A stretch of DNA of 64,000 nucleotides. Origin: Defluviimonas sp. SAOS-178_SWC (lineage in GTDB: Bacteria; Pseudomonadota; Alphaproteobacteria; Rhodobacterales; Rhodobacteraceae). The notes under the pieces are model-generated. The model was given only the letters and a program-made list of their open reading frames with translations. It searched no databases and had not been told where the DNA came from. Shown piece after piece: positions 1-64,000 of the stretch; positions within the stretch are counted from its first letter, which is position 1; each line of letters begins with the position of its first letter. The DNA lies in assembly GCF_039830135.1 (NCBI RefSeq), contig NZ_CP156081.1:3024001-3088000 (forward strand), given 5' to 3'. The translations under genes were made by a program, and so were the position numbers.

Positions 1-86
1 ACGATCGCGGCGCCGGCCAGAACCGTGTGATTCACGACCGCCCGAGTCGCCGTGGTTTCGCTTGCGGTATCGGGACAGGTCGCCAT
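1..86 (-). CDS. 5' end of a truncated gene, unknown product
   Basis: The reverse strand opens an ATG at 84-86 preceded by a purine-rich GGGAG about 5 bases upstream, and the frame stays open to the window edge, giving 28 codons (MATCPDTASETTATRAVV...). The short polar N-terminus followed by small hydrophobic residues could lead into a membrane or exported protein, but this is too little to assign a family. It is divergent from the acyl-CoA synthetase and shares the roughly 100-base intergenic region with it. Confidence 0.5.
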   Translation of the reverse strand, partial: MATCPDTASETTATRAVVNHTVLAGAAI

Positions 87-183
87 GTCGTCTCCCTAAG
101 TCGGTTTCCCGGTTCCCTTCAAGCCCGGCACCGGGCAATAATCGCGCCCGTTAGCGACATGGCACACTGCCGGGGAGGACGGA

Positions 184-1809
184 ATGGGCTGGATGGCGGA
201 TGAGACGGGGCTGGAGCGCAATGCGGCGAATTTCGTGCCGCTGACGCCCTTGTCGCACCTCGCCCGGGCGGCGGATATCTTTGCCGGTCACACGGCGCTG
301 GTCTATGGAAAGACCCGCAGGACCTATACCGAATATCGCGACCGCGTCAGCCGGCTGTCGTCGGCCCTGGCCTTGCGCGGGATCAAGCCCGGCGACGTGG
401 TCGCGACCCTTCTGCCGAATATCCCCGCCCAGGCCGAGGCGCATTTCGGCGTGCCGGCGGCGGGCGCGGTCCTCAACACGATCAACACCCGGCTCGACAC
501 CGACACGGTCGCCTACATCTTCGGGCATGGCGGGGCAAAGATCGCCCTCGTCGATACGAGCCTTCTGCCCCTCGCCGAAGCCGCGATTGCCGCGATGGAG
601 GGGCCGGCGCCGGAGATCATCGAGGTGGCCGATGCCGAGGCTGGATTCACCCCCTCAGGCCGATACACGGAATATGAAACGCTCTTGGCGGACGGGGATC
701 CCAAGGCGCGCTGGAAGATGCCCGAGGACGAATGGGAAAGCCTCGCGCTCAACTACACGTCCGGCACGACCGGACGGCCGAAAGGCGTCGTCTATCACCA
801 TCGCGGCGCATATCTCATGACGATGGGGACGGTGGTCAGCTGGCGGCTGGTGCTGCACCCCGTGTATCTCACCATCGTGCCGCTCTTTCACTGCAACGGC
901 TGGTGCCATGCCTGGCTCATGCCGCTCATTGGTGGCACGGTGGTCTGCTGCCGCGACATCACCGCGAAGAACATCTATGACGCGATCGCCGACGAGGGGG
1001 TGACCCATTTCGGCGGCGCGCCCATCGTCCTGAACGCGATCATCAACGCCAAGCCCGCCGAGCGGCGCGCTTTCGACCACATCGTCGATGTGTTCACCGC
1101 CGGCGCCCCGCCGCCCGCCGCTACCCTCGCGGCGATCGAACCGCTGGGGTTCCATGTCACCCAGGTCTACGGGCTGACGGAGACATACGGCCATGTCACC
1201 GAATGCCTCTGGCGCTCCGAATGGGACGCGCGGCCGGAAGAGGAACGCGCGGCAATCAAGGCGCGCACCGGCGTTCCGATGCCGATGATGGAAGATATCA
1301 CCGTGCACGACGATCAGGGGCGTCCGGTGCCGCGCGACGGCGTCACGGTCGGCGAAATCGCTATCCGTGGCAATTCGGTGATGAAGGGCTACTACCGCAA
1401 CCCCGAAGCCACGGCCGAGGCGTTCAGGGGCGGATTCTTCCATTCCGGCGACATCGCCTATCAGCATGACGACGGTTACATCAAGATCACCGACCGGGCG
1501 AAGGACATCATCATCTCGGGCGGCGAGAATGTCTCCTCGGTCGAGGTCGAGGGGGCGTTGATGCACCATCCGGCGGTCTCGCTCTGCGCCGTGGTCGCCA
1601 AGCCTGACGAGAAATGGGGCGAGGTGCCTTGCGCCTTTGTCGAACTGAAAGACGGCGCGGAGGCCGGTGAGGCCGAACTCATCGCCTTCGTCCGTGCCCG
1701 GCTCGCCGGGTTCAAGACGCCGAAGAAGGTGGTGTTCTGCGACCTGCCCAAGACCTCGACCGGCAAGATCCAGAAGTTCGAGCTGCGGGCGCTGGCAAAG
1801 ACGTTGTAA
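184..1809 (+). CDS. Acyl-CoA synthetase (AMP-forming)
   Basis: This 541-residue protein is a member of the ANL adenylating superfamily, which activates a carboxylic acid to acyl-AMP and then to acyl-CoA. The P-loop-like motif YTSGTTGRPKG lies at residues 191-201, the YGLTET motif near 330, the GEIAIRGNSVMKGYY/SGD hinge region near 400-430, and the catalytic C-terminal lysine in PKTSTGKIQ near 530. The start at 184 has a GGGGAGGA Shine-Dalgarno five bases upstream; a second in-frame ATG lies at 193. The length and sequence style match medium-chain or short-chain acyl-CoA ligases common in Rhodobacteraceae, including DmdB-like methylmercaptopropionate ligases. The substrate cannot be read from the sequence. 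It appears monocistronic, with a hairpin just downstream. Confidence 0.9.
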   Translation: MGWMADETGLERNAANFVPLTPLSHLARAADIFAGHTALVYGKTRRTYTEYRDRVSRLSSALALRGIKPGDVVATLLPNIPAQAEAHFGVPAAGAVLNTINTRLDTDTVAYIFGHGGAKIALVDTSLLPLAEAAIAAMEGPAPEIIEVADAEAGFTPSGRYTEYETLLADGDPKARWKMPEDEWESLALNYTSGTTGRPKGVVYHHRGAYLMTMGTVVSWRLVLHPVYLTIVPLFHCNGWCHAWLMPLIGGTVVCCRDITAKNIYDAIADEGVTHFGGAPIVLNAIINAKPAERRAFDHIVDVFTAGAPPPAATLAAIEPLGFHVTQVYGLTETYGHVTECLWRSEWDARPEEERAAIKARTGVPMPMMEDITVHDDQGRPVPRDGVTVGEIAIRGNSVMKGYYRNPEATAEAFRGGFFHSGDIAYQHDDGYIKITDRAKDIIISGGENVSSVEVEGALMHHPAVSLCAVVAKPDEKWGEVPCAFVELKDGAEAGEAELIAFVRARLAGFKTPKKVVFCDLPKTSTGKIQKFELRALAKTL

Positions 1810-1835
1810 GGATCGGGCACCGGACGGAGCCATCT

Positions 1836-1852
1836 CTCCCGGGGCCCGGGAG
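1836..1852 (+). terminator. GC-rich hairpin after acyl-CoA synthetase
   Basis: CTCCCGGG at 1836-1843 is the exact reverse complement of CCCGGGAG at 1845-1852, giving a strong hairpin 27 bases after the stop. No T-tract follows, so intrinsic termination is only a possibility. Confidence 0.35.
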
Positions 1853-2000
1853 GCCGATCCCGGTCGCGCCCGCCCAAATGGCGGTTTGACACGACCCTAC
1901 GCACGGTCCCGGCGAGGGGCGCGCCATACCCCGATTGTCCGCCCCTCCCCGATCCGCTATCCTCATTCCAACGAGAGGCAGCGAGCAGGCCCGCCCGCCG

Positions 2001-3020
2001 ATGACGGCGCTTCAGGAATATCAGCGGCTGGAATGCACCGGCCTGTGGCGCGACCGTCCCGACGGTCAGCGCCGCGAGGTGATCGTCTCCTTCGGCGAAG
2101 CGACGCTGGTGATTTCCGAGATGCGGTCGGAGCGTGCGCTGACCCATTGGTCGCTTCCCGCCGTCGTCCGCCTCAATCCCGGCGAGCTTCCGGCGCGGTT
2201 CTCGCCTGATCCCGACGGCGACGAGGAACTGGAACTCGACGACGAGGCGATGATCGCCGCGGTATCCAAGGTCCACACGCTGATCGAGGCCCGGCGGCCG
2301 CATCCGGGACGCCTTCGCACCGCGCTTCTCGGTTCTGCTCTGGCGGGCGTGTGCGCGGCTCTCCTCTTCTGGGTGCCGAACGCGCTCGTCACCCACACCG
2401 CCGCGGCACTCCCCTTCGCCAAGCGGCAGGCGATTGGCCGCGCGGCCCTTGCCGACCTTACGCGCCTGACGGGCCAACCCTGCGCCGCCTCCGAAGGGCA
2501 GGACGCGCTTGGCCGCTTGCATGACCGCCTTCTCGGACCGGCGGGCGAGATTTTTGTGCTGCCGGAGGGCCTGAAACGGTCCGCCGTCCTTCCCGGTGGC
2601 ATCGTGCTTCTGTCCCGCGCGCTCGTGGAGGATCAGGACACGCCCGAGGTCGCGGCCGGCGAGGTTCTGGCCGCCGACCTTCGCCGCGTCGCCCAGGACC
2701 CGATGGTCGCCATTCTCCGCCATGCGGGTATCCGGGCGACCTTTCGGCTCCTGACGACGGGCGATCTTCCGAACGGATCCGTCGACGGCTACGGCGAAGA
2801 GTTGCTCTCGGCCAATGTCGAACCGGCCACTGAAAAGGCCCTGCTGGACCGCTTTCGCGCGGCGGGCGTCGCGTCCGGCCCCTATGCCTATTTTCTCGAC
2901 CCGACTGGCGAAAGCGTGCTTGCCCTTATCGAGGCGGACCCGTTCCGGGCTGTCTCGTCAAATCGACCTGTCATGAGCGACGCCGACTGGGTGTCGCTTC
3001 AGGGAATCTGCCGAGGCTAG
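2001..3020 (+). CDS. Membrane-anchored protein with degenerate M48 peptidase-like domain
   Basis: This 339-residue protein has a cytoplasmic N-terminal half of about 110 residues, one transmembrane segment near residues 88-110 (LLGSALAGVCAALLFWVPNAL), and a C-terminal domain. That domain carries the strand LPEGLKRSAVLPGGIVLLSRALVED followed by EVAAGEVLAAD. The arrangement mirrors the M48 (HtpX/Ste24/LoiP) signature, where a PGG-I-x-V strand leads into an HExxH helix, but here the helix reads AADLRR and the zinc ligands are missing. I infer a non-catalytic relative. A longer TTG start at 1935 is in frame, but its N-terminus looks non-coding, so ATG 2001 was chosen. The weak GAGAGG upstream leaves the start uncertain. 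Confidence 0.75.
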   Translation: MTALQEYQRLECTGLWRDRPDGQRREVIVSFGEATLVISEMRSERALTHWSLPAVVRLNPGELPARFSPDPDGDEELELDDEAMIAAVSKVHTLIEARRPHPGRLRTALLGSALAGVCAALLFWVPNALVTHTAAALPFAKRQAIGRAALADLTRLTGQPCAASEGQDALGRLHDRLLGPAGEIFVLPEGLKRSAVLPGGIVLLSRALVEDQDTPEVAAGEVLAADLRRVAQDPMVAILRHAGIRATFRLLTTGDLPNGSVDGYGEELLSANVEPATEKALLDRFRAAGVASGPYAYFLDPTGESVLALIEADPFRAVSSNRPVMSDADWVSLQGICRG

Positions 3021-3075
3021 GCCCCCGCGTTTCAAGCATCCGGTTCGTCAGGTCTCGCCGAAGCAGGGACGGGGT

Positions 3076-4077
3076 TCAACCCCGCGCGAAGGCGTCGCGA
3101 TAGCCGTTCCGCCGCGCAACGGCGAGCGCCGACTGGAGGTCCGCTGCCGTCGCGAAGGGGCCGGCGAGGACGGCCTTGATCGGCTTGCCGCCCTTGCGCG
3201 ACATGGAGCTTGCCACGGGCAGGCCAAGCGCCTTGAGCCGGGCGATCGCGCGCGCTGCGTTGGCCGGATCGGCGTAGACGCCGACCTGAACGTATCCGCC
3301 CGCACCGGCCGGAACCGGCCGTTTCGTCGACATCGCCGGTGCCGCGACCGAATTGGCAATCGGGCCATTGCTCCAGATCACGCGGTGGTTCCCCTGATCG
3401 GCCCGCAGCGCCCGCCGGACCTCCGCCGGGTCGGGCGACCCCTCGGCCACCAGGAGACCCGGCATTCCGAGACCGTTGAGATAGGCGACAGGGGCCTCCG
3501 TGCCAGCGCCGCCGCAGCGTGTCACGCGGCGGCCGTCGCTGAGCAGGTAGCGCTGCGCTTGGTCGATGTTTGACAGACAGTAGGTCGCGGCCTTGCCGAC
3601 CGGGCGGACATGCACGAGACGAACCGACGGCCCCGCCCCGCGCGTCGGTGCGGGCGCCACCTGCGCCTTGGCTGCGGGCACGACCGCCGCAGGTGTGGGG
3701 GCCGGGATCAGTGCCGGTGCGGCCGCTACCGCCTCGGGTGTGGGCGCGTCAGGTGCAGGCGCCGGAGCGGGTGTCGTGCTTTCCGGGGCCGGGTTCTTCA
3801 ACGCTTCGACGCCGTCGAGCAGACCGGGCGGGAAGGTCGGCTCGTAACCGCAGACAAGCTTGCGGTCGCGGCTGACGCGCGGCACCCAGGTCGTCTGGCT
3901 GCCGACGCCGGCACGGATGAAGACGCAACCGGCGCTGTCCACATACTGATTGCCCGTAAATGCGGCAGGCGGAAGCTCCTTCGGTCCGTTCACCTGCGAC
4001 AGCGGCTGCGCCCCGACCGGAATCCCCGACATCACGGCCGCCAGACACGCGGCCGAAACCACCTTCAATACCTGCAT
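3076..4077 (-). CDS. Secreted SPOR-domain protein
   Basis: The 333-residue product starts with a Sec signal peptide (residues 1-23, cleavage after VGAQ or nearby). A cysteine-containing N-terminal domain (about 24-90) is followed by a long Pro/Ala-rich linker (about 95-150), and the protein ends in a SPOR domain (about 258-333, YVQVGVYADPANAARAIARL). SPOR domains bind denuded peptidoglycan glycans at division sites, so a periplasmic or outer-membrane cell-wall role is likely. Cysteines near 51, 76, 177 and 199 could form disulfides. The gene follows upp on the same strand after a 67-base gap and may or may not be co-transcribed with it. Confidence 0.85.
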   Translation of the reverse strand: MQVLKVVSAACLAAVMSGIPVGAQPLSQVNGPKELPPAAFTGNQYVDSAGCVFIRAGVGSQTTWVPRVSRDRKLVCGYEPTFPPGLLDGVEALKNPAPESTTPAPAPAPDAPTPEAVAAAPALIPAPTPAAVVPAAKAQVAPAPTRGAGPSVRLVHVRPVGKAATYCLSNIDQAQRYLLSDGRRVTRCGGAGTEAPVAYLNGLGMPGLLVAEGSPDPAEVRRALRADQGNHRVIWSNGPIANSVAAPAMSTKRPVPAGAGGYVQVGVYADPANAARAIARLKALGLPVASSMSRKGGKPIKAVLAGPFATAADLQSALAVARRNGYRDAFARG

Positions 4078-4144
4078 TGTCCGCCTCGGTTATAATTTCC
4101 GGGCAGAATGCCAAAGGCCGAGTCGTGAGTAAAGGGAAAATGGC

Positions 4145-4777
4145 CTATTTAGTGCCGAACATCCGGTCGCCCGCATCCCCTAGGCCGGGCACAATATATC
4201 CATGCTCATTCAGCTTCTCGTCCACAGCGGCTGTGACGATCGGCACGTCGGGATGGGCTTCCTTCATCCGCGCAACACCCTCGGGCGCGGCGAGAAGGCA
4301 CATGAAGCGAATGTTCCTAGCCCCTGATTTCTTTAATAATTCTACCGCCGCAGCCGACGAATTCCCGGTGGCGAGCATCGGGTCGAGCGCGATGACCAGC
4401 CGGTTTTCAAGCTCGGACGGGACCTTGTAGTAATACTGAACCGGCTGAAGCGTCTTTTCGTCCCGGTACAGCCCCACAAACCCCACACGGGCGGCGGGGA
4501 TCAGCTCAAGCACCCCGTCCAGAAGCCCATTCCCAGCCCGTAGGATCGAAATCAACGCCAGTTTCTTGCCGTCGATCACCGGCGCGTCCATCGGACAAAG
4601 CGGCGTCTCGATATGTTTGGTCGTCATCTCCATTTCGCGCGTGATCTCATAGGCCAGAAGCTGGCTGATCTCACGCAGGAGGCGGCGGAAGGAATTGGTC
4701 GACGTGTCCTTTTCGCGCATCAGCGTCAGCTTGTGCTGGACCAAGGGGTGACGGACGACGGTCAGATGCTCAAGCAT
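4145..4777 (-). CDS. upp: Uracil phosphoribosyltransferase
   Basis: This 210-residue enzyme converts uracil and PRPP to UMP. It shows the family N-terminus [17 protein letters not shown], the PRPP-binding loop DPMLATGNS near residue 133, and the uracil-binding C-terminus [18 protein letters not shown]. The length is exactly that of bacterial Upp. It is the last gene of the nucleoside salvage operon, and its start overlaps the end of add by eight bases, which suggests translational coupling. Confidence 0.97.
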
Positions 4778-5753
4778 CGGCTTTCTCCAGTTTCTTCAGT
4801 ATCTTGTCGCGCGTTCCTTCATCACAGAACGCGGCCTTGGCAGAGGTTCGGGCGATCTCGTCGAAGACGCCGTCATCCCATTCGAAGGCATCGGCGAGCA
4901 TTTGGTATTCGCGGGCCATCGTGGTGTGAAAGAAGGGCGGATCGTCGGTCGAAACCGTCACCTTCACGCCCCGTTCGCGCAAGGCGTGGATCGGGTGGGC
5001 GCGGAAATCCGCGTAAAGCCCAAGCGCGACGTTGGACCCGGGGCAGACCTCGAGAATGATCCCCTTTTCGGCGATCTCGTCGACCAGGGCGAGGTCCTCG
5101 ATCGCGCGCACGCCATGCCCGATCCGTTCGACCCCGAGGTCACGGATGGCATCGCGGACGCTCTCCGGCCCGCCCCATTCCCCGGCATGACAGGTCAGGC
5201 GCAGACCGGCTTCACGCGCCGCATCAAAGGACCATGCGAAATCCTTGTTTTTTAATGTTTTTTCATCGCCGGCGAGGCCGAACCCCACGATCCAGTCGCC
5301 CGCCGTCTCGGCGGCGCAAAGCGCCACCTCCTTCGCCTTTTCCGGTCCGAAATGCCGGATCGGCGTGACGATCCCGCGCAGGGTAATCCCGTCGCGGCGC
5401 TCCGCCAGTTCGGCCGCCTCGCGGATCGCGTGCAGGTATTCCCGCCAGGCACCAAGATCGCGGCCGCCACAGAAATCGGGACTGATGAAGGTTTCCGAAT
5501 AGATAACGCCGGACGCGGCGCTTTCCTCGAGCACGGCGAGAGTCAGGCGGCGATAGTCCTCCGGCGTGCTAAGCGTCTCGGTGGCGGCCTCGTACACCTT
5601 CAGGAAATCCCAGAAGTCACCGTAGGCGTAATCGCCCCGCTCATCGAAGATCCCCGAAATGTCCATCTTCTTTTCGGCGGCCAGCCCCCGGATGAACGCG
5701 GGCGGAGCCGCACCTTCGAGGTGGAGGTGAAGCTCGACCTTGGGAAGGATCAC
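4770..5753 (-). CDS. add: Adenosine deaminase
   Basis: The 327-residue amidohydrolase deaminates adenosine or deoxyadenosine to inosine or deoxyinosine. The metal and catalytic motifs are all present: HLHLEG near residue 8, HAGE near 190, GHG near 213, and STDDPPFF near 272. Adenine deaminase belongs to the same subfamily and cannot be excluded, but the position between deoB and upp in a nucleoside operon favours adenosine. The gene starts within the last four bases of deoB (ATGA-type overlap). Confidence 0.93.
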
Positions 5754-6961
5754 AGGAAGGATCTCCCCGTGCCGCGCGGTGCGACGCCGAGATGGGTCGC
5801 GACGGAGGCGCCGACATCGACGAACGCCACCTGCCCCGCCGCGCGCGCTCCGGCCCCCCAGCCGACGACCGGCACACGTTCGCGCGTATGGTCCGTACCC
5901 GGCCAGGTCGGATCATTGCCATGATCGGCCGTGAAAAGCGCGAGGTCGCCGGGCCGGAGCGCCGCGAGAAACTCACCCACCCGGCCATCAAACCATTCCA
6001 GCGCCCGCGCATAACCCGAGACGTCGCGACGATGGCCGAAGAGCGTATCGAACTCGACGAAGTTCGCGAAGGTCAGCGACCCCGGCTCGGCATGCTCCGC
6101 CGCGGCCATCAGGTGGTCGAAGAGAACCGCATCGGTCCCTTTCTTCACGTCGTCGATCCCGCGCATCGAGAAGATATCGCCGATTTTGCCGATCGCGTGA
6201 ACCTTGCGCCCGGCCTCGTGCAGCCAGTCGAGCAATGTCGGCGCGGGGGGGGCGATGGCGTAGTCGTGGCGGTTCGCGGTTCGCCTGAAATTCCCGCAAT
6301 CGCCGACGAACGGGCGCGCGATGACCCGGCCGACCCGCATCGCATGGAGCCTCGGCGCGATGTCCTGGCAAAGCTTCAGGAGCCGGTCGAGCCCGAACGT
6401 CTCCTCATGCGCCGCGATCTGGAATACGCTATCGACGGACGTGTAGCAAATCGGCCAGCCGGTCCGCATGTGCTCGACGCAATGTTCCTCGATGATCGGC
6501 ACGCCCGACGCGTGGCAGTTGCCGAGCGTCCCGCCCGTGCCGGCGAGGCGCGCCACCTCGTCCATCAGGTCCTGCGGAAAAGCCCGCTGCGTGTCCGGAA
6601 AATAGTGCCAGTCCCAGGGCACGGGCACGCCGGAAAGTTCCCAGTGGCCCGAAGGCGTGTCCTTGCCTTTCGAGATCTCCGTCGCGGCGCCCCAAAGCCC
6701 CTGCGGCACCGCGTCGAACCCCGGCACAGCCGCTCCGGAGGCGAGCCGCACCGCCGCGCCGAGGCCAAGCGCGTCGAGATTGGGCATCGTCAGCGGCCCC
6801 GAACGTCCGTCCTCCGCCTCACCGGCCGCGCAGGCTTCGGCGATATGGCCGAGCGTGTTGGCCCCGGTATCGGGAAGATTGCCATTGAAGAACGCCCCGG
6901 CATCGGGGGCGCCGCCGGCGCCGGCGCTGTCCATGACGACGAGGAACGCGCGTGCCATCAC
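5750..6961 (-). CDS. deoB: Phosphopentomutase
   Basis: The 403-residue alkaline-phosphatase-superfamily enzyme interconverts (deoxy)ribose 1-phosphate and 5-phosphate. The N-terminal metal/nucleophile region reads VVMDSAGAGGAPDA. The central cap and the C-terminal FTADHGNDPTWPGTDHTRE metal-binding segment are typical of DeoB. It overlaps deoA by four bases upstream and add by four bases downstream, placing it in the middle of a tightly coupled operon. Confidence 0.97.
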   Translation of the reverse strand: MMARAFLVVMDSAGAGGAPDAGAFFNGNLPDTGANTLGHIAEACAAGEAEDGRSGPLTMPNLDALGLGAAVRLASGAAVPGFDAVPQGLWGAATEISKGKDTPSGHWELSGVPVPWDWHYFPDTQRAFPQDLMDEVARLAGTGGTLGNCHASGVPIIEEHCVEHMRTGWPICYTSVDSVFQIAAHEETFGLDRLLKLCQDIAPRLHAMRVGRVIARPFVGDCGNFRRTANRHDYAIAPPAPTLLDWLHEAGRKVHAIGKIGDIFSMRGIDDVKKGTDAVLFDHLMAAAEHAEPGSLTFANFVEFDTLFGHRRDVSGYARALEWFDGRVGEFLAALRPGDLALFTADHGNDPTWPGTDHTRERVPVVGWGAGARAAGQVAFVDVGASVATHLGVAPRGTGRSFL

Positions 6962-8265
6962 CCGATCCTCTTGTGAATCAGCGGCGGTTCTTCCGGCTCC
7001 TCCTCGCCGATGTGAATGGCGGCGGCGACGGCGGCGATGGCGCGCTCCGCCTCCGCCTCGGATGACGCATGGATCCGGGCGATGGTCTCTCCGCGCTCGA
7101 CCGGCTCGCCGAGTGGCATCAATTCCGACAACCCGACCGAGGGATTGATCTTGTCGCCGCCCTTCAGGCGCCCTCCGCCCAGGTGCACGACAGCATGGCC
7201 AAGCGCCTCTCCGTCGATGGTGGCGATGTAGCCCGAGGTATCGGCCAGAACGTCGCGGACGACACGTGCGGCCGGCAGGCGGTCAGGATAGCGTTCCACG
7301 AAGTCGCCCGGCCCGCCAAGCGCGGCGACCATGCGCCCGAAGGTTTCAGCCGCGCGGCCCGACTCCAGCGCTTCCTCGATCTGATCGGCCCCCTCGCCCG
7401 CATCTTCGGCGAGCCCGCCAAGCGCCAGCGCCTCTCCCCCCAAGGCCACGGTCACGTCCCAGAGCGCCTGGTTGACCGCGACGCCCGTCAGCGTCTCCAT
7501 CACTTCGAGGACTTCGAGCGCATTGCCCGCCGACGACGCGAGCGGCTGGTCCATGTCGGTGATCAGGGCGGCAGTCATACAGCCCGCGCCCCGGGCCGTC
7601 CCGACCAGAGAGGAGGCCAGCGCCTCGGCATCCGCCATCGTCTTCATGAACGCGCCGGAGCCGACCTTGACGTCGAGGATCAGGGCTTCGAGCCCGGCGG
7701 CGAGCTTTTTCGACAGGATCGAGGCGGTGATGAGGTCGATACTCTCCACCGTGCCTGTCACGTCGCGGATCGCGTAGAGCCGCCGGTCGGCGGGCGCGAT
7801 ATTCTCCGACGCCCCGACGATGGCGCAGCCCACATCCGCCACCAGCCGGCGCAGGTCCTCGACCGACACGTCGCAGCGATACCCCGGAATCGCTTCGAGC
7901 TTGTCGAGCGTGCCGCCGGTATGGCCAAGGCCCCGGCCCGAGATCATCGGCACATAGGCGCCGCAGGCGGCAAGCGCCGGGGCGAGCAGGAGGGAGGTGC
8001 AATCGCCGATGCCGCCGGTCGAATGCTTGTCAATCACCGGGCCCGGCAGTTCCCATTCCAGAACCCGGCCGCTGTCCCGCATCGCCCGGGTCAATGCGAC
8101 ACGGCCATCCTCGCCGAGGCCGTTCAGAAGCACAGCCATCGCGAAAGCCCCGGCCTGCGCGTCGGTCACGTCACCGGAAGCGAGCCCGTCCGCGAACCAT
8201 GTCGCGGCGTCGGGGGACAAGCCCTTGCGGTCACGGACCCCGGCGATGATCGTGCGGGCGTCCAT
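6958..8265 (-). CDS. deoA: Thymidine phosphorylase
   Basis: The 435-residue enzyme phosphorolyses thymidine or deoxyuridine to the free base and deoxyribose 1-phosphate. Family motifs visible are DKHSTGGIGDCTSLLLAPALAACG (phosphate/glycine loop), SGRGLGHTGGTLDKLEAIPG, and KKLAAGLEALILDVKVGSGAFMK. Its product feeds DeoB, the next gene. Only one base separates its ATG region from the cdd stop. Confidence 0.97.
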   Translation of the reverse strand: MDARTIIAGVRDRKGLSPDAATWFADGLASGDVTDAQAGAFAMAVLLNGLGEDGRVALTRAMRDSGRVLEWELPGPVIDKHSTGGIGDCTSLLLAPALAACGAYVPMISGRGLGHTGGTLDKLEAIPGYRCDVSVEDLRRLVADVGCAIVGASENIAPADRRLYAIRDVTGTVESIDLITASILSKKLAAGLEALILDVKVGSGAFMKTMADAEALASSLVGTARGAGCMTAALITDMDQPLASSAGNALEVLEVMETLTGVAVNQALWDVTVALGGEALALGGLAEDAGEGADQIEEALESGRAAETFGRMVAALGGPGDFVERYPDRLPAARVVRDVLADTSGYIATIDGEALGHAVVHLGGGRLKGGDKINPSVGLSELMPLGEPVERGETIARIHASSEAEAERAIAAVAAAIHIGEEEPEEPPLIHKRIG

Positions 8266-8266
8266 G

Positions 8267-8659
8267 TCAGGTTCGGTCCATATGGGCGACCTCGAAGCGA
8301 CCGGGCAGCAGGTCGCCGACCGTCGTCTCCATCGTCTTGCCTTCGGTCGTGGCGAGCGTCACCGGCACGTCGTGCCGGCCGAACTCGGCCAGTTTCTGAC
8401 GGCAGCCGCCACAGGGTGGCACCGGCGCGGGGCTGTCGGCGATCACCGCGACCTCGGTGATCTCGGTCTCTCCCGCCGCGACCATCGCGGCGATCGCGCC
8501 GGCCTCCGCGCAGGTGCCTTCGGGATAGGCGACATTCTCGACATTGCAGCCGGCATAGATCGCGCCCGACCGGCCGCGCACGGCGGCGCCAACCTTGAAA
8601 TGGGAGTAAGGGGCATAGGCGTTTTCGCGCACCTCGCGCGCAGCGTCGATGAGCGACAT
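8267..8659 (-). CDS. cdd: Cytidine deaminase
   Basis: The 130-residue zinc enzyme deaminates cytidine and deoxycytidine. The zinc and catalytic motif CAEAGA (residues about 49-54) and PCGGCRQ (about 82-88) fit the small homotetrameric Cdd class; AEAGA replaces the commoner AERxA without loss of the catalytic Glu. It is the first gene of the salvage operon cdd-deoA-deoB-add-upp. The preceding cupin gene ends 54 bases upstream on the same strand, so read-through is possible. No operon-specific repressor gene is present in the window. Confidence 0.95.
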   Translation of the reverse strand: MSLIDAAREVRENAYAPYSHFKVGAAVRGRSGAIYAGCNVENVAYPEGTCAEAGAIAAMVAAGETEITEVAVIADSPAPVPPCGGCRQKLAEFGRHDVPVTLATTEGKTMETTVGDLLPGRFEVAHMDRT

Positions 8660-8713
8660 CTCACTCTCCTTGTCTGGCCCAGAGACTGCGTCCGCGGACG
8701 CGAGGATGCAAGC

Positions 8714-9802
8714 TTAACCGGCGATTTCCGTGGCGAAAGCTCCCGGCAGGGAAACTTCCAGAATCTCGACATCGGCGCTCGGACCGGCCCAGCGGGTGCG
8801 CATTCCCGGCGGGATGACGAAGGCGTCACCGGGGGTCAGGCGGAAGGGGTCCTTGCCCTCGCCTTCAAGCGTGACCGCGCCTTCCATGACGAAACCGAAC
8901 AATATGTCGGCGTCGTGGACTGTCCAGGCCGGCTCTCCTTGCCCTTTCCGAACAACCTGGACACTGGCGACGCCCCTAGTGTTGCGGTTGATCGTGGTGT
9001 CGCGGCTGACATAACCCGGCAGCCGGAACGGTGCCCAGTCGGCACCGGCCGCGACATTGTAAACGAAGCGCTGCCCCTGCCATTCACGGTCCGGGCGCAG
9101 ATGCGGGGTGGGCAGCTTCATCTCATGGTCGATCTCGGTGATATGCTCGGCGGGCACGCCGATCTCGATCACCTCGATCCCGTCCGAGGCTTCCAGAACG
9201 CGGTGACGAATCTCGGGCGGCTGGATGAAGCAATCCCCGGCGGTCAGCCGGATCGGCGGGCCCTGATCCTCGTAGACCACGTCGACCCAACCCTTGTAGC
9301 AAAAGATCAGCTGGAACCCGACCTTGTGGAAATGCACCATGTCGGGCACCGGACCGCCATCCGGGATGCGGATATGGCTGGCGATGATCGAACCGCCGAG
9401 CCGCGAAGGGATGAGGTCGCGGTACTGCATCCCCGCCCGCCCGATCACCCAGGGCGCCTGATCGGCAAGGCGGCGGACGACGAAGGCATGTTCGGTCGGC
9501 GGCAGAACGAGCGGCGGGTTCAGCGCATCGACAAACACCCGCGTCCCGCCGGGAGAGACGAGATCGCGCGCACCATCGGCGAAGCCGTCGGGGTCGTCTG
9601 TCCGGATGTTCAGGGTCGCAGGGTTGCCCTCTTCCTCCGCGTCGAGCCGGACGCGCAGCCCGTGACCGGAAAACACGGCCACCGCCGGATTGTCGGCCGG
9701 ATAGATCATGTCGAGACGCATACGGAGCACGTTGGTGAAGAACGACAGGTCCTTTCGCAGACTCGCGGTCGGCAGAACGATCTCGGCGCGAATTTCAGAC
9801 AT
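8714..9802 (-). CDS. VOC-like/double-cupin fusion protein
   Basis: The 362-residue protein has three parts. Residues about 1-80 look like a glyoxalase/VOC half (LPTASLRKDLSFFTNVLRMRLDMIYPADNP...). A first cupin lies at about 130-225, with candidate metal ligands in DMVHFHKVGFQ and IQPPEIRHRV. A second cupin at about 265-360 (ILFGFVMEGAVTLEGEG, LTPGDAFVIPPGMRTRW) lacks the histidines. This suggests one catalytic or binding cupin and one structural cupin. The substrate is unknown; related proteins are annotated only as cupin-domain proteins. The gene is divergent from maeB across a 138-base region. Confidence 0.8.
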   Translation of the reverse strand: MSEIRAEIVLPTASLRKDLSFFTNVLRMRLDMIYPADNPAVAVFSGHGLRVRLDAEEEGNPATLNIRTDDPDGFADGARDLVSPGGTRVFVDALNPPLVLPPTEHAFVVRRLADQAPWVIGRAGMQYRDLIPSRLGGSIIASHIRIPDGGPVPDMVHFHKVGFQLIFCYKGWVDVVYEDQGPPIRLTAGDCFIQPPEIRHRVLEASDGIEVIEIGVPAEHITEIDHEMKLPTPHLRPDREWQGQRFVYNVAAGADWAPFRLPGYVSRDTTINRNTRGVASVQVVRKGQGEPAWTVHDADILFGFVMEGAVTLEGEGKDPFRLTPGDAFVIPPGMRTRWAGPSADVEILEVSLPGAFATEIAG

Positions 9803-9940
9803 TTCCCGCTCCTCCCATGCTATGGCAGACTGGGAGGCGGCGCGTCGAATTGCAAGACGTTGCCGACCGCCGCCAAAAGGGCTATCGAAGTCAAAGAGGG
9901 TAGTTTAATACTAAACGACATTTTCGGGGGAGGAGCGAAC

Positions 9941-12220
9941 ATGGACGAGACACGGCAGGAAAACACCCGCCAGGCGGCGCTCGACTATCACGAGTTCCCG
10001 AAGCCCGGAAAGCTTGAGATCCGCGCGACGAAGCCGATGGCCAACGGCCGCGATCTTTCCCGCGCCTATTCGCCCGGCGTCGCCGAGGCCTGTCTTGAGA
10101 TCAAGTCGGACGCGGCCACCGCCAGCCGCTACACCGCCAAGGGCAACCTCGTCGCCGTCGTCACCAACGGCACCGCCGTTCTCGGGCTCGGCAATATCGG
10201 CGCGCTGGCGTCAAAGCCGGTGATGGAGGGCAAGGCGGTTCTCTTCAAGAAATTCGCCTCGATCGACTGTTTCGACATCGAGCTGAACGAACCCGATCCC
10301 GAGAAGCTCGCCGACATCGTCTGCGCGCTGGAGCCGACCTTCGGCGCGATAAACCTTGAAGACATCAAGGCGCCGGACTGTTTCATCGTCGAGAAGCTTT
10401 GCCGCGAGCGGATGAACATCCCGGTTTTCCACGACGACCAGCACGGCACCGCCATCGTCGTCGGCGCGGCGGCGACCAACGCGCTCCACGTCGCGGGGAA
10501 ATCCTTCGACACGATCAAGGTCGTCTCGACCGGCGGCGGCGCGGCGGGGATCGCCTGCCTCGACATGCTCCTGAAGCTTGGCGTGCGGCGCGAGAATGTC
10601 TGGCTCTGTGACCTCGAAGGCCTCATCTACGAGGGCCGCGAGGCACAGATGACCCCGCAGAAGGCCGCCTATGCGCAAGGCACGACGCAAGCGACGCTCG
10701 ACGAGGTGATCGAAGGCGCCGACCTGTTCCTCGGCCTCTCCGGCCCCGGCGTGTTGACGGCTGCGATGGTCAAGAAGATGGCCGCGCGCCCCATCGTCTT
10801 CGCGCTCGCCAATCCGATGCCGGAGATCCTGCCGGACGAGGTGCGATCCGTCGCCCCGGACGCGATCATCGCCACTGGCCGGTCGGATTTCCCGAACCAG
10901 GTCAACAACGTCCTCTGCTTCCCGTTCATCTTCCGCGGTGCCCTCGACGTCGGCGCGACGACGATCAACGACGAGATGCAGCTCGCCTGCATCGACGGGA
11001 TCGCCGCTCTCGCCCGCGCCACGACCTCGGCGGAGGCCGCCGCGGCCTATCAGGGCGAAACCCTGACCTTCGGCGCCGATTACCTGATCCCGAAGCCCTT
11101 CGACCCGCGCCTGATCGGCACCGTCGCCTCCGCCGTCGCCAAGGCGGCGATGGCCACCGGCGTCGCCGCGCGCCCGATCGAGGACATGGACGCCTACAAG
11201 CGCAAGCTCGACGGCTCCGTCTTCCGTTCCGCGCTTCTGATGCGGCCGGTCTTCGAGGCCGCCCGCACCGCCCAGCGCAAGATCATCTTCGCCGAGGGCG
11301 AGGACGAACGGGTGCTGCGCGCCGCCAACGCGATACTGGAAGAGATGACCGACAGCCCGATCCTGATCGGCAGACCCGAGGTGATCGAGCGGCGCTGCGA
11401 CCGCGCCGGCCTGCCGATCCGCCCTGGCCGCGATTTCGAGGTCGTGAACCCTGAAAACGACCCGCGCTACCGCGACTACTGGGGCAGCTACCACGAGCTG
11501 ATGGCGCGGCAGGGCGTGACGCCCGATCTCGCCCGCGCGATCCTCAGGACGAACACCACCGCGATTGCCGCCATCGCCGTCCATCGTGGCGACGCCGACA
11601 GCATGATCTGCGGCACGTTCGGGCAGTATCTCTGGCACCTCAACTACATCCAGCAGATTCTCGCCCGCGACGGGCTGACGCCGCATGGCGCGCTCTCGCT
11701 GATGATTCAGGAGGACGGCCCCCTCTTTATCGCCGACACCCATGTCAATGCCGTGCCGACGCCCGAGCAGATCGCCACCACGATCTGCGGTGCCGCCCGG
11801 CACGCGCGGCGCTTCGGCATCCAGCCCAAGGTGGCGCTCTGCTCGCATTCGAACTTTGGCAGCCTCAACTCCGATTCGGGCCAGCGCATGCGCGCGGCGA
11901 TGGAGATCCTCGACGCCAAGGGCGTTGACTTTGCCTACGAGGGCGAGATGTCGGCCGACGTCGCGCTCGACCCCGACCTGCGTGCCCGGGTCTTCCCCGG
12001 CAGCCGGATCGAGGGCGCGGCCAATATCCTCGTCTTCGCCTATACCGACGCGGCCAATACGGCGCGAAACATGCTGAAGATGAAGGCAAACGGGCTCGAG
12101 GTCGGGCCGATCCTGATGGGGATGGGCAACCGGGCCCATATCGTTACCCCGTCGATCACGGCGCGCGGGTTGCTGAACGTGACGGCCATCGCCGGCACAC
12201 CGGTGTCGCTATACAGTTGA
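9941..12220 (+). CDS. maeB: NADP-dependent malic enzyme with C-terminal phosphotransacetylase-like domain
   Basis: The 759-residue MaeB decarboxylates malate to pyruvate with NADP reduction. Residues about 1-420 form the malic enzyme domain ([20 protein letters not shown], the nucleotide-binding [15 protein letters not shown], and [11 protein letters not shown]). Residues about 440-759 form the phosphate acetyl/butyryltransferase-like domain ([15 protein letters not shown]). In characterised MaeB enzymes this domain is regulatory and binds acetyl-CoA rather than being catalytic. The ATG at 9941 follows a GGGGGAGGAG ribosome binding site. Longer readings upstream run antisense to other genes and were rejected. 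Confidence 0.95.
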
Positions 12221-12270
12221 CCGGCGGACCGAATCAGATTTCCGGAATTTACAATCCGCCCGACGGAGGG

Positions 12271-12359
12271 TTTGCAAACTTTCGCCGGCTTCGCGCATTA
12301 TTCTGACGTTGGGGCAAGTTTGCAAAAATTTGCGGGCGACGCCTGGCCAATTCTGCAAA
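12271..12359. promoter_or_regulatory. Putative ScfR/PccR-type operator cluster upstream of prpE
   Basis: Two perfect TTTGCAAA palindromes occur at 12271-12278 and 12319-12326, the second followed two bases later by TTTGC, and a degenerate TCTGCAAA lies at 12352-12359. ScfR-family regulators (RamB, PccR), which control acetate and propionate metabolism, recognise TTTGCAAA-based sites. The position upstream of a propionyl-CoA synthetase gene fits. The regulator gene itself is not in this window. Confidence 0.6.
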
Positions 12360-12455
12360 TGAATCCCCCGCCACGCCGCTTGTGATCGGTAACAGCGTTG
12401 CGCGCGCGACTGCGGGTCGCGTAACTATCCGCAGGCTTTGGAGGAGGCGTCGACG

Positions 12456-14348
12456 ATGGGATATTCCGAGATCTATTCCGCCTGGAAGGCTGACCCGGAA
12501 ACATTCTGGATGCGGGCAGCCGAGGCGATCGACTGGGTGACACCGCCGAGCAAGGCGCTCTTCGCCGAACATGCGCCGATCTACGAATGGTACTCCGATG
12601 CCCGGGTCAACACCTGCTGGAACGCGGTCGACCGCCATGTGGAGGCCGGGCGCGGCAACCAGCTGGCGATCATCCACGACAGTCCGATCACGCATTCGAC
12701 CAAGGGCATCACCTATGCTGAACTCCGCGACCGGGTGGCCAGCCTCGCCGGCGCACTCCGCGCCAAAGGGATCGAGAAGGGCGACCGCGTCATCATCTAC
12801 ATGCCGATGGTTCCCGAGGCGCTGGAAGCGATGCTGGCCTGCGCCCGGCTGGGCGCCATCCATTCGGTCGTGTTCGGTGGTTTCGCCGCGAACGAACTCG
12901 CCGTCCGGATCGACGATGCGAAACCGAAGGCCATCATTGCCGCGTCCTGCGGTCTCGAACCGGGGCGCACGGTGCATTACAAGCCCCTCCTCGACGCCGC
13001 CATCGACCAGGCGACGCACAAGCCCGACTTCACCGTGATCTTCCAGCGCGAGCAGGAGGTGGCGAAGCTGATCGAAGGCCGCGATTTCAACTGGCACGGC
13101 TTCCAGTACGGCGTCGAGCCTGCCGAATGCGTCCCGGTCGAGGGCAACCATCCAGTCTATATCCTCTATACGTCCGGCACGACCGGACAGCCGAAGGGCG
13201 TCGTGCGGCCGACCGCCGGGCACCTCGTCGCGCTGAACTGGACGATGAAGAACCTCTACAACGTCGAGGCCGGCGACGTCTTCTGGGCGGCTTCGGATGT
13301 CGGCTGGGTCGTCGGCCACAGCTACATCTGCTACGGCCCCCTGATCGCCGGCTGCACCACGATCGTGTTCGAGGGCAAGCCGGTCGGCACGCCCGACGCG
13401 GGCACCTTCTGGCGGGTGATCCAGAACCACAGGGTGAAGTCGTTCTTCACCGCGCCGACCGCGCTGCGCGCGATCAAGCGCGAAGACCCGAACGGAGAAC
13501 TTATCAAGGACTACAACCTGCGCAACCTTCAGGCGCTTTACCTTGCGGGCGAACGCGCAGACCCCGACACGATCAAATGGGCCCAGCGCCACCTGCGCAT
13601 GCCGGTGATCGACCACTGGTGGCAGACCGAGACCGGCTGGGCCATCGCCGGCAATCCGCTCGGGATCGAGGAGCTTCCGGTCAAGATCGGCTCCCCCTCG
13701 GTCGCCATGCCCGGCTACGACGTGCAGGTGCTCGATGAGGGCGGCCATCCGCTGAAGCCCGGTGAGCTTGGCGCCATCGCCGTGAAACTGCCCCTTCCCC
13801 CGGGCACGCTGCCGACGCTCTGGAATGCCGAGGAACGGTTCAGGAAGTCCTACCTCAACCACTTCCCCGGCTATTACGAGACGGGCGACGCGGGCTATAT
13901 CGACGAGGATGGATACCTCTACATCATGGCCCGGACCGACGACGTCATCAACGTCGCCGGCCACCGGCTTTCGACCGGCGCCATGGAAGAGGTGCTGGCA
14001 TCCCACGACGACGTCGCCGAATGCGCGGTGATCGGCGTCGCGGATCAGCTCAAGGGTCAGATGCCCGTGGGCTTCCTCTGCCTCAACAAGGGGTCGAACC
14101 GGCCGCATGAAGAGGTGGTGAAGGAGTGCGTGAAGCTGGTGCGCGACCAGATCGGTCCCGTCGCTGCCTTCAAGCTCGCCTGCGTGGTGGACCGGCTGCC
14201 CAAGACACGCTCGGGCAAGATCCTGCGCGGCACGATGGTCAAGATCGCCGATGGCGAAAGCTACAAGATGCCCGCGACGATCGACGACCCGGCAATCCTC
14301 GACGAAATCGCGGTCGCGCTGCGCGGTATCGGCTATCCGGCTGGATAG
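12456..14348 (+). CDS. prpE: Propionyl-CoA synthetase
   Basis: The 630-residue AMP-forming ligase activates propionate to propionyl-CoA. The N-terminal ACAS_N region (YSEIYSAWKADPETFWMRAAEAIDW) is characteristic of PrpE rather than Acs. The adenylation motif YTSGTTGQPKG lies near residue 240, VIDHWWQTETGWAI near 385, and the catalytic lysine in LPKTRSGKILRG near 592. ATG 12456 sits eight bases after GGAGGAGG; a TTG at 12438 lies upstream of that ribosome binding site and was rejected. Regulation by an ScfR-type protein is suggested by the TTTGCAAA sites upstream. Confidence 0.93.
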   Translation: MGYSEIYSAWKADPETFWMRAAEAIDWVTPPSKALFAEHAPIYEWYSDARVNTCWNAVDRHVEAGRGNQLAIIHDSPITHSTKGITYAELRDRVASLAGALRAKGIEKGDRVIIYMPMVPEALEAMLACARLGAIHSVVFGGFAANELAVRIDDAKPKAIIAASCGLEPGRTVHYKPLLDAAIDQATHKPDFTVIFQREQEVAKLIEGRDFNWHGFQYGVEPAECVPVEGNHPVYILYTSGTTGQPKGVVRPTAGHLVALNWTMKNLYNVEAGDVFWAASDVGWVVGHSYICYGPLIAGCTTIVFEGKPVGTPDAGTFWRVIQNHRVKSFFTAPTALRAIKREDPNGELIKDYNLRNLQALYLAGERADPDTIKWAQRHLRMPVIDHWWQTETGWAIAGNPLGIEELPVKIGSPSVAMPGYDVQVLDEGGHPLKPGELGAIAVKLPLPPGTLPTLWNAEERFRKSYLNHFPGYYETGDAGYIDEDGYLYIMARTDDVINVAGHRLSTGAMEEVLASHDDVAECAVIGVADQLKGQMPVGFLCLNKGSNRPHEEVVKECVKLVRDQIGPVAAFKLACVVDRLPKTRSGKILRGTMVKIADGESYKMPATIDDPAILDEIAVALRGIGYPAG

Positions 14349-14371
14349 CAGAACGAAACAATCCTTGCCCC

Positions 14372-14394
14372 CGCTGCGGATATTTGCCGCAGCG
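14372..14394 (+). terminator. Hairpin after prpE
   Basis: CGCTGCGG at 14372-14379 pairs perfectly with CCGCAGCG at 14387-14394 around a 7-base loop, 23 bases after the prpE stop. No T-run follows, so it may be a terminator or an RNA-stabilising 3' hairpin. Confidence 0.45.
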
Positions 14395-14519
14395 AACCGG
14401 AACTTGACCATTCAGACAGGTTGGCGGAAGACAGAACCTCGCGTACAAGCAGAGTATCATGCAACTAAAACTTGTATTCAAAGGTTTATCGAGTTTCGTT
14501 CGCCCCCTGGAGTTCCATC

Positions 14520-16042
14520 TTGGACGACGGTGAACCACGCGCGTCCGGCCGATCTCGGCGCGAGGTCGAAACGGGCAAGATGACTCTTCTGGGCCACGAC
14601 CTGAGGGCCGCCGTTTCCGATATCATCGGGGGCCTCCGGCTGATCGACCAGGACGGGTTCGACGACGCGACGCGGCTGCAGCTGGAACGGATCCGCGCCT
14701 CGGGCGAAATCCTCGCGCGGCTTCTCGAACAGGGCCTGGCGATGATGCTCGGAGAAGACGATTTCGCCGCGACGCACCCCGCCAACCTGCAAATGGCGCG
14801 GTTCCTTTACGATATCGAGATGCGCTGGTCGGGGCGCGCCAGCGAGAAGGGGCTGGACTTCAAGGTCTCCCGCTCCGGCGACGTGCCGCAAGTCTTGACA
14901 CTCGACCGCATCGCGTTGGAACGGATCCTCTCCAACATCCTCTCCAACGCCGTCAAGTACACCGATGAAGGCACTGTTGGCCTCGACATCTGCATGGCCG
15001 ACACCGGCGCGCTCAGGATCACCGTCGTCGACCAGGGCCCCGGCTTTTCGGCCGATGCTCTGACCCGGCTCTTCGAGTTCAAGGGACGCCCTGACGGCAC
15101 CGGAAAGCCCGGACAGGGGCTCGGGATGCATATCACCAAGAGCATGGCCGGACGCCTCGGCGGCACGATCAGCGTGGAGAACCTGCCGACTCGCGGGGCG
15201 CGCGTGACGCTCGACCTGCCGCCCGATACCTGGACGATTGCAGCGTCGGAACCGATCGTGGAATTGCCGGACCTGAGCCGGACTAAGGTTCTCGTGGCCG
15301 AGGACAACGCGACCAACCAGACCATCATCGGACACATGCTCGCCAAGATGGGCGCGCAGTACGAGATCGCCGAAGACGGGGTCGAGGCGCTGCACTGGCT
15401 CGAACGCGAGAATTTCGACCTCGCCCTCATCGATATCGAGATGCCGCGGCTGAGCGGGATCGACGTGATCCGCGCCCTGCGCGCCAACGACCGGCTGCAT
15501 TCGCACATGCCGATCATCGCGATCACCGCCTATGTGCTGCGCGCCAACCGCGATGCGATCTACGCCGCCGGGGCCGATGCGATCCTCGCCAAACCGCTGG
15601 CGGGGCTCGAAACCTTCGGCATGGCCATCACCAACGTCCTCAACCGGGTAAACCGGCCCGAGGAAGACCAGACCGTCCAGGCCGACGAGATGGCGGAGTT
15701 CGACCGCGCCAGCTTCGACCGGTTGATCGACATCGCCGGGCCGGTGGCATCGCGCGAACTGCTGGAGCGTCTTTGCAACGATCTGCGCAAAACGGAACGC
15801 GGCCTCGTTGCCGGACTGGCAGACAACGACATCGCCGCCATCCGGGCCGAGACCCACGTGCTCATCGCGCTTGCCGGGGCGGTCGGCGCGGCGCGGCTTC
15901 AGGCGCTGGCACAGACCTTGAATGTCGCCGCCCACCGGCGCGAACGCGGCGATCTCTCGCAACTCGGCCGCGATGCGCTGGCGCAGCTCGACCGGCTCAT
16001 CCATTTCGTCAATCAGGAACGCGCGCGTCGGGGCGAGGCCGC

Positions 16043-16046
<4 letters not shown>
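14520..16046 (+). CDS. Hybrid histidine kinase (HisKA-HATPase-REC-HPt)
   Basis: The protein is a soluble-looking hybrid sensor kinase without a transmembrane segment or recognisable sensory domain. HisKA is at about 20-85 with the phospho-accepting His in GHDLRAAVSDIIG (residue 26 for a TTG start at 14520). HATPase_c is at about 120-235 (NILSNAVKYT, VDQGPGF, GQGLGMHI), REC at about 258-375 (LVAEDNATNQ, LIDIEMP) and an HPt-like domain at about 400-500 with ETHVLIALAGAVGA. ATG 14580 would leave only five residues before the His, so a longer start is preferred; TTG 14520 has GGAG eight bases upstream and TTG 14472 is also possible. Its stop overlaps the response-regulator start, so the two genes form one phosphorelay. 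Confidence 0.85.
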
Positions 16047-17422
<1,376 letters not shown>

Positions 17423-17428
17423 GCCCGT

Positions 17429-18196
17429 TCAGACGAACTGTTCGCGCGTCAGCCGCTCTTCGAGACCGTGACCGGGATCGAAGAGAATGCGGTGGCGCAC
17501 CGACGGCTCCGACTGCACCTCGACCGTCACCACGTCGCGGGCGGAGCGCCCGTCGGCATCGGCCATGACCGGGCGCTTCTGCGGGTCGAGCACATCGAAA
17601 CGCACCTTCGCGGTCATCGGCAGAAGCGCCCCCCGCCAGCGCCGCGGCCGGAATGCCGCCATTGCCGTCAGCGCCAGCACCTCGGCGCCGATGGGCAGGA
17701 TAGGCCCGTGCGCGGAGTAGTTGTAGGCGGTCGATCCCGCCGGCGTGCACACCAGCGCACCGTCGCAGACAAGCTCCTCCATCCGCATCTTGCCGTCGAT
17801 GGTGATCCTGAGCTTCGCCGCCTGCGGGCCGGCGCGCAGAAGCGAGACCTCGTTGATCGCCAGCGCCTCGTGGACGGTCCCGTCGGCACGGGTCGCGCGC
17901 ATGGAAAGCGGGTTGATCACCTCTTCCTCGGCCGACTCGAGCCGCTCGCGCAGCCCCTCCTCGCCGTATTCGTTCATCAGAAAACCGATCGTGCCGCAGT
18001 TCATTCCATATACCGGAACATCCATCGCCTGCGTCGCGTGCAGCGTGTGCAGCATGAAGCCGTCGCCGCCGAGCGCAACGATCACCTCGGCCTTATCCAG
18101 AGGCACCGAACCGTAGATCGCCGAGAGCTTGGCAAGCGCGTCCTTCGCCGCCTCGCTGTCGCTTGCCAGAAACGTGATCTTGCCTGCCTTCGGCAC
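17429..18196 (-). CDS. nadK: NAD kinase
   Basis: The 255-residue enzyme phosphorylates NAD to NADP. It contains the GGDGFML motif near residue 45 (NAD-kinase GGDGT-like) and NEVSLLRA plus the conserved [19 protein letters not shown] near residue 155. The start is taken as GTG 18196, which has GGGG six bases upstream and gives the normal alphaproteobacterial length. ATG 18232 is in frame but has no ribosome binding site. It converges with the response-regulator gene (six-base gap) and is divergent from the multicopper oxidase. Confidence 0.92.
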
Positions 18197-18299
18197 CGCT
18201 GGCCCCTTTCGTCCTTTCGTGCATTGATCCATGCAGTGGACTGCGAAGACAACCCCATCCGCGCCGTGCAGTGATTGGATGAGATGGAAAGGCCCGCCC

Positions 18300-19751
18300 G
18301 TGACTCTTTTGCCAACCGTTTCCCGCCGCACTCTGCTGGCCGGCCTCGGCGGCCTTGCACTCGCGGCCCCGGCGCTTCTGCGCCCCCGCCCGGCCTATGC
18401 CGCGCTGACCGGGCGGCCGTTCGCGCAGCCCGCTCTCGACGCCGGCCGCACGGAAGCCGGGCGCCGGGTCTTCGATCTCGCGGTCGCGGCGGGTCGCCAC
18501 CAATTCCTCGACGGGGTCGAGACCGCGACGACCGGCATCAATTCCGCCTTCCTCGGCCCGATCCTCTCGGCCCGGGCCGGTGACGCGCTCCGGATGAACG
18601 TCGCGAACGGTCTACGGGAGCCGATGACCCTTCACTGGCACGGCCTTCACCTTCCTGCCGCCGCCGATGGCGGCCCGCATCAGGAAATCGCACCGGGCGC
18701 CGTGTGGTCGCCGGAATTCGACCTGCGCCAGAAGGCGGGCACCTTCTGGTTTCACGGTCACCAGCACCGCAAGACCGCCGAGCATGTCTGGGCGGGCATG
18801 GCCGGGGTGATCCGGATTTCTGACAACGAAGAGGACGCGCTGCCCCTGCCCCGGACGCATGGCGAGGACGATTTCACCCTCGTTCTTCAGGACCGGCGCT
18901 TCGACCCGGCGGGCCAGATGCCCTACGACGCGAACATGCACGACCGCATGGCCGGGATGCAGGGCGACGTGATGCTGGTTAACGGCCTCGCCTCCCCCGT
19001 CCTCGACGCCGATGCCCCGCGTCTCCGGCTGCGGATCCTCAATGGCGCCAACGGGTCGTTCTACCGCCTCCATTTCGCAGACGACCGCGTCTTTCACCAG
19101 ATCGCCTCGGATGGCGGCCTGCTGGGTGCGCCCGTGGCAATGCGGGACACAGTGCTCAGCCCCGGGGAACGCGCCGAATTCCTGCTCGACCTCGCCGACG
19201 GTGCGACGGCCCAGCTCCGGGCCGAGGCCTTCGGCGCGGAAGCGCCGGTGATGGGCAGCGCCGGCATCCGCGAGGTGATGACCTTCCGCCCGAAAGCCGC
19301 CCGCGCATCGGCGCCGGCGCTGCCGGCGCGGCTGGCCGAGATCGCCCCCCCGCCCAAGGCGACGGGCGAGACCCGCAGCTTCATGCTTTCGATGAGCGGC
19401 ATGGGCATGGTGGGCGATTTCCTCATCAACGGCAGGCAATACGATCATGCCCGAATCGACTTCTCCGTCCCGCTAGGCGCGGCCGAGACCTGGATCTGGG
19501 AAAACACCACGCCGATGATCCACCCGATCCATATCCATGACGTGCAGTTCCGCATCCTCGACCGCAACGGACGGCCACCCGCACCGAAGGAAGCCGGGCT
19601 GAAGGACACGGTCCTGATCGGACCCGGCGAGAAAGTGACGCTCAGGATGCGGTTTGACGATTATGCCGACCCGGTTCACCCCTACATGTATCACTGTCAT
19701 ATCCTCGAACATGAGGACGCGGGCATGATGGGCCAATTCACGGTCGTCTGA
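18300..19751 (+). CDS. Tat-exported multicopper oxidase
   Basis: The 483-residue protein begins with a twin-arginine signal ([20 protein letters not shown]) for folded export. It carries the four copper-binding motifs of the CueO/laccase/CopA family: HWHGLHL, FHGHQH, HPIHIH, and the C-terminal [13 protein letters not shown] with the type-1 Cys/His/Met ligands. It probably oxidises Cu(I) or phenolic/metal substrates in the periplasm. The methionine-rich stretch [11 protein letters not shown] could bind Cu(I). GTG 18300 has GGAAAGG eight bases upstream; ATG 18279 is an alternative start. Confidence 0.9.
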
Positions 19752-19879
19752 CGACGTTCGCGAAGTGTTTCCTATAGTGAATTTTATTTCGCCCTTGTGC
19801 GCGAAGAGGTCGGATTCTTTCTTTTCGCATCGCCGAGCGTCGGCTAAAGAGCATAAACCGCTGGCTTCAGGAGACGCCC

Positions 19880-21175
<1,296 letters not shown>

Positions 21176-21204
21176 GCGCGCCGCTTAGGACGGTAGACGT
21201 AGTG

Positions 21205-21228
21205 AAGCCCCCGCTCACGCGGGGGCTT
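21205..21228. terminator. Intrinsic terminator after glyA
   Basis: AAGCCCCCGC (21205-21214) and GCGGGGGCTT (21219-21228) form a perfect ten-base-pair stem with a TCAC tetraloop, 30 bases after the glyA stop and followed by TTGCTTATT. It lies between convergent glyA and the YiaAB gene and could serve both. Confidence 0.8.
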
Positions 21229-21245
21229 TGCTTATTGGCCCCGGA

Positions 21246-21524
21246 TCATTTCGGCTCGGTCACGAACTCCGCCAGAAGCTTCTCGTTCCGCGCCTCTTCA
21301 AGCTGGCGGATCCGGTCGTCCAGCGCGCGGGAGTCGAAGCGGTACTTGACCACGTTGATCAGGCTCAGGGTCAGAAGAACGATCCCCATCCCCCAATACC
21401 CCTTGGTGGCGAGCGGCACGTCGACCGACATGTAGAGCGAGATCGCGAGAAGCGTGTAGGCGGCAACCACGCCCAGCGCATTCAGGCCCATGATCATTGC
21501 GGCGTCGGTTTTCTGGAAGTTCAT
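21246..21524 (-). CDS. YiaA/YiaB-type two-helix inner-membrane protein
   Basis: The 92-residue protein has two hydrophobic helices (about 10-32 and 40-60) separated by a short loop, then a charged amphipathic C-terminal tail (RFDSRALDDRIRQLEEARNEK) likely to be a coiled coil. The pattern fits the YiaAB two-helix domain family. It lies directly downstream of the pspA-like gene (36-base gap, same strand), so a shared role in membrane stress is suggested but not proven. Confidence 0.8.
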   Translation of the reverse strand: MNFQKTDAAMIMGLNALGVVAAYTLLAISLYMSVDVPLATKGYWGMGIVLLTLSLINVVKYRFDSRALDDRIRQLEEARNEKLLAEFVTEPK

Positions 21525-21560
21525 CTCAGGTCTCCTCGTTCGGAAATGGTTGGCATTGTG

Positions 21561-22238
21561 TCAGTCGTCTGCGCGAAGCCGCGTCAGGATCTCGACCGCC
21601 GTCACCTTGAGCGGCTTGCCGAACCCCTCTGCGGCCATGCGGCCGGTAAGGTCCTCCTTCGTCAGGCCGCGGTCGATCTCGCGCAGAATCTCCGCTTCCT
21701 CCTGCGGCTCGTCGCGGGTCAGAACCTCGGCGATCAGTGCGTCGGCCTCGTCCATCGGGCTCCGGCCCGACAGGGTCGTGCGGATTCGCGTCTGGATTGC
21801 CCGTTCCTGTCGCACAGCCCTTGCGGCGACAGCGCCCTGCTTCAGGTCGATGATCCGCCGGTTCGTCGTCTCGACCGATTGGCGCAGGCGCAGGATCCGG
21901 GCGTCGAGCTGGGCGACGGTCTCGGCGCGGAGCGCGCTTTCGTTCTCCATCTCGGCGATCGCCTCTGCGGCCTCTCCGGCCAGCGTGTCATTACCCGCCG
22001 CAAGCGCCGCGCGCGCCCGGACGGTCAGATCGGCGGCCCGCGCTTCAAGCGCGGCAAGCTGGCGGGTTTCCGAGCGCTGGCGCTGGATAAGGCTCGCCAG
22101 GGTCGCTTTCGCCGCCTGCAAGCCGCCTTCAGCCTCGCGGATCTTCTGCTCGATCAGTTCGACGGAATACGTTCGTCGCACCGCCTCCTCGGCCCTAGCG
22201 CGTTCCCCCAGGAAGAGGGTTCGGATCGTCGTGAGCAT
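21561..22238 (-). CDS. PspA/IM30-family protein
   Basis: The 225-residue, almost entirely alpha-helical coiled-coil protein begins MLTTIRTLFLGERARAEEAVR. It continues with heptad-rich helices (QKIREAEGGLQAAKATLASLIQRQRSETRQLAALEARAADLTVRARAAL), as in PspA/Vipp1, which assemble on damaged membranes. Its amphipathic N-terminal helix fits membrane binding. ATG 22238 has GGAGGA four to five bases upstream. It lies downstream of a TetR gene, and three TGAAC-N3-GTTCA palindromes fill the gap. No pspF or pspBC genes are nearby. Confidence 0.8.
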   Translation of the reverse strand: MLTTIRTLFLGERARAEEAVRRTYSVELIEQKIREAEGGLQAAKATLASLIQRQRSETRQLAALEARAADLTVRARAALAAGNDTLAGEAAEAIAEMENESALRAETVAQLDARILRLRQSVETTNRRIIDLKQGAVAARAVRQERAIQTRIRTTLSGRSPMDEADALIAEVLTRDEPQEEAEILREIDRGLTKEDLTGRMAAEGFGKPLKVTAVEILTRLRADD

Positions 22239-22253
22239 CGGCTCCTCCATCAA

Positions 22254-22322
22254 TGAACATTGTTCATGACGGAGATGTAAGGAAGCGTGAACGTTGTTCA
22301 AGGATAATATGAACGGCGTTCG
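22254..22322. promoter_or_regulatory. Triple TetR-type operator between tetR and pspA
   Basis: TGAAC-N3-GTTCA occurs perfectly at 22254-22266 and 22288-22300 and with one mismatch (GTTCG) at 22310-22322. The same 13-base palindrome occurs again upstream of the TetR gene. This spacing and copy number are expected for the operator of the adjacent TetR-family repressor controlling pspA. Confidence 0.7.
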
Positions 22323-22330
22323 GGAAACGA

Positions 22331-22924
22331 TCAGTTTCCAATGCGGCAAAGAACCTGCGCGATCATCGCCTCGATGTTGTGGCGCGACACGCCCGAGATC
22401 CGGTTTTGCAGGCCAAGCAGGACAATCCCGTGCACCGCCGAGAACAGGGCGCGGACCATCAGGTCCAGCTCCTTCGGGCCGAGATCGGGGAAGAGTTCGG
22501 CCACCGGACCCGCGATATGGCCGAAGAGCGTCTGAAGCTCGTCACGGTACCAATCGGGCACCGCGCCGTCGTTGCTCATGTCGATGTCGAAGAGCGCGCG
22601 CCAGAGATGGGTGTTTTCGGCGGCAAAGCCGAGATAGGCGTTCGACATCAGGATCAGCCGCTCGACCGGCATCCTGCCGGCGCTGTCGGAAAGGGATGCG
22701 GCCACAGCCTCGCCAATCTTGCGGAAGGTTCGCCCGTTCACCGCCAGGATCAGCGCGTTCAGGTCGTCGAAGACGTTGTAGATCGCACCGAGCGCGCAGC
22801 CGGCCTCGGCCGCGACGTCCCGTGCCTTCACGGAGGACAACCCGTCTGACGCGATCCTACGCCCGGTCACGTCAACAAGCCGGTCGCGCAATTCCGCCTT
22901 ACGCTGTTCTGCCTTGCTGCTCAT
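22331..22924 (-). CDS. TetR-family transcriptional regulator
   Basis: The 197-residue regulator has an N-terminal helix-turn-helix (about residues 10-55, SVKARDVAAEAGCALGAIYNVFDDLNALILAVN). Its C-terminal ligand domain contains the WHG-like pattern (HLWRALFDIDM, VRALFSAVHGIVLLGLQ). ATG 22924 is preceded by AGGGGAG; a GTG at 22930 is in frame. It probably autoregulates and represses pspA, since copies of TGAAC-N3-GTTCA lie in front of both genes. The inducer is unknown. Confidence 0.88.
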   Translation of the reverse strand: MSSKAEQRKAELRDRLVDVTGRRIASDGLSSVKARDVAAEAGCALGAIYNVFDDLNALILAVNGRTFRKIGEAVAASLSDSAGRMPVERLILMSNAYLGFAAENTHLWRALFDIDMSNDGAVPDWYRDELQTLFGHIAGPVAELFPDLGPKELDLMVRALFSAVHGIVLLGLQNRISGVSRHNIEAMIAQVLCRIGN

Positions 22925-22935
22925 CGCCACTCCCC

Positions 22936-22948
22936 TGAACTGCGTTCA
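22936..22948. promoter_or_regulatory. TetR-type operator upstream of tetR
   Basis: A perfect TGAAC-TGC-GTTCA palindrome lies 11 bases upstream of the tetR ATG and matches the three copies in front of pspA, implying autoregulation. Confidence 0.65.
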
Positions 22949-23000
22949 TGGGTAGCGCACGAGCCTGTCGAGGAAAAGCCCGGATGCCCCCGCGCTCCGC

Positions 23001-23372
23001 TCAGAGAAAACCGCGCCAGATGAGGAGAGCGATCACCAGAACGCCGGTGGCGAAAAGACCGGTGGCAAAGCCGGTAAACATGTCGAGCAGGATCGCCTTG
23101 CGGCGCGCACCGGCACCGAGCGGCTTCAGATAGCGGACGCAGACATCGTAGGCATCGGCAATCCGTTCGTGATCGAGCCGGGAGAGCAGCTTCGGCACGC
23201 GCGCCTCCTCGTCGGCCTTGGCGAGATACTCGGCCTCGCGGCGCACCTTGCGCGGCAGGAACCGCCCGCCGCGGCGCAGTTTTTCGGCAAGCCCTTCGCC
23301 CCGGACACGCAGCCGCGCCTCCATCAACTCGGCGATCCGGCCGGCCATCTGCTGTACGGTCACGCCACTCAT
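23001..23372 (-). CDS. Small protein with C-terminal transmembrane segment
   Basis: The 123-residue protein of unknown family has a highly charged, helical N-terminal part (about 1-90, rich in Arg/Glu/Lys) and a single hydrophobic segment at about 96-120 (MFTGFATGLFATGVLVIALLIW) ending RGFL. It would be tail-anchored with the basic part in the cytoplasm. It is the gene immediately upstream of tetR on the same strand and may belong to the same membrane-related cluster. Confidence 0.7.
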   Translation of the reverse strand: MSGVTVQQMAGRIAELMEARLRVRGEGLAEKLRRGGRFLPRKVRREAEYLAKADEEARVPKLLSRLDHERIADAYDVCVRYLKPLGAGARRKAILLDMFTGFATGLFATGVLVIALLIWRGFL

Positions 23373-23461
23373 AAGACTCCCCTTGCCCTGCCAGATTACC
23401 GCTTGCCTTCCGCTGTCGCAACGTCACTGGAAGCGGTCGCGCCATTGGGCTAGGAAGGCGC

Positions 23462-24235
23462 ATGCTGAATTACACCGACCACGGAACGCCGAGCGGCCTG
23501 CCGACCCTTCTCATCGTGCATGGTCTGTTCGGGTCAGCCCGCAACTGGGGCGCCGTCGCCCGCCGCCTCGCCGATGCGCGGCGGGTCGTGACCGTCGACA
23601 TGCGCAATCACGGCGAAAGTTTTCACGCCGACGGTCACGGCTATGCCGACCTCGCGTCCGATCTTGCCAAGATCATCACCGAGATCGGCGCCCCTGTCGA
23701 TGTCGTCGGCCACTCGATGGGCGGCAAGGCGGCCATGCAACTGGCGCTGACCCGGCCCGATCTTGTCAACCGCCTCATCGTCGCGGATATCGCGCCGGTC
23801 GCCTACGGCCACAGCCAGGCCCACCTCACCCGGGCGATGCGGGCGCTCGATCTCACCGGCCTTACCGCCCGTGGCGATGCCGACCGCCGGCTTCAGGCCT
23901 TCGTGGACGACCCCGGCCTCAGGGCCTTCCTGCTGCAATCCCTCGACCTCAAGGGCGAGGTGCCGCGCTGGCGGCTCAATCTCGACGTTCTGGAGCGCGA
24001 GATGGACAGGATCACCGGATGGCCGGGCACGGACGGCCGGTTCGGGGGGCCGACGCTGTTCCTGACGGGTGCCCTGTCGGACTATGTCCGGCCCGAGCAT
24101 CGCCCCGAAATCAAGCGGCTCTTCCCGAATGCGCGTTTCGCGAAACTGCCCGGTGCGGGGCACTGGCTCCACGCCGACAAGCCCCGCGAGTTCGAGGCGG
24201 CCGTCAGGGCGTTCCTGACGCCCTCGGGCGGCTGA
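23462..24235 (+). CDS. Alpha/beta-hydrolase (YbfF-like esterase)
   Basis: The 257-residue alpha/beta-hydrolase shows the oxyanion-hole HGLFGSARNWG near residue 18, the nucleophile elbow VGHSMGGK near residue 80, and the C-terminal catalytic His in AGHWLHADKP near 240. The start motif LNYTDHG and the overall length fit the YbfF-type small acyl esterases. The substrate cannot be read from the sequence. It is divergent from the 123-residue membrane protein. Confidence 0.88.
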   Translation: MLNYTDHGTPSGLPTLLIVHGLFGSARNWGAVARRLADARRVVTVDMRNHGESFHADGHGYADLASDLAKIITEIGAPVDVVGHSMGGKAAMQLALTRPDLVNRLIVADIAPVAYGHSQAHLTRAMRALDLTGLTARGDADRRLQAFVDDPGLRAFLLQSLDLKGEVPRWRLNLDVLEREMDRITGWPGTDGRFGGPTLFLTGALSDYVRPEHRPEIKRLFPNARFAKLPGAGHWLHADKPREFEAAVRAFLTPSGG

Positions 24236-24371
24236 GAGCGGTTTGGCGACGGCGGCGGACCCGGCCAACGCGTCAATGATCGCGAACAGGCGGGACATCG
24301 TATCTTCCCCACCAGCGCGTGTCGCCGCTTGGATTTCAAGGCACCTCAACCGTTCCGGCCGTTGATCCGGA

Positions 24372-24677
24372 TCACGTCCGGCAGTCGAGTGAAAAACGGG
24401 CGACGCCGGTATCTCCGGGGATCTTCGTGACCATCGAGTTCGGGATCACCCGGCACCCGGTCGCGGCCTCTGCCGCCTCGACCATCATACGCGGCACGGG
24501 CGCGCGCTCCGCACGGGTGAGGTAGCCCATGCGCACAACTTCCGCCTCGCTTCCCTTGTGAAAGACAACGAATTCTATCCCGCCCCGCGTCACCTCTGCC
24601 CGGCCCGCGCCGAACATGTCCGGCGCGGGAGAGGCACAGGCGGAGAGGAAGAAAAGGAGAGCGAAACCCTTGCTCAT
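24372..24677 (-). CDS. Small lipoprotein, unknown function
   Basis: The 101-residue product carries a lipoprotein signal with the lipobox LSAC (residues 11-14) right after a short hydrophobic stretch, then a roughly 85-residue domain with two further cysteines (near 75 and 98). No family is recognised. Similar small lipoproteins are common in Rhodobacteraceae. Confidence 0.72.
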   Translation of the reverse strand: MSKGFALLFFLSACASPAPDMFGAGRAEVTRGGIEFVVFHKGSEAEVVRMGYLTRAERAPVPRMMVEAAEAATGCRVIPNSMVTKIPGDTGVARFSLDCRT

Positions 24678-24857
24678 GGCGCCATATTCGGCCGGCCGTG
24701 GTTAACGCCGGGTTAACGCCGTCACCGCCCCGAGATCGCCCTGACAAAGCCGGCACGATGGCTCGTAGCGTCAACGGGCGCCGCACACGGATATCCGCCC
24801 TTGAACCCGACCGTCCTTGCCCTCAGATTTGCAACGACAAGACCCTGGGAGATACCG

Positions 24858-24995
24858 ATGATCCGCCTGACCCTGCCTCTTCTCGTCCTCATGGCCCTCA
24901 CCGCTTGCGAAACCGTCAAGGGCGCCGGCCGCGACATCCAGGCCGCCGGCGCGACGATCTCGTCCGGGGCGAGCCAGGTTCAGTCAGACATGTAA
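24858..24995 (+). CDS. Entericidin EcnA/B-family lipoprotein
   Basis: The 45-residue product has a lipoprotein signal peptide with lipobox LTAC at about 14-17, followed by ETVKGAGRDIQAAGATISSGASQVQ. That is the amphipathic entericidin pattern. Entericidins are small cell-envelope lipoproteins named for toxin/antidote activity in E. coli; in most other bacteria the function is untested. GGGAGA lies upstream of the ATG. Confidence 0.85.
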   Translation: MIRLTLPLLVLMALTACETVKGAGRDIQAAGATISSGASQVQSDM

Positions 24996-25005
24996 TCCGG
25001 TCGCG

Positions 25006-25185
25006 TCAGTTTCCCATCCGCCCCGCGACGCCGACGGCGGCAGAACCGACACTGCCGGCCGACGTGCTCGACGGCGAGAAGAGCGCGGCGGGGACCGAAG
25101 GCTTGAACGCCCGGCCCGGGTTCTGCCCGGCCCAAAGCGCATAGGCGCCGACGATCGCGCCGCCGATGACGAGAATGCGTCCCAT
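25006..25185 (-). CDS. Small membrane-anchored or secreted protein, unknown
   Basis: This 59-residue ORF starts at ATG 25185 with GGGAGG seven to eight bases upstream. It has an N-terminal hydrophobic helix (MGRILVIGGAIVGAYALWAG) followed by a Ser/Gly/Pro-rich tail. The ribosome binding site and hydrophobic segment support coding. It converges on the entericidin gene. The function is unknown. Confidence 0.55.
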   Translation of the reverse strand: MGRILVIGGAIVGAYALWAGQNPGRAFKPSVPAALFSPSSTSAGSVGSAAVGVAGRMGN

Positions 25186-25451
25186 GACTCACCTCCCTGC
25201 ATGCCTGCGAAAGTGTGTCGCGGAAATCTGGCGAATTTTAGGCTTATTGCCGGGACGGGGTGCCGCGCCCTGACGAACGCGGTCAGGATGACGAGGCGTT
25301 GTCCCGCCGCCCGGCCCTCGATCTGCGCGGGATTGTCGATGCCCCCCCGAGGTGCCGCATGTGGCGGCGCAGCGCATATGTTGCGGTTTTCCGCGCCAGA
25401 CCTACGAGATTTCGTTGATCTTTGCCCCCATCCGCGCTATGGGTCGGCCCA

Positions 25452-25578
25452 CAGGTGCTACAGACGCGGTAGTGCATCCCTGATGCGGACGGGGCCCCCT
25501 GGAAACAGGCGGGTCCCGTTGCGTTTCGGATGAGCGAAAAATCGGACTCAGAAAAGGCGCCAGGTGCTCAGACGCGGT
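25452..25578. repeat. Direct repeat flanking the hairpin
   Basis: CAGGTGCTACAGACGCGGT at 25452-25470 recurs at 25561-25578 with a single base deleted (CAGGTGCT-CAGACGCGGT). The copies are 109 bases apart and bracket the GAAA hairpin. Confidence 0.55.
25490..25518. other. Stable hairpin with GAAA tetraloop
   Basis: CGGGGCCCCCTG (25490-25501) pairs with CAGG-C-GGGTCCCG (25506-25518) in a 12-base-pair stem with one bulged C and one G-U pair, closed by GAAA. GNRA-capped stems of this length are unusual in non-transcribed DNA and hint at a functional RNA on the plus strand. Confidence 0.4.
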
Positions 25579-26166
25579 CTTCGCACGTGCCTTGCGGCAC
25601 ACCCTGACGCCTTCCTGATCGGTCCGCCCGTTGCCGGGCCTTCCCACCAGTTCGCGACGATTCAATGAACCGCCACAACCACTTAGGGCCCGAAGACCTC
25701 TCGTGGCCCGCTCCGGTCCTTGCGCCACCGCGACCGCTTCAAGTCCGAGGACCGTCCACGATCCGCCAGCGGTCCGCACCGTGCGAGGGGTCGATACGGC
25801 CGGAGCCCATCTTACCACCCGCGAGTTGCGGAGACCTTTGCGTCCGCCCGGTGTCTTGCGATCCGTTGCGGTAAAGCCACGTTCGCCCTTCCCCCCGAGT
25901 CGGGCAAGGGAATAGCACCGCAGCATGGAAATTTCCGGGGGATAAACCCTTGAAATCACGTGTGGAAAAGCTGTGGAGAAGGCGAGGAAACGCTTTCGTG
26001 ACGGGCGGTTGCGGGATTGAACCGGACGCGGCCGGGCGGTGGCGGATTTCTGCACCCGCGAAGGGCCGCGCGCCAAACCGCCTGCGTTCGGGCGCGGATT
26101 TGTCCCGTCATTCTCCCGTAGGTTTCGCGTAGGTTTTCCGTAGCCCCGGTCCGCCCCCCGGCGGAA

Positions 26167-26195
26167 GCGGGAAGGACGGAACCCGCCCTTCCCGC
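26167..26195 (-). terminator. Hairpin downstream of the GYD-domain gene
   Basis: GCGGGAAGG (26167-26175) pairs perfectly with CCTTCCCGC (26187-26195), located 20 bases after the GYD gene stop on the minus strand. No T-run is present. Confidence 0.45.
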
Positions 26196-26214
26196 CACGC
26201 CCGCCCGCGCGGCC

Positions 26215-26544
26215 CTAGTTCGGGGCGCTGTACTTGCCGGCGATGGCGCCCGCGGCCTTCTGCGCCGCGAGGAACTCGGCCGAGGTGAAGCACTGCACGG
26301 TCTTGAGGTTCGAGACCGCCCCCGTGGCCCCGGCGACCATCAGCCCCGACAGCATCTTCGTCAGGTCGTCGGTCGACACGCGCATGATGAAGTCGCTGTC
26401 GCCGGTGGTGAGGAAGAAACTTTCCATCTTGCCGCCCGTCGAGGCGATGAGCGCCGCCGCCGCCTTTTCCCGGTCGCTCGGGTTGGCGATCATACCTTTC
26501 ATGGCGGCCGCGGTGTAGCAGCCGGTAATGATGTACTGTGCCAT
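26215..26544 (-). CDS. GYD-domain protein
   Basis: The 109-residue protein begins MAQYIITGCYTAAAMKGMIANPSDREKAAAALI and continues with a ferredoxin-like fold pattern (GGKMESFFLTTGDSDFIMRVSTDD), characteristic of GYD-domain (DUF1330-like) proteins. These are small oligomeric proteins of unknown function. ATG 26544 follows GGGAGGG; longer in-frame readings upstream look non-coding and were trimmed. Confidence 0.85.
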   Translation of the reverse strand: MAQYIITGCYTAAAMKGMIANPSDREKAAAALIASTGGKMESFFLTTGDSDFIMRVSTDDLTKMLSGLMVAGATGAVSNLKTVQCFTSAEFLAAQKAAGAIAGKYSAPN

Positions 26545-27025
26545 GTCCTGGTCCCTCCCGGGCGGGCACTCGCACACCCGGCCCACGGAATGCAGGCCGA
26601 TCCCGGAGACCCACCCAAGCGCGGAATGTAGCACAAATTGGCCGGCGGAGGGAGATGCGGTCGAGGACCGGAAAGGGACGTGCCAGTGGCATATGAGGGG
26701 GACCGTCGCGCCAGTGGCGCCGCGTAAGCCCCCGAATGACCCGGTCCGATTGGCTGGAGGCGTGAGCCGGAAGCCAAGTGGCTCTCCGTTATCGCCGTCG
26801 GTCGAAAATCGGGGCGCGGGACAGATCGGGCAGGAGCGGGAAGTTTTGGCGCGGATGATCGCTGAGGAAAGCTCATCCTACGGCTTTCACTACCAAAATG
26901 TAAGATCGGCTGAGATGCAACACGCCAAAGTTGGAACTTCTCGAGCCAAGCAGTATCGTGTTATAAGTACGTTGATAGTAGTAGCTTGGAAGTTTAGCAT
27001 AATATGATTCACTGGCATTTGATGC
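26545..27025. other. Intergenic stretch before the AT-rich islet
   Basis: No gene was recognised. Two short hairpins with AGT loops lie at 26681-26691 and 26708-26720. The DNA is GC-rich until about 26870 and then turns abruptly AT-rich, which marks the left edge of the islet that contains the next two genes. Confidence 0.55.
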
Positions 27026-27637
27026 ATGGCTGACATTTCTTTTGAGCGAGAGATTTTGACAGCGCTTGGAGGCACCGCTGTTGGCGCGCTTCTTTACACC
27101 GTTGGCAGCGCATATTTGGGCGGATACTATCAATATTTTGATATCTCTTTGAACGAACTCGATCTATCTCTTCATCAAATATTGTACTATGCGCTCTTCG
27201 GATTATATTCATCACTGCTCGCGAGCGCTCCATTGGTTATCTCGGTGCTTGTGTTATGGAAGTTGGCTTTGGACGAAAGCTTTCCACTAAAGAGGACCTC
27301 CCTCAATCCACACCTGATCGCCACGTTTTTGTCTTTGGCGGCTCTATTTATTATTGTATATTTAGTGATTCAAGCGAAAGATGCGGGAATTTCGAAGGCA
27401 GCCGCCGACCTACCAAATATTAAAAAAACCTATGTAAAGGTATACAATAATGAATCTGCGGCAAAATTAATTCGAAGTTTTGAGCTATCCGACAGCGAGG
27501 TCTGGGAGACGCACCACCTAATCTCGACAAAGGACATAACGTTCATAGTTGTTACCGCCCCGAACAACTCAACACGCCACACAATCAAAATTCCATTGAA
27601 TAAATCTACCATAGTTTCAATTCAAAGAGGTAACTAA
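27026..27637 (+). CDS. Membrane protein of unknown function, AT-rich islet gene 1
   Basis: The 203-residue protein has three probable transmembrane segments (about 12-34, 50-80, 93-115), including GGTAVGALLYTVGSAYLGGYYQYF and a loop with FDISLNELDLSLHQILYY. A C-terminal roughly 85-residue polar domain follows, probably outside the membrane or in the cytoplasm. The codon usage is strikingly AT-rich (AAA, AAT, ATT, TTA codons) compared with every neighbour, a sign of recent horizontal acquisition. No clear ribosome binding site precedes the ATG. It is followed one base after its stop by the second islet gene, so they form an operon. No family is assigned. Confidence 0.75.
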   Translation: MADISFEREILTALGGTAVGALLYTVGSAYLGGYYQYFDISLNELDLSLHQILYYALFGLYSSLLASAPLVISVLVLWKLALDESFPLKRTSLNPHLIATFLSLAALFIIVYLVIQAKDAGISKAAADLPNIKKTYVKVYNNESAAKLIRSFELSDSEVWETHHLISTKDITFIVVTAPNNSTRHTIKIPLNKSTIVSIQRGN

Positions 27638-27638
27638 G

Positions 27639-28253
27639 ATGAGCCAGGGATTGCGCTACTGCCTTCACTGCTCCGCATGCCTTATGCTACTCGTGCAGCC
27701 TTCTTCTGGACAGGGCACATCTGAAGACAGTCTGATTACCTTATCAACCTCCGTAAACATCGAGGGTAAGGTTTTTCGAATAATCGGCGATCCTTCAGAC
27801 AAGTTTGTTTTTGTTGACTCCCCGATGACGACGAACTCTCAAGGGAAAATAAAAGTAAGCGATTGTTATTCAAGTAAGATATATTTTTTTGATAGAGAAG
27901 AGCTGCAAAAGGAATCGGACGATCCTTGCGGTGACGCTGGAGGTTGGCGTATTGGCCCTGATTATGTCATAAAAATATTCTCTGAGGAAGACGGAAAGGT
28001 TAAAGACCTTGGAATCCTTAAATATGTTTCCGGTGACGCTGACAGCGTCGTGTATGAATACACCGCAAATACCGACAGTCATTTTGACGTGACGAAAATA
28101 ACTCGAACATTCAATTTCAATGGTAAGGAAATATCCACACTCGACGGAGATCGAGTAGATCTAACGATTAAGAATAACTATGATGGCTATGGGTATTTGC
28201 GCGTCAACCCCGATTGGGCAGGCATGCCGCCGACGCTGCCAGACGACGGCTAG
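27639..28253 (+). CDS. Probable secreted protein of unknown function, AT-rich islet gene 2
   Basis: The 204-residue product has a signal-peptide-like N-terminus (about 1-25, [17 protein letters not shown]) and a mature beta-rich domain with many Asp/Ser/Thr, and two later cysteines (near 74 and 97). AGAGG precedes the ATG, and the gap to gene 1 is one base. Codons are AT-rich except in the last 15 or so, where the DNA returns to the GC-rich host style. The stop overlaps the convergent lepA stop by four bases. The function is unknown; an envelope role together with the membrane protein is an inference. Confidence 0.75.
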
Positions 28254-30049
28254 CTATCCATCTTCAGCGCGCTAATAAACGCCGACTGCGGGATCTCCAC
28301 CTTGCCGAACTGGCGCATCTTCTTCTTGCCGGCCTTCTGCTTGTCGAGAAGCTTCCGCTTCCGCGTCGCGTCGCCGCCGTAGCATTTCGCGGTCACGTCC
28401 TTGCGCATCGCGGAGAGCGTCTCGCGCGCGATGACCCTCGCCCCGATGGCGGCCTGGATTGGGATCTTGAACATGTGGCGCGGGATCAGCTCCTTCAGCT
28501 TTTCCACCATCGCGCGGCCGCGCGCCTCGGCCCGGTCGCGGTGGACCATGATGGAAAGGGCGTCCACGGGTTCGTCGTTCACGAGGATCGACATCTTGAC
28601 GAGGAAATCCTCGCGGTAGCCGATCATCGCGTAGTCGAAGCTGGCATAGCCCTTGGTCACCGATTTCAGCCGGTCGTAGAAGTCGAAGACGACCTCGGCC
28701 AAGGGCAGGTCATAGACCACCATCGCGCGGGAGCCGGCATAGGTCAGGTCCATCTGGATGCCGCGCCGGTCCTGGCAGAGCTTCAGCACGTCGCCGAGAT
28801 AGTCGTCGGGGACCATGATGGTGGCCTTGATCCGCGGCTCCTCGATATGGTCGACGTAAGTGAGGTCGGGCATGTCGGCGGGGTTGTGGAGGTCGCGCAC
28901 CTCGCCGTCCTTCATGTGGAGCTTGAAGACCACGGAAGGCGCGGTGGTGATCAGGTCGAGGTCATATTCGCGCTCCAACCGGTCGCGGACGACTTCGAGG
29001 TGGAGAAGGCCGAGGAAGCCCATGCGGAAGCCGAAGCCGAGGGCGGCCGAGGTCTCCATCTCGTAGGAGAAGGAGGCGTCGTTGAGGGCGAGCTTCTCGA
29101 TGGCGTCGCGGAGCGCCTCGAAGTCGTTGGCGTCGATGGGGAAGAGGCCGCAGAAGACCACGGGCTGCGCAGGCTTGAAGCCGGGGAGCGGCTTGTCGCA
29201 GGGCTTCTTTTCGTGGGTGATCGTGTCGCCGACGCGGGTGTCGCGGACCTGCTTGATCGAGGCGGTGAAGACGCCGATCTCGCCCGGCCCCAGTTCGGCG
29301 ATGTCGGCCATCTTGGGTTTCAGGACGGCGAGCTTGTCGATGCCGTAGATGGCGCCGGTCTGCATCATCTTGATGCGGTCGCCCTTGCGGATCACGCCGT
29401 CCATGACGCGGATCATCACGACGACGCCGAGGTAGCTGTCATACCAGCTGTCGACGAGCATGGCCTTGAGGGGGGCATTGCGGTCGCCCTTGGGGGCGGG
29501 CAGGCGGTGGACGATCGCCTCCAGCACGTCGGGGATGCCGACGCCGGTCTTGGCGGAGATCGGGATCGCCTCGGAGGCGTCGATGCCGATCACGTCCTCG
29601 ATCTCCGCCTTCACGCGGTCGGGCTCGGAGGCGGGCAGGTCGATCTTGTTGAGGACGGGAACCAGATCGTGGTCGGCGTCGATGGCCTGATAGGCGTTGG
29701 CGAGCGTCTGCGCCTCCACCCCCTGGGTCGCGTCAACCACCAGAAGCGAGCCCTCGACCGCGCGCATGGAGCGGGAGACCTCGTAGGCGAAGTCGACATG
29801 GCCCGGCGTGTCGATGAGGTTGAGGACATAGGTCTTGCCGTCCTTCGCCGGGTATTCGATGCGGACGGTGTTGGCCTTGATGGTGATGCCGCGTTCGCGC
29901 TCGATATCCATGCTGTCGAGCATCTGGGCCTTCATGTCGCGCTCGGCGACGGTGCCCGTGAGCTGGATCAGCCGGTCGGCAAGGGTGGATTTGCCGTGGT
30001 CGATATGCGCCACGATGGAGAAATTGCGGATCTGTGCGAGCTCGGTCAT
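28250..30049 (-). CDS. lepA: Elongation factor 4 (back-translocating GTPase)
   Basis: The 599-residue translational GTPase begins [27 protein letters not shown] (G1), with G2/G3 regions [10 protein letters not shown] and DTPGHVDF, G4 NKIDLP, and the LepA-specific C-terminal domain ending [20 protein letters not shown]. LepA remodels stalled ribosomes. The start at 30049 was chosen because upstream sequence lacks family similarity. The 3' end overlaps the stop of the convergent islet gene at a CTAG. Confidence 0.97.
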
Positions 30050-30242
30050 GATTGGCCGGATATGCTCGGGAAATGGCGGGCGGTCAATGGGGGAGACGTT
30101 GCGTACCGGCCGCTGGCGCGCGCGCCCGATGGCGCTGCAAGAGCGGGAATGACGCCGCTTCGGGCCTTGAGCCTCGGCGCGCGTTGCCACCTCGGGTCCG
30201 ATGCGGGCGTGACCGTCTTGGTGACAGGCCGGGGGACCGCAC

Positions 30243-30860
30243 TCACGATTGATCTTTGTCGTTCCCCGATCCCGGGGAGGATGCGCGAGGGGGCACCGCA
30301 TCGCGAAACTCTTCGTAACCCTTCCATGCCGGCTCGACGGGTGCCTCTCCGGCACGAGGGATATATTCGGAGGGGCCTTCGCTGCCCGGGATGTATCGCG
30401 GACAATTGGGGAAGATCGCCCGCGCCCTCACGCGGATCAGAAGCTGGGCTCCGACAAACCGTCGCATCTCCGGATCGTCACGCGACACGGTCGCGGTTCC
30501 GTTCACGCGCAGTCGGCGCGGATTTTCGCCCATCGCGATGAAGAGCAGACCGACATTCGGATTGGCCCGGATGTTGCCGAGGCTCTTGAACATGCCGTTC
30601 CCGTCGAAGTCGGGAAAGACAAGTTCGTCCGGGCCGGTGACGCGAACGAAACCGGGCGCACCGCCCTTGAACGAACAGTCTGGCCGGCCTTCGGGATCGG
30701 CGGTCGCAAGGAAGAAGAATTCCGCGCCTTCGATAAAGGCGCGGTCATCCTCGCGAAACGCCTGACGGAGTATCACCTTTTCCATGCAGTCGGCGAGCCT
30801 GCGCGTATCGAACTGATCCTGCAGGCTCCGATTGCCGTCGTGGTAGAGCAGGCTTGTCAT
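30243..30860 (-). CDS. Pyridoxamine 5'-phosphate oxidase-fold flavoprotein
   Basis: The 205-residue protein has the split-barrel FMN-binding fold of the PNPOx-like family: [27 protein letters not shown], then [27 protein letters not shown] and [10 protein letters not shown]. Related proteins bind FMN, F420 or heme and have diverse or unknown substrates. ATG 30860 has GGAG nine bases upstream; ATG 30875 lies five codons earlier without a ribosome binding site. Confidence 0.85.
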
Positions 30861-31003
30861 GACCCGGTGCTCCATATGGCTTGTGCATCATACCACGCTC
30901 CGGCCGCTCAACGAGGGCAAAAGAAGAGGCTTTGGGGGATGAATCGTTTGCCCCCGCGGTCAAGAGGAGGCGCCGACAGTCGCGCACCGGCCATCGGCAG
31001 GGC

Positions 31004-32008
31004 TCAGCCGAAGCGCACGCCCTTCGTCTGCGCCCTCAGCCTCGGGTCATGCGATGTCACCAGCACCGGCCGACCCGACAGCGCCTCGTCGCAGCGGTCC
31101 AGCGTTTCGCGTTCGAGCCGGTCCATCGCCTCGGCGGTGTAGAAGGTCAGGTGCGGCAGCATCAGGACGTTCGGCAGCCCGAAAAGCGGGCTCATCACGT
31201 GGCCGGACCGGCCGAGGGGTTCGGCGGAGAAGACGTCGAGGCCGGCGCCGGCGATGCGGCCCTCGGTCAGGGCGGCGACCAGCGCGGCCTCGTCCACCAG
31301 CGCGCCGCGCGAGGTGTTGATGAGGATCGCGGCCGGCTTCATCGCGGCCAGTTCGGCCGCGCCGATGATGTGGCGGGTCGTGTCGTTCAGCGTGCAGTGG
31401 AGCGAGACGATATCCGCCTCGGCCAGAAGCGTCGGCAGGTCCGCCTTTTCCACCCCGAGTGCCGCCATCTCCCCGGCGCTCACCCCCGGATCGCAGGCGA
31501 TCACCCGGGCGCGGAACCCCTGCCCCGCCATCCGCGCGAAGCTGCGGCCGATCTTGCCAAGGCCGACGATCCCCACCGTCTTGCCGGCGATGTCGGCGCC
31601 GAGCCAGCGCGGCTCGGGCCAGGCCCAGCCTTCCGCCTGCATCTGCCGGTCCAAAGGCACGATCCGCTTCAGAAGCCCGATCATCAGGGCGAAGGCCCCC
31701 TCGGCCACCGTCTCCTCGGCATATTCGGGGATGTTGACGACCGGAATGCCCTTCGCCATCGCCGCCGGAATGTCGATCGCGTCGATGCCGACGCCGTATT
31801 TGACGATGGCTTTCAGCCGCGTCGCGGCACCGATCACCCGCGCCGTCACCGGCGTGTAGCACATGAGAAGGAGGTCGGCATCGGCCACCTCCCCCGCCAG
31901 CGCCGCCTCGTCCACCCCGTCGGGAAGGAGGACGAGTGCGCCCCTCTTCCTCAGTTCGGCATCGAGGCGGGGCGTCTGGAGTTCCCGGTCGGTTCGGACG
32001 ATCTTCAT
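31004..32008 (-). CDS. D-isomer-specific 2-hydroxyacid dehydrogenase
   Basis: The 334-residue NAD(P)-dependent dehydrogenase resembles phosphoglycerate dehydrogenase or hydroxypyruvate reductase. It has a Rossmann motif VGIVGLGKIGRSFARM near 143-158, catalytic Arg in INTSRGALVDE, Glu in GLDVFSAEPL and His in LMLPHLTFYT. It lacks an ACT domain, so it is unlikely to be regulated SerA. The physiological substrate is not determined. Confidence 0.92.
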   Translation of the reverse strand: MKIVRTDRELQTPRLDAELRKRGALVLLPDGVDEAALAGEVADADLLLMCYTPVTARVIGAATRLKAIVKYGVGIDAIDIPAAMAKGIPVVNIPEYAEETVAEGAFALMIGLLKRIVPLDRQMQAEGWAWPEPRWLGADIAGKTVGIVGLGKIGRSFARMAGQGFRARVIACDPGVSAGEMAALGVEKADLPTLLAEADIVSLHCTLNDTTRHIIGAAELAAMKPAAILINTSRGALVDEAALVAALTEGRIAGAGLDVFSAEPLGRSGHVMSPLFGLPNVLMLPHLTFYTAEAMDRLERETLDRCDEALSGRPVLVTSHDPRLRAQTKGVRFG

Positions 32009-32059
32009 GGGCGCATTCCGTGCTAGGATCGCCGCGAGACTGCCCGAAGGGAGGCCGGG

Positions 32060-32338
32060 ATGAAAGAGATCGCCTATTCCGTGCGCGTCACCGGACGGGT
32101 GCAGGGCGTCGCCTACCGGGCCTGGGCGCGCGCCGAAGGAATGCGCCTGGGGCTGAGGGGCTGGGTCGGGAACCGCGACGACGGTTCGGTCGAGGCGCTG
32201 ATCGCCGGGCCGGAACCGCAGGTCGAGGCGATGATCACCGCGATGGGCGAAGGTCCGGGGGCGGCGCGCGTGACCGATGTCTGGACCGAGCCGGCAGAGC
32301 CCGGAGAGGTGCCCGCCGGGTTCACGATCCGCCGCTGA
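32060..32338 (+). CDS. acyP: Acylphosphatase
   Basis: The 92-residue ferredoxin-fold enzyme hydrolyses acyl phosphates. The family motif VTGRVQGVAYRAW supplies the phosphate-binding loop and catalytic Arg, and GWVGNRDDGSVEA supplies the catalytic Asn. The length is exactly that of bacterial acylphosphatases. It is divergent from the hydroxyacid dehydrogenase gene. Confidence 0.95.
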   Translation: MKEIAYSVRVTGRVQGVAYRAWARAEGMRLGLRGWVGNRDDGSVEALIAGPEPQVEAMITAMGEGPGAARVTDVWTEPAEPGEVPAGFTIRR

Positions 32339-32420
32339 TCCCGACCAGAGCGGGCGCCGGGTCTTGACGTCTTGCCGCGCGGGGCCGATCTATGCGCCAG
32401 CAGATGCGGAGCGGCCCCAG

Positions 32421-32618
32421 ATGAAACTCTCGATCCCCGACATGACCTGCGGCCATTGCAAGGCCGTGGTCGAACGCACGATCATCGACCTCGACAGCAA
32501 GGCCGATGTCGTCGTCAATATCGCCGCCCATACCGCCGAGGTCGCCACCACGGCCGCGCCTGAGGCGATCCTGACGGCGCTCAGGGCCGAGGGCTATCCC
32601 GCCACGCGGATCGACTGA
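32421..32618 (+). CDS. copZ: Copper chaperone-like heavy-metal-associated (HMA) domain protein
   Basis: The 65-residue single HMA domain begins MKLSIPDMTCGHCKAVVERTI with the MxCxxC metal motif. It has the size and fold of CopZ-type chaperones that deliver Cu(I) to P-type ATPases or regulators. No copper ATPase gene is adjacent. ATG 32421 gives a full domain; longer upstream readings are unlikely. Confidence 0.88.
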   Translation: MKLSIPDMTCGHCKAVVERTIIDLDSKADVVVNIAAHTAEVATTAAPEAILTALRAEGYPATRID

Positions 32619-32726
32619 TCCGGCGTGAGCCGACGGAATTGCATTGCGGCGCCGTTCCATGCATACTCCGCGCGAAATCGTGACGCCGGATCCAGCCGGC
32701 GCGTGATCGGGCGACGAGGACGACGG

Positions 32727-33026
32727 GTGAGAACCGCTTTTCTTGCAGCAATGCTGAGTGTCTTTTTCCCGCTCGCGGGCGCTGCCGGACCGATCGATTC
32801 CGCCTGCATCCAGTCCAACCGGGCGGCGAACCCGCTCCTGTGTGACTGCATTCAGCGCGTGGCCAACATGACGCTGTCGGGCGCCGACCAGCGGCTCGCG
32901 GCGAAGTTCTTCCGCGATCCGGGCAAGGCGCAGGAAGTGCGCCAGTCGGGCCGCAGCAGCCACCAGGCCTTCTGGACCCGCTACACCACCTTCGGCGAAG
33001 CCGCCGAGCAGGTCTGTTCGCAATAA
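32727..33026 (+). CDS. Small secreted cysteine-containing protein, unknown
   Basis: The 99-residue product has a signal peptide (MRTAFLAAMLSVFFPLAGA) and a mature part with four cysteines (IDSACIQSNRAANPLLCDCIQRV and a C-terminal CSQ). GTG 32727 follows GAGGA; this start gives a classical signal peptide, while upstream codons look non-coding. Similar short periplasmic proteins are widespread in Rhodobacteraceae without assigned function. Confidence 0.78.
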   Translation: MRTAFLAAMLSVFFPLAGAAGPIDSACIQSNRAANPLLCDCIQRVANMTLSGADQRLAAKFFRDPGKAQEVRQSGRSSHQAFWTRYTTFGEAAEQVCSQ

Positions 33027-33030
33027 CCTC

Positions 33031-33489
33031 TCAGGCGCCCGCCGCCAGCCGGGCGACGAGCGCATCCGCCCCCGCCTCGATCAGGTCGAGCGCCGCGTCG
33101 AAGTCGCGCGTATAGTAGGGATCGGGCACTTCCCTCGCCGCAATGCCCGCCACGCCATCGAGAAAGAGCCGGAGCGGGGTCGCGTTGCCTGCGGGGCGGA
33201 TCGCCTGAAGCGCCGAAAGGTTCGCACGGTCCATCGCGAGGATGAGATCGAAGGCCGCGAAATCCGCCGGACGCGCCTGCCGCGCCCGAAGCGGGGAGAG
33301 GTCATAGCCCCGCGCCGCCGCCGCCGCGATCATCGGCGGATAGGGCGGTTTGCCGGCCTCCCAGTCGCTCGTCCCGGCGCTGTCGACGCCGACCGCCAGC
33401 CCGGCCGCCCGCGCCCGAACGGCAAAGACCGCCTCGGCGGCGGGAGAGCGGCAGATATTGCCGAGACAGACGAAGAGGATACGCTGCAT
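33031..33489 (-). CDS. Low-molecular-weight protein-tyrosine phosphatase
   Basis: The 152-residue enzyme contains the P-loop C-L-G-N-I-C-R-S at residues 8-15 (CX5R) and the general-acid D-loop DPYYTRDFD near the C-terminus. The family dephosphorylates protein tyrosines and can also act on arginine phosphate (YwlE). It is divergent from the sirtuin gene with a 41-base gap. Confidence 0.93.
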   Translation of the reverse strand: MQRILFVCLGNICRSPAAEAVFAVRARAAGLAVGVDSAGTSDWEAGKPPYPPMIAAAAARGYDLSPLRARQARPADFAAFDLILAMDRANLSALQAIRPAGNATPLRLFLDGVAGIAAREVPDPYYTRDFDAALDLIEAGADALVARLAAGA

Positions 33490-33530
33490 GGGGCCTCCGG
33501 TTTAGAAGGCCATCGCAGAGGGAAGGACCG

Positions 33531-34232
33531 ATGTCAAAACCGATCCGCCAGATCGTCATCCTGACCGGCGCCGGGATCTCGGCCGAAAGCGGGCTCGGCA
33601 CCTTCCGCGATGTCGGCGGGCTCTGGTCGCGCTACGACTGGCGCGACCTCGCGACGCCCGAAGGGTTCGCCCGCGATCCGGGCTTCGTCCTCGCCTTCTA
33701 CAACTGGCGGCGCGAACGGGTGCGGGCGGCGCGCCCGAACCCGGCGCATGAGGCCTTGGCACGGTTGCAACGCGACTGGCCGGGCGGGGTGACGCTCATC
33801 ACCCAGAACGTCGACGATCTTCACGAACAAGCCGGCAGCACCGGTGTCGTCCACATGCACGGCACGCATCTCACCGCGCTCTGCGCCGCCTGCGGCCACC
33901 GCTGGCCGGCGCCCGAGGTGATGGCGGCCCCCGACCCCTGCCCCGCCTGCGCCCGGCCCGCGACCCGACCCGACGTGGTCTGGTTCGGCGAGACGCCCTA
34001 CCACATGGAACGGATCGGCGCGGCCCTCTCCTCCGCCGACCTCTTCGTCTCGATCGGCACCTCTGGCACAGTCTACCCGGCCGCCGGGTTCGCCGCCCTG
34101 GCGCGCAAGGCCGGGGCGCGGACGCTGGAATTGAACCTCGAACCCTCCGAAAACGCCGATCTCTTCGACGAGGCCCGCCACGGCCCGGCTTCCACGATCG
34201 TTCCCGGCTGGGTGGCCGCCCTTCTCGGCTGA
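33531..34232 (+). CDS. cobB: NAD-dependent protein deacylase (sirtuin, CobB type)
   Basis: The 233-residue sirtuin has the NAD-binding motif GAGISAESGLGTFRD, catalytic His in HMHGT, TQNVDDLHEQAG, and the zinc cysteines CAACG and CPAC. The Y-N-W-R motif at about 61-64 (FYNWRRERV) matches the Tyr-x-x-Arg pair that class III (SIRT5/CobB) enzymes use to bind succinyl- or malonyl-lysine, so desuccinylase activity is expected besides deacetylation. Confidence 0.93.
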   Translation: MSKPIRQIVILTGAGISAESGLGTFRDVGGLWSRYDWRDLATPEGFARDPGFVLAFYNWRRERVRAARPNPAHEALARLQRDWPGGVTLITQNVDDLHEQAGSTGVVHMHGTHLTALCAACGHRWPAPEVMAAPDPCPACARPATRPDVVWFGETPYHMERIGAALSSADLFVSIGTSGTVYPAAGFAALARKAGARTLELNLEPSENADLFDEARHGPASTIVPGWVAALLG

Positions 34233-34268
34233 CCCCCACCTTCTTCTGTTCGAAAATACTCCGGGGGA

Positions 34269-34302
34269 ATGGCCCGGAACGGGCCATGGGGGCAGCGCCC
34301 CC
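34269..34302. terminator. Tandem hairpins between cobB and the oxygenase gene
   Basis: ATGGCCCG-GAA-CGGGCCAT (34269-34287) is followed directly by GGGGGC-AGC-GCCCCC (34288-34302). They separate two convergent genes and could terminate both. The same layout, downstream of an AATACTCCGGGGG stretch, is a common intergenic motif in Rhodobacteraceae. Confidence 0.6.
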
Positions 34303-34316
34303 AAACCGCCCGCCGC

Positions 34317-34868
34317 TCAGCGGAACGCCGGCCCGTGCGCCCAGATCGTCAGCGACCAGCGCGTGCCCTCGGTGACCGGCGTCACCCGGTGGAGCACGAA
34401 GCTCGGGAACAGCGTCGCCGCCCCGCGCGCCGTCTCGGCGGCACGCGCATGCGCATCCGGCATCACCTCCAGCACACCGCCGCGGTAGTCGGCCGGATCG
34501 GAGAGTTGCACGACCATCGTGAGCTTGCGCCGTGCGGCGGCCGCGCCGGTGCCGATATCGGAATGCCAGTCGAAATGGCCCTCCCGCTCGGCCCCGTAGC
34601 GCGCGACCTGGGCGCTTTCGGCGAAATCGCTCAGGGCGAAGTCGAAGGCTTCGCGATTGGCGCGGGCGACGATGGCGATGATCCGCTCCATCACCCAGTC
34701 CGCCCCGTCACGCTCATCGAGCCAGGCAAGATCCGAGCGGCGGATATTGTGGTCGGAGGCGTTGCGGACGAGGCCGGCATCGGCCAGCGGCTCGGCCTGA
34801 GCGAGCGCGATGATGCGGTCGCAATCGGGGCCGCTGAAAGCGTCGGGCAGGGTATAGGGCGCGAACAT
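34317..34868 (-). CDS. 2-oxoglutarate/Fe(II)-dependent oxygenase (PKHD-type hydroxylase-like)
   Basis: The 183-residue double-stranded beta-helix protein shows the iron ligands HxD in DWHSDIG near residue 90 and the distal His in FVLHRVTPV near 160. The 2OG-binding Arg follows in GTRWSLTIWAHGP. The length and motifs fit P4Hc-domain (PKHD-like) oxygenases. The substrate is unknown. Residues upstream of ATG 34868 look non-coding and were trimmed. Confidence 0.88.
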   Translation of the reverse strand: MFAPYTLPDAFSGPDCDRIIALAQAEPLADAGLVRNASDHNIRRSDLAWLDERDGADWVMERIIAIVARANREAFDFALSDFAESAQVARYGAEREGHFDWHSDIGTGAAAARRKLTMVVQLSDPADYRGGVLEVMPDAHARAAETARGAATLFPSFVLHRVTPVTEGTRWSLTIWAHGPAFR

Positions 34869-35008
34869 CGGAAACCTGAAGCTGCAGGTAGCGCCTCTTG
34901 CCGCGCGCCGATGCCGGTTTCCCCCCCGAAAGCGACCGGGTGATCCGATTGCGACATCCTTGGAAATAGGCCCCGGCCACCGCCCCGCCGCGATCAGGGC
35001 GCGGCGGC

Positions 35009-36511
35009 TCAGACGCGAAGTCCCGCGAGCCGGAAGCTGTCCAGCCAGTGCCCGGCATCCTCTGGGCGCGCGCAGAGCTTCGCCTCGCTGCGCGCACAAA
35101 GTTCTGGGTCGTAGCCAGGCGGCAATTCCGCGATCACCCGCCGCGCGCCCGCCGGATCGCCAAGCCGTGCAAGGTTCGCCGCCTTGAGAACACCGACATA
35201 TGCGAACGGCGTGGCGATTGCGTCGAGCGCCTCCTGGCTGCCGCGATAATCGTGCAGCATGTGCCGCACTTCGGCCAGCGCCGAATGGCAGCCGGGCGAC
35301 AGGCGCGGTTCGAGCGCGATCGCCCGCTCCAGCATCCGCAACCCGTCACGCTTTTCACCGAAGCAGGCGAGGGAAAGCCCGTGGATGACGAGAATCTCGC
35401 TGTCATGCGCGCTTTCCAGGGCCGCCGCTTCGGCATAGCGGAGCGCGGCTTCCGGCTCGCCGAGCATGAGATATGTCATCGAGGCGCGCTGGAGGATGAA
35501 GGGATCGGTCGAATCTGCCGACAGCGCCAACCCGATCTCGCGGCGCGCATTGGCCAGAAGGTCGGCCTCGCCGATGCCGAACCATTGGCCGAACACGCCG
35601 AACGCGTAAAAATAGCCGGCATAGGCACGCGCCCGGGCAAAGCCGGGGTCGAGCGCGACCGCCCGCAGCGCGCATTCGAGGGCGCGGCGCGGTGCGCCGT
35701 TGCGCCAGTGCATCCGCGCGCTGAGGAACTGCACATAGGCGTTGCCCGAGGAGGTCGGGTCGCGCCGCCGCTGCCGCGCCGCGGCCTCGTCGAGGTTGAA
35801 TGCCAGCCGTGCGACCACGGCGGCAACGATCTGATCCTGCACGGAGAAGAGATCGCCCACCGCGCTCGTGAAGCGATCGCCCCAGGCCACGGTTCCGGTC
35901 TCGGCATCGATGAGCTGCACCGACACCCGGATCACATCGCCCGCCGTGCGGACACTGCCACAGACGATGAAATCGACGCCAAGGGCCTGCATCGCCTCGT
36001 CCCGCGCCCGGCCCGCGCCGCCGTGATAGGAACTGACGCGATGTCCGACCACGGAGAGATGGCGGTAGCGCGCAAGCTCCGTGATGAGATCCTCGGCGAG
36101 CCCCTCCGACAACAGCCGTTCGTCGCGCCCCTCCGCGGCATTTTCAAAGGGCAGAACGGCGACGGAAGTCGTGGCGCGGTCCGGCGCATGGGCAGGATCG
36201 GGATGGACGGCGCCCGCCGCGTTCGGCTGCGGCCCGATATACTTGTAGCCGCGCCCGTGCACGGTCTGGATCAGCGCGGGACCAAGCGCCTTTCGCAGGG
36301 CGGAGACATGGACCTGAAGCGTATTGTCCTCGACCGCCACGCCGGACCAGACCGTGTCCATCAACTCGGTCTTGCTCACCACCTCGCCCGCTTTGCTCAG
36401 GAGCGCCGCGAGGATGTCGCATGACCTCTCTCCCAGTTCGACGGCGCCGTCGGGTCCGTCGAGCTGCCTCATGTGACCGCGAAGCAAATAATCGCCAAAC
36501 CGAATGTCCAT
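35009..36511 (-). CDS. Winged-helix regulator with TolB-like and TPR domains
   Basis: The 500-residue regulator has an OmpR/PhoB-type winged helix (about 1-95, SKAGEVVSKTELMDTVW..QVHVSALRKAL..TVHGRGYKYI). A FlgO/TolB-like nucleotide-cyclase-associated domain lies at about 115-240 (SVAVLPFENAAEGRDERLLSEGLAEDLITELA), then TPR-like repeats (about 270-480). It resembles CadC/adenylate-cyclase-linked regulators but has no transmembrane segment, so it is cytoplasmic. It is divergent from a small ORF at 36652. Neither its signal nor its target is known. Confidence 0.85.
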   Translation of the reverse strand: MDIRFGDYLLRGHMRQLDGPDGAVELGERSCDILAALLSKAGEVVSKTELMDTVWSGVAVEDNTLQVHVSALRKALGPALIQTVHGRGYKYIGPQPNAAGAVHPDPAHAPDRATTSVAVLPFENAAEGRDERLLSEGLAEDLITELARYRHLSVVGHRVSSYHGGAGRARDEAMQALGVDFIVCGSVRTAGDVIRVSVQLIDAETGTVAWGDRFTSAVGDLFSVQDQIVAAVVARLAFNLDEAAARQRRRDPTSSGNAYVQFLSARMHWRNGAPRRALECALRAVALDPGFARARAYAGYFYAFGVFGQWFGIGEADLLANARREIGLALSADSTDPFILQRASMTYLMLGEPEAALRYAEAAALESAHDSEILVIHGLSLACFGEKRDGLRMLERAIALEPRLSPGCHSALAEVRHMLHDYRGSQEALDAIATPFAYVGVLKAANLARLGDPAGARRVIAELPPGYDPELCARSEAKLCARPEDAGHWLDSFRLAGLRV

Positions 36512-36651
36512 GACGCCGCCAGTCTACGGCAAAAAAGGACCGCTGCGAACATATCTGAATCGCGCCTTCAGGAAACTTCAGACTCCGGAAGGAGATCGCC
36601 AAGGACTCGCGTCCCGCGCCGCCCCATAGTCGGAACAGGAGGAACACGAGG

Positions 36652-36879
36652 ATGACGGAGATATTCACCACCCCGATCCGCCCTGCAAAACATCCGCCGG
36701 CGATTGGCCTGGCTGCGTCCGCGCGCATCTGCCGCGACGGGCTGAAGGCCCTGGTTCGCGCGACCGGAGAAGCGATGCGGCTTCTTGCCGGTGCGATCCA
36801 GGACGCCTCCAGGATGGCCTATATCGATCCTTTCGCACTCCGCCGCGACAGCCGGGGCGACGGCGGCCGCCGGAGGTAG
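36652..36879 (+). CDS. Small hypothetical protein, divergent from the regulator
   Basis: The 75-residue ORF has a good ribosome binding site (AGGAGG before ATG 36652). The protein is basic and helical (SARICRDGLKALVRATGEAMRLLAGAIQDASRMAY) with a hydrophilic tail. It shares a 140-base divergent region with the winged-helix/TPR regulator and is a plausible target. No family was recognised. Confidence 0.55.
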   Translation: MTEIFTTPIRPAKHPPAIGLAASARICRDGLKALVRATGEAMRLLAGAIQDASRMAYIDPFALRRDSRGDGGRRR

Positions 36880-36904
36880 ACGCGCAGCAACCGGGGCGAC
36901 TGCC

Positions 36905-36928
36905 CTCTCCCCCCGGACGGGGGAAGAG
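36905..36928. terminator. Hairpin between small ORF and PCu(A)C gene
   Basis: CTCTC-CCCCC (36905-36914) pairs with GGGGG-AAGAG (36919-36928) with one mismatch and a four-base loop, in the gap between the convergent genes at 36879 and 36962. Confidence 0.45.
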
Positions 36929-36961
36929 GATGGCCTGCGGAGAGCAGGCGTCCCGATAGTC

Positions 36962-37411
36962 TCAGCGCGCGGAATCCACGGGCACGTCAACCTCGACCGT
37001 GCCGGCCTTTTCGAAGGTCAGCGTGAGGTGAACCGTCGCGCCTTCGGCCGGCCGTTCGTTCAGCCCCATGAACATCACGTGGTCACCGCCGCGCTGGAGC
37101 ATGTGCTGACCATGCGCGGGGATGGGAAAGCCTTCGGGCACGTGGATCATCTGCATCGTGCCGTCGGTCCCGGCCTTGTGGGTATGAAGCTCCACCTTCA
37201 TGGCGATGTCGGAGGCGACATCGACAAGCTGATCGTCCGCGTCGCCGCTGTTCTCGATCGTCATGAAGGCGGCGCCGGCCTTCGCACCCGGCATGAAGCG
37301 GGCATAGGCGTCAGTGACGGTGATCGTGTCGGCGGCCAGTGCCGGCCCGGAGAAGATGGGGAAGAGAGCGGCGACCGCGACGGCGGCCAGCCCGGATTTG
37401 AGGTAGGTCAT
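36962..37411 (-). CDS. Periplasmic copper chaperone PCu(A)C
   Basis: The 149-residue protein has a Sec signal peptide (MTYLKSGLAAVAVAALFPIFSGPALAA) and the PCu(A)C domain with metal ligands in VELHTHKAGTDGTMQM and PAHGQHMLQRGGDHVMFM. PCu(A)C delivers Cu(I) to the CuA or CuB site of cytochrome oxidase or scavenges copper. ATG 37411 places AAGGA about nine bases upstream. The next gene upstream on the same strand, 35 bases away, may be a partner. Confidence 0.93.
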   Translation of the reverse strand: MTYLKSGLAAVAVAALFPIFSGPALAADTITVTDAYARFMPGAKAGAAFMTIENSGDADDQLVDVASDIAMKVELHTHKAGTDGTMQMIHVPEGFPIPAHGQHMLQRGGDHVMFMGLNERPAEGATVHLTLTFEKAGTVEVDVPVDSAR

Positions 37412-37446
37412 GATCATTTTCCTTTGAGTTCGGTCTGAGTGTCGGG

Positions 37447-37803
37447 TCAGGCCGGAACCGGGGGACCCCTTGCGCGCAGGGCCGGCGTCGAGCGCGTCGC
37501 GCGGGTGACGGCGGCGTCGGGAGCGATCGCCCTGGGGGCCGCTTCCGGACGCGTCAGGTCTGGAAGGGCCAGATCCAGAGCCGCCAGAAGCGCAGGCGCG
37601 AGATCGGGGCAAAGATGCGCCTTGCCGGTCGGCTGGCCATTCTCGTCTCGCGTGAACTGGACGAGTCCGCCGCCGGAGCAGAGTACGATCGCCGCGCCAC
37701 CGGCGCGGGTCTGGCCGCGCGCCGCCGCCGCGACAAGGCTCATCCCGCCGATGGCGATCATCAGCAGGGCAAGAATCGCGGAACGGGCGGACTGCCGGAT
37801 CAT
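37447..37803 (-). CDS. Small exported protein, possibly DUF2946-like
   Basis: The 118-residue product has an N-terminal signal-anchor (LALLMIAIGGMSLVAAAA) and two cysteines in IVLCSGGG and HLCPDL, then a Pro/Ala-rich tail. The layout and position just upstream of a PCu(A)C gene resemble DUF2946 proteins of copper operons, but I cannot confirm the family from sequence alone. Confidence 0.6.
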   Translation of the reverse strand: MIRQSARSAILALLMIAIGGMSLVAAAARGQTRAGGAAIVLCSGGGLVQFTRDENGQPTGKAHLCPDLAPALLAALDLALPDLTRPEAAPRAIAPDAAVTRATRSTPALRARGPPVPA

Positions 37804-37856
37804 GGTGCCGTCTTACGCCCCGGCATCACTGATGGGAACAGGTCAAAACGAAGCGA

Positions 37857-37872
37857 CCCCGCCGAGGCGGGG
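37857..37872 (-). terminator. Intrinsic terminator of rpmB
   Basis: CCCCGC (37857-37862) and GCGGGG (37867-37872) form a hairpin with a CGAG loop. On the minus strand the stem is followed by a T-rich stretch ending in GTTTTGACC, 29 bases past the rpmB stop. Confidence 0.7.
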
Positions 37873-37900
37873 CCGTACCGTTTGTCCAAGGCGCGCCGGA

Positions 37901-38185
37901 TCAGGCGGCTTGCGACTTGGCGATGTCCTTCTTGATCTTCAGCGCCTTCGCGGACAGCTCATCGTCCTTCGCCTTGGCGAGGAAGGCGTCGAGCCCGCCG
38001 CGATGATCGACCGAGCGCAGCGCGGCGGCCGAGATCTTCAGCTTGAACGACTGGCCGAGCGCATCCGAGATGAGCGTGACATCGTTCAGGTTCGGCAGGA
38101 AGCGGCGCCGCGACTTGTTGTTCGCGTGGCTCACGTTGTTGCCCGTCATCGGGCCCTTACCGGTCAGTTCGCAAACGCGCGACAT
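37901..38185 (-). CDS. rpmB: 50S ribosomal protein L28
   Basis: The 94-residue product starts [29 protein letters not shown], the diagnostic L28 N-terminus, and continues in the longer alphaproteobacterial form with a C-terminal helical extension ([26 protein letters not shown]). It is a structural component of the large ribosomal subunit and probably monocistronic, with a terminator downstream. Confidence 0.97.
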
Positions 38186-38362
38186 GGGGTTCTTCCTTGT
38201 TCTTCGGGCCTCGTGCCCGGCCTCAGGCTAACAGCTATGGGCGCCGCAAAAGCGACGACCCCGAATTCCGTCCGCGCCATGTACGGCCATTGCCGCGCGG
38301 CGTCAAGCGATTCATCCCCGATCCGCCAAGGCTTCTGCAATCGTCCTCAAGGCAGGTTTCAT

Positions 38363-38381
38363 CCCCCTGCCCGGCAGGGGG
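38363..38381 (-). terminator. Hairpin downstream of the ArsR-type regulator gene
   Basis: CCCCCTGC (38363-38370) pairs with GCAGGGGG (38374-38381) with a three-base loop, six bases after the regulator stop on the minus strand. No T-run follows. Confidence 0.4.
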
Positions 38382-38386
38382 GGCGG

Positions 38387-39076
38387 TCAGGCCGCGCCTG
38401 ACGGAAAGGCCCGCGCAAAGGCCCGCTCCCCTTCCGGGGTGAAGGCGATGATACGGGTTCCGGTGAGCCGCCGCGCCCAGCCCTTCGCCTCGATCCCGGC
38501 AAGGTAGGCGCGCCCGAGCCGGCCACCGAGATGGCTGCGCCGCGCGCTCCAGTCGAGGCATTCGCGGCAATGCGGCGGCCGGGCGCGGGCAAAGCTCTCT
38601 GGCGCGATGCCGAAGCCCGCCGCGAAATCCCAGCCGTCCGGGCTGAGCGTCAACCCCTCTGCCCCGGTCACGAGGTGCCCGCGCGCGATCAGGCTGTCGT
38701 ACAGCCGCACCCCCATCTCGCCGGCAAGATGATTGTAGCAGACCCGCGCCCTTCTCAGCGCCGGATCGCGCGGCCCCGGCGCGCGTTTCGGTGCCGGCAG
38801 GTCGCCCGCGAAGCCCATCAAGGCCTCGATCACGGCGGCGGCAGCCTCCGAGGCAAGGCGGAAATACTTGTGCCGCCCTTCCTTGCGCGGCGCTACAAGC
38901 CCGCCGGCCTCAAGCTGCGCCAGATGGCTCGACGCGGTCGGAAGGCCGACGCCGGCCTCGGCGGCGAGTTCGCTCACCGTCAGCGCCTGCCCGCGCATCA
39001 GCGCGACGAGGATGCGCGCGCGCGCCGGATCGCCGATCAGCGCGGCCACGCGGGATATGTTCGGGCCTTCAGTCAT
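38387..39076 (-). CDS. ArsR-family transcriptional regulator
   Basis: The 229-residue protein has an ArsR winged helix at about 1-85 (DPARARILVALMRGQALTVSELAAEAGVGLPTASSHLAQLEAGGLVAPRKEGRHKYFRL). A C-terminal domain includes a cysteine pair in PPHCRECLDW and a predicted second helical domain. It is longer than minimal ArsR proteins, as seen in a subfamily sometimes found near MFS or aldo-keto genes. ATG 39076 is chosen because a perfect inverted repeat lies immediately upstream; ATG 39112 would fall beyond that operator. Confidence 0.85.
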   Translation of the reverse strand: MTEGPNISRVAALIGDPARARILVALMRGQALTVSELAAEAGVGLPTASSHLAQLEAGGLVAPRKEGRHKYFRLASEAAAAVIEALMGFAGDLPAPKRAPGPRDPALRRARVCYNHLAGEMGVRLYDSLIARGHLVTGAEGLTLSPDGWDFAAGFGIAPESFARARPPHCRECLDWSARRSHLGGRLGRAYLAGIEAKGWARRLTGTRIIAFTPEGERAFARAFPSGAA

Positions 39077-39077
39077 A

Positions 39078-39106
39078 GTTCGGTCATAACCGAAGCATGA
39101 CCGAAC
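39078..39106. promoter_or_regulatory. Inverted-repeat operator at the ArsR-type gene start
   Basis: GTTCGGTCAT (39078-39087) and ATGACCGAAC (39097-39106) form a perfect ten-base inverted repeat with a nine-base spacer. An overlapping smaller palindrome TTCGGT-CATA-ACCGAA lies within it. Its position one base upstream of the regulator start fits autorepression. Confidence 0.65.
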
Positions 39107-39305
39107 ATCCATCGGCTATCCATCCCTCATGCCAAAAAAGGGAAGCTCAATGCCGCGATCGAAGCTTGCGCTCATTCGCGCAGGCCCGCAATGTTGCAGC
39201 TCTGACGGCGCGCGTGGTCGCGGCGCTCCCGTGACGAACTTGCCCCACAGTGCTTCCTTCCATTCCCGCGAATGGATCGCACCATCAAACCGCGGGATCA
39301 AACAG

Positions 39306-40211
39306 CTAGGTTCCGGGCTCCTGCATCTCGGCAAGGATCCAGTCGCGGAAGACGCGGATGGCGGGCGCGTTGCGGCGGCGTTCGGGATAGACGAGGTACA
39401 TCGCGTAATCCTCGGTCCAGAGGATGTCGAAGGGCTGGACCAGATCCCCGCGGGCCAGCTCCGCGCGAAAGAGGCGCGGGTTGAGAAGGCAGGCGCCATG
39501 CCCGGCGATCGCCGCCTGGGCGGTCAGCGCCTGGGTGCCGAAAAGCGTGCCGCCCCCGGCATGGACGCCCGGCGGTTCGACCCCGGCGGCGCGGAACCAC
39601 CCCGCCCACCCCTCGTCGGTCTCGTCGATGCGCGGCAGGGCGAGAAGGTCCGCCGGCCGTTCCGGCCGCCCGTGCCGGGCCACGAAGGCCGGTGAGATCA
39701 TCGGCGCGTAGGTTCCCGGCATCAGGAAATGCGCGGCAAGCCCCGGCCAGACCCCGCGTCCGGCGCGGATCGCCACGGTCGCCTCGCCGCCCAACAGATC
39801 GACGGCGCGGCTTTCAACCTCGACCCGCGTGGTGATCGAGGGATGGGCGATCTGAAACGACCCGAGGCGCGGCGCGAGGAATTGCTGCGCCACCGTGGGC
39901 AGGACCGAGATGACCAGCGTCTCGTCGCGGGCACGGTTCACGTCCGCGAAGGCTAGGCGCAGGATGTCGAACGCCTCGCCCGCGCGTTCGGCAAGCCGAG
40001 CGCCCTCGGCCGTCAGCGTCACGCCGCGTGCCTTGCGGTGGAACAAGGGAAGGCCCGCGCGATCCTCGAGAACCTTGATCTGATAGCTGACCGCCGCCTG
40101 CGTCATGCCCAGTTCCGCGCCCGCCGCGGTGAAGCTGCCCTGCCGCGCCGCGGCCTCGAAGGCGCGAATCGCGGAAAGCGGCGGAAGGTTGGATTTGGCG
40201 CGTTCGGTCAT
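39306..40211 (-). CDS. LysR-family transcriptional regulator (GcvA-like)
   Basis: The 301-residue regulator has an N-terminal winged helix (about 5-65, LSAIRAFEAAARQGSFTAAGAELGMTQAAVSYQIKVLEDRAGLPLF) of the GcvA subgroup and a type-2 periplasmic-binding-like effector domain (about 90-295). It is divergent from a DUF1127 gene. Its ligand and regulon are unknown. Confidence 0.9.
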   Translation of the reverse strand: MTERAKSNLPPLSAIRAFEAAARQGSFTAAGAELGMTQAAVSYQIKVLEDRAGLPLFHRKARGVTLTAEGARLAERAGEAFDILRLAFADVNRARDETLVISVLPTVAQQFLAPRLGSFQIAHPSITTRVEVESRAVDLLGGEATVAIRAGRGVWPGLAAHFLMPGTYAPMISPAFVARHGRPERPADLLALPRIDETDEGWAGWFRAAGVEPPGVHAGGGTLFGTQALTAQAAIAGHGACLLNPRLFRAELARGDLVQPFDILWTEDYAMYLVYPERRRNAPAIRVFRDWILAEMQEPGT

Positions 40212-40320
40212 GACCGTTATTCATAAGCTGTCTTTATGATTGATATCCCGGATTCAATTGGTGTCAAAGCCCTTCTTCGACCAAACTGATAGCCAGAGGA
40301 TTTCACGAAGGAACAGGGCC

Positions 40321-40515
40321 ATGGCCGAAACGACGCTCCATATGCCCTTAAAATCAACAGGTATCGCCAGGGCAATCCTGAAGAAAGTAGCCGCATGGCG
40401 CGAGGCGCGGCGGCTTGACTGGGAATTGCAGGTGGCCGCGCGGCGGTTGGCCGATCTCTCGCCCCACCTTCTCGCAGACATTGGCTTGACTGATGCGTCG
40501 GAGGCGCGGCGCTGA
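40321..40515 (+). CDS. DUF1127 small protein
   Basis: The 64-residue product ends in the DUF1127 signature ([35 protein letters not shown]). DUF1127 proteins are small, often arginine-rich regulators of RNA turnover, phosphate or stress responses in alphaproteobacteria. ATG 40321 gives the expected length. It lies between the LysR gene (divergent, probably its regulator) and the nitrile hydratase operon, and may be co-transcribed with the latter. Confidence 0.85.
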
Positions 40516-40579
40516 GGCTGGACGGGGGCGCGGAACGGAGCATCTGGACTTCGCCCCCGGCCCGTGGGACGCTGTCGCC

Positions 40580-41194
40580 ATGCCCCATGACGACCACGAT
40601 CACCCGCATTCCCTCCTGCCGCCGGAGCCCGCGCTGCGCGTCAAGGCATTGGAGACGATCCTGACCCGCAAGGGCCTTGTCGATCCCGCCGCGCTCGACG
40701 AGATTCTCGACACCTATGAACGCAAGGTCGGCCCCCATCTCGGCGCCGCCGTCGTCGCCCGGGCCTGGAGCGATGCGGCTTACCGCGAACGCCTTCTCGC
40801 CGATGCCACGGCGGCGATCGCGGAGTTCGGGATTTCGGGCCGTCAGGGCGAACATGTGGTGGCGGTGGAGAATACGCCCGACACCCACAACATGGTCGTC
40901 TGCACGCTCTGCTCCTGCTACCCGTGGCCGCTTTTGGGCATCCCGCCCGCCTGGTACAAATCCGACGCCTACCGCGCCCGCGCGGTGCGCGAGCCCCGGA
41001 AGGTCCTGGCCGAATTCGGCGTGACCCTGCCAGAGGCGCAGCGCGTCCGGGTCTGGGATTCGACGGCCGAGGTCCGATACCTCGTGATCCCGATGCGGCC
41101 CGAAGGGACCGAGGGGCTCGACGAGGCGGCGCTCGCCGCCCTCGTCACCCGCGATTCCATGATCGGCACCGGCCTTCCGGCGGCCCCGGCATGA
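40580..41194 (+). CDS. nthA: Nitrile hydratase alpha subunit (cobalt type)
   Basis: The 204-residue subunit carries the metal-binding claw CTLCSC at residues 108-113. Threonine at the second position is the signature of cobalt-type enzymes; iron-type enzymes have CSLCSC. The flanking residues [23 protein letters not shown] and the downstream [17 protein letters not shown] are typical. The enzyme hydrates nitriles to amides. The His-rich N-terminus ([11 protein letters not shown]) is common. The stop overlaps the beta-subunit ATG. Confidence 0.95.
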
Positions 41195-41862
41195 CGCGCG
41201 TCCACGACTTGGGCGGACGCTGGGGCGACGGGCCGGTGACGCCGGAACCGCAGGGCATGGCGCCCTTCGCCGAGGACTGGCACCGCAAGGCCCTCGCGCT
41301 GACGCTGGCGGCGGGCGGGCTTGGCCAATGGTCGATCGACACGTCACGCCATGCCCGCGAATGCCTCTCACCGAAGGACTATGCGCGGTTCTCCTATTAC
41401 GAGAAATGGATCGCCGCCCTGGCCGACCTTCTCGTCGCCGGGGATCTGGTCACGCGGGAGGAGCTGGCGGAGGGAAGCGCAGGTCCGTCCGCCGCGCATC
41501 CGAAGCTTTTCCGCGCCGACGCCGTGAGCCCGGCGCTGGCCAAGGGCTCACCCTATTCCCGGCCCGGCCCAGTCCCCGCCTTCGCCCCGGGCGACCGCGT
41601 GCGGACGCGCCTGCCCGCGCGAAACATCCATGTTCCGGGCGGGCATACCCGACTGCCCGCCTATGCCGCCGGCCAGACCGGCACGGTGATGCTCCTCCAC
41701 GGCGCCCATGTCCTGCCCGACACCAATGCCCACGGCCTCGGCGAACGGCCCGAACCGCTCTACACCGTCGCCTTTTCCGCAGCCGACCTCTGGGGCGTGG
41801 CCGAGATGGACGGCGACGAGGTCACGCTCGACCTCTGGCAAAGCTATCTGGAACCGGCATGA
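41191..41862 (+). CDS. nthB: Nitrile hydratase beta subunit
   Basis: The 223-residue partner of the alpha subunit has the N-terminal helical part ([36 protein letters not shown]) and the C-terminal SH3-like barrel ([36 protein letters not shown]...[13 protein letters not shown]). It overlaps nthA by four bases (ATGA) and the accessory gene by four bases, so expression of all three is coupled. Confidence 0.95.
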
Positions 41863-42179
41863 CGGCACCGGCGCCGCCCCGTTTCGACGAACCCTGGCAG
41901 GCGCAGCTTTTCGCCCTGACCGTGGCGCTGAGCGAGGCGGGCCACTTTTCCTGGCCCGATTGGGCTCAAGCCTTCGGTGCGACGCTGAAGCGACACGGCG
42001 CCGACCGTGCGCTCGATGGCGAGGCAGATTACTACGCGGCATGGTTGGAGACGCTGGAGGCATTGCTCGACACGGGCGGTTTCGCGGGGCGGGAAGAGGC
42101 CGGCAGGATTCGCGCGGCGTGGGAGGAGGCCTACCTCACCACCCCGCACGGCGCGCCGGTGCGGCTTCGCAGCGCCTGA
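41859..42179 (+). CDS. Nitrile hydratase accessory/activator protein
   Basis: The 106-residue protein is homologous to the N-terminal half of the beta subunit (FDEPWQAQLFALTVALSEAGHFSWPDWAQAFGATLKRHG). This is the family of cobalt-type activators (P14K/NhlE) that deliver metal by subunit swapping. It follows nthB with an ATGA overlap. No separate P47K-type activator is present, consistent with a cobalt enzyme. Confidence 0.9.
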   Translation: MTAPAPPRFDEPWQAQLFALTVALSEAGHFSWPDWAQAFGATLKRHGADRALDGEADYYAAWLETLEALLDTGGFAGREEAGRIRAAWEEAYLTTPHGAPVRLRSA

Positions 42180-42189
42180 GGCCGGCGCG

Positions 42190-42441
42190 TCAGCCCTCGA
42201 TCCGGAACACCTTGTCGCGCGCGGTATCGCCCCGGATCAGCACCAGCCGTGACTTCGCGACCCCAAGCGCCTTGGCCAGAAGCTTGACCACGGCCGCATT
42301 GGCCTTGCCGCCCTCGGGCACCACCGTGACATAGACGCGGATCGCCCCGTCCTCGACCACGATGGCGTTGCGCGAGGCTTTCGGCGTCACCCGCACGGAA
42401 ATCTCGGTGCCTGGTTGGGCAAGATGGCTGAGATCGCTCAT
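42190..42441 (-). CDS. DUF167 (YggU-family) protein
   Basis: The 83-residue protein contains the DUF167 core (RVTPKASRNAIV...VRVYVTVVPEGGKANAAVVKLLAKALGVAKSRLVLIRGDTARDKVFRI). This is a small conserved alpha/beta protein without known function. It converges on the nitrile hydratase operon with a 10-base gap. Confidence 0.9.
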   Translation of the reverse strand: MSDLSHLAQPGTEISVRVTPKASRNAIVVEDGAIRVYVTVVPEGGKANAAVVKLLAKALGVAKSRLVLIRGDTARDKVFRIEG

Positions 42442-42541
42442 CCCTCCTCCTACTCCGGCATCCGGGCCGGTGCCAGAGCGGTGCCGCCTTGCGCCGGGCC
42501 TGCGAATGCGCAAGATCGGCGCCACCTTCAAGGAGACTGCG

Positions 42542-43120
42542 ATGACCGAGCCGAACCTAGCCGCGATGGACTTCTTCCTTGCCCGCCGCTCGCGGCCGGC
42601 CAAGATCCTGCGCCCGCCGGTTCCTTCCGAGGACGCATTGCGCCCGATCCTGACGGCGGCGGCCCGGGTGCCCGATCACGGCAAGCTCGAACCCTGGCGA
42701 TTCCTCGTCCTCGAAAAGCCCGCGCTGACGCGCCTTGCCGGCCTTGCCCGGACAAGGGGGGTCGCGCTCGGCCTCGACCCGGACCGGGTCGAGAAAGGCG
42801 TGCTTCAGTTCAGCGACGCCGACCTTGTCGTCGCCGTCGTCATGGTGCCGCGCCCGACCGACAAGGTGCCCGAGATCGAACAGCTCCTGTCCGCCGGCGC
42901 CGTCTGCCTGACGCTTCTCAACGCCGCTCTCGCCTCGGGTTGGGGCGCCTCGTGGCTGACCGGCTGGGCGGCGCACGACCCGGAGTTTTGCGCGGCCGGG
43001 CTCGGCCTTCACGCGAGCGAGCGGATCGCCGGGCTGATCCATATCGGGACCGAGACCGCGACGCCGCCCGACCGGCCACGCCCGGATCTCGATGCGATCA
43101 CCACCTGGGTCCGGGAATGA
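42542..43120 (+). CDS. Nitroreductase-family protein
   Basis: The 192-residue flavoprotein has the compact YdjA/NfnB-like architecture: FFLARRSRPAKILRPPVPSEDALRPILTAAARVPDHGKLEPWRFLVLE, then AGAVCLTLLNAALASGWGASWLTGW. It should bind FMN and use NAD(P)H. ATG 42542 follows AAGGAGA. Its stop overlaps the start of the next gene by four bases. Confidence 0.92.
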   Translation: MTEPNLAAMDFFLARRSRPAKILRPPVPSEDALRPILTAAARVPDHGKLEPWRFLVLEKPALTRLAGLARTRGVALGLDPDRVEKGVLQFSDADLVVAVVMVPRPTDKVPEIEQLLSAGAVCLTLLNAALASGWGASWLTGWAAHDPEFCAAGLGLHASERIAGLIHIGTETATPPDRPRPDLDAITTWVRE

Positions 43121-43815
43121 TCTTCGGGGATTTCCTGAAGGCGCTCGGCCAGCTCTCCGATCGCCGCTTCCTCAAGGTCGTGGTCCTTGGCGTCGCGCTG
43201 TCGCTCGCGCTGCTCTTCGCCGCCTATGCGGGCTTCGTGCAGATCATCGCCTGGCTCACGCCCGAGACGCTCTCGCTGCCCTGGGTGGGAGAGATCACTT
43301 GGGTGCACGACCTCCTCGGCTGGACCTCTCTCCTCCTGATGATCGGACTTTCGGTGTTCCTGATGGTCCCGGTCGCGTCCGCCTTCACGGGTCTTTTCCT
43401 CGACGAGGTGGCGGGCGCGGTGGAGGACCGTCACTACCCCGCCCTTCCCCCCGCGCCCCGGCAGAAGATCCTCGACGCGGTGATCGACAGCGTGAACTTC
43501 TTCGGCGTGATCGTCGCGGTGAACGTGGTGGCGCTCATCCTCTATGCCTTCGTCGGACCGCTCGCGCCCTTGATGCTCTGGGCGGTGAACGGCTACCTGC
43601 TCGGGCGGGAGTATTTCCAGATGGCGGCGATGCGCCGGCTCGGGCGGAACGGCGCGCGCGACCTGCGCAAGCGCCATGGCGGGCAGATCTGGGTCGCCGG
43701 CATGCTGATGGCTGCGCCCCTGTCGCTGCCGCTCGTCAACCTCGTGATTCCTGTCCTCGGGGCCGCGACCTTCACCCACATGTTCCACCGGCTCAATGGG
43801 GACGGCGCTCTTTGA
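43117..43815 (+). CDS. EI24-domain (CysZ-like) inner-membrane protein
   Basis: The 232-residue protein has about four to five transmembrane segments (near 22-45, 68-92, 140-165, 200-225) and the EI24/CysZ-like motif pattern (GLFLDEVAGAVEDRHYPALPP, LWAVNGYLLGREYFQMAAMRRLG). CysZ is a sulfate channel, but many EI24 proteins have no assigned cargo. It is translationally coupled to the nitroreductase gene. Confidence 0.87.
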   Translation: MIFGDFLKALGQLSDRRFLKVVVLGVALSLALLFAAYAGFVQIIAWLTPETLSLPWVGEITWVHDLLGWTSLLLMIGLSVFLMVPVASAFTGLFLDEVAGAVEDRHYPALPPAPRQKILDAVIDSVNFFGVIVAVNVVALILYAFVGPLAPLMLWAVNGYLLGREYFQMAAMRRLGRNGARDLRKRHGGQIWVAGMLMAAPLSLPLVNLVIPVLGAATFTHMFHRLNGDGAL

Positions 43816-43854
43816 GCGCTCAGATGATAGTCGGTACCCGCAAGCGCAACGACA

Positions 43855-43880
43855 ACGCGAGGCCCGATGAGGCCTCGCGT
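43855..43880. terminator. Terminator hairpin between EI24 and carD genes
   Basis: ACGCGAGGCC (43855-43864) and GGCCTCGCGT (43871-43880) form a perfect ten-base stem with a six-base loop, between two convergent genes. On the minus strand it is followed by TTGTCGTTG. Confidence 0.7.
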
Positions 43881-43903
43881 CAGGAGATGTCAGGTCAGTG
43901 GAA

Positions 43904-44413
43904 TCAGGCCGCGCGCGACAGGAGGACGTCGTCCACCTTCTTCTGCGCGCCCGCCTCGTCGGTGCCGGAGACGGCGGCCACTTCGCGGGTCAGACGTTCC
44001 AGCGCGGCTTCGTAAAGCTGACGCTCCGAATAGGACTGCTCGCGCTGGTCGTCGGTGCGGTGGAGGTCGCGCACGACCTCGGCGATCGCCATCAGGTCGC
44101 CGGAATTGATCTTCTGCTCATATTCCTGGGCCCGACGCGACCACATCGCGCGCTTGACCTTGGCCTTGCCCTTCAGCGTTTCGAGCGCCTTGGTCACCAG
44201 ATCCGGCGAGGACAGCTGGCGCATGCCGATCTCTGTCGCCTTGTGCGTGGGCACGCGCAGGGTCATCTTGTCCTTCTCGAACGAGATGACGAAAAGCTCA
44301 AGCTTCAGCCCGGCGATTTCCTGCTCCTCGACCGCCATGATCTTGCCGACGCCATGCGCCGGATAGACGACGAAATCGTTCGGCCGAAAATCGGTCTTCT
44401 TCGTTTTGCTCAT
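43904..44413 (-). CDS. carD: CarD-family RNA polymerase-binding regulator
   Basis: The 169-residue protein has the N-terminal RNA-polymerase-interacting domain (FVVYPAHGVGKIMAVEEQEIAGLKLELFVISFEKDKMTLRVP) and a C-terminal helical DNA-binding part (MWSRRAQEYEQKINSGDLMAIAEVVRDL). CarD stabilises open complexes at rRNA and other promoters in alphaproteobacteria and actinobacteria. It neighbours fdxA, an S4 protein and a SUV3-like helicase, a familiar alphaproteobacterial order. Confidence 0.95.
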   Translation of the reverse strand: MSKTKKTDFRPNDFVVYPAHGVGKIMAVEEQEIAGLKLELFVISFEKDKMTLRVPTHKATEIGMRQLSSPDLVTKALETLKGKAKVKRAMWSRRAQEYEQKINSGDLMAIAEVVRDLHRTDDQREQSYSERQLYEAALERLTREVAAVSGTDEAGAQKKVDDVLLSRAA

Positions 44414-44714
44414 AAATGCTTCCTCGCAGAGACACTACCGTCATGGCGAAAAAAGAACCCGGGGGTCTCACAACCTCCGTTCAGCGATCCCGTTTTCGCC
44501 TACTTACCCCTTTAGCTGCCGAGCGGGACAGCTTGACGGACAGTTATCCTCATCCATTTGTGTCGTTTGTATAACAGAAAATCGGTCTGTTATAAAGGGC
44601 TGCGACGAACAGTCGCCGCGATTCGGCTCAATCAGCGGTGCGGAAAGCGCTTCGCACCACGAGATTTTTGGCTTGCGGCGGCATGCCAGGCGATTCGCAC
44701 CGGTGCAAATCGAA
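44414..44714. other. carD-fdxA intergenic region
   Basis: The 301-base region holds the carD promoter and the fdxA 3' end. It contains a perfect 9-7-9 inverted repeat at 44570-44594 and a palindromic GCACCGGTGC hairpin just after the fdxA stop (about 44690-44712). No gene was recognised. Confidence 0.6.
44570..44594. promoter_or_regulatory. Perfect inverted repeat upstream of carD
   Basis: TATAACAGA (44570-44578) and TCTGTTATA (44586-44594) are exact reverse complements separated by AAATCGG. Located about 160 bases upstream of the carD start in an AT-rich patch, it may be an operator or promoter-overlapping site for an unknown regulator. Confidence 0.5.
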
Positions 44715-45053
44715 TCAGTCGCCCTCGCCGGGCGTCTCGGAGAAATACTTGTCGAGCTTGCCGGTCTCGCCGTCGCGGGCCTCGGCCTCCGGCAGCGGAT
44801 CCTTGCGCTGGGTGATGACCGGCCACATCTCCGAATATTTCCGGTTGAATTCCACCCATTTCTCGAGATCGGGCTCGGTATCGGGGCGGATCGCATCGGC
44901 CGGGCATTCCGGCTCGCAAACGCCGCAGTCGATGCATTCGTCGGGATGGATGACCAGCATGTTCTCGCCCTCGTAGAAGCAGTCCACCGGGCAGACTTCG
45001 ACGCAGTCGGTGTATTTGCAGGCGATGCAGTTGTCGGTGACGACATAGGTCAT
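44715..45053 (-). CDS. fdxA: 7Fe-4S ferredoxin
   Basis: The 112-residue ferredoxin has [19 protein letters not shown] and [20 protein letters not shown], the arrangement for one 3Fe-4S and one 4Fe-4S cluster (FdxA/FdII type), then the acidic FdxA C-terminal extension ([19 protein letters not shown]). It is an electron carrier. ATG 45053 gives the standard [13 protein letters not shown] start. Confidence 0.96.
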
Positions 45054-45167
45054 GGGCGGGATCCGGCGTTTCGGTTTCGCAAGACACCTAGCGGCAAGGC
45101 GGGCATCATTCAAGACGCCCGGACGGGAAAGACCGTCGAACCGGCCGGGGCGCGCGCCGGTGGAACG

Positions 45168-45476
45168 TCAGTCCTCCGCCCCTGCTCCGGGCGGAACGGC
45201 ATCGCCCGGCGGCGGATCGAGATCGGCATAAAGCGTCTGGGCCTCGGTCGCGGGACCGCGTCGCGTCCCGCAGGCGAGGATGCGGACGACACGCACCCGG
45301 GCGGCCTGGCGGAAAGTCAGGACGTCGCCGGGCCCGACCGCGCGGCCGGGCTTGGCGATCCGGTCGCCGTTGAGGCGCAGATGACCGGACGAGACGACCT
45401 CGGCGGCAAGGCCGCGGGTCTTGAAGAACCGCGCCTGCCAAAGCCATTTGTCGATGCGGATGCGGTCCTCGGCCAA
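45168..45476 (-). CDS. S4-domain RNA-binding protein (HslR-like)
   Basis: The 102-residue product has an S4 domain (RIDKWLWQARFFKTRGLAAEVVSSGHLRLNGDRIAKPGRAVGPGDVL) as in HslR (Hsp15), which binds the stalled 50S subunit with peptidyl-tRNA. The gene lies 7 bases downstream of the SUV3-like helicase gene on the same strand, so they form an RNA-related operon. Confidence 0.92.
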   Translation of the reverse strand: MAEDRIRIDKWLWQARFFKTRGLAAEVVSSGHLRLNGDRIAKPGRAVGPGDVLTFRQAARVRVVRILACGTRRGPATEAQTLYADLDPPPGDAVPPGAGAED

Positions 45477-45483
45477 GCCCGCC

Positions 45484-48255
45484 TCAGATCTTGTCCCGAA
45501 GCCCCATCAGCGCGGCGGCGAAGGGGTTGTCGGGGTCGATCCGGTCCTTCTTCGGCGGGCGCGTCTCGAAAGTGCGGCCGCCGCCCTGCTCCTCGCGCTT
45601 GCCCTTGCCGCCGGGCTTGCCGCCGGGTTTGCCCTTGTGGGGCTTGCCGCCTCGGTCGCCGCGCGGCTTGCCCTCGCGCTTCTCGCCGCCGCCGTCGCGC
45701 GGGGCCCCGCCGGGGCGCTTGCCGCGCTCGGGACGGTCGCCACGCGGCGCGCGCGGACGCGGCGCCCAGGTAAAGGTGTAGAAGACCTCGGTTTCGGTCA
45801 CGGTTTGCAGCGCCGCTTCCTCTTCGGTGATCGGATTGGCGGTCTTGCCCTCTTCCGTCGGCTGCGCGACGGGTTCGGAACGGACCTTCTCGCGCTCGCC
45901 CGGCTCGCCCTTATAGCCGAGACCGGCCATCAGGTCGGCGAACTGCTCCAGCGTCATGCCGGTGATCGAAAGCATGTCGGGATTGGCCTCGAAGCCCGCC
46001 CGGCTGTCCATCGTGCGCAGGATGTCGGCGAGGCGCTCCAGCATGTCGATGCGGATCGCCCGGGCGCCGGCCGGGTGATAGCCCGAGAGCGTATAATAGC
46101 CCTTCGGCACATCGGGGATGTTCGGCACGGTCACGAGACCCGGCGGCGGGCTTTCGGGGAATTCGTCGAGCCCTTCGAAAAGCGACCAGAGCACCAGACG
46201 GAGCCGCGTCGGCGCGGGCTTCAGCAGGAGCGGCTGGAAGATCGTGTACTGGCCGAACCGCACGCCATGCTTCCTGAGCGCGCCGCGCATGTCCTGGTCG
46301 AGCGCCTTGACCTCGTCCGCCACGCCTTCGCGCGGCAGGACGCCCAGAGCCTCCACCAGCCGGAAGGCGAAGCCGCGGGCAAGACCGGTGAGCGTTTCGT
46401 CGCGCTGAAGGTTCAGAAGCGGCTCAAAGAGCGTCGCGACCTTGCGGTCGATGAAATGCTGGAGCCGGCGGCGGACCTTTTCGGCCACGTCGAACCCGGC
46501 CTCCTCGTCGACGAAGGCCTCGACCTGCGGCTTCATCACGTCGGCGCCCTTCACGAGCTTGCCCATGGCGGAGCTGCCCCACATCAGCCCGCCCTGCTCG
46601 GTGAAGTCGAGCTCGGTATCGGGCGCGTTGTAGAAGCGGTCCGCACGCAAGTGGAATTCGGGGCGCAGCGCCTCATAGGCCGCCTGTTTCAGCGTCTTCG
46701 CCTCGTCGGGCGTGGCCGATCCGTCCTGATGGAAGCGGAATCCTTCGAGACGGCCGACGAATTCGCCCTCGACCGTCACTTCGCCCTTGTCGTTCACCTC
46801 GGCCACGAGGCCCTCCTTCTGCTTGAGCCGGCGAAGGAGGACACTCGTCCGCCGGTCCACAAATCTCTGCGTCAGCGCACCGTGCAGCGCATCCGACAGG
46901 CGGTCTTCTACAGCGCGCGTCTCGTCGCGCCAATGGCTTTCGTCCTGAACCCAGCCCGAACGCTGCGCGACATAGGTCCATGTGCGGATATACGCCAGCC
47001 GTTTCGACAATGTGTCGATATCGCCTTCGGTGCGGTCGATCCGGCGAATTTGCGCCGCCAGCCAGTCGTCGGGGACGTGTCCTTCCTGCAGGAACCCGAA
47101 GATCCGCTGGAGGAGGTTCGCATGTTCCTGGGCCGAGATGCCCTGGAAATCGGGGATGCGACAGACATCCCAGAGAAGCCGCAGGTCGCGCGAATGGCGG
47201 GCGCGGTCGCGGATCGCCGGCAGGTCGGCCAGCGTCTTCAGCGCGCGCAGGTCGTCCGCCTCGCGGCCCCGCATCAGCCATTCGTCCTGCGGCGACACTT
47301 CGAGCGAGGCGACGAGCCGGTCGACCGTGCCGAAATCCAGCGCGGAGGAGCGCCAGTTGAGCCGCTGGATCGGGCTGAAGCGGTGGTTCTCGATGCACTC
47401 GATGACTTCCGGCGCGAGGGGCGCCGCCTCGCCCGTCACCCCGAACGTGCCGGGCGCCATGTGCCGCCCGGCGCGGCCGGCAATCTGGGCCAGTTCATGC
47501 GGGAAGAGGCTGCGCATCCGCCAACCGTCGAACTTTGCGGTCGCGGAAAACCCGACATGGCCGATATCGAGGTTGAGGCCCATGCCGATGGCGTCGGTTG
47601 CGACGAGGTAGTCGACCTCGCCATTCTGGTACATCGCCACCTGCGCATTGCGGGTGCGGGGGGAAAGCGCGCCCATCACAACCGCCGCACCGCCCTTCTG
47701 GCGGCGGATGAGCTCGGCAATCGCATAGACGTTTTCAACCGAAAACCCGACGATGGCGCTGCGGGCGGGCATCCGGCTTATCTTTTTCGAACCTGAATAG
47801 GTCAGCGTCGAAAACCGCTCCCGCCGCAGGAACTGCACCTTCGGCACCAGCGCCGCGATCGCGCCGCGCATCGTGTCGGAGCCGAGGAACAGGGTCTCCA
47901 TGAGGCCGCGCGCGTTCAGGAGACGGTCGGTGAAGACATGGCCGCGCTCGGGGTCCGCGCAGAGCTGGATCTCGTCCACGGCAAGGAAATCGGCGCCGAT
48001 ATCGGTGGGCATCGCTTCGACCGTGCAGACCCAGTACTGGGCGCGGGCACCGACGATACGCTCCTCTCCGGTGACGAGCGCGGCGACGGCGGGCCCGCGC
48101 GCGGCAACGATCCGGTCGTAGACCTCGCGCGCGAGGAGCCGGAGCGGCAGGCCGATCACGCCCGTGCGGTGCGCGAGCATGCGTTCGATCGCGTAATGTG
48201 TCTTGCCTGTGTTCGTCGGTCCGAGGACCGCGGTGATCCTCGTCTCCGCCGCCAT
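45484..48255 (-). CDS. SUV3-like DEAD/H-box helicase
   Basis: The 923-residue helicase has Walker A GPTNTGKT at residues 12-19, the Walker B/DEAD-equivalent VDEIQLC near 93, motif III LFLGSDT, and a C-terminal helicase domain with QIAGRAGRH. It resembles mitochondrial SUV3 and bacterial relatives. The last 90 or so residues are a Lys/Gly/Arg-rich disordered tail (about 815-905) ending in IDPDNPFAAALMGLRDKI, likely an RNA-binding or protein-docking extension. An RNA-turnover role with the S4 protein is inferred. Confidence 0.9.
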   Translation of the reverse strand: MAAETRITAVLGPTNTGKTHYAIERMLAHRTGVIGLPLRLLAREVYDRIVAARGPAVAALVTGEERIVGARAQYWVCTVEAMPTDIGADFLAVDEIQLCADPERGHVFTDRLLNARGLMETLFLGSDTMRGAIAALVPKVQFLRRERFSTLTYSGSKKISRMPARSAIVGFSVENVYAIAELIRRQKGGAAVVMGALSPRTRNAQVAMYQNGEVDYLVATDAIGMGLNLDIGHVGFSATAKFDGWRMRSLFPHELAQIAGRAGRHMAPGTFGVTGEAAPLAPEVIECIENHRFSPIQRLNWRSSALDFGTVDRLVASLEVSPQDEWLMRGREADDLRALKTLADLPAIRDRARHSRDLRLLWDVCRIPDFQGISAQEHANLLQRIFGFLQEGHVPDDWLAAQIRRIDRTEGDIDTLSKRLAYIRTWTYVAQRSGWVQDESHWRDETRAVEDRLSDALHGALTQRFVDRRTSVLLRRLKQKEGLVAEVNDKGEVTVEGEFVGRLEGFRFHQDGSATPDEAKTLKQAAYEALRPEFHLRADRFYNAPDTELDFTEQGGLMWGSSAMGKLVKGADVMKPQVEAFVDEEAGFDVAEKVRRRLQHFIDRKVATLFEPLLNLQRDETLTGLARGFAFRLVEALGVLPREGVADEVKALDQDMRGALRKHGVRFGQYTIFQPLLLKPAPTRLRLVLWSLFEGLDEFPESPPPGLVTVPNIPDVPKGYYTLSGYHPAGARAIRIDMLERLADILRTMDSRAGFEANPDMLSITGMTLEQFADLMAGLGYKGEPGEREKVRSEPVAQPTEEGKTANPITEEEAALQTVTETEVFYTFTWAPRPRAPRGDRPERGKRPGGAPRDGGGEKREGKPRGDRGGKPHKGKPGGKPGGKGKREEQGGGRTFETRPPKKDRIDPDNPFAAALMGLRDKI

Positions 48256-48265
48256 GAGACCGCTC

Positions 48266-48826
48266 CTAGAGTGCCGTTCCGGACGTCTTCTTTTCCAGCC
48301 GTTCGAGCGCCTGCTTTATGTTGTCCTGATGCGGATGTATAGCCAGCGAGGCGCGGTAGACCTCCATCGCCGAAGCGTCGCGGCCAAGCTCTTCGAGAAT
48401 CATCCCGAGGCCGTCGAGGGCGCCGAAATGATGCACGTTCAGGGCGAGCGTCCGCTCGATGTCCGCGACCGACGGCCCGAACTGTCCGGCGAGGAAATAG
48501 GCGGTGGCCCGCGCGTTCCAGCCTTCGGCGAAATCCGGCGCATGATCGGTGAGCGCGGTAAAATGCTCGATCGCGGCGACAAGGTCGCCGGCATCCATCG
48601 CCTCGCGCCCCCGCTTGAGCAGGAGATCCATCGACGCCGAGCCGGATTTCGACCATTCCCGCAGGATATCGGCCTGTGCCCTTTGCCACTCCGGGTTGTT
48701 CGGGTCAGCAAGTTCAGCGTAAAGGTTGTCGAGCATATCTGACGCGGCGGCAACCGGACCGGCCAGCGATAACGCAACGGCAAAGGCCGCCGATAGCACG
48801 TGGAGGTGGGTGGTTAAACGTCCCAT
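48266..48826 (-). CDS. Exported TPR-repeat protein
   Basis: The 186-residue protein has a signal peptide (about 1-27, LSAAFAVALSLAGPVAAA) and three TPR-like repeats (about 65-175: AMDAGDLVAAIEHFTALTDHAPDFAEGWNARATAYFLAGQFGPSVADIERTLALN...). It probably acts as a periplasmic scaffold. No good ribosome binding site was seen before ATG 48826. It follows the helicase gene upstream at a 10-base spacing and is divergent from the SCP2 gene. Confidence 0.82.
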   Translation of the reverse strand: MGRLTTHLHVLSAAFAVALSLAGPVAAASDMLDNLYAELADPNNPEWQRAQADILREWSKSGSASMDLLLKRGREAMDAGDLVAAIEHFTALTDHAPDFAEGWNARATAYFLAGQFGPSVADIERTLALNVHHFGALDGLGMILEELGRDASAMEVYRASLAIHPHQDNIKQALERLEKKTSGTAL

Positions 48827-48893
48827 AACGGTGCAGAGTGTAGACGAAACGCGCCGGAAAGCGAGACCCCCGGCGGTCACATTTGGAGGAACG

Positions 48894-49181
48894 ATGAGCG
48901 AAGTGGTGAAGGCGGCCGTGGCGGCGCTGAGCGAGAAGATCACCGGCGGCATTCCGGGCGTGGCGAAATTCGTCATCCAGGACGAAGGCGCGCTGATCAT
49001 CGACGGCACCGGCGTCCGAGCCGGCGACGATGAGGCCGATGTCACGCTGACGGCGGACCGCGAGACCTTCGAGGGAATCCTGTCGGGCGACGTCAATCCG
49101 ACGGCGGCCTTCATGCAAGGCAAGCTCGCCGTCGACGGCGACATGGGGCTGGCGATGCAACTGGGCGCGGTCCTGTCCTGA
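48894..49181 (+). CDS. SCP2-domain lipid-binding protein
   Basis: The 95-residue product has the sterol-carrier-protein-2 fold pattern (GVAKFVIQDEGALIIDGTGV...ADVTLTADRETFEGILSGDVNPTAAFMQGKLAVDGDMGLAMQL). It should bind acyl or lipid ligands in the cytoplasm. GGAGGA precedes the ATG. It is followed after two bases by a lysophospholipase gene on the same strand, suggesting a lipid-metabolism pair. Confidence 0.9.
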   Translation: MSEVVKAAVAALSEKITGGIPGVAKFVIQDEGALIIDGTGVRAGDDEADVTLTADRETFEGILSGDVNPTAAFMQGKLAVDGDMGLAMQLGAVLS

Positions 49182-49183
49182 GG

Positions 49184-50119
49184 ATGGAGACGGCCCCCTT
49201 CTACGACGACGTGGCCGAGGCGCCCGCAGGTGCGACCTGTGTCTGGCTCGGCACGTCCGACGGGGTGCGCATTCGCGCGGCGCATTGGCGCGGCGGCACG
49301 AAGGGGACGGTGCTGCTGTTCTCCGGCCGGACCGAGTACATCGAGAAATATGGCCCTGCCGCGGGGGAGTTCGCGGAACGGGCCTATGCGATGGCGGTGC
49401 TCGACTGGCGCGGCCAGGGCATCGCCGACCGGCTCATCGAGGAACGGGCGCCCGGCCATGTCGGCAGGTTCGGTGATTACCAGCGCGACGTGGCGGCCTT
49501 CATGGAGTTCGTCCGGGCGGAGAAACTGCCCGAGCCCTATTTCCTCCTCGGTCATTCCATGGGCGGCTGCATCGGGCTTCGGTCGATCTATGACGGGCTT
49601 CCGGTCCGGGCGGTGACGTTCTCCGCGCCGATGTGGGGGATCAAGATGCATCCCCTCCTGCGCCCGGTGGCCTGGACTTTGTCCACCCTCGCGCCGATTC
49701 TGGGGATGGGCGACCGCCTGGTGCCCTCCACCTCGCCGATGACCTATGTGCTCGAAGCGCCCTACGAGGGCAATTTCCTGACGCGCGACCGGGAGATGTT
49801 CGATTTCATGCAGCGCCAGCTGACAGTGCATCCGGACCTCGCCATCGGCGGACCGACGCTGCAATGGCTGCGCGAGGCGCTTTGCGAGACGCGGGCACTG
49901 GCCCGCCGCCCCTCGCCCGGCCTGCCCTGCCTCACCGTTCTCGGGTCCGAGGAGCGGATCGTCCACGCGCCCGCGATCCACGCGCGGATGGGGCGCTGGC
50001 CGGGGGCGGAATTCGACCTTGTCGACAATGCCGAGCACGAGCTGATGATGGAAAACCCGGCCATCCGGAAGCGGTTCTACGACATGTCGGCCACGCTCTT
50101 CGACGCCCATCGCGGCTGA
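49184..50119 (+). CDS. Lysophospholipase-like alpha/beta-hydrolase (PldB-like)
   Basis: The 311-residue hydrolase has the PldB-like start (LFSGRTEYIEKYGPAAGEFAERAYAMAVLDWRGQG), the nucleophile elbow LGHSMGGC and a C-terminal catalytic His in NAEHELMMENP. It probably cleaves lysophospholipids or monoacylglycerols. The gene lies just downstream of the SCP2 gene, and a hairpin follows its stop. Confidence 0.88.
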   Translation: METAPFYDDVAEAPAGATCVWLGTSDGVRIRAAHWRGGTKGTVLLFSGRTEYIEKYGPAAGEFAERAYAMAVLDWRGQGIADRLIEERAPGHVGRFGDYQRDVAAFMEFVRAEKLPEPYFLLGHSMGGCIGLRSIYDGLPVRAVTFSAPMWGIKMHPLLRPVAWTLSTLAPILGMGDRLVPSTSPMTYVLEAPYEGNFLTRDREMFDFMQRQLTVHPDLAIGGPTLQWLREALCETRALARRPSPGLPCLTVLGSEERIVHAPAIHARMGRWPGAEFDLVDNAEHELMMENPAIRKRFYDMSATLFDAHRG

Positions 50120-50137
50120 ACCGGAGGCCGGCCGGTT
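50119..50137. terminator. Hairpin between lysophospholipase and Anbu genes
   Basis: AACCGG (50119-50124) pairs with CCGGTT (50132-50137) around a seven-base loop, directly at the end of the lysophospholipase gene and before the convergent Anbu operon end. Confidence 0.4.
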
Positions 50138-50164
50138 CGCGTCAATCCGTCAAGGTCGGTAGGA

Positions 50165-50890
50165 TCAGATCTTCACCTTCGCGAAACTGTCGCGAAGCGC
50201 TTTCGACCAGGCCGCGCTCATCTTGGCGAAATCGGGATCGCCTGCCTCGATCCGCCGCTGCTCGGCGACGCGGCAGTCGTCGCGGCGGATGACCGCGAGG
50301 TCGAGCGGCATCCCCACCGACAGGTTGGAGCGGAGCGTCGAGTCCATCGACAAGAGCACCGCCTTCTGGGCATCGGCAAGGGACGTGTCGGGCCGCACCA
50401 CCCGGTCGAGGATCGGCTTTCCGTATTTGTGCTCTCCGATCTGGAGGAACGGCGTGTCGTCAGTCGCCTCGATGAAATTGCCCTCCGGATAGATGAGGAA
50501 CATCCGCATCGCCCCGCCCTTGCGCTGGCCGGCGACGATCATCGAGGCCGAGACCCCCTGGCGCATCACGGCCAGCTTGTCGTCCACCGTCTGGCGCACC
50601 CGGGCAAGCGTATTGCCGACGATCTCGGCCACCGACAGCATGGTCGGCGCCATCATGATCGAGGTGTCGGGCCCGGCCTCGGGATCGTCGATCGCCTCGC
50701 GCAGCTCGGCGATGGCGGTCTGGGTGACCGACAGGCTGCCCGCCGTGACGATCGCGATCACGCGTTCGCCGGGATCCTCGAACATGAACATCTTGCGGTA
50801 GACCGCGATATTGTCGAGCCCGGCATTGGTACGCGTGTCCGAAAGGAGCACGATACCCTCGTTCAGCAAAAGCCCGACGCAATATGTCAT
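50165..50890 (-). CDS. Anbu proteasome-like peptidase
   Basis: The 241-residue protein is of the Ntn-hydrolase fold. Removal of the initiator Met would expose Thr2 in MTYCVGLLL, which fits the N-terminal nucleophile of proteasome-type proteins. The GSLSV and DPEAGPDTSIMMAPTMLSVAEIVGNTLARVR stretches match the Anbu (ancestral beta subunit) family. Peptidase activity has been difficult to show for Anbu. It is the last gene of a four-gene minus-strand operon with transglutaminase, alpha-E and circularly permuted ATP-grasp genes. ATG 50890 was chosen because the upstream in-frame codons would displace the Thr. Confidence 0.92.
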   Translation of the reverse strand: MTYCVGLLLNEGIVLLSDTRTNAGLDNIAVYRKMFMFEDPGERVIAIVTAGSLSVTQTAIAELREAIDDPEAGPDTSIMMAPTMLSVAEIVGNTLARVRQTVDDKLAVMRQGVSASMIVAGQRKGGAMRMFLIYPEGNFIEATDDTPFLQIGEHKYGKPILDRVVRPDTSLADAQKAVLLSMDSTLRSNLSVGMPLDLAVIRRDDCRVAEQRRIEAGDPDFAKMSAAWSKALRDSFAKVKI

Positions 50891-50924
50891 GTTCCGGTTC
50901 CCGATCCCCTCGCGAGGCGCGACA

Positions 50925-51731
50925 CTATTGCTGAGCTTGCTGGACCGCAACCGTGACTTCGAGGCTTTCCACCCCGAGGCCACGGGCTATGCCGCGGATG
51001 GGCGCGGCGTTGTGGGCGTCGTAGCCGGACCCGAGGCGGACATAGCGGTCGTCGGGGCAGCAGCGGTTGGCCGGGTCGAAGCCGATCCAGCCAAGCCCGT
51101 CGATCCAGATCTCGGCCCAGGCATGGGCCGCCTCGTGCGGGCTGCCGTCCTCGGCGGCGAAGAGGTAGCCCGAGGCATAGCGCGCCGGCAGGCCGAGGAC
51201 CCGCGCCGCGGCGATCAGCGCGTGGGCGTGGTCCTGGCAGACACCTTCGCCGAGGGCCAGCGCCTCGGCGGCCGTCGTGTGCGCCTCGGTCGCGCCGGGG
51301 CGGTAGGCGATGGCGTCGGCCACTGCCCGTGAAAGCGCATGGGCGCGCGCCAGCGGCTCGTCCTCCGCCACGGCTTGCGCCAGTGCGTTCAATCCCGCGT
51401 CGGCCCGGGTCGCGTGCGTTTCGCGCAGATAGACGACCGGGTTCACCGCCTCGCGATGCCCCTGCAACAAGCCCGACAGGTCGGCCGTCTCGACGGTGCC
51501 GGAGACCGCCACGGTGACGTGATCGGCCGGCCCCCGGACCGACCAGCTTTCGATCCAGTCCCCTGCCCCGTCGCGGAAAGCCGCGCCTTTCTGGCCGCCC
51601 TCGACTTCGATCTCCCAGTCGAGAACCTTCTGGCCGTCGAACACCGAGGGGGTCAGCCGCAGGCTTTGGACCGCGACCCGGATCGGCGCGTCGTAGCGGT
51701 AGACCGTGCGGTGCGAGACGCCGAGCTTCAT
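50925..51731 (-). CDS. Transglutaminase-like cysteine protease
   Basis: The 268-residue protein has an N-terminal beta-rich region (VSHRTVYRYDAPIRVAVQSLRLTP) and a transglutaminase core with Cys165 in GEGVCQDHAHALIAAARVLG, His203 in AAHAWAEIWI and Asp219 in GWIGFDPANR. That is the Cys-His-Asp triad. In Anbu operons it is proposed to process or ligate peptides made by the ATP-grasp enzyme. It overlaps the alpha-E gene start by four bases and precedes the Anbu gene by 34 bases. Confidence 0.92.
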   Translation of the reverse strand: MKLGVSHRTVYRYDAPIRVAVQSLRLTPSVFDGQKVLDWEIEVEGGQKGAAFRDGAGDWIESWSVRGPADHVTVAVSGTVETADLSGLLQGHREAVNPVVYLRETHATRADAGLNALAQAVAEDEPLARAHALSRAVADAIAYRPGATEAHTTAAEALALGEGVCQDHAHALIAAARVLGLPARYASGYLFAAEDGSPHEAAHAWAEIWIDGLGWIGFDPANRCCPDDRYVRLGSGYDAHNAAPIRGIARGLGVESLEVTVAVQQAQQ

Positions 51732-52681
51732 CGCGTCTCCCCACTCAGATAGGTGTCGTGCACCAAGGCGCCGATCCGGGCGATCTGGCCGATGAACCGG
51801 GTCAGGAACTCGTGCATGCCCTCCTCGAAGATTGCCTCGACCGTCAGACCCGCGACCTCGTCGCGCAATTTGTCGGCGGCGTGTTTCGCCGGGGTCTCGC
51901 GCCCGTAGGCCGTGGCGAGGTGATCGAGATGCGCCGCCGCGCCCGTGATCGAGGTCAGGAGCGACCGCGGGCATTGCCGGTTGAGGATCAGGAAATCCGC
52001 GACCTTGGCGGGCGTGATCTCTCCCCCGTAGGCCCAGTGAAAGGCGCGATGGGCCGAGAGCGCGCGGAGCAATGTCGTCCACTGGTAGGAATCGAGCCCG
52101 CTCCCCACATATTCCGCGCGCGGCAGGAGCACGTAGTATTTCACGTCGATGAGCCGCGCGGTGTTGTCGGCCCGCTCCAGCCGGTAACCGAGGCCGAGGA
52201 AATCGTAGCCGTCGTTGCGCAGAAGCGTCGTGTCGATGGCGCCCCGGACCTGGGCCGCGTGGCGCATCGTCCATTCGGTCAGCTGGCTCGTCTCGACGGC
52301 GCTCCGCTCCGCCCGCTCCAGCTGCCGCAACTCCTGATAGGCGGTGTTAAGCGCGTCCCAGACCTGCGCGGTCAGGGCGGTGCGGACGATCCGGCCGTTC
52401 TCGCGCGCGCGTTCGAGGCAGGAGGCGACGGAGGACGGGTTGTCACGGTCGAAGAAGAGATAGCTTTCGATATTGCGCTGGATCGGGTCGCCGTACTTCT
52501 TCGCGAACCCGGCGGCCGTCCCGGATGCCTGGAGGAGCGAATCCCATTCGTTGCGGTAGCCATGCCCGGCCGAGGGCAGCAGCGCGATCCGGGCGCCGAC
52601 CTCGAGAAGCCGCGCCGAGGTTTCGGCCCGCTCCATGTAGCGGCCGATCCAGTAGAGATTGTCAGCAGTCCGGCTCAGCAT
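51728..52681 (-). CDS. Alpha-E domain protein (DUF403)
   Basis: The 317-residue, all-helical protein starts MLSRTADNLYWIGRYMERAETSARLLEV, the diagnostic alpha-E motif, followed by helices with conserved ERAD/ERAE-like acidic sites (YRLERADNTARLIDVKYYVLL). Function is unknown. In this conserved cluster the alpha-E protein always accompanies the COG2308-type ATP-grasp and transglutaminase proteins. ATG 52681 places the gene five bases after the ATP-grasp stop. Confidence 0.92.
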   Translation of the reverse strand: MLSRTADNLYWIGRYMERAETSARLLEVGARIALLPSAGHGYRNEWDSLLQASGTAAGFAKKYGDPIQRNIESYLFFDRDNPSSVASCLERARENGRIVRTALTAQVWDALNTAYQELRQLERAERSAVETSQLTEWTMRHAAQVRGAIDTTLLRNDGYDFLGLGYRLERADNTARLIDVKYYVLLPRAEYVGSGLDSYQWTTLLRALSAHRAFHWAYGGEITPAKVADFLILNRQCPRSLLTSITGAAAHLDHLATAYGRETPAKHAADKLRDEVAGLTVEAIFEEGMHEFLTRFIGQIARIGALVHDTYLSGETR

Positions 52682-52685
52682 CGCA

Positions 52686-54101
52686 TCACTCCGCCAGCAC
52701 CCATGTGTCCTTGACGCCGCCCCCTTGCGAGGAATTGACGACAAGCGACCCCTCGGTCAACGCAACCCGCGTCAGGCCGCCGGGCACCAGTTCGATCGTC
52801 TCCCCGACGAGGCAATAGGGCCTCAGATCCACATGGCGCGGCGCCACGCCTTCGGCGACGAAGGACGGACAGGTCGAGAGCGCCAGCGTCGGCTGCGCGA
52901 TGTAGTTGCCGGGATTTTCACGGATGAGATCGGCGAAGGCGGCGATCTGCGCCTTGGTCGATTTCGGCCCCACCAGCATGCCGTAGCCGCCCGAACCGTG
53001 CACTTCCTTCACCACGAGGTCGCCGAGGTTGTCGAGGACATGGCCAAGGTCGTCGGGCCTGGCGCATTGCCAGGTCGGCACGTTCTGCAGGATCGGCTCC
53101 TCGCCGAGATAGAAGCGGATCATCTCGGGCACGTAGGTATAGACCGCCTTGTCGTCGGCCACGCCTGCACCCGGCGCCGAGCAGATCGTCACCCCTCCCG
53201 AACGGTAGACGTCCATCAGCCCCGGCACACCAAGCATCGAATCCGGCCGGAAGCACAGCGGATCAAGGAAGGCGTCATCGACGCGGCGGTAGATCACGTC
53301 GACCCGTTTCGGCCCTTCCGTCGTGCGCATCCAGACGAGCCCGCTTTCTACGAAAAGGTCCGGCCCCTCGACCAGTTCGACCCCCATGAGGTCGGCAAGG
53401 AAGGAATGTTCGTAATAGGCCGAGTTGAAATGACCGGGCGTCAGGATAACGACCGTCGGCTCGCCCTCGCATTTCGCTGGCGCGACCGAGGCGAGCGTGC
53501 GGCGCAGAAGCTCCGGATAGGCGTCCACCGGCTCGATCCGGTTCTCTCGGAAGAGGGCGGGAAACATCCGCATCATGATCTCGCGGTTTTCCAGCATGTA
53601 GCTGACGCCGGACGGGGTGCGGCAGTTGTCTTCCAGCACGAAGAAATCGTCCGGGCCGGTGCGCACGAGGTCGATACCGACGATATGGGCATAGACCCCT
53701 TTCGGCGGCACGAAACCGGCAACCGCCTTTTCGTAAGCCTCGTTGCCGTAGACCAGATGCGCCGGGATGCGCCCGGCGCGGATGATCTCTCCGCGTCCGT
53801 AGACATCGACGAGAAAGGCGTTGAGCGCCGCCGCCCGCTGCTTGATACCGCGATCGAGGCGGCGCCACTCTGCCTGCGAGAAGATCCGCGGCAGCATATC
53901 GAACGGGATCAGCCGGTCCGGGTCGCCGCCGTCGCCATAGACCGCGAAGGTGATGCCGATGCGGCGGAACAGCGTCTCCGCCTCGGCCTGCTTCATTGCC
54001 CGCAATTCCGCCGGCATGGACCGGGTCCAGCCTTCAAGGGCCGCATAGAGGCTGCGCACCGCGCCGCCGTCATACATCTCGTTGAAATAGTGTGCGGTCA
54101 T
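52686..54101 (-). CDS. Circularly permuted ATP-grasp protein (COG2308)
   Basis: The 471-residue protein shows the permuted ATP-grasp arrangement of the DUF404/DUF407 family (DVYGRGEIIRAGRIPAHLVYGNEAYEKAVAGF, VLEDNCRTPSGVSYMLENREIMMR, LLVGPKSTKAQ). Comparative work on amidoligases predicted that such enzymes form peptide or isopeptide bonds. It is the first gene of the operon ATP-grasp, alpha-E, transglutaminase, Anbu, and is divergent from pepF across 227 bases. Confidence 0.9.
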   Translation of the reverse strand: MTAHYFNEMYDGGAVRSLYAALEGWTRSMPAELRAMKQAEAETLFRRIGITFAVYGDGGDPDRLIPFDMLPRIFSQAEWRRLDRGIKQRAAALNAFLVDVYGRGEIIRAGRIPAHLVYGNEAYEKAVAGFVPPKGVYAHIVGIDLVRTGPDDFFVLEDNCRTPSGVSYMLENREIMMRMFPALFRENRIEPVDAYPELLRRTLASVAPAKCEGEPTVVILTPGHFNSAYYEHSFLADLMGVELVEGPDLFVESGLVWMRTTEGPKRVDVIYRRVDDAFLDPLCFRPDSMLGVPGLMDVYRSGGVTICSAPGAGVADDKAVYTYVPEMIRFYLGEEPILQNVPTWQCARPDDLGHVLDNLGDLVVKEVHGSGGYGMLVGPKSTKAQIAAFADLIRENPGNYIAQPTLALSTCPSFVAEGVAPRHVDLRPYCLVGETIELVPGGLTRVALTEGSLVVNSSQGGGVKDTWVLAE

Positions 54102-54328
54102 TGATCATCCCGTGCCGCTCCGGCGATTCCGCGGGCGGTTGTCGAATTGTTAGGCACCCAGGACAGTGGCGCAAAGCGCGACCACGCGATCAGCCCATGA
54201 CCCGAACGAAAAAACGCTGAAAAAATCCACATACGCCTAAATATTGGGCAGAAAACTGCGAGGTTCTCGACCTTGCAGAGCGCGCGCCCCGCGCCTTATG
54301 TCTGGGGCACCGGAAAAAAGAGGACGCC

Positions 54329-56158
54329 ATGATGATCGCCACGCCCCGCCCCGTTCACGACGCCAACGCGACTGCGGGAGGCGGGCTCGGCAAGTTGCCG
54401 GAATGGGATCTGAGCGACCTCTACACCGCCCCCGACGCGCCGGAAGTGGCGCGCGACCTCGACTGGCTGGAGAAGGCCTGCGCCGGGTTCGCGTCCGACT
54501 ACGAAGGCAAGCTTGCCGGTCTCGATGCCGAAGGGATGCTCGACTGCATCCGCCGCTACGAGCGGATCGAGGCGGTGGCGGGGCGGATCATGTCCTATGC
54601 GGGCCTGCGCTACTATCAGAACACGGTCGACGCGACCCGCGCCAAGTTCATGTCGGACTGCCAGGACAAGGTCACCGATTTCACCACGCCGCTCGTCTTC
54701 TTCTCGCTCGAGTTCAACCGGATCGAGGATGCGGCCTACGACAGGCTCTTTACGGCCAATGCCGAGATCGGACGCTACAAGCCGGTTTTCGACCGGATGC
54801 GCGCGATGCGGCCCCACCAGCTTTCGGACGATCTGGAGAAGTTCCTGCACGATACCTCTGTCGTCGGCGCCTCGGCCTGGAACAAGCTTTTCGACGAGAC
54901 GATGGCGGGGCTGGAATTCACCGTCGCCGGCGAAGACGAGCCGATGAGCCTCGAAGCCGTCCTGAACCTTCTCTCCGAGCCCGAGCGCGACCGCCGCGAG
55001 GCCGGGGCGCGGGCGCTGGCGCAGGTCTTCGGCGAGAACGTCAAGCTTTTCGCCCGGGTGCACAACACGCTCGCGAAGGAAAAGGAGATCGAGGATCGCT
55101 GGCGCAAGATGCCCACGCCACAGACCGCGCGGCATCTCTCGAACCACGTCGAACCCGAGGTGGTCGAGGCGCTGAGGAACGCCGTCGTCGCCGCCTACCC
55201 GAAGCTCTCGCACCGCTACTATGCGCTGAAGGCGAAGTGGATGGGGCTCGACAAGCTCCAGGTCTGGGACCGGAACGCGCCGCTGCCGATCGAGGAAAAG
55301 AAGACCGTCGGCTGGGACGAGGCGCGCGAGATGGTGATGTCGGCCTATGCCGATTTCGCGCCCGAGATGGCGAAGATCGCGGAACCCTTCTTCGACAAGG
55401 GCTGGATCGACGCCGGTGTGAAGCCCGGCAAGGCGCCCGGCGCCTTTGCGCACCCGACGGTGACGGATGTCCACCCCTATGTTCTCCTGAACTACCTCGG
55501 CAAGCCGCGCGACGTGATGACGCTGGCGCATGAGCTTGGCCACGGCGTTCATCAGGTGCTTGCCGCCCCGCAGGGCGAGATGCTGGCCTCGACGCCGCTG
55601 ACGCTCGCCGAGACCGCCAGTGTCTTCGGCGAGATGCTGACCTTCCGCCGGCTTCTCGCCCAGGCGAAGACGCCGAACGAGCGCAAGACGCTTCTGGCCG
55701 GCAAGGTCGAGGACATGATCAACACGGTCGTCCGCCAGATCGCCTTCTACGATTTCGAATGCAAGCTCCATGCCGCGCGCCGGGCGGGTGAGCTGACGCC
55801 TGAAGACATCAACACGCTCTGGATGAGCATCCAGGGCGAAAGCCTCGGGCCGGTCTTCGAATTCATGGACGGATACGAGACGTTCTGGTCCTACATCCCG
55901 CATTTCGTCCACTCGCCCTTCTACGTCTATGCCTATGCCTTCGGCGATGGCCTCGTGAACGCGCTCTATGCCGCCTACGAAGAGGGCCTGCCGGGCTTCG
56001 AGGAGAAGTATTTCGAGATGCTCAAGGCGGGCGGATCGAAGCACCACAAGGACCTTCTCGCGCCCTTCGGGCTCGATGCGAGCGATCCGACGTTCTGGGA
56101 CAAGGGGCTCAGCATGATCGCCGGCATGATCGACGAGTTGGAGGCGATGGAGGACTGA
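54329..56158 (+). CDS. pepF: Oligoendopeptidase F (M3 family)
   Basis: The 609-residue cytoplasmic zinc peptidase has the M3 catalytic motif LAHELGHGVHQ near residue 395 with the downstream Glu in ETASVFGEML. The N-terminal PepF region (LSDLYTAPDAPEVARDLDWLEKACAGFASDYEGKL) and C-terminal YAYAFGDGLVNALYAAYEEGLPGF are standard. It hydrolyses short peptides. A GAGGA ribosome binding site precedes the ATG. Divergent from the Anbu operon, which also deals with peptides; any functional link is speculative. Confidence 0.95.
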   Translation: MMIATPRPVHDANATAGGGLGKLPEWDLSDLYTAPDAPEVARDLDWLEKACAGFASDYEGKLAGLDAEGMLDCIRRYERIEAVAGRIMSYAGLRYYQNTVDATRAKFMSDCQDKVTDFTTPLVFFSLEFNRIEDAAYDRLFTANAEIGRYKPVFDRMRAMRPHQLSDDLEKFLHDTSVVGASAWNKLFDETMAGLEFTVAGEDEPMSLEAVLNLLSEPERDRREAGARALAQVFGENVKLFARVHNTLAKEKEIEDRWRKMPTPQTARHLSNHVEPEVVEALRNAVVAAYPKLSHRYYALKAKWMGLDKLQVWDRNAPLPIEEKKTVGWDEAREMVMSAYADFAPEMAKIAEPFFDKGWIDAGVKPGKAPGAFAHPTVTDVHPYVLLNYLGKPRDVMTLAHELGHGVHQVLAAPQGEMLASTPLTLAETASVFGEMLTFRRLLAQAKTPNERKTLLAGKVEDMINTVVRQIAFYDFECKLHAARRAGELTPEDINTLWMSIQGESLGPVFEFMDGYETFWSYIPHFVHSPFYVYAYAFGDGLVNALYAAYEEGLPGFEEKYFEMLKAGGSKHHKDLLAPFGLDASDPTFWDKGLSMIAGMIDELEAMED

Positions 56159-56445
56159 CGCCGGGCCGCGCGGCCCTCTGTGCGCGCACCGCGTGGCATT
56201 GCTACAATTTTGCCGATTTGCCCCAAGATCGAGCGCAAACAGATGATTTGCGCCATTTTTCCGCCCGAAAACCGTGAAAAACACGCGCTAGCCTCAAGTG
56301 TGAGAGGAACGCCCGGCTTGCCGGACCAGACGAGTGTGAACGTGTGAAAACGACGGATCTTCCCGCGCGCGATCCGGATCTCCCCAACGGGGGTCCACTC
56401 CATCGCCACGGCCCCGCCTGCTTCCACGGAATGAGGAAGTAGCCA

Positions 56446-58503
56446 ATGGCGACGACGTTCAACTGGATCTATCTCGGAACGTCGTCGACGATGCTCGACC
56501 CGACCGAGGGCAATACCACCGCCGAAAACATCAACGCTTTCGTCGGCAGCACTTTCGGATCGTCCGGCAATCCGCTCTACACGCACATCACCTCGGCCAC
56601 GATGGTCAACGTGGGCGGTTCGGCGACCGCGCTGGACGGGAACAACAACCTTGCCAACGACCGGTTCACCACCGATATCGGATCGGGCACCCAGACCTTC
56701 ACCTTCGACATCAGCGTCCAGTACAACGCCACGGTGACCTATGCCGACGGGACGACCGGGACGGTGACGGCCGTCGTCCTGCAAAGCACGACCGGGCAGC
56801 TTTTCCTGGCCCCCGAAACCGCCGCGGGGTCCGACACCAACGTCTATGAAGCCAAGCCGATCCAGTCGATCACGTTCAACTCGGCCGCGAGCTACAGCGG
56901 CAACCTCGGCACAGATCGCTATGTCACCGGCTTCGACGACGGTTTCGTCGAGGGGACCGCAGGCAACGACCTGATCAACGCCAGCTATGTCGAGCCGGTC
57001 GCCAACGGGACCGACCGGATCGACAACGGCGACGGGATCTCGAGCGCCGGCACGGCCTGGCAGGACGACCGCGTCCGCGCCGGGGCGGGCAACGACACGG
57101 TGCTGGCCGGGCTCGGCAACGACTACGTCGACGGTGGAACCGGCGCGGATTCCATTGATGGCGGCAGCGGCAACGACTCGCTCTACGGCGGAGACGGCGT
57201 CTTCAACGACACCATCCTCGGCGGAGACGGAAACGACACGATCGACGGCGGAGACGGAAACGACTCGCTTCTCGGCGGCGCGGGGGCCGACAGCATCGCG
57301 GGCGGCGCCGGAGACGACTACGTCGATGGTGGCGACGGCAGCGACATCATCGACGGTGGCCCCGGCAACGACACGTTGATCTTCGGCGCCGGGGACGACA
57401 CCGTCCATGGCGGCGACGGCAACGATTTCATCGACGACGCCATCGGGGCCCAATTGGTCGGCGCCAACCTACTGGACGGCGGCGCGGGCAACGACACGAT
57501 CTACGGTGGCGGCGGCGACGACACGCTGATCGGCGGCGCGGACGATGACCGGCTGTTCGGCGAGGACGGGGCGGACAGCCTCGATGGCGGCACCGGGAAC
57601 GATGCACTCGACGGCGGTACCGGCAACGACACGCTGATCGGCGGCGCCGGCGACGACACGATGACCGGCGGCACCGGAAGCGACTATTTCGCCGGGCTGA
57701 CTGCCGGCGACGTCGTCGATGGTTCCGAGGATGCGGGCGGCGGCGACAACGACGTGCTCGACCTCTTCGGGTCCGGCTGGACCAAGGCGACCACCAACAT
57801 CGTCTTCTCGACACCCGACCACGAAAACGGCACGGTCGAATTACTCGACGGGTCGGGCAATGTCGTCGGGACGATGACCTTTTCCAACATCGAGACCATC
57901 GTCCCCTGCTTCACGCCCGGCACGCGGATCGAGACCAGGCAGGGCCCGGTCGCCGTCGAGCGGTTGAAGGCGGGCGACCGTGTCCTGACGAAGGATCACG
58001 GCTACCAGACGCTGCGCTGGATCGGGCGGCGTGATCTGACGCCTGCGGATCTCGCAGCGCATCCGACGCTCAGGCCGATCCTGATCCGCGCCGGGGCGTT
58101 CGGCCCTGCGATGCCCGCGCGCGACATGCGCCTGTCGCCACAGCACCGGGTGCTTCTCAGCGGCGCACGGGCCGAGCTGTTCGCTGGCGAGGCAGAGGTC
58201 TTCGCGCCCGCGGTGCACTTCGTCGGATTGTCCGGCGTGGTGCGGGACGCGGCCTCGGGCGGCACGAGCTACATCCATCTGCTCTTCGACCGGCATGAGA
58301 TCGTTCGCTCCGACGGGATCTGGAGCGAGAGCTTCCAGCCCGCGGCGGCGATGCTTTCGGGGCTTGAGCGCGACCAGCGCGACGAGGTTCTGGCGCTGTT
58401 CCCGGAACTGATCGGGGACCTTTCCCCCGCGAACAATGGGAACTATCCTGCGGCGCGATCGACGGTGAAACGGCACGAGGCGCGGCTGATCCTCGCGTCC
58501 TGA
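56446..58503 (+). CDS. RTX calcium-binding protein with C-terminal Hint domain
   Basis: The 685-residue protein has an unassigned N-terminal region (1-210) rich in Thr/Ser/Asp and at least ten GGxGxDxxx nonapeptide RTX repeats (about 212-412), which bind calcium and fold after type I secretion. A Hint (hedgehog/intein) domain starts at Cys488 ([28 protein letters not shown]) and runs to about 630. No classical signal peptide is seen, as expected for a type I substrate; no T1SS genes are nearby. AGGAAG precedes the ATG. The next gene starts 15 bases after its stop. Confidence 0.92.
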
Positions 58504-58518
58504 CGGCGAGGGCGGCGC

Positions 58519-59694
58519 ATGTGGCTCATCTGGAGGATACTCGCGGCGCTCGCCGTCATCGCCGCGCTCGGGTTCTTCCTCTTTGCTCCGGGCATCGTCG
58601 AGAGGCGGCAGAACCCGGTTATCGCCCACGATCCCTGGCCGGTCAGCCCCGCCGCGAAGGCGATGCACGAGCGGCTGATCATCGGGGACTGGCACGCGGA
58701 TTCGCTGCTTTGGGGGCGTGACCTGACCGAACGCGCGTCGCGCGGGCAGGTCGACCTGCCACGGCTCGCCGAGGGCAATGTCGCGGTACAGGTCTTCACC
58801 ACCGTCACGAAAAGCCCCTCCGGCCTCAACTACGAAAAGAACGCGGCGGACGCGCGCGACGACATCACGCTGCTGTTCCTGGGCCAGCTCCGCCCCCTGC
58901 GCGCCTGGCTCGATCTGACGCAACGGGCATTGGTTCAGGCCGCAGCGCTGGCGGCCGCCGAGGACAGGGCGCCCGATGCGGTGAAGATCGTGCGGACGCG
59001 GGCCGATCTCGCCTCCGTACTCGACCGCCGGGCGGGCGGCGAAAAGGTCGTCGGCGCGATCCTTGGCGCCGAGGGCGGTCATGCCCTGTCAGGCGAGATC
59101 GGCAATCTCGACAAGCTGTACGATGCCGGGTTCCGGCTGATCGGGCTCACGCATTTCTTCGACAACGCGCTTGGCTCCTCGCTTCACGGCGAGGCCGGGG
59201 CGGAGAGCGGCCTGACCGATTTCGGCCGGGAGGTGGTCAAGAAACTGGTCGAGAAGCGGATGATCATCGACCTTGCCCACGCCTCCCCGGCGATGGCGCG
59301 GGAGGTTCTGGACATGGTCGATGTGCCAGTCGTGGTCAGCCATACCGGCATCTACAGCCACTGCCAGACGGTGCGGAACTTCCCCGACGACCTGATGAAA
59401 GCGGTCGCCGACAAGGGCGGCCTGATCGGGATCGGCTTCTGGAAAGAGGTCACTTGCGACGACGGCCCGGCAGGGATCGCCGGCGCCATTGTCGCGGCGA
59501 TTGCGCTTGTCGGCGCGGATCACGTCTCGCTCGGATCGGATTTCGACGGGGCGGTGACGACACGGTTCGACGTGTCCGAACTCGCGGCCCTCACACAGGC
59601 CCTCATGGACCGGGGCCTCGACGAACCGGCGATCGCCAAGGTCATGGGCGGCAACATGATCCGCTTCCTCGAGGCGGCGCTGCCGGACGCCTGA
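58519..59694 (+). CDS. Membrane-anchored dipeptidase (M19, renal dipeptidase type)
   Basis: The 391-residue metallopeptidase has an N-terminal transmembrane anchor (about 1-24, WLIWRILAALAVIAALGFFLFAPG) and an extracytoplasmic M19 domain. Zinc ligands include the HxD in DWHADS (His59, Asp61), Glu in EGGHAL, and later His residues in SHTGIYSH and GSDFDGAVT. M19 enzymes cleave dipeptides and sometimes beta-lactams. It may be co-expressed with the RTX gene, which ends 15 bases upstream. Confidence 0.92.
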   Translation: MWLIWRILAALAVIAALGFFLFAPGIVERRQNPVIAHDPWPVSPAAKAMHERLIIGDWHADSLLWGRDLTERASRGQVDLPRLAEGNVAVQVFTTVTKSPSGLNYEKNAADARDDITLLFLGQLRPLRAWLDLTQRALVQAAALAAAEDRAPDAVKIVRTRADLASVLDRRAGGEKVVGAILGAEGGHALSGEIGNLDKLYDAGFRLIGLTHFFDNALGSSLHGEAGAESGLTDFGREVVKKLVEKRMIIDLAHASPAMAREVLDMVDVPVVVSHTGIYSHCQTVRNFPDDLMKAVADKGGLIGIGFWKEVTCDDGPAGIAGAIVAAIALVGADHVSLGSDFDGAVTTRFDVSELAALTQALMDRGLDEPAIAKVMGGNMIRFLEAALPDA

Positions 59695-59713
59695 CGCCCC
59701 GCCCGGGCGAATG

Positions 59714-60163
59714 CTAGATCGACAGAACACCCGTAAAATGGCCGGGCAGATCGTGGAGCGGTACGTTCACGAGGTCCTTCGCCAGATCGGCGTGAAGGGC
59801 CGCCGCCGGGGCGCCCTTGATCTGGCCGCGCAGGACGCCCAGCATCTTCGCGGGCGCCGCCACCACCAGACGGTCGAATTTTCCCGCCGACCATTGCTGC
59901 GCCAAGGCCTCGACCACGTGCCTGGCAAACCGCCCGCGTTCCTGTTCGTCCGCCGAGTCATGCGGATCGAATCCGTGACGGGCAACGCCGCCAGGCCCGC
60001 CGGTCTGTCGGCCCGGCCGGTCGCTGTAATCGACCTGGGCCGCGGCGAACTGGCTGATCGAGATGTCGCAAACCTCGCTCAGCCCCTTGCCGACCCCTTG
60101 ATTGAGAAAGAAGCGGGCCGATTCCTCACCCGCAACAAGAACAAGCGTGCGTATCGGTTTCAT
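59714..60163 (-). CDS. Host-attachment-family protein
   Basis: The 149-residue protein has the Host_attach pattern (IRTLVLVAGEESARFFLNQGVGKGLSEVCDISISQFAAAQVDYSDRPGRQ...FARHVVEALAQQWSAGKFDRLVVAAPAKMLGVLRGQI). The name comes from plant-associated bacteria, but the family is broadly distributed with no proven biochemical role. ATG 60163 gives the typical MKPIRTLVLVAG start. It converges on the dipeptidase with a 19-base gap. Confidence 0.85.
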   Translation of the reverse strand: MKPIRTLVLVAGEESARFFLNQGVGKGLSEVCDISISQFAAAQVDYSDRPGRQTGGPGGVARHGFDPHDSADEQERGRFARHVVEALAQQWSAGKFDRLVVAAPAKMLGVLRGQIKGAPAAALHADLAKDLVNVPLHDLPGHFTGVLSI

Positions 60164-60242
60164 GGGCATCCTCCACATCAGGCTTTGATCCCATATGGGA
60201 ACGACGCTGCCGCCTCGCCATGATCGGCGTCAACGTCAGGTT

Positions 60243-61220
60243 CTATTTTGCCGCGGCGAACACCCGGTCGATCATCGCCTGCGTTCCCTTCGCATCCTCG
60301 AGGCTCCACGGATAGGCCGCGCCGTCGCGGATCGTGCGGCCGAACGCCTCGACCTGGTTCCGATACTGGCGGGCGCCGGGAAACCGCTCGACATGATCGG
60401 GCTTTCCGGGGCGGAACATGTGAAGCTGCGCCTCGCCGAACAGCCCGGCGTTGAAGGGCGCAGTCAGGCGTATAAGTCCGGTCTCGCCCTGGAACACCAC
60501 CTCCTGCCGGGGCGGCAACCGCATCGAGGTCATGGCGCCGTAGGTGAAGCGCCCGCCCGGCCCCTCCATGTCGGCGATCACCTGCGCAAAGACGTCGACG
60601 CCGTTCTCCAGAACGATCCTGGAGCGGATGTCCGTGGGCTCCGCGCCCGTCGCCCAGCGCACGGAGCCATAGGCATAGACCCCGATATCGGGGATCGAGC
60701 CGCCGCCGGTTTCCGGGCGGTTGCGGATATTGCCGGGATCGGCGCGGTTGTCGTAGCTGAACGCGGCATCGGCATGAAGGATGCGGCCGATCGCGCCCTC
60801 GTCCAGCAGCGCCTTGGCGCGCTGCCACTGCGGGTGGTGGACGATCATGTAGGCTTCGGTCGCGAAAAGCCCGGAGCGATCGCGCGCCTCGATCAGCGCG
60901 TCGATCTCCTCCGCCTTCAAGGCGATGGGCTTTTCGGTCAGCACATGCTTGCCGGCGGCAAGCGCCTTCAGCGTCCAGTCGACATGTAGGTGGTTCGGCA
61001 GCGGAACATAGACAGCCTCCACCGCCGGATCGGCAAGCAGCGCGTCGTAGGAGGCATGGACCTTCAGATCGGGGCAGAAAACGGAAAAGCCCGTCGCCTT
61101 CGCCGGGTCGGAGGTTGCCAGCGCGTAAAGACGCGCGCCTTCGGCCTCATGGATCGCGCGGGCCATGTGCTGCCGGGCGAAGTTCGCGGCGCCGAGGACG
61201 CCCCAGTTCACGGTTTTCAT
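60243..61220 (-). CDS. Gfo/Idh/MocA-family oxidoreductase
   Basis: The 325-residue dehydrogenase has an N-terminal Rossmann fold (VNWGVLGAANFARQHMARAIHE) and the EKPIAL motif (HVLTEKPIALKAEEID) with catalytic Lys at about 97. A C-terminal alpha/beta domain follows (GGGSIPDIGVYAYGSVRWATG). It is expected to oxidise or isomerise a sugar or cyclitol with NAD(P); the substrate is not assignable. ATG 61220 was chosen to match the family N-terminus. Confidence 0.9.
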   Translation of the reverse strand: MKTVNWGVLGAANFARQHMARAIHEAEGARLYALATSDPAKATGFSVFCPDLKVHASYDALLADPAVEAVYVPLPNHLHVDWTLKALAAGKHVLTEKPIALKAEEIDALIEARDRSGLFATEAYMIVHHPQWQRAKALLDEGAIGRILHADAAFSYDNRADPGNIRNRPETGGGSIPDIGVYAYGSVRWATGAEPTDIRSRIVLENGVDVFAQVIADMEGPGGRFTYGAMTSMRLPPRQEVVFQGETGLIRLTAPFNAGLFGEAQLHMFRPGKPDHVERFPGARQYRNQVEAFGRTIRDGAAYPWSLEDAKGTQAMIDRVFAAAK

Positions 61221-61482
61221 GGGCGGCTCCCTCTTTTTGCGGTCGTAAATGGGTAGCGCCGCCCCGCCGTCATGGCAATGCCTGCGCCGGTTGATCCGGG
61301 TCAAGGCGGCGCAGGCGCCCTCGTTCGCATCGGAATGCGACACCGAAAGGGGACACGATGCAGCAGCGCAGCCGTGTCCGGCGCGTAATTGCGCGCCCAT
61401 CCGCAAGCCGGCCATATCTGGGCTGGACACGACACAGATATTTTCCAAGAAATCGCGTGGTTCCTGTGGAGAATCTGACCTC

Positions 61483-62376
61483 TCAGGCCGGGATCAGCAT
61501 GCCCTTGTCCTTGGCGAGGTTGCGCATCTCGGATTGCAGCTTCTCGAAGGCGCGCACCTCGATCTGGCGGATGCGTTCGCGGCTGACGCCGTATTGCTCG
61601 GACAGATCCTCCAACGTCACCGGGTCGTCACGCAGCCGGCGCTGCATCAGGATGTCCTTCTCGCGGTCGTTCAGCACGTCCATCGCGCTTTCCAGAAGCT
61701 CGCGGCGCACCGACAATTCGTCCTCCGCCTCGTAATTGGCGGCCTGATCGGCATCCTCGTCCTCAAGCCAGTCCTGCCACTGCGCCGTGCCCTCGTCCGA
61801 CCCGATCGTCGCGTTGAGCGAGGCATCGCCGCCCGACAGGCGCCGGTTCATCGAGATCACCTCTTCCGCGGTCACGTTGAGGTCGTGGGCGATCTTCTCG
61901 ACATGTTCGGGGCGCAGATCCCCCTCTTCCAGGGCACCGATCCGGGCCTTGGCCTTCCTGAGATTGAAGAAGAGTTTTTTCTGCGCCGAGGTCGTGCCGA
62001 GCTTCACAAGGCTCCATGACCGCAGGATGTATTCCTGGATCGAGGCGCGGATCCACCACATGGCGTAGGTTGCGAGACGGAAGCCCTTTTCGGGATCGAA
62101 GCGCTTCACGGCCTGCATCAGGCCGACATTCGCTTCCGAGATTACCTCGGCCTGTGGCAAGCCGTAGCCGCGATAACCCATCGCGATCTTCGCGGCGAGA
62201 CGCAGGTGTGAGGTGACGAGTCTGTGCGCGGCCGAACTGTCCTGATGGTCGACCCAGCTCTTCGCCAGCATGTATTCCTCTTCCGGCTCCAGAAGCGGGA
62301 ACTTGCGGATTTCCTGAAGATACCGGTTCAGCCCCTGTTCGGGACTTGGCGCGGGAAGATTCGTGTAGCTCGCCAT
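61483..62376 (-). CDS. rpoH: RNA polymerase sigma-32 factor
   Basis: The 297-residue heat-shock sigma factor has region 1-2 (LNRYLQEIRKFPLLEPEEEYMLAKSWVDHQDSSAAHRLVTSHLRLAAKIAMGYRGYGLPQAEVISEANVGLMQAVKRFDPEKGFRLATYAMWWIRASIQEYIL). The RpoH box QKKLFFNLRKAK and region 4 (LEDLSEQYGVSRERIRQIEVRAFEKLQ) follow. Rhodobacteraceae often carry two rpoH genes; this copy alone cannot be assigned as RpoHI or RpoHII. ATG 62376 gives the expected MASYTNLPAPSP start. Confidence 0.96.
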   Translation of the reverse strand: MASYTNLPAPSPEQGLNRYLQEIRKFPLLEPEEEYMLAKSWVDHQDSSAAHRLVTSHLRLAAKIAMGYRGYGLPQAEVISEANVGLMQAVKRFDPEKGFRLATYAMWWIRASIQEYILRSWSLVKLGTTSAQKKLFFNLRKAKARIGALEEGDLRPEHVEKIAHDLNVTAEEVISMNRRLSGGDASLNATIGSDEGTAQWQDWLEDEDADQAANYEAEDELSVRRELLESAMDVLNDREKDILMQRRLRDDPVTLEDLSEQYGVSRERIRQIEVRAFEKLQSEMRNLAKDKGMLIPA

Positions 62377-62546
62377 TTCTGACCCCCTGTTCCGGTCGAG
62401 GACCTGAAAATCTATGGCCCCGGACCGTCTTGCGCAAGGCGTGACCTTACAATCCACCTTTTAACGCCAAATGCTTTCCGATCCGTCGTTGTTCCAGAAA
62501 TGTTTCAGCCTTTCACCACCTTGTCAGGCGACGCGAGCGTGGCTGA

Positions 62547-63971
62547 TCAAAGCAACGGCCCCATCGTCGCGAAGAGGTTGTCGACCATCCTAGTGATCCA
62601 GTGCCGCGTTTCGACCTCCTCGCAGGCAAGCTCCCGCGCGTCGGAAAGATAGGCCAATTGCCGCGTTCGGATGAGGCCCGTGACATCCTCGGAGGCGAGA
62701 ATGAGGTTGTTTTCGAAGTTCAGCTCGAAGCTGCGACGGTCCATGTTGGCAGAACCGATGCAGGCGGCGCGGCCATCCACCGTCAGCGTTTTGGCGTGCA
62801 GAAGCCCCTTGCGATACTCGGCGATCCGCACCCCGGCCCGCAGGAGGTCCGGATAGTAGCTCCGGCTCGCCCGCGCGACGAAAAAGCTGTCGTTGCGCTC
62901 GGGCAGGATCAGGGTGACGTTCACGCCGCGCAGCGCCGCGCCGTGGATGGCGCGCTGCAACGTGTCGTCGGGAACGAAATAGGGCGTCGTGATGATGACC
63001 TCGTCCTCGGCCGAGGCCAGCAGCAAGGCGAAAAGGTCCGAGACCGCGCGATTGTCGACGGTCGGGCCGCTGCCGACGACAATCGCGGGGAATCCGGCCG
63101 GATCGGCGGGAACGGGATCGTCGAGCATCGCCGAGATGTCTTCCTGCCCGTGGGTCATCCAGTCGATGGCGAAGATATGCTGCAACTGGCCCACGACCGG
63201 CCCTTCGATCCGCAGGAACGTATCGATCCAGGGGGCGTATTTCGCCTTCACCCGGAACTCCGGATCGGCGCAGTTCTGGCTGCCGCAATAGCCGGTCCTG
63301 CCGTCGATGACCGCGATCTTGCGGTGGTTGCGCAGGTCGATCCGCGCGAAGAAGATGTGGAAAAGAAGCCAGCGCATCTTGAAGGTGATCGCGGTTTTCA
63401 CCCCCGTTTCGCCAAGGCGGCGCCAGCGCGCGGACCGCGCCATCCGCCTGGAGCCGAGCCCGTCGATCAGAAGCCGGCAGGTCACACCACGCGCGGCGGC
63501 ACGCTCGACCGCGTCGAGCACACGTAGCCCGTTTCCGTCTTCGAGCCAGATGTAGAAAAGCAGGTGCACGTGATCGCGCGCGGCGTCGATATCGGCGATC
63601 AGCGCCGCGATCTCGGCATTCTCGTCCGGTGGCAGACTTGCGGTGTTCCCCGCGAGCGGGCGGAACCCGTTCACCGCCACGGCGCGGCGGAAGACCTGTC
63701 GGAACTGCGCGGGAATCTCGGCCTCGGACGTTTTGCCCCCCCGCAGATGCCCGAGACGCCTGGTTGCATTCGCCATCCGCTGCGCCGTCCTGCCGCCGAT
63801 CTTCGTCTCGCCGAAAAGGAAGTAGAAGACGATCCCGACAAACGGCAGCGCCGCGATGAGCAGGAGCCAGGCCGCGCGCGAGGCGGGTTGGCGGTCCCGA
63901 CGGCTCAGCGCGCGCGCGGCGGTGATGACCTGCAAGGTAATGTGAGCGAGGACACCGAAGGACAGCGTCAT
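62547..63971 (-). CDS. cls: Cardiolipin synthase (PLD superfamily)
   Basis: The 474-residue enzyme has two N-terminal transmembrane segments (about 2-20 and 32-54) and two PLD HKD motifs: HRKIAVIDGRTGYCGSQN near residue 217 and HAKTLTVDGRAACIGSANMDRRS near 395. It condenses phosphatidylglycerol to cardiolipin at the inner membrane. The coding region is complete; only 29 bases of the window remain upstream of its start. Confidence 0.93.
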   Translation of the reverse strand: MTLSFGVLAHITLQVITAARALSRRDRQPASRAAWLLLIAALPFVGIVFYFLFGETKIGGRTAQRMANATRRLGHLRGGKTSEAEIPAQFRQVFRRAVAVNGFRPLAGNTASLPPDENAEIAALIADIDAARDHVHLLFYIWLEDGNGLRVLDAVERAAARGVTCRLLIDGLGSRRMARSARWRRLGETGVKTAITFKMRWLLFHIFFARIDLRNHRKIAVIDGRTGYCGSQNCADPEFRVKAKYAPWIDTFLRIEGPVVGQLQHIFAIDWMTHGQEDISAMLDDPVPADPAGFPAIVVGSGPTVDNRAVSDLFALLLASAEDEVIITTPYFVPDDTLQRAIHGAALRGVNVTLILPERNDSFFVARASRSYYPDLLRAGVRIAEYRKGLLHAKTLTVDGRAACIGSANMDRRSFELNFENNLILASEDVTGLIRTRQLAYLSDARELACEEVETRHWITRMVDNLFATMGPLL

Positions 63972-64000
63972 GCCCGGCCCTTCCCATTCCGCCCAAGGCG

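Follow-up and report, generated by a model that had tools for sequence, protein, structure and literature searches.

Anbu, a name that dates from 2008, is the subject of two competing published views: in one it is a member of a peptide-synthesis loop, in the other an independent protease. We know of no Anbu substrate to date. The closest described system is the Anbu operon of Fuchs 2017 (PMC5666114) and Piasecka 2018 (PMC6376114), which, as presented there, matches the locus analyzed here in its protein families, gene order and Anbu residues (Thr1, Asp17 and Lys32(33)). Lineage is the sole difference; relatives with an orphan Anbu, or with an operon that lacks the transglutaminase-like gene, are added here. 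Published Anbu is described as a dodecameric open split ring formed through its C-terminal helix (PMC5666114, PMC8665760). Two published studies (one of them PMC6376114) report purified Anbu to have no activity on standard substrates, and in PMC6376114 no specific interaction was seen in pull-downs of co-expressed operon proteins; phosphate release is reported there for the ATP-grasp homologue of Yersinia bercovieri.

Like the Anbu operon, the RloABC and RimK/RimB systems of Pseudomonas (PMC12239564) pair an ATP-grasp protein with a peptidase, and Rlo also has a transglutaminase-like protein. However, as described in that paper, the peptidase is aspartic, and Rlo has its transglutaminase domain in an inactive form bound to the membrane. 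Among the ATP-grasp proteins, RloC is similar to RimK (24% identity per PMC12239564).

An intact Anbu operon

The window (the whole 64,000-nucleotide stretch of DNA that was analyzed) comes from a 4.34 Mb genome in two contigs. The features of concern are:

52686..54101, minus strand: circularly permuted ATP-grasp (DUF404/DUF407), 471 aa, operon gene 1
51728..52681, minus strand: alpha-E protein (DUF403), 317 aa
50925..51731, minus strand: transglutaminase-like protein (TG), 268 aa, with Cys165/His203/Asp219
50165..50890, minus strand: Anbu, proteasome-type Ntn hydrolase, 241 aa, with Thr1/Asp17/Lys32
54102..54328, no strand: intergenic stretch between ATP-grasp and divergent pepF, 227 bases (sequence and motif scan)
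54329..56158, plus strand: PepF-like M3-family oligoendopeptidase, divergent neighbor (TIGR02290, 636 bits)
49184..50119, plus strand: alpha/beta hydrolase, convergent neighbor (PF12146, 123 bits)

The order ATP-grasp, alpha-E, TG, Anbu on a single strand (minus) is that of an Anbu operon, and the spacings read from the sequence are 4 bases (ATP-grasp/alpha-E), -4 bases (alpha-E/TG, an ATGA overlap) and 34 bases (TG/Anbu). The first-pass annotation had described four minus-strand genes with these spacings, a TG with Cys165/His203/Asp219 and an Anbu with Thr at position 2, all of which is correct in the sequence; its statement that the association had been described before, with product and Anbu substrate unknown, agrees with the accounts given in Fuchs 2017 (PMC5666114) and Piasecka 2018 (PMC6376114).

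Pfam profiles assign each protein to its family. The ATP-grasp matches CP_ATPgrasp_2 (PF14403, 546 bits against a cut-off of 32, covering profile positions 1-374 of 374) and CP_ATPgrasp_1 (PF04174, 493 bits), and alpha-E matches PF04168 (309 bits against a cut-off of 20.8, covering 1-294 of 294); the AlphaFold2 model of alpha-E is all-helical and of high confidence (pLDDT 90.7, pTM 0.90). TG matches Transglut_core (PF01841, 86 bits), within which residues 165, 203 and 219 of the Cys-His-Asp triad fall, and Bact_transglu_N (PF08379, 68 bits), while Anbu matches Proteasome (PF00227, 31 bits). Anbu begins M-T-Y-C, and its Thr1, Asp17 and Lys32 are given in mature numbering, after PMC6376114. A scan of the eight proteins encoded between 48266 and 56158 (PepF, the hydrolase, SCP2, TPR and the operon's own four) found no AAA+ unfoldase beside Anbu.

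Among PDB sequences, Anbu matches 5loy, 5nyj, 5nyf, 5nyw and 5lox (counted at E up to 0.001) over nearly the full length: three are named Anbu and two (5nyw, 5lox) Peptidase, 5lox being Anbu according to PMC8665760. TG matches 3isr (E 1e-12) and 6g49, and alpha-E gave no match in the PDB sequence search at E up to 1. With E values of 4e-76 (5loy) to 3.5e-57 for Anbu and 2e-195 (3n6x) for the ATP-grasp, the family identities of Anbu and ATP-grasp, judged from sequence, are not due to chance. The genome groups with the Rhodobacteraceae; the closest named locus is that of a Rhodobacterales MAG (ATP-grasp identity 94%). The window locus is an ordinary, intact Anbu operon with gene content of known type: because this type is already in print, the locus is another member of a published kind.

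HslV is, like Anbu, a proteasome beta-type Ntn peptidase, and has its own gene in the window's genome (G000:C2:56712; HslV model, 273 bits). At ten other loci (L086-L095) a divergent Anbu-like protein (33-39% identity) is encoded away from the operon: in six (L087, L088, L090, L091, L092, L095) its gene lies near clpS-clpA, with a phasin gene in between in five of the six.

Co-occurrence of Anbu and its partners

Anbu and ATP-grasp were searched for separately in samples of the class, the family (about one genome per genus) and the phylum, with some genomes common to the samples. In the class (192 genomes) Anbu was found in 60, ATP-grasp in 76 and both in 59 (Fisher P = 1e-32); in the family (296 genomes) the numbers are 211, 220 and 210 (P = 7e-58), and in the phylum (347 genomes) 145, 204 and 141 (P = 6e-41), all three P values being uncorrected for phylogeny. 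The single class genome with Anbu but no ATP-grasp (G133) holds a 23-bit fragment. Conserved co-occurrence across genomes, on which the first-pass annotation had made its association depend, is thus strong: 210 of 211 family genomes and 141 of 145 phylum genomes with Anbu also have ATP-grasp. Of the 76 class genomes with ATP-grasp, 75 also have alpha-E; the remaining one (G127, 270 contigs) has its ATP-grasp at the end of a contig. All four genes are present in 79 of 80 named loci, which were chosen by ATP-grasp; at the lone exception (L192:6001-9174) ATP-grasp, alpha-E and TG stand without Anbu in the stretch covered. Among the 192 class genomes 17 have an ATP-grasp match but no Anbu, as do 10 of the 296 in the family sample (one of the ten, G465, by a weak match, E 7e-5).

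Two explanations draw on this association. According to the first (put forward in the earlier annotation, and by Iyer 2009 according to citing papers), a peptide or tag is synthesized by ATP-grasp with alpha-E and is attached or processed by TG, and Anbu alone degrades the product: the co-occurrence in all three samples, the 79 complete loci, and the pairing of ATP-grasp with peptidase in the RimK/RimB and RloABC loci (PMC12239564) speak for such a loop, while the published pull-downs (PMC6376114) and the genomes with ATP-grasp and no Anbu speak against it. According to the second, ATP-grasp and its partners activate or mature Anbu, or supply a tag that Anbu reads. This would explain why purified Anbu was inactive in the two studies, and the strong co-occurrence again counts in its favor.

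Anbu persists where its partners are gone

Genomes that have Anbu without partners bear on both explanations. Among the genomes analyzed ten have Anbu and no ATP-grasp match anywhere: six belong to the window's genus (G192, G193, G196, G197, G207, G208), one lies elsewhere in the family (G453) and three come from a distant genus (G587, G710, G789). In the window's genus (22 genomes examined, including the window's) ten loci (L122-L131) have Anbu 142-267 bases from a divergent pepF, with ATP-grasp, alpha-E and TG gone; nine of the ten retain the hydrolase, SCP2 and TPR genes on the opposite side. When the three missing proteins were used as tblastn queries against L122-L131 and L215, the best E was 0.13. 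The six genus genomes listed above (91-99% complete) have no match to ATP-grasp or alpha-E genome-wide, and TG is either absent from them or weakly matched (G193, G207). The other four genomes with an orphan locus (G201, G202, G206, G212) carry a set of ATP-grasp, alpha-E and TG elsewhere, with an ATP-grasp 62-65% identical. The set of G201 has its own Anbu (L132), while those of G202, G206 and G212 (L216, L217, L218) have no Anbu within 14 kb: in these three a second-type ATP-grasp/alpha-E/TG set lies distant from the genome's sole Anbu match. One further member of the genus (G194) lacks all four genes.

Beyond the genus, G453 (family sample, two contigs) has Anbu at L215, where none of the three partners is matched and pepF is 3.9 kb off. 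G587, G710 and G789 (phylum sample) form a single genus of another family in which Anbu stands alone at the fetched loci; in two further genera of this other family Anbu has ATP-grasp and alpha-E close by. In the Anbu tree nine of the genus orphans group as a single clade with weak support (ultrafast bootstrap 73), to the exclusion of L127 and L215, while in the PepF tree these nine are split and do not form one clade. At least two independent losses of the partners are needed, and four are likely.

In the openly licensed literature, with the founding surveys covered through papers that cite them, we found no description of Anbu without partners. The wording of Fuchs 2017 (PMC5666114; "frequently") and Piasecka 2018 (PMC6376114; "predominantly") implies that exceptions were already known, and the former reports partners without Anbu in archaea. 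What is new is that some close relatives without the three partner genes retain Anbu under strong selection.

Selection on orphan Anbu

Thr1, Asp17 and Lys32 are kept in all 99 Anbu frames more than 60% identical from family loci, orphans included (93 rows are left once identical rows and one short row are dropped), and likewise in the distant orphans G587, G710 and G789. Under a codon model, omega is 0.042 for the nine orphans, 0.040 for the six without any ATP-grasp, and 0.065 for nine intact sequences. Among close species that all lack ATP-grasp it is 0.013 (G192/G193/G197) and 0.045 (G587/G710/G789), compared with 0.048 for an intact trio. Fixing omega at 1 (kappa at 2) worsened the fit by 104 to 608 log units across the six sets. 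The low omega of the nine orphans may be due in part to service to the second set carried by G201, G202, G206 and G212; the subsets without any ATP-grasp set are free of this confounding. Orphan Anbu thus shows no sign of relaxed selection (omega of 0.013-0.045 versus 0.048-0.065 for operon-borne Anbu). Low omega means constraint, and leaves the nature of the function undefined.

At twelve positions all or nearly all of the nine orphans share a residue that is rare (<15%) in 82 intact sequences. One of these is Asn26His, part of the hairpin (residues 17-31, as given in PMC6376114) that lies close to the active site. These positions are a mere lead, because the nine orphans are one clade.

Because Anbu is kept under strong selection where its partners are lost, it probably performs a separate function. 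The two-stage pathway of synthesis and degradation suggested in the first-pass annotation is accordingly weakened: ten genomes keep Anbu, constrained in the sets tested, without an ATP-grasp match, and ATP-grasp is found without Anbu in the class and family genomes counted above. We consider it unlikely that Anbu serves solely to degrade a product of its operon partners. The proposal that the partners activate Anbu or tag its substrates meets the same difficulty, orphan Anbu being conserved without any such system, and is less probable still.

Modularity of the operon

In 42 class loci sorted by hand (window included) Anbu and alpha-E lie in one fetched stretch. As judged at the locus, TG is missing between alpha-E and Anbu in nine; the 33 with TG include L054 (partners on the opposite strand), L058 (Anbu approximately 8 kb from TG) and L041 (ATP-grasp on another contig). 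A fused ATP-grasp/alpha-E is encoded elsewhere in eight of the nine TG-less genomes, compared with four of the 33 with TG (P = 3.4e-5); in the ninth TG-less genome (G076) the operon adjoins a large frame that matches TG weakly. The fused proteins combine ligase and alpha-E domains as the operon does, at an ATP-grasp identity of 29-38%, but in a single protein of roughly 800-1000 aa at a separate locus where the operon has two genes; no match to them was found in the window's genome. Many class genomes have such a fused protein as a second system, accompanied at L107 and L111 by separate TG genes.

ATP-grasp and alpha-E travel together, TG is absent from some operons, and Anbu is separable both ways, since orphan Anbu genes exist and ATP-grasp occurs without Anbu in the class and family samples.

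At 11 of the 80 named loci (L157, L166, L179, L185, L195, L202, L205, L207, L208, L212, L213) a small-protein gene lies between TG and Anbu on the same strand; the window is without it. By eye, the encoded proteins mostly have a YDFDI-like start and many have a hydrophobic C-terminal stretch. There was no Pfam match (two members searched) and no fold match, and 88 relatives were found among 5.8 billion proteins. The small protein is a candidate partner or substrate of Anbu in its clade.

PepF and other neighbors

The first-pass annotation had raised the divergent PepF as a possible pathway member, and PepF could be a fifth component, finishing off peptides that Anbu has released. Of the 80 named family loci, 69 have it upstream of ATP-grasp at a distance of no more than 6 kb (<400 bases in 32 of them, farther in the other 37), and it is divergent from orphan Anbu in the ten genus loci; it is absent from five named loci with a full flank and six with a truncated one. 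Against this, PepF is found in the fetched flanks of none of 80 class loci (64 with Anbu), from which the opposite-side hydrolase is likewise absent, and the operon occurs without PepF at L133 and L134 (two other genera of the family): the linkage is not conserved beyond one lineage. Plain synteny suffices, because most of these PepF-bearing loci have also retained the genes for hydrolase, SCP2 and TPR on the far side. The linkage looks like lineage synteny; we judge neither PepF nor the hydrolase to be operon members, and regard a role for PepF in finishing Anbu products as highly improbable.

Further along, the window encodes a protein with RTX repeats and, toward its C terminus, a Hint domain (56446-58503) and a family M19 membrane dipeptidase (58519-59694).

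Regulation

The 300 bases upstream of ATP-grasp were scanned for the sigma-54 consensus TGGYRYRN4YTGC. It is present at nine of 54 class loci against 0.36 expected (18 of 2700 random 300-mers from the same loci), at one of 93 family loci (some genomes counted twice), and has no match upstream of the window's ATP-grasp. The excess at class loci agrees with published reports on NtrC/sigma-54, on nitrogen limitation and on COG3484, which we take to be Anbu. A cluster of DUF404/407, DUF403 and transglutaminase in Burkholderia cenocepacia is described as NtrC/sigma-54-dependent (PMC5491218), induction in nitrogen-limited Pseudomonas putida is cited by Fuchs 2017 (PMC5666114), and COG3484 is listed among predicted sigma-54 targets (PMC12316311); the partner domains are also reported to track urea genes in marine metagenomes (PMC3597751). 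These reports suggest a possible role in nitrogen economy. However, Fuchs 2017 (PMC5666114) describes expression as unchanged under various conditions and the system as dispensable without stress, which counts against a broad response. Nitrogen control stays unsupported for the window's lineage, because the window has no sigma-54 site and the family loci have one in 93.

Discussion

We favor, at a probability of roughly 0.6, a reading in which the operon comprises two separable modules: a ligase module, and an autonomous Anbu whose substrate is independent of the product of the first. The ATP-grasp/alpha-E pair would act as one ATP-dependent amide ligase, with a small carboxylate or amine, or a peptide, as acceptor; the transglutaminase-like enzyme, a putative thiol enzyme missing from some operons, would trim or transamidate. 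Anbu would be an open-ring Thr1 Ntn peptidase whose targets are ordinary peptides or proteins of the cell; it would be co-expressed with the first module (under regulation common to both in some lineages) without depending on the product of that module. Against two separable modules, the near-perfect co-occurrence elsewhere suggests that most genomes have a substrate common to both, and in the orphans an unrelated ligase could replace the one lost.

A stronger claim, which we hold to be slightly short of an even bet, is that Anbu is a free-standing protease with its own conserved cellular substrate, and that ATP-grasp, alpha-E and TG merely belong to the same regulon. Lineages without the loop in which Anbu is fully constrained favor Anbu as an independent protease, and are the organisms for a direct test. 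If Anbu is indeed free-standing, then the orphan species of both genera would be natural three-gene knockouts, in which the Anbu substrate should be findable without interference from the three-gene module.
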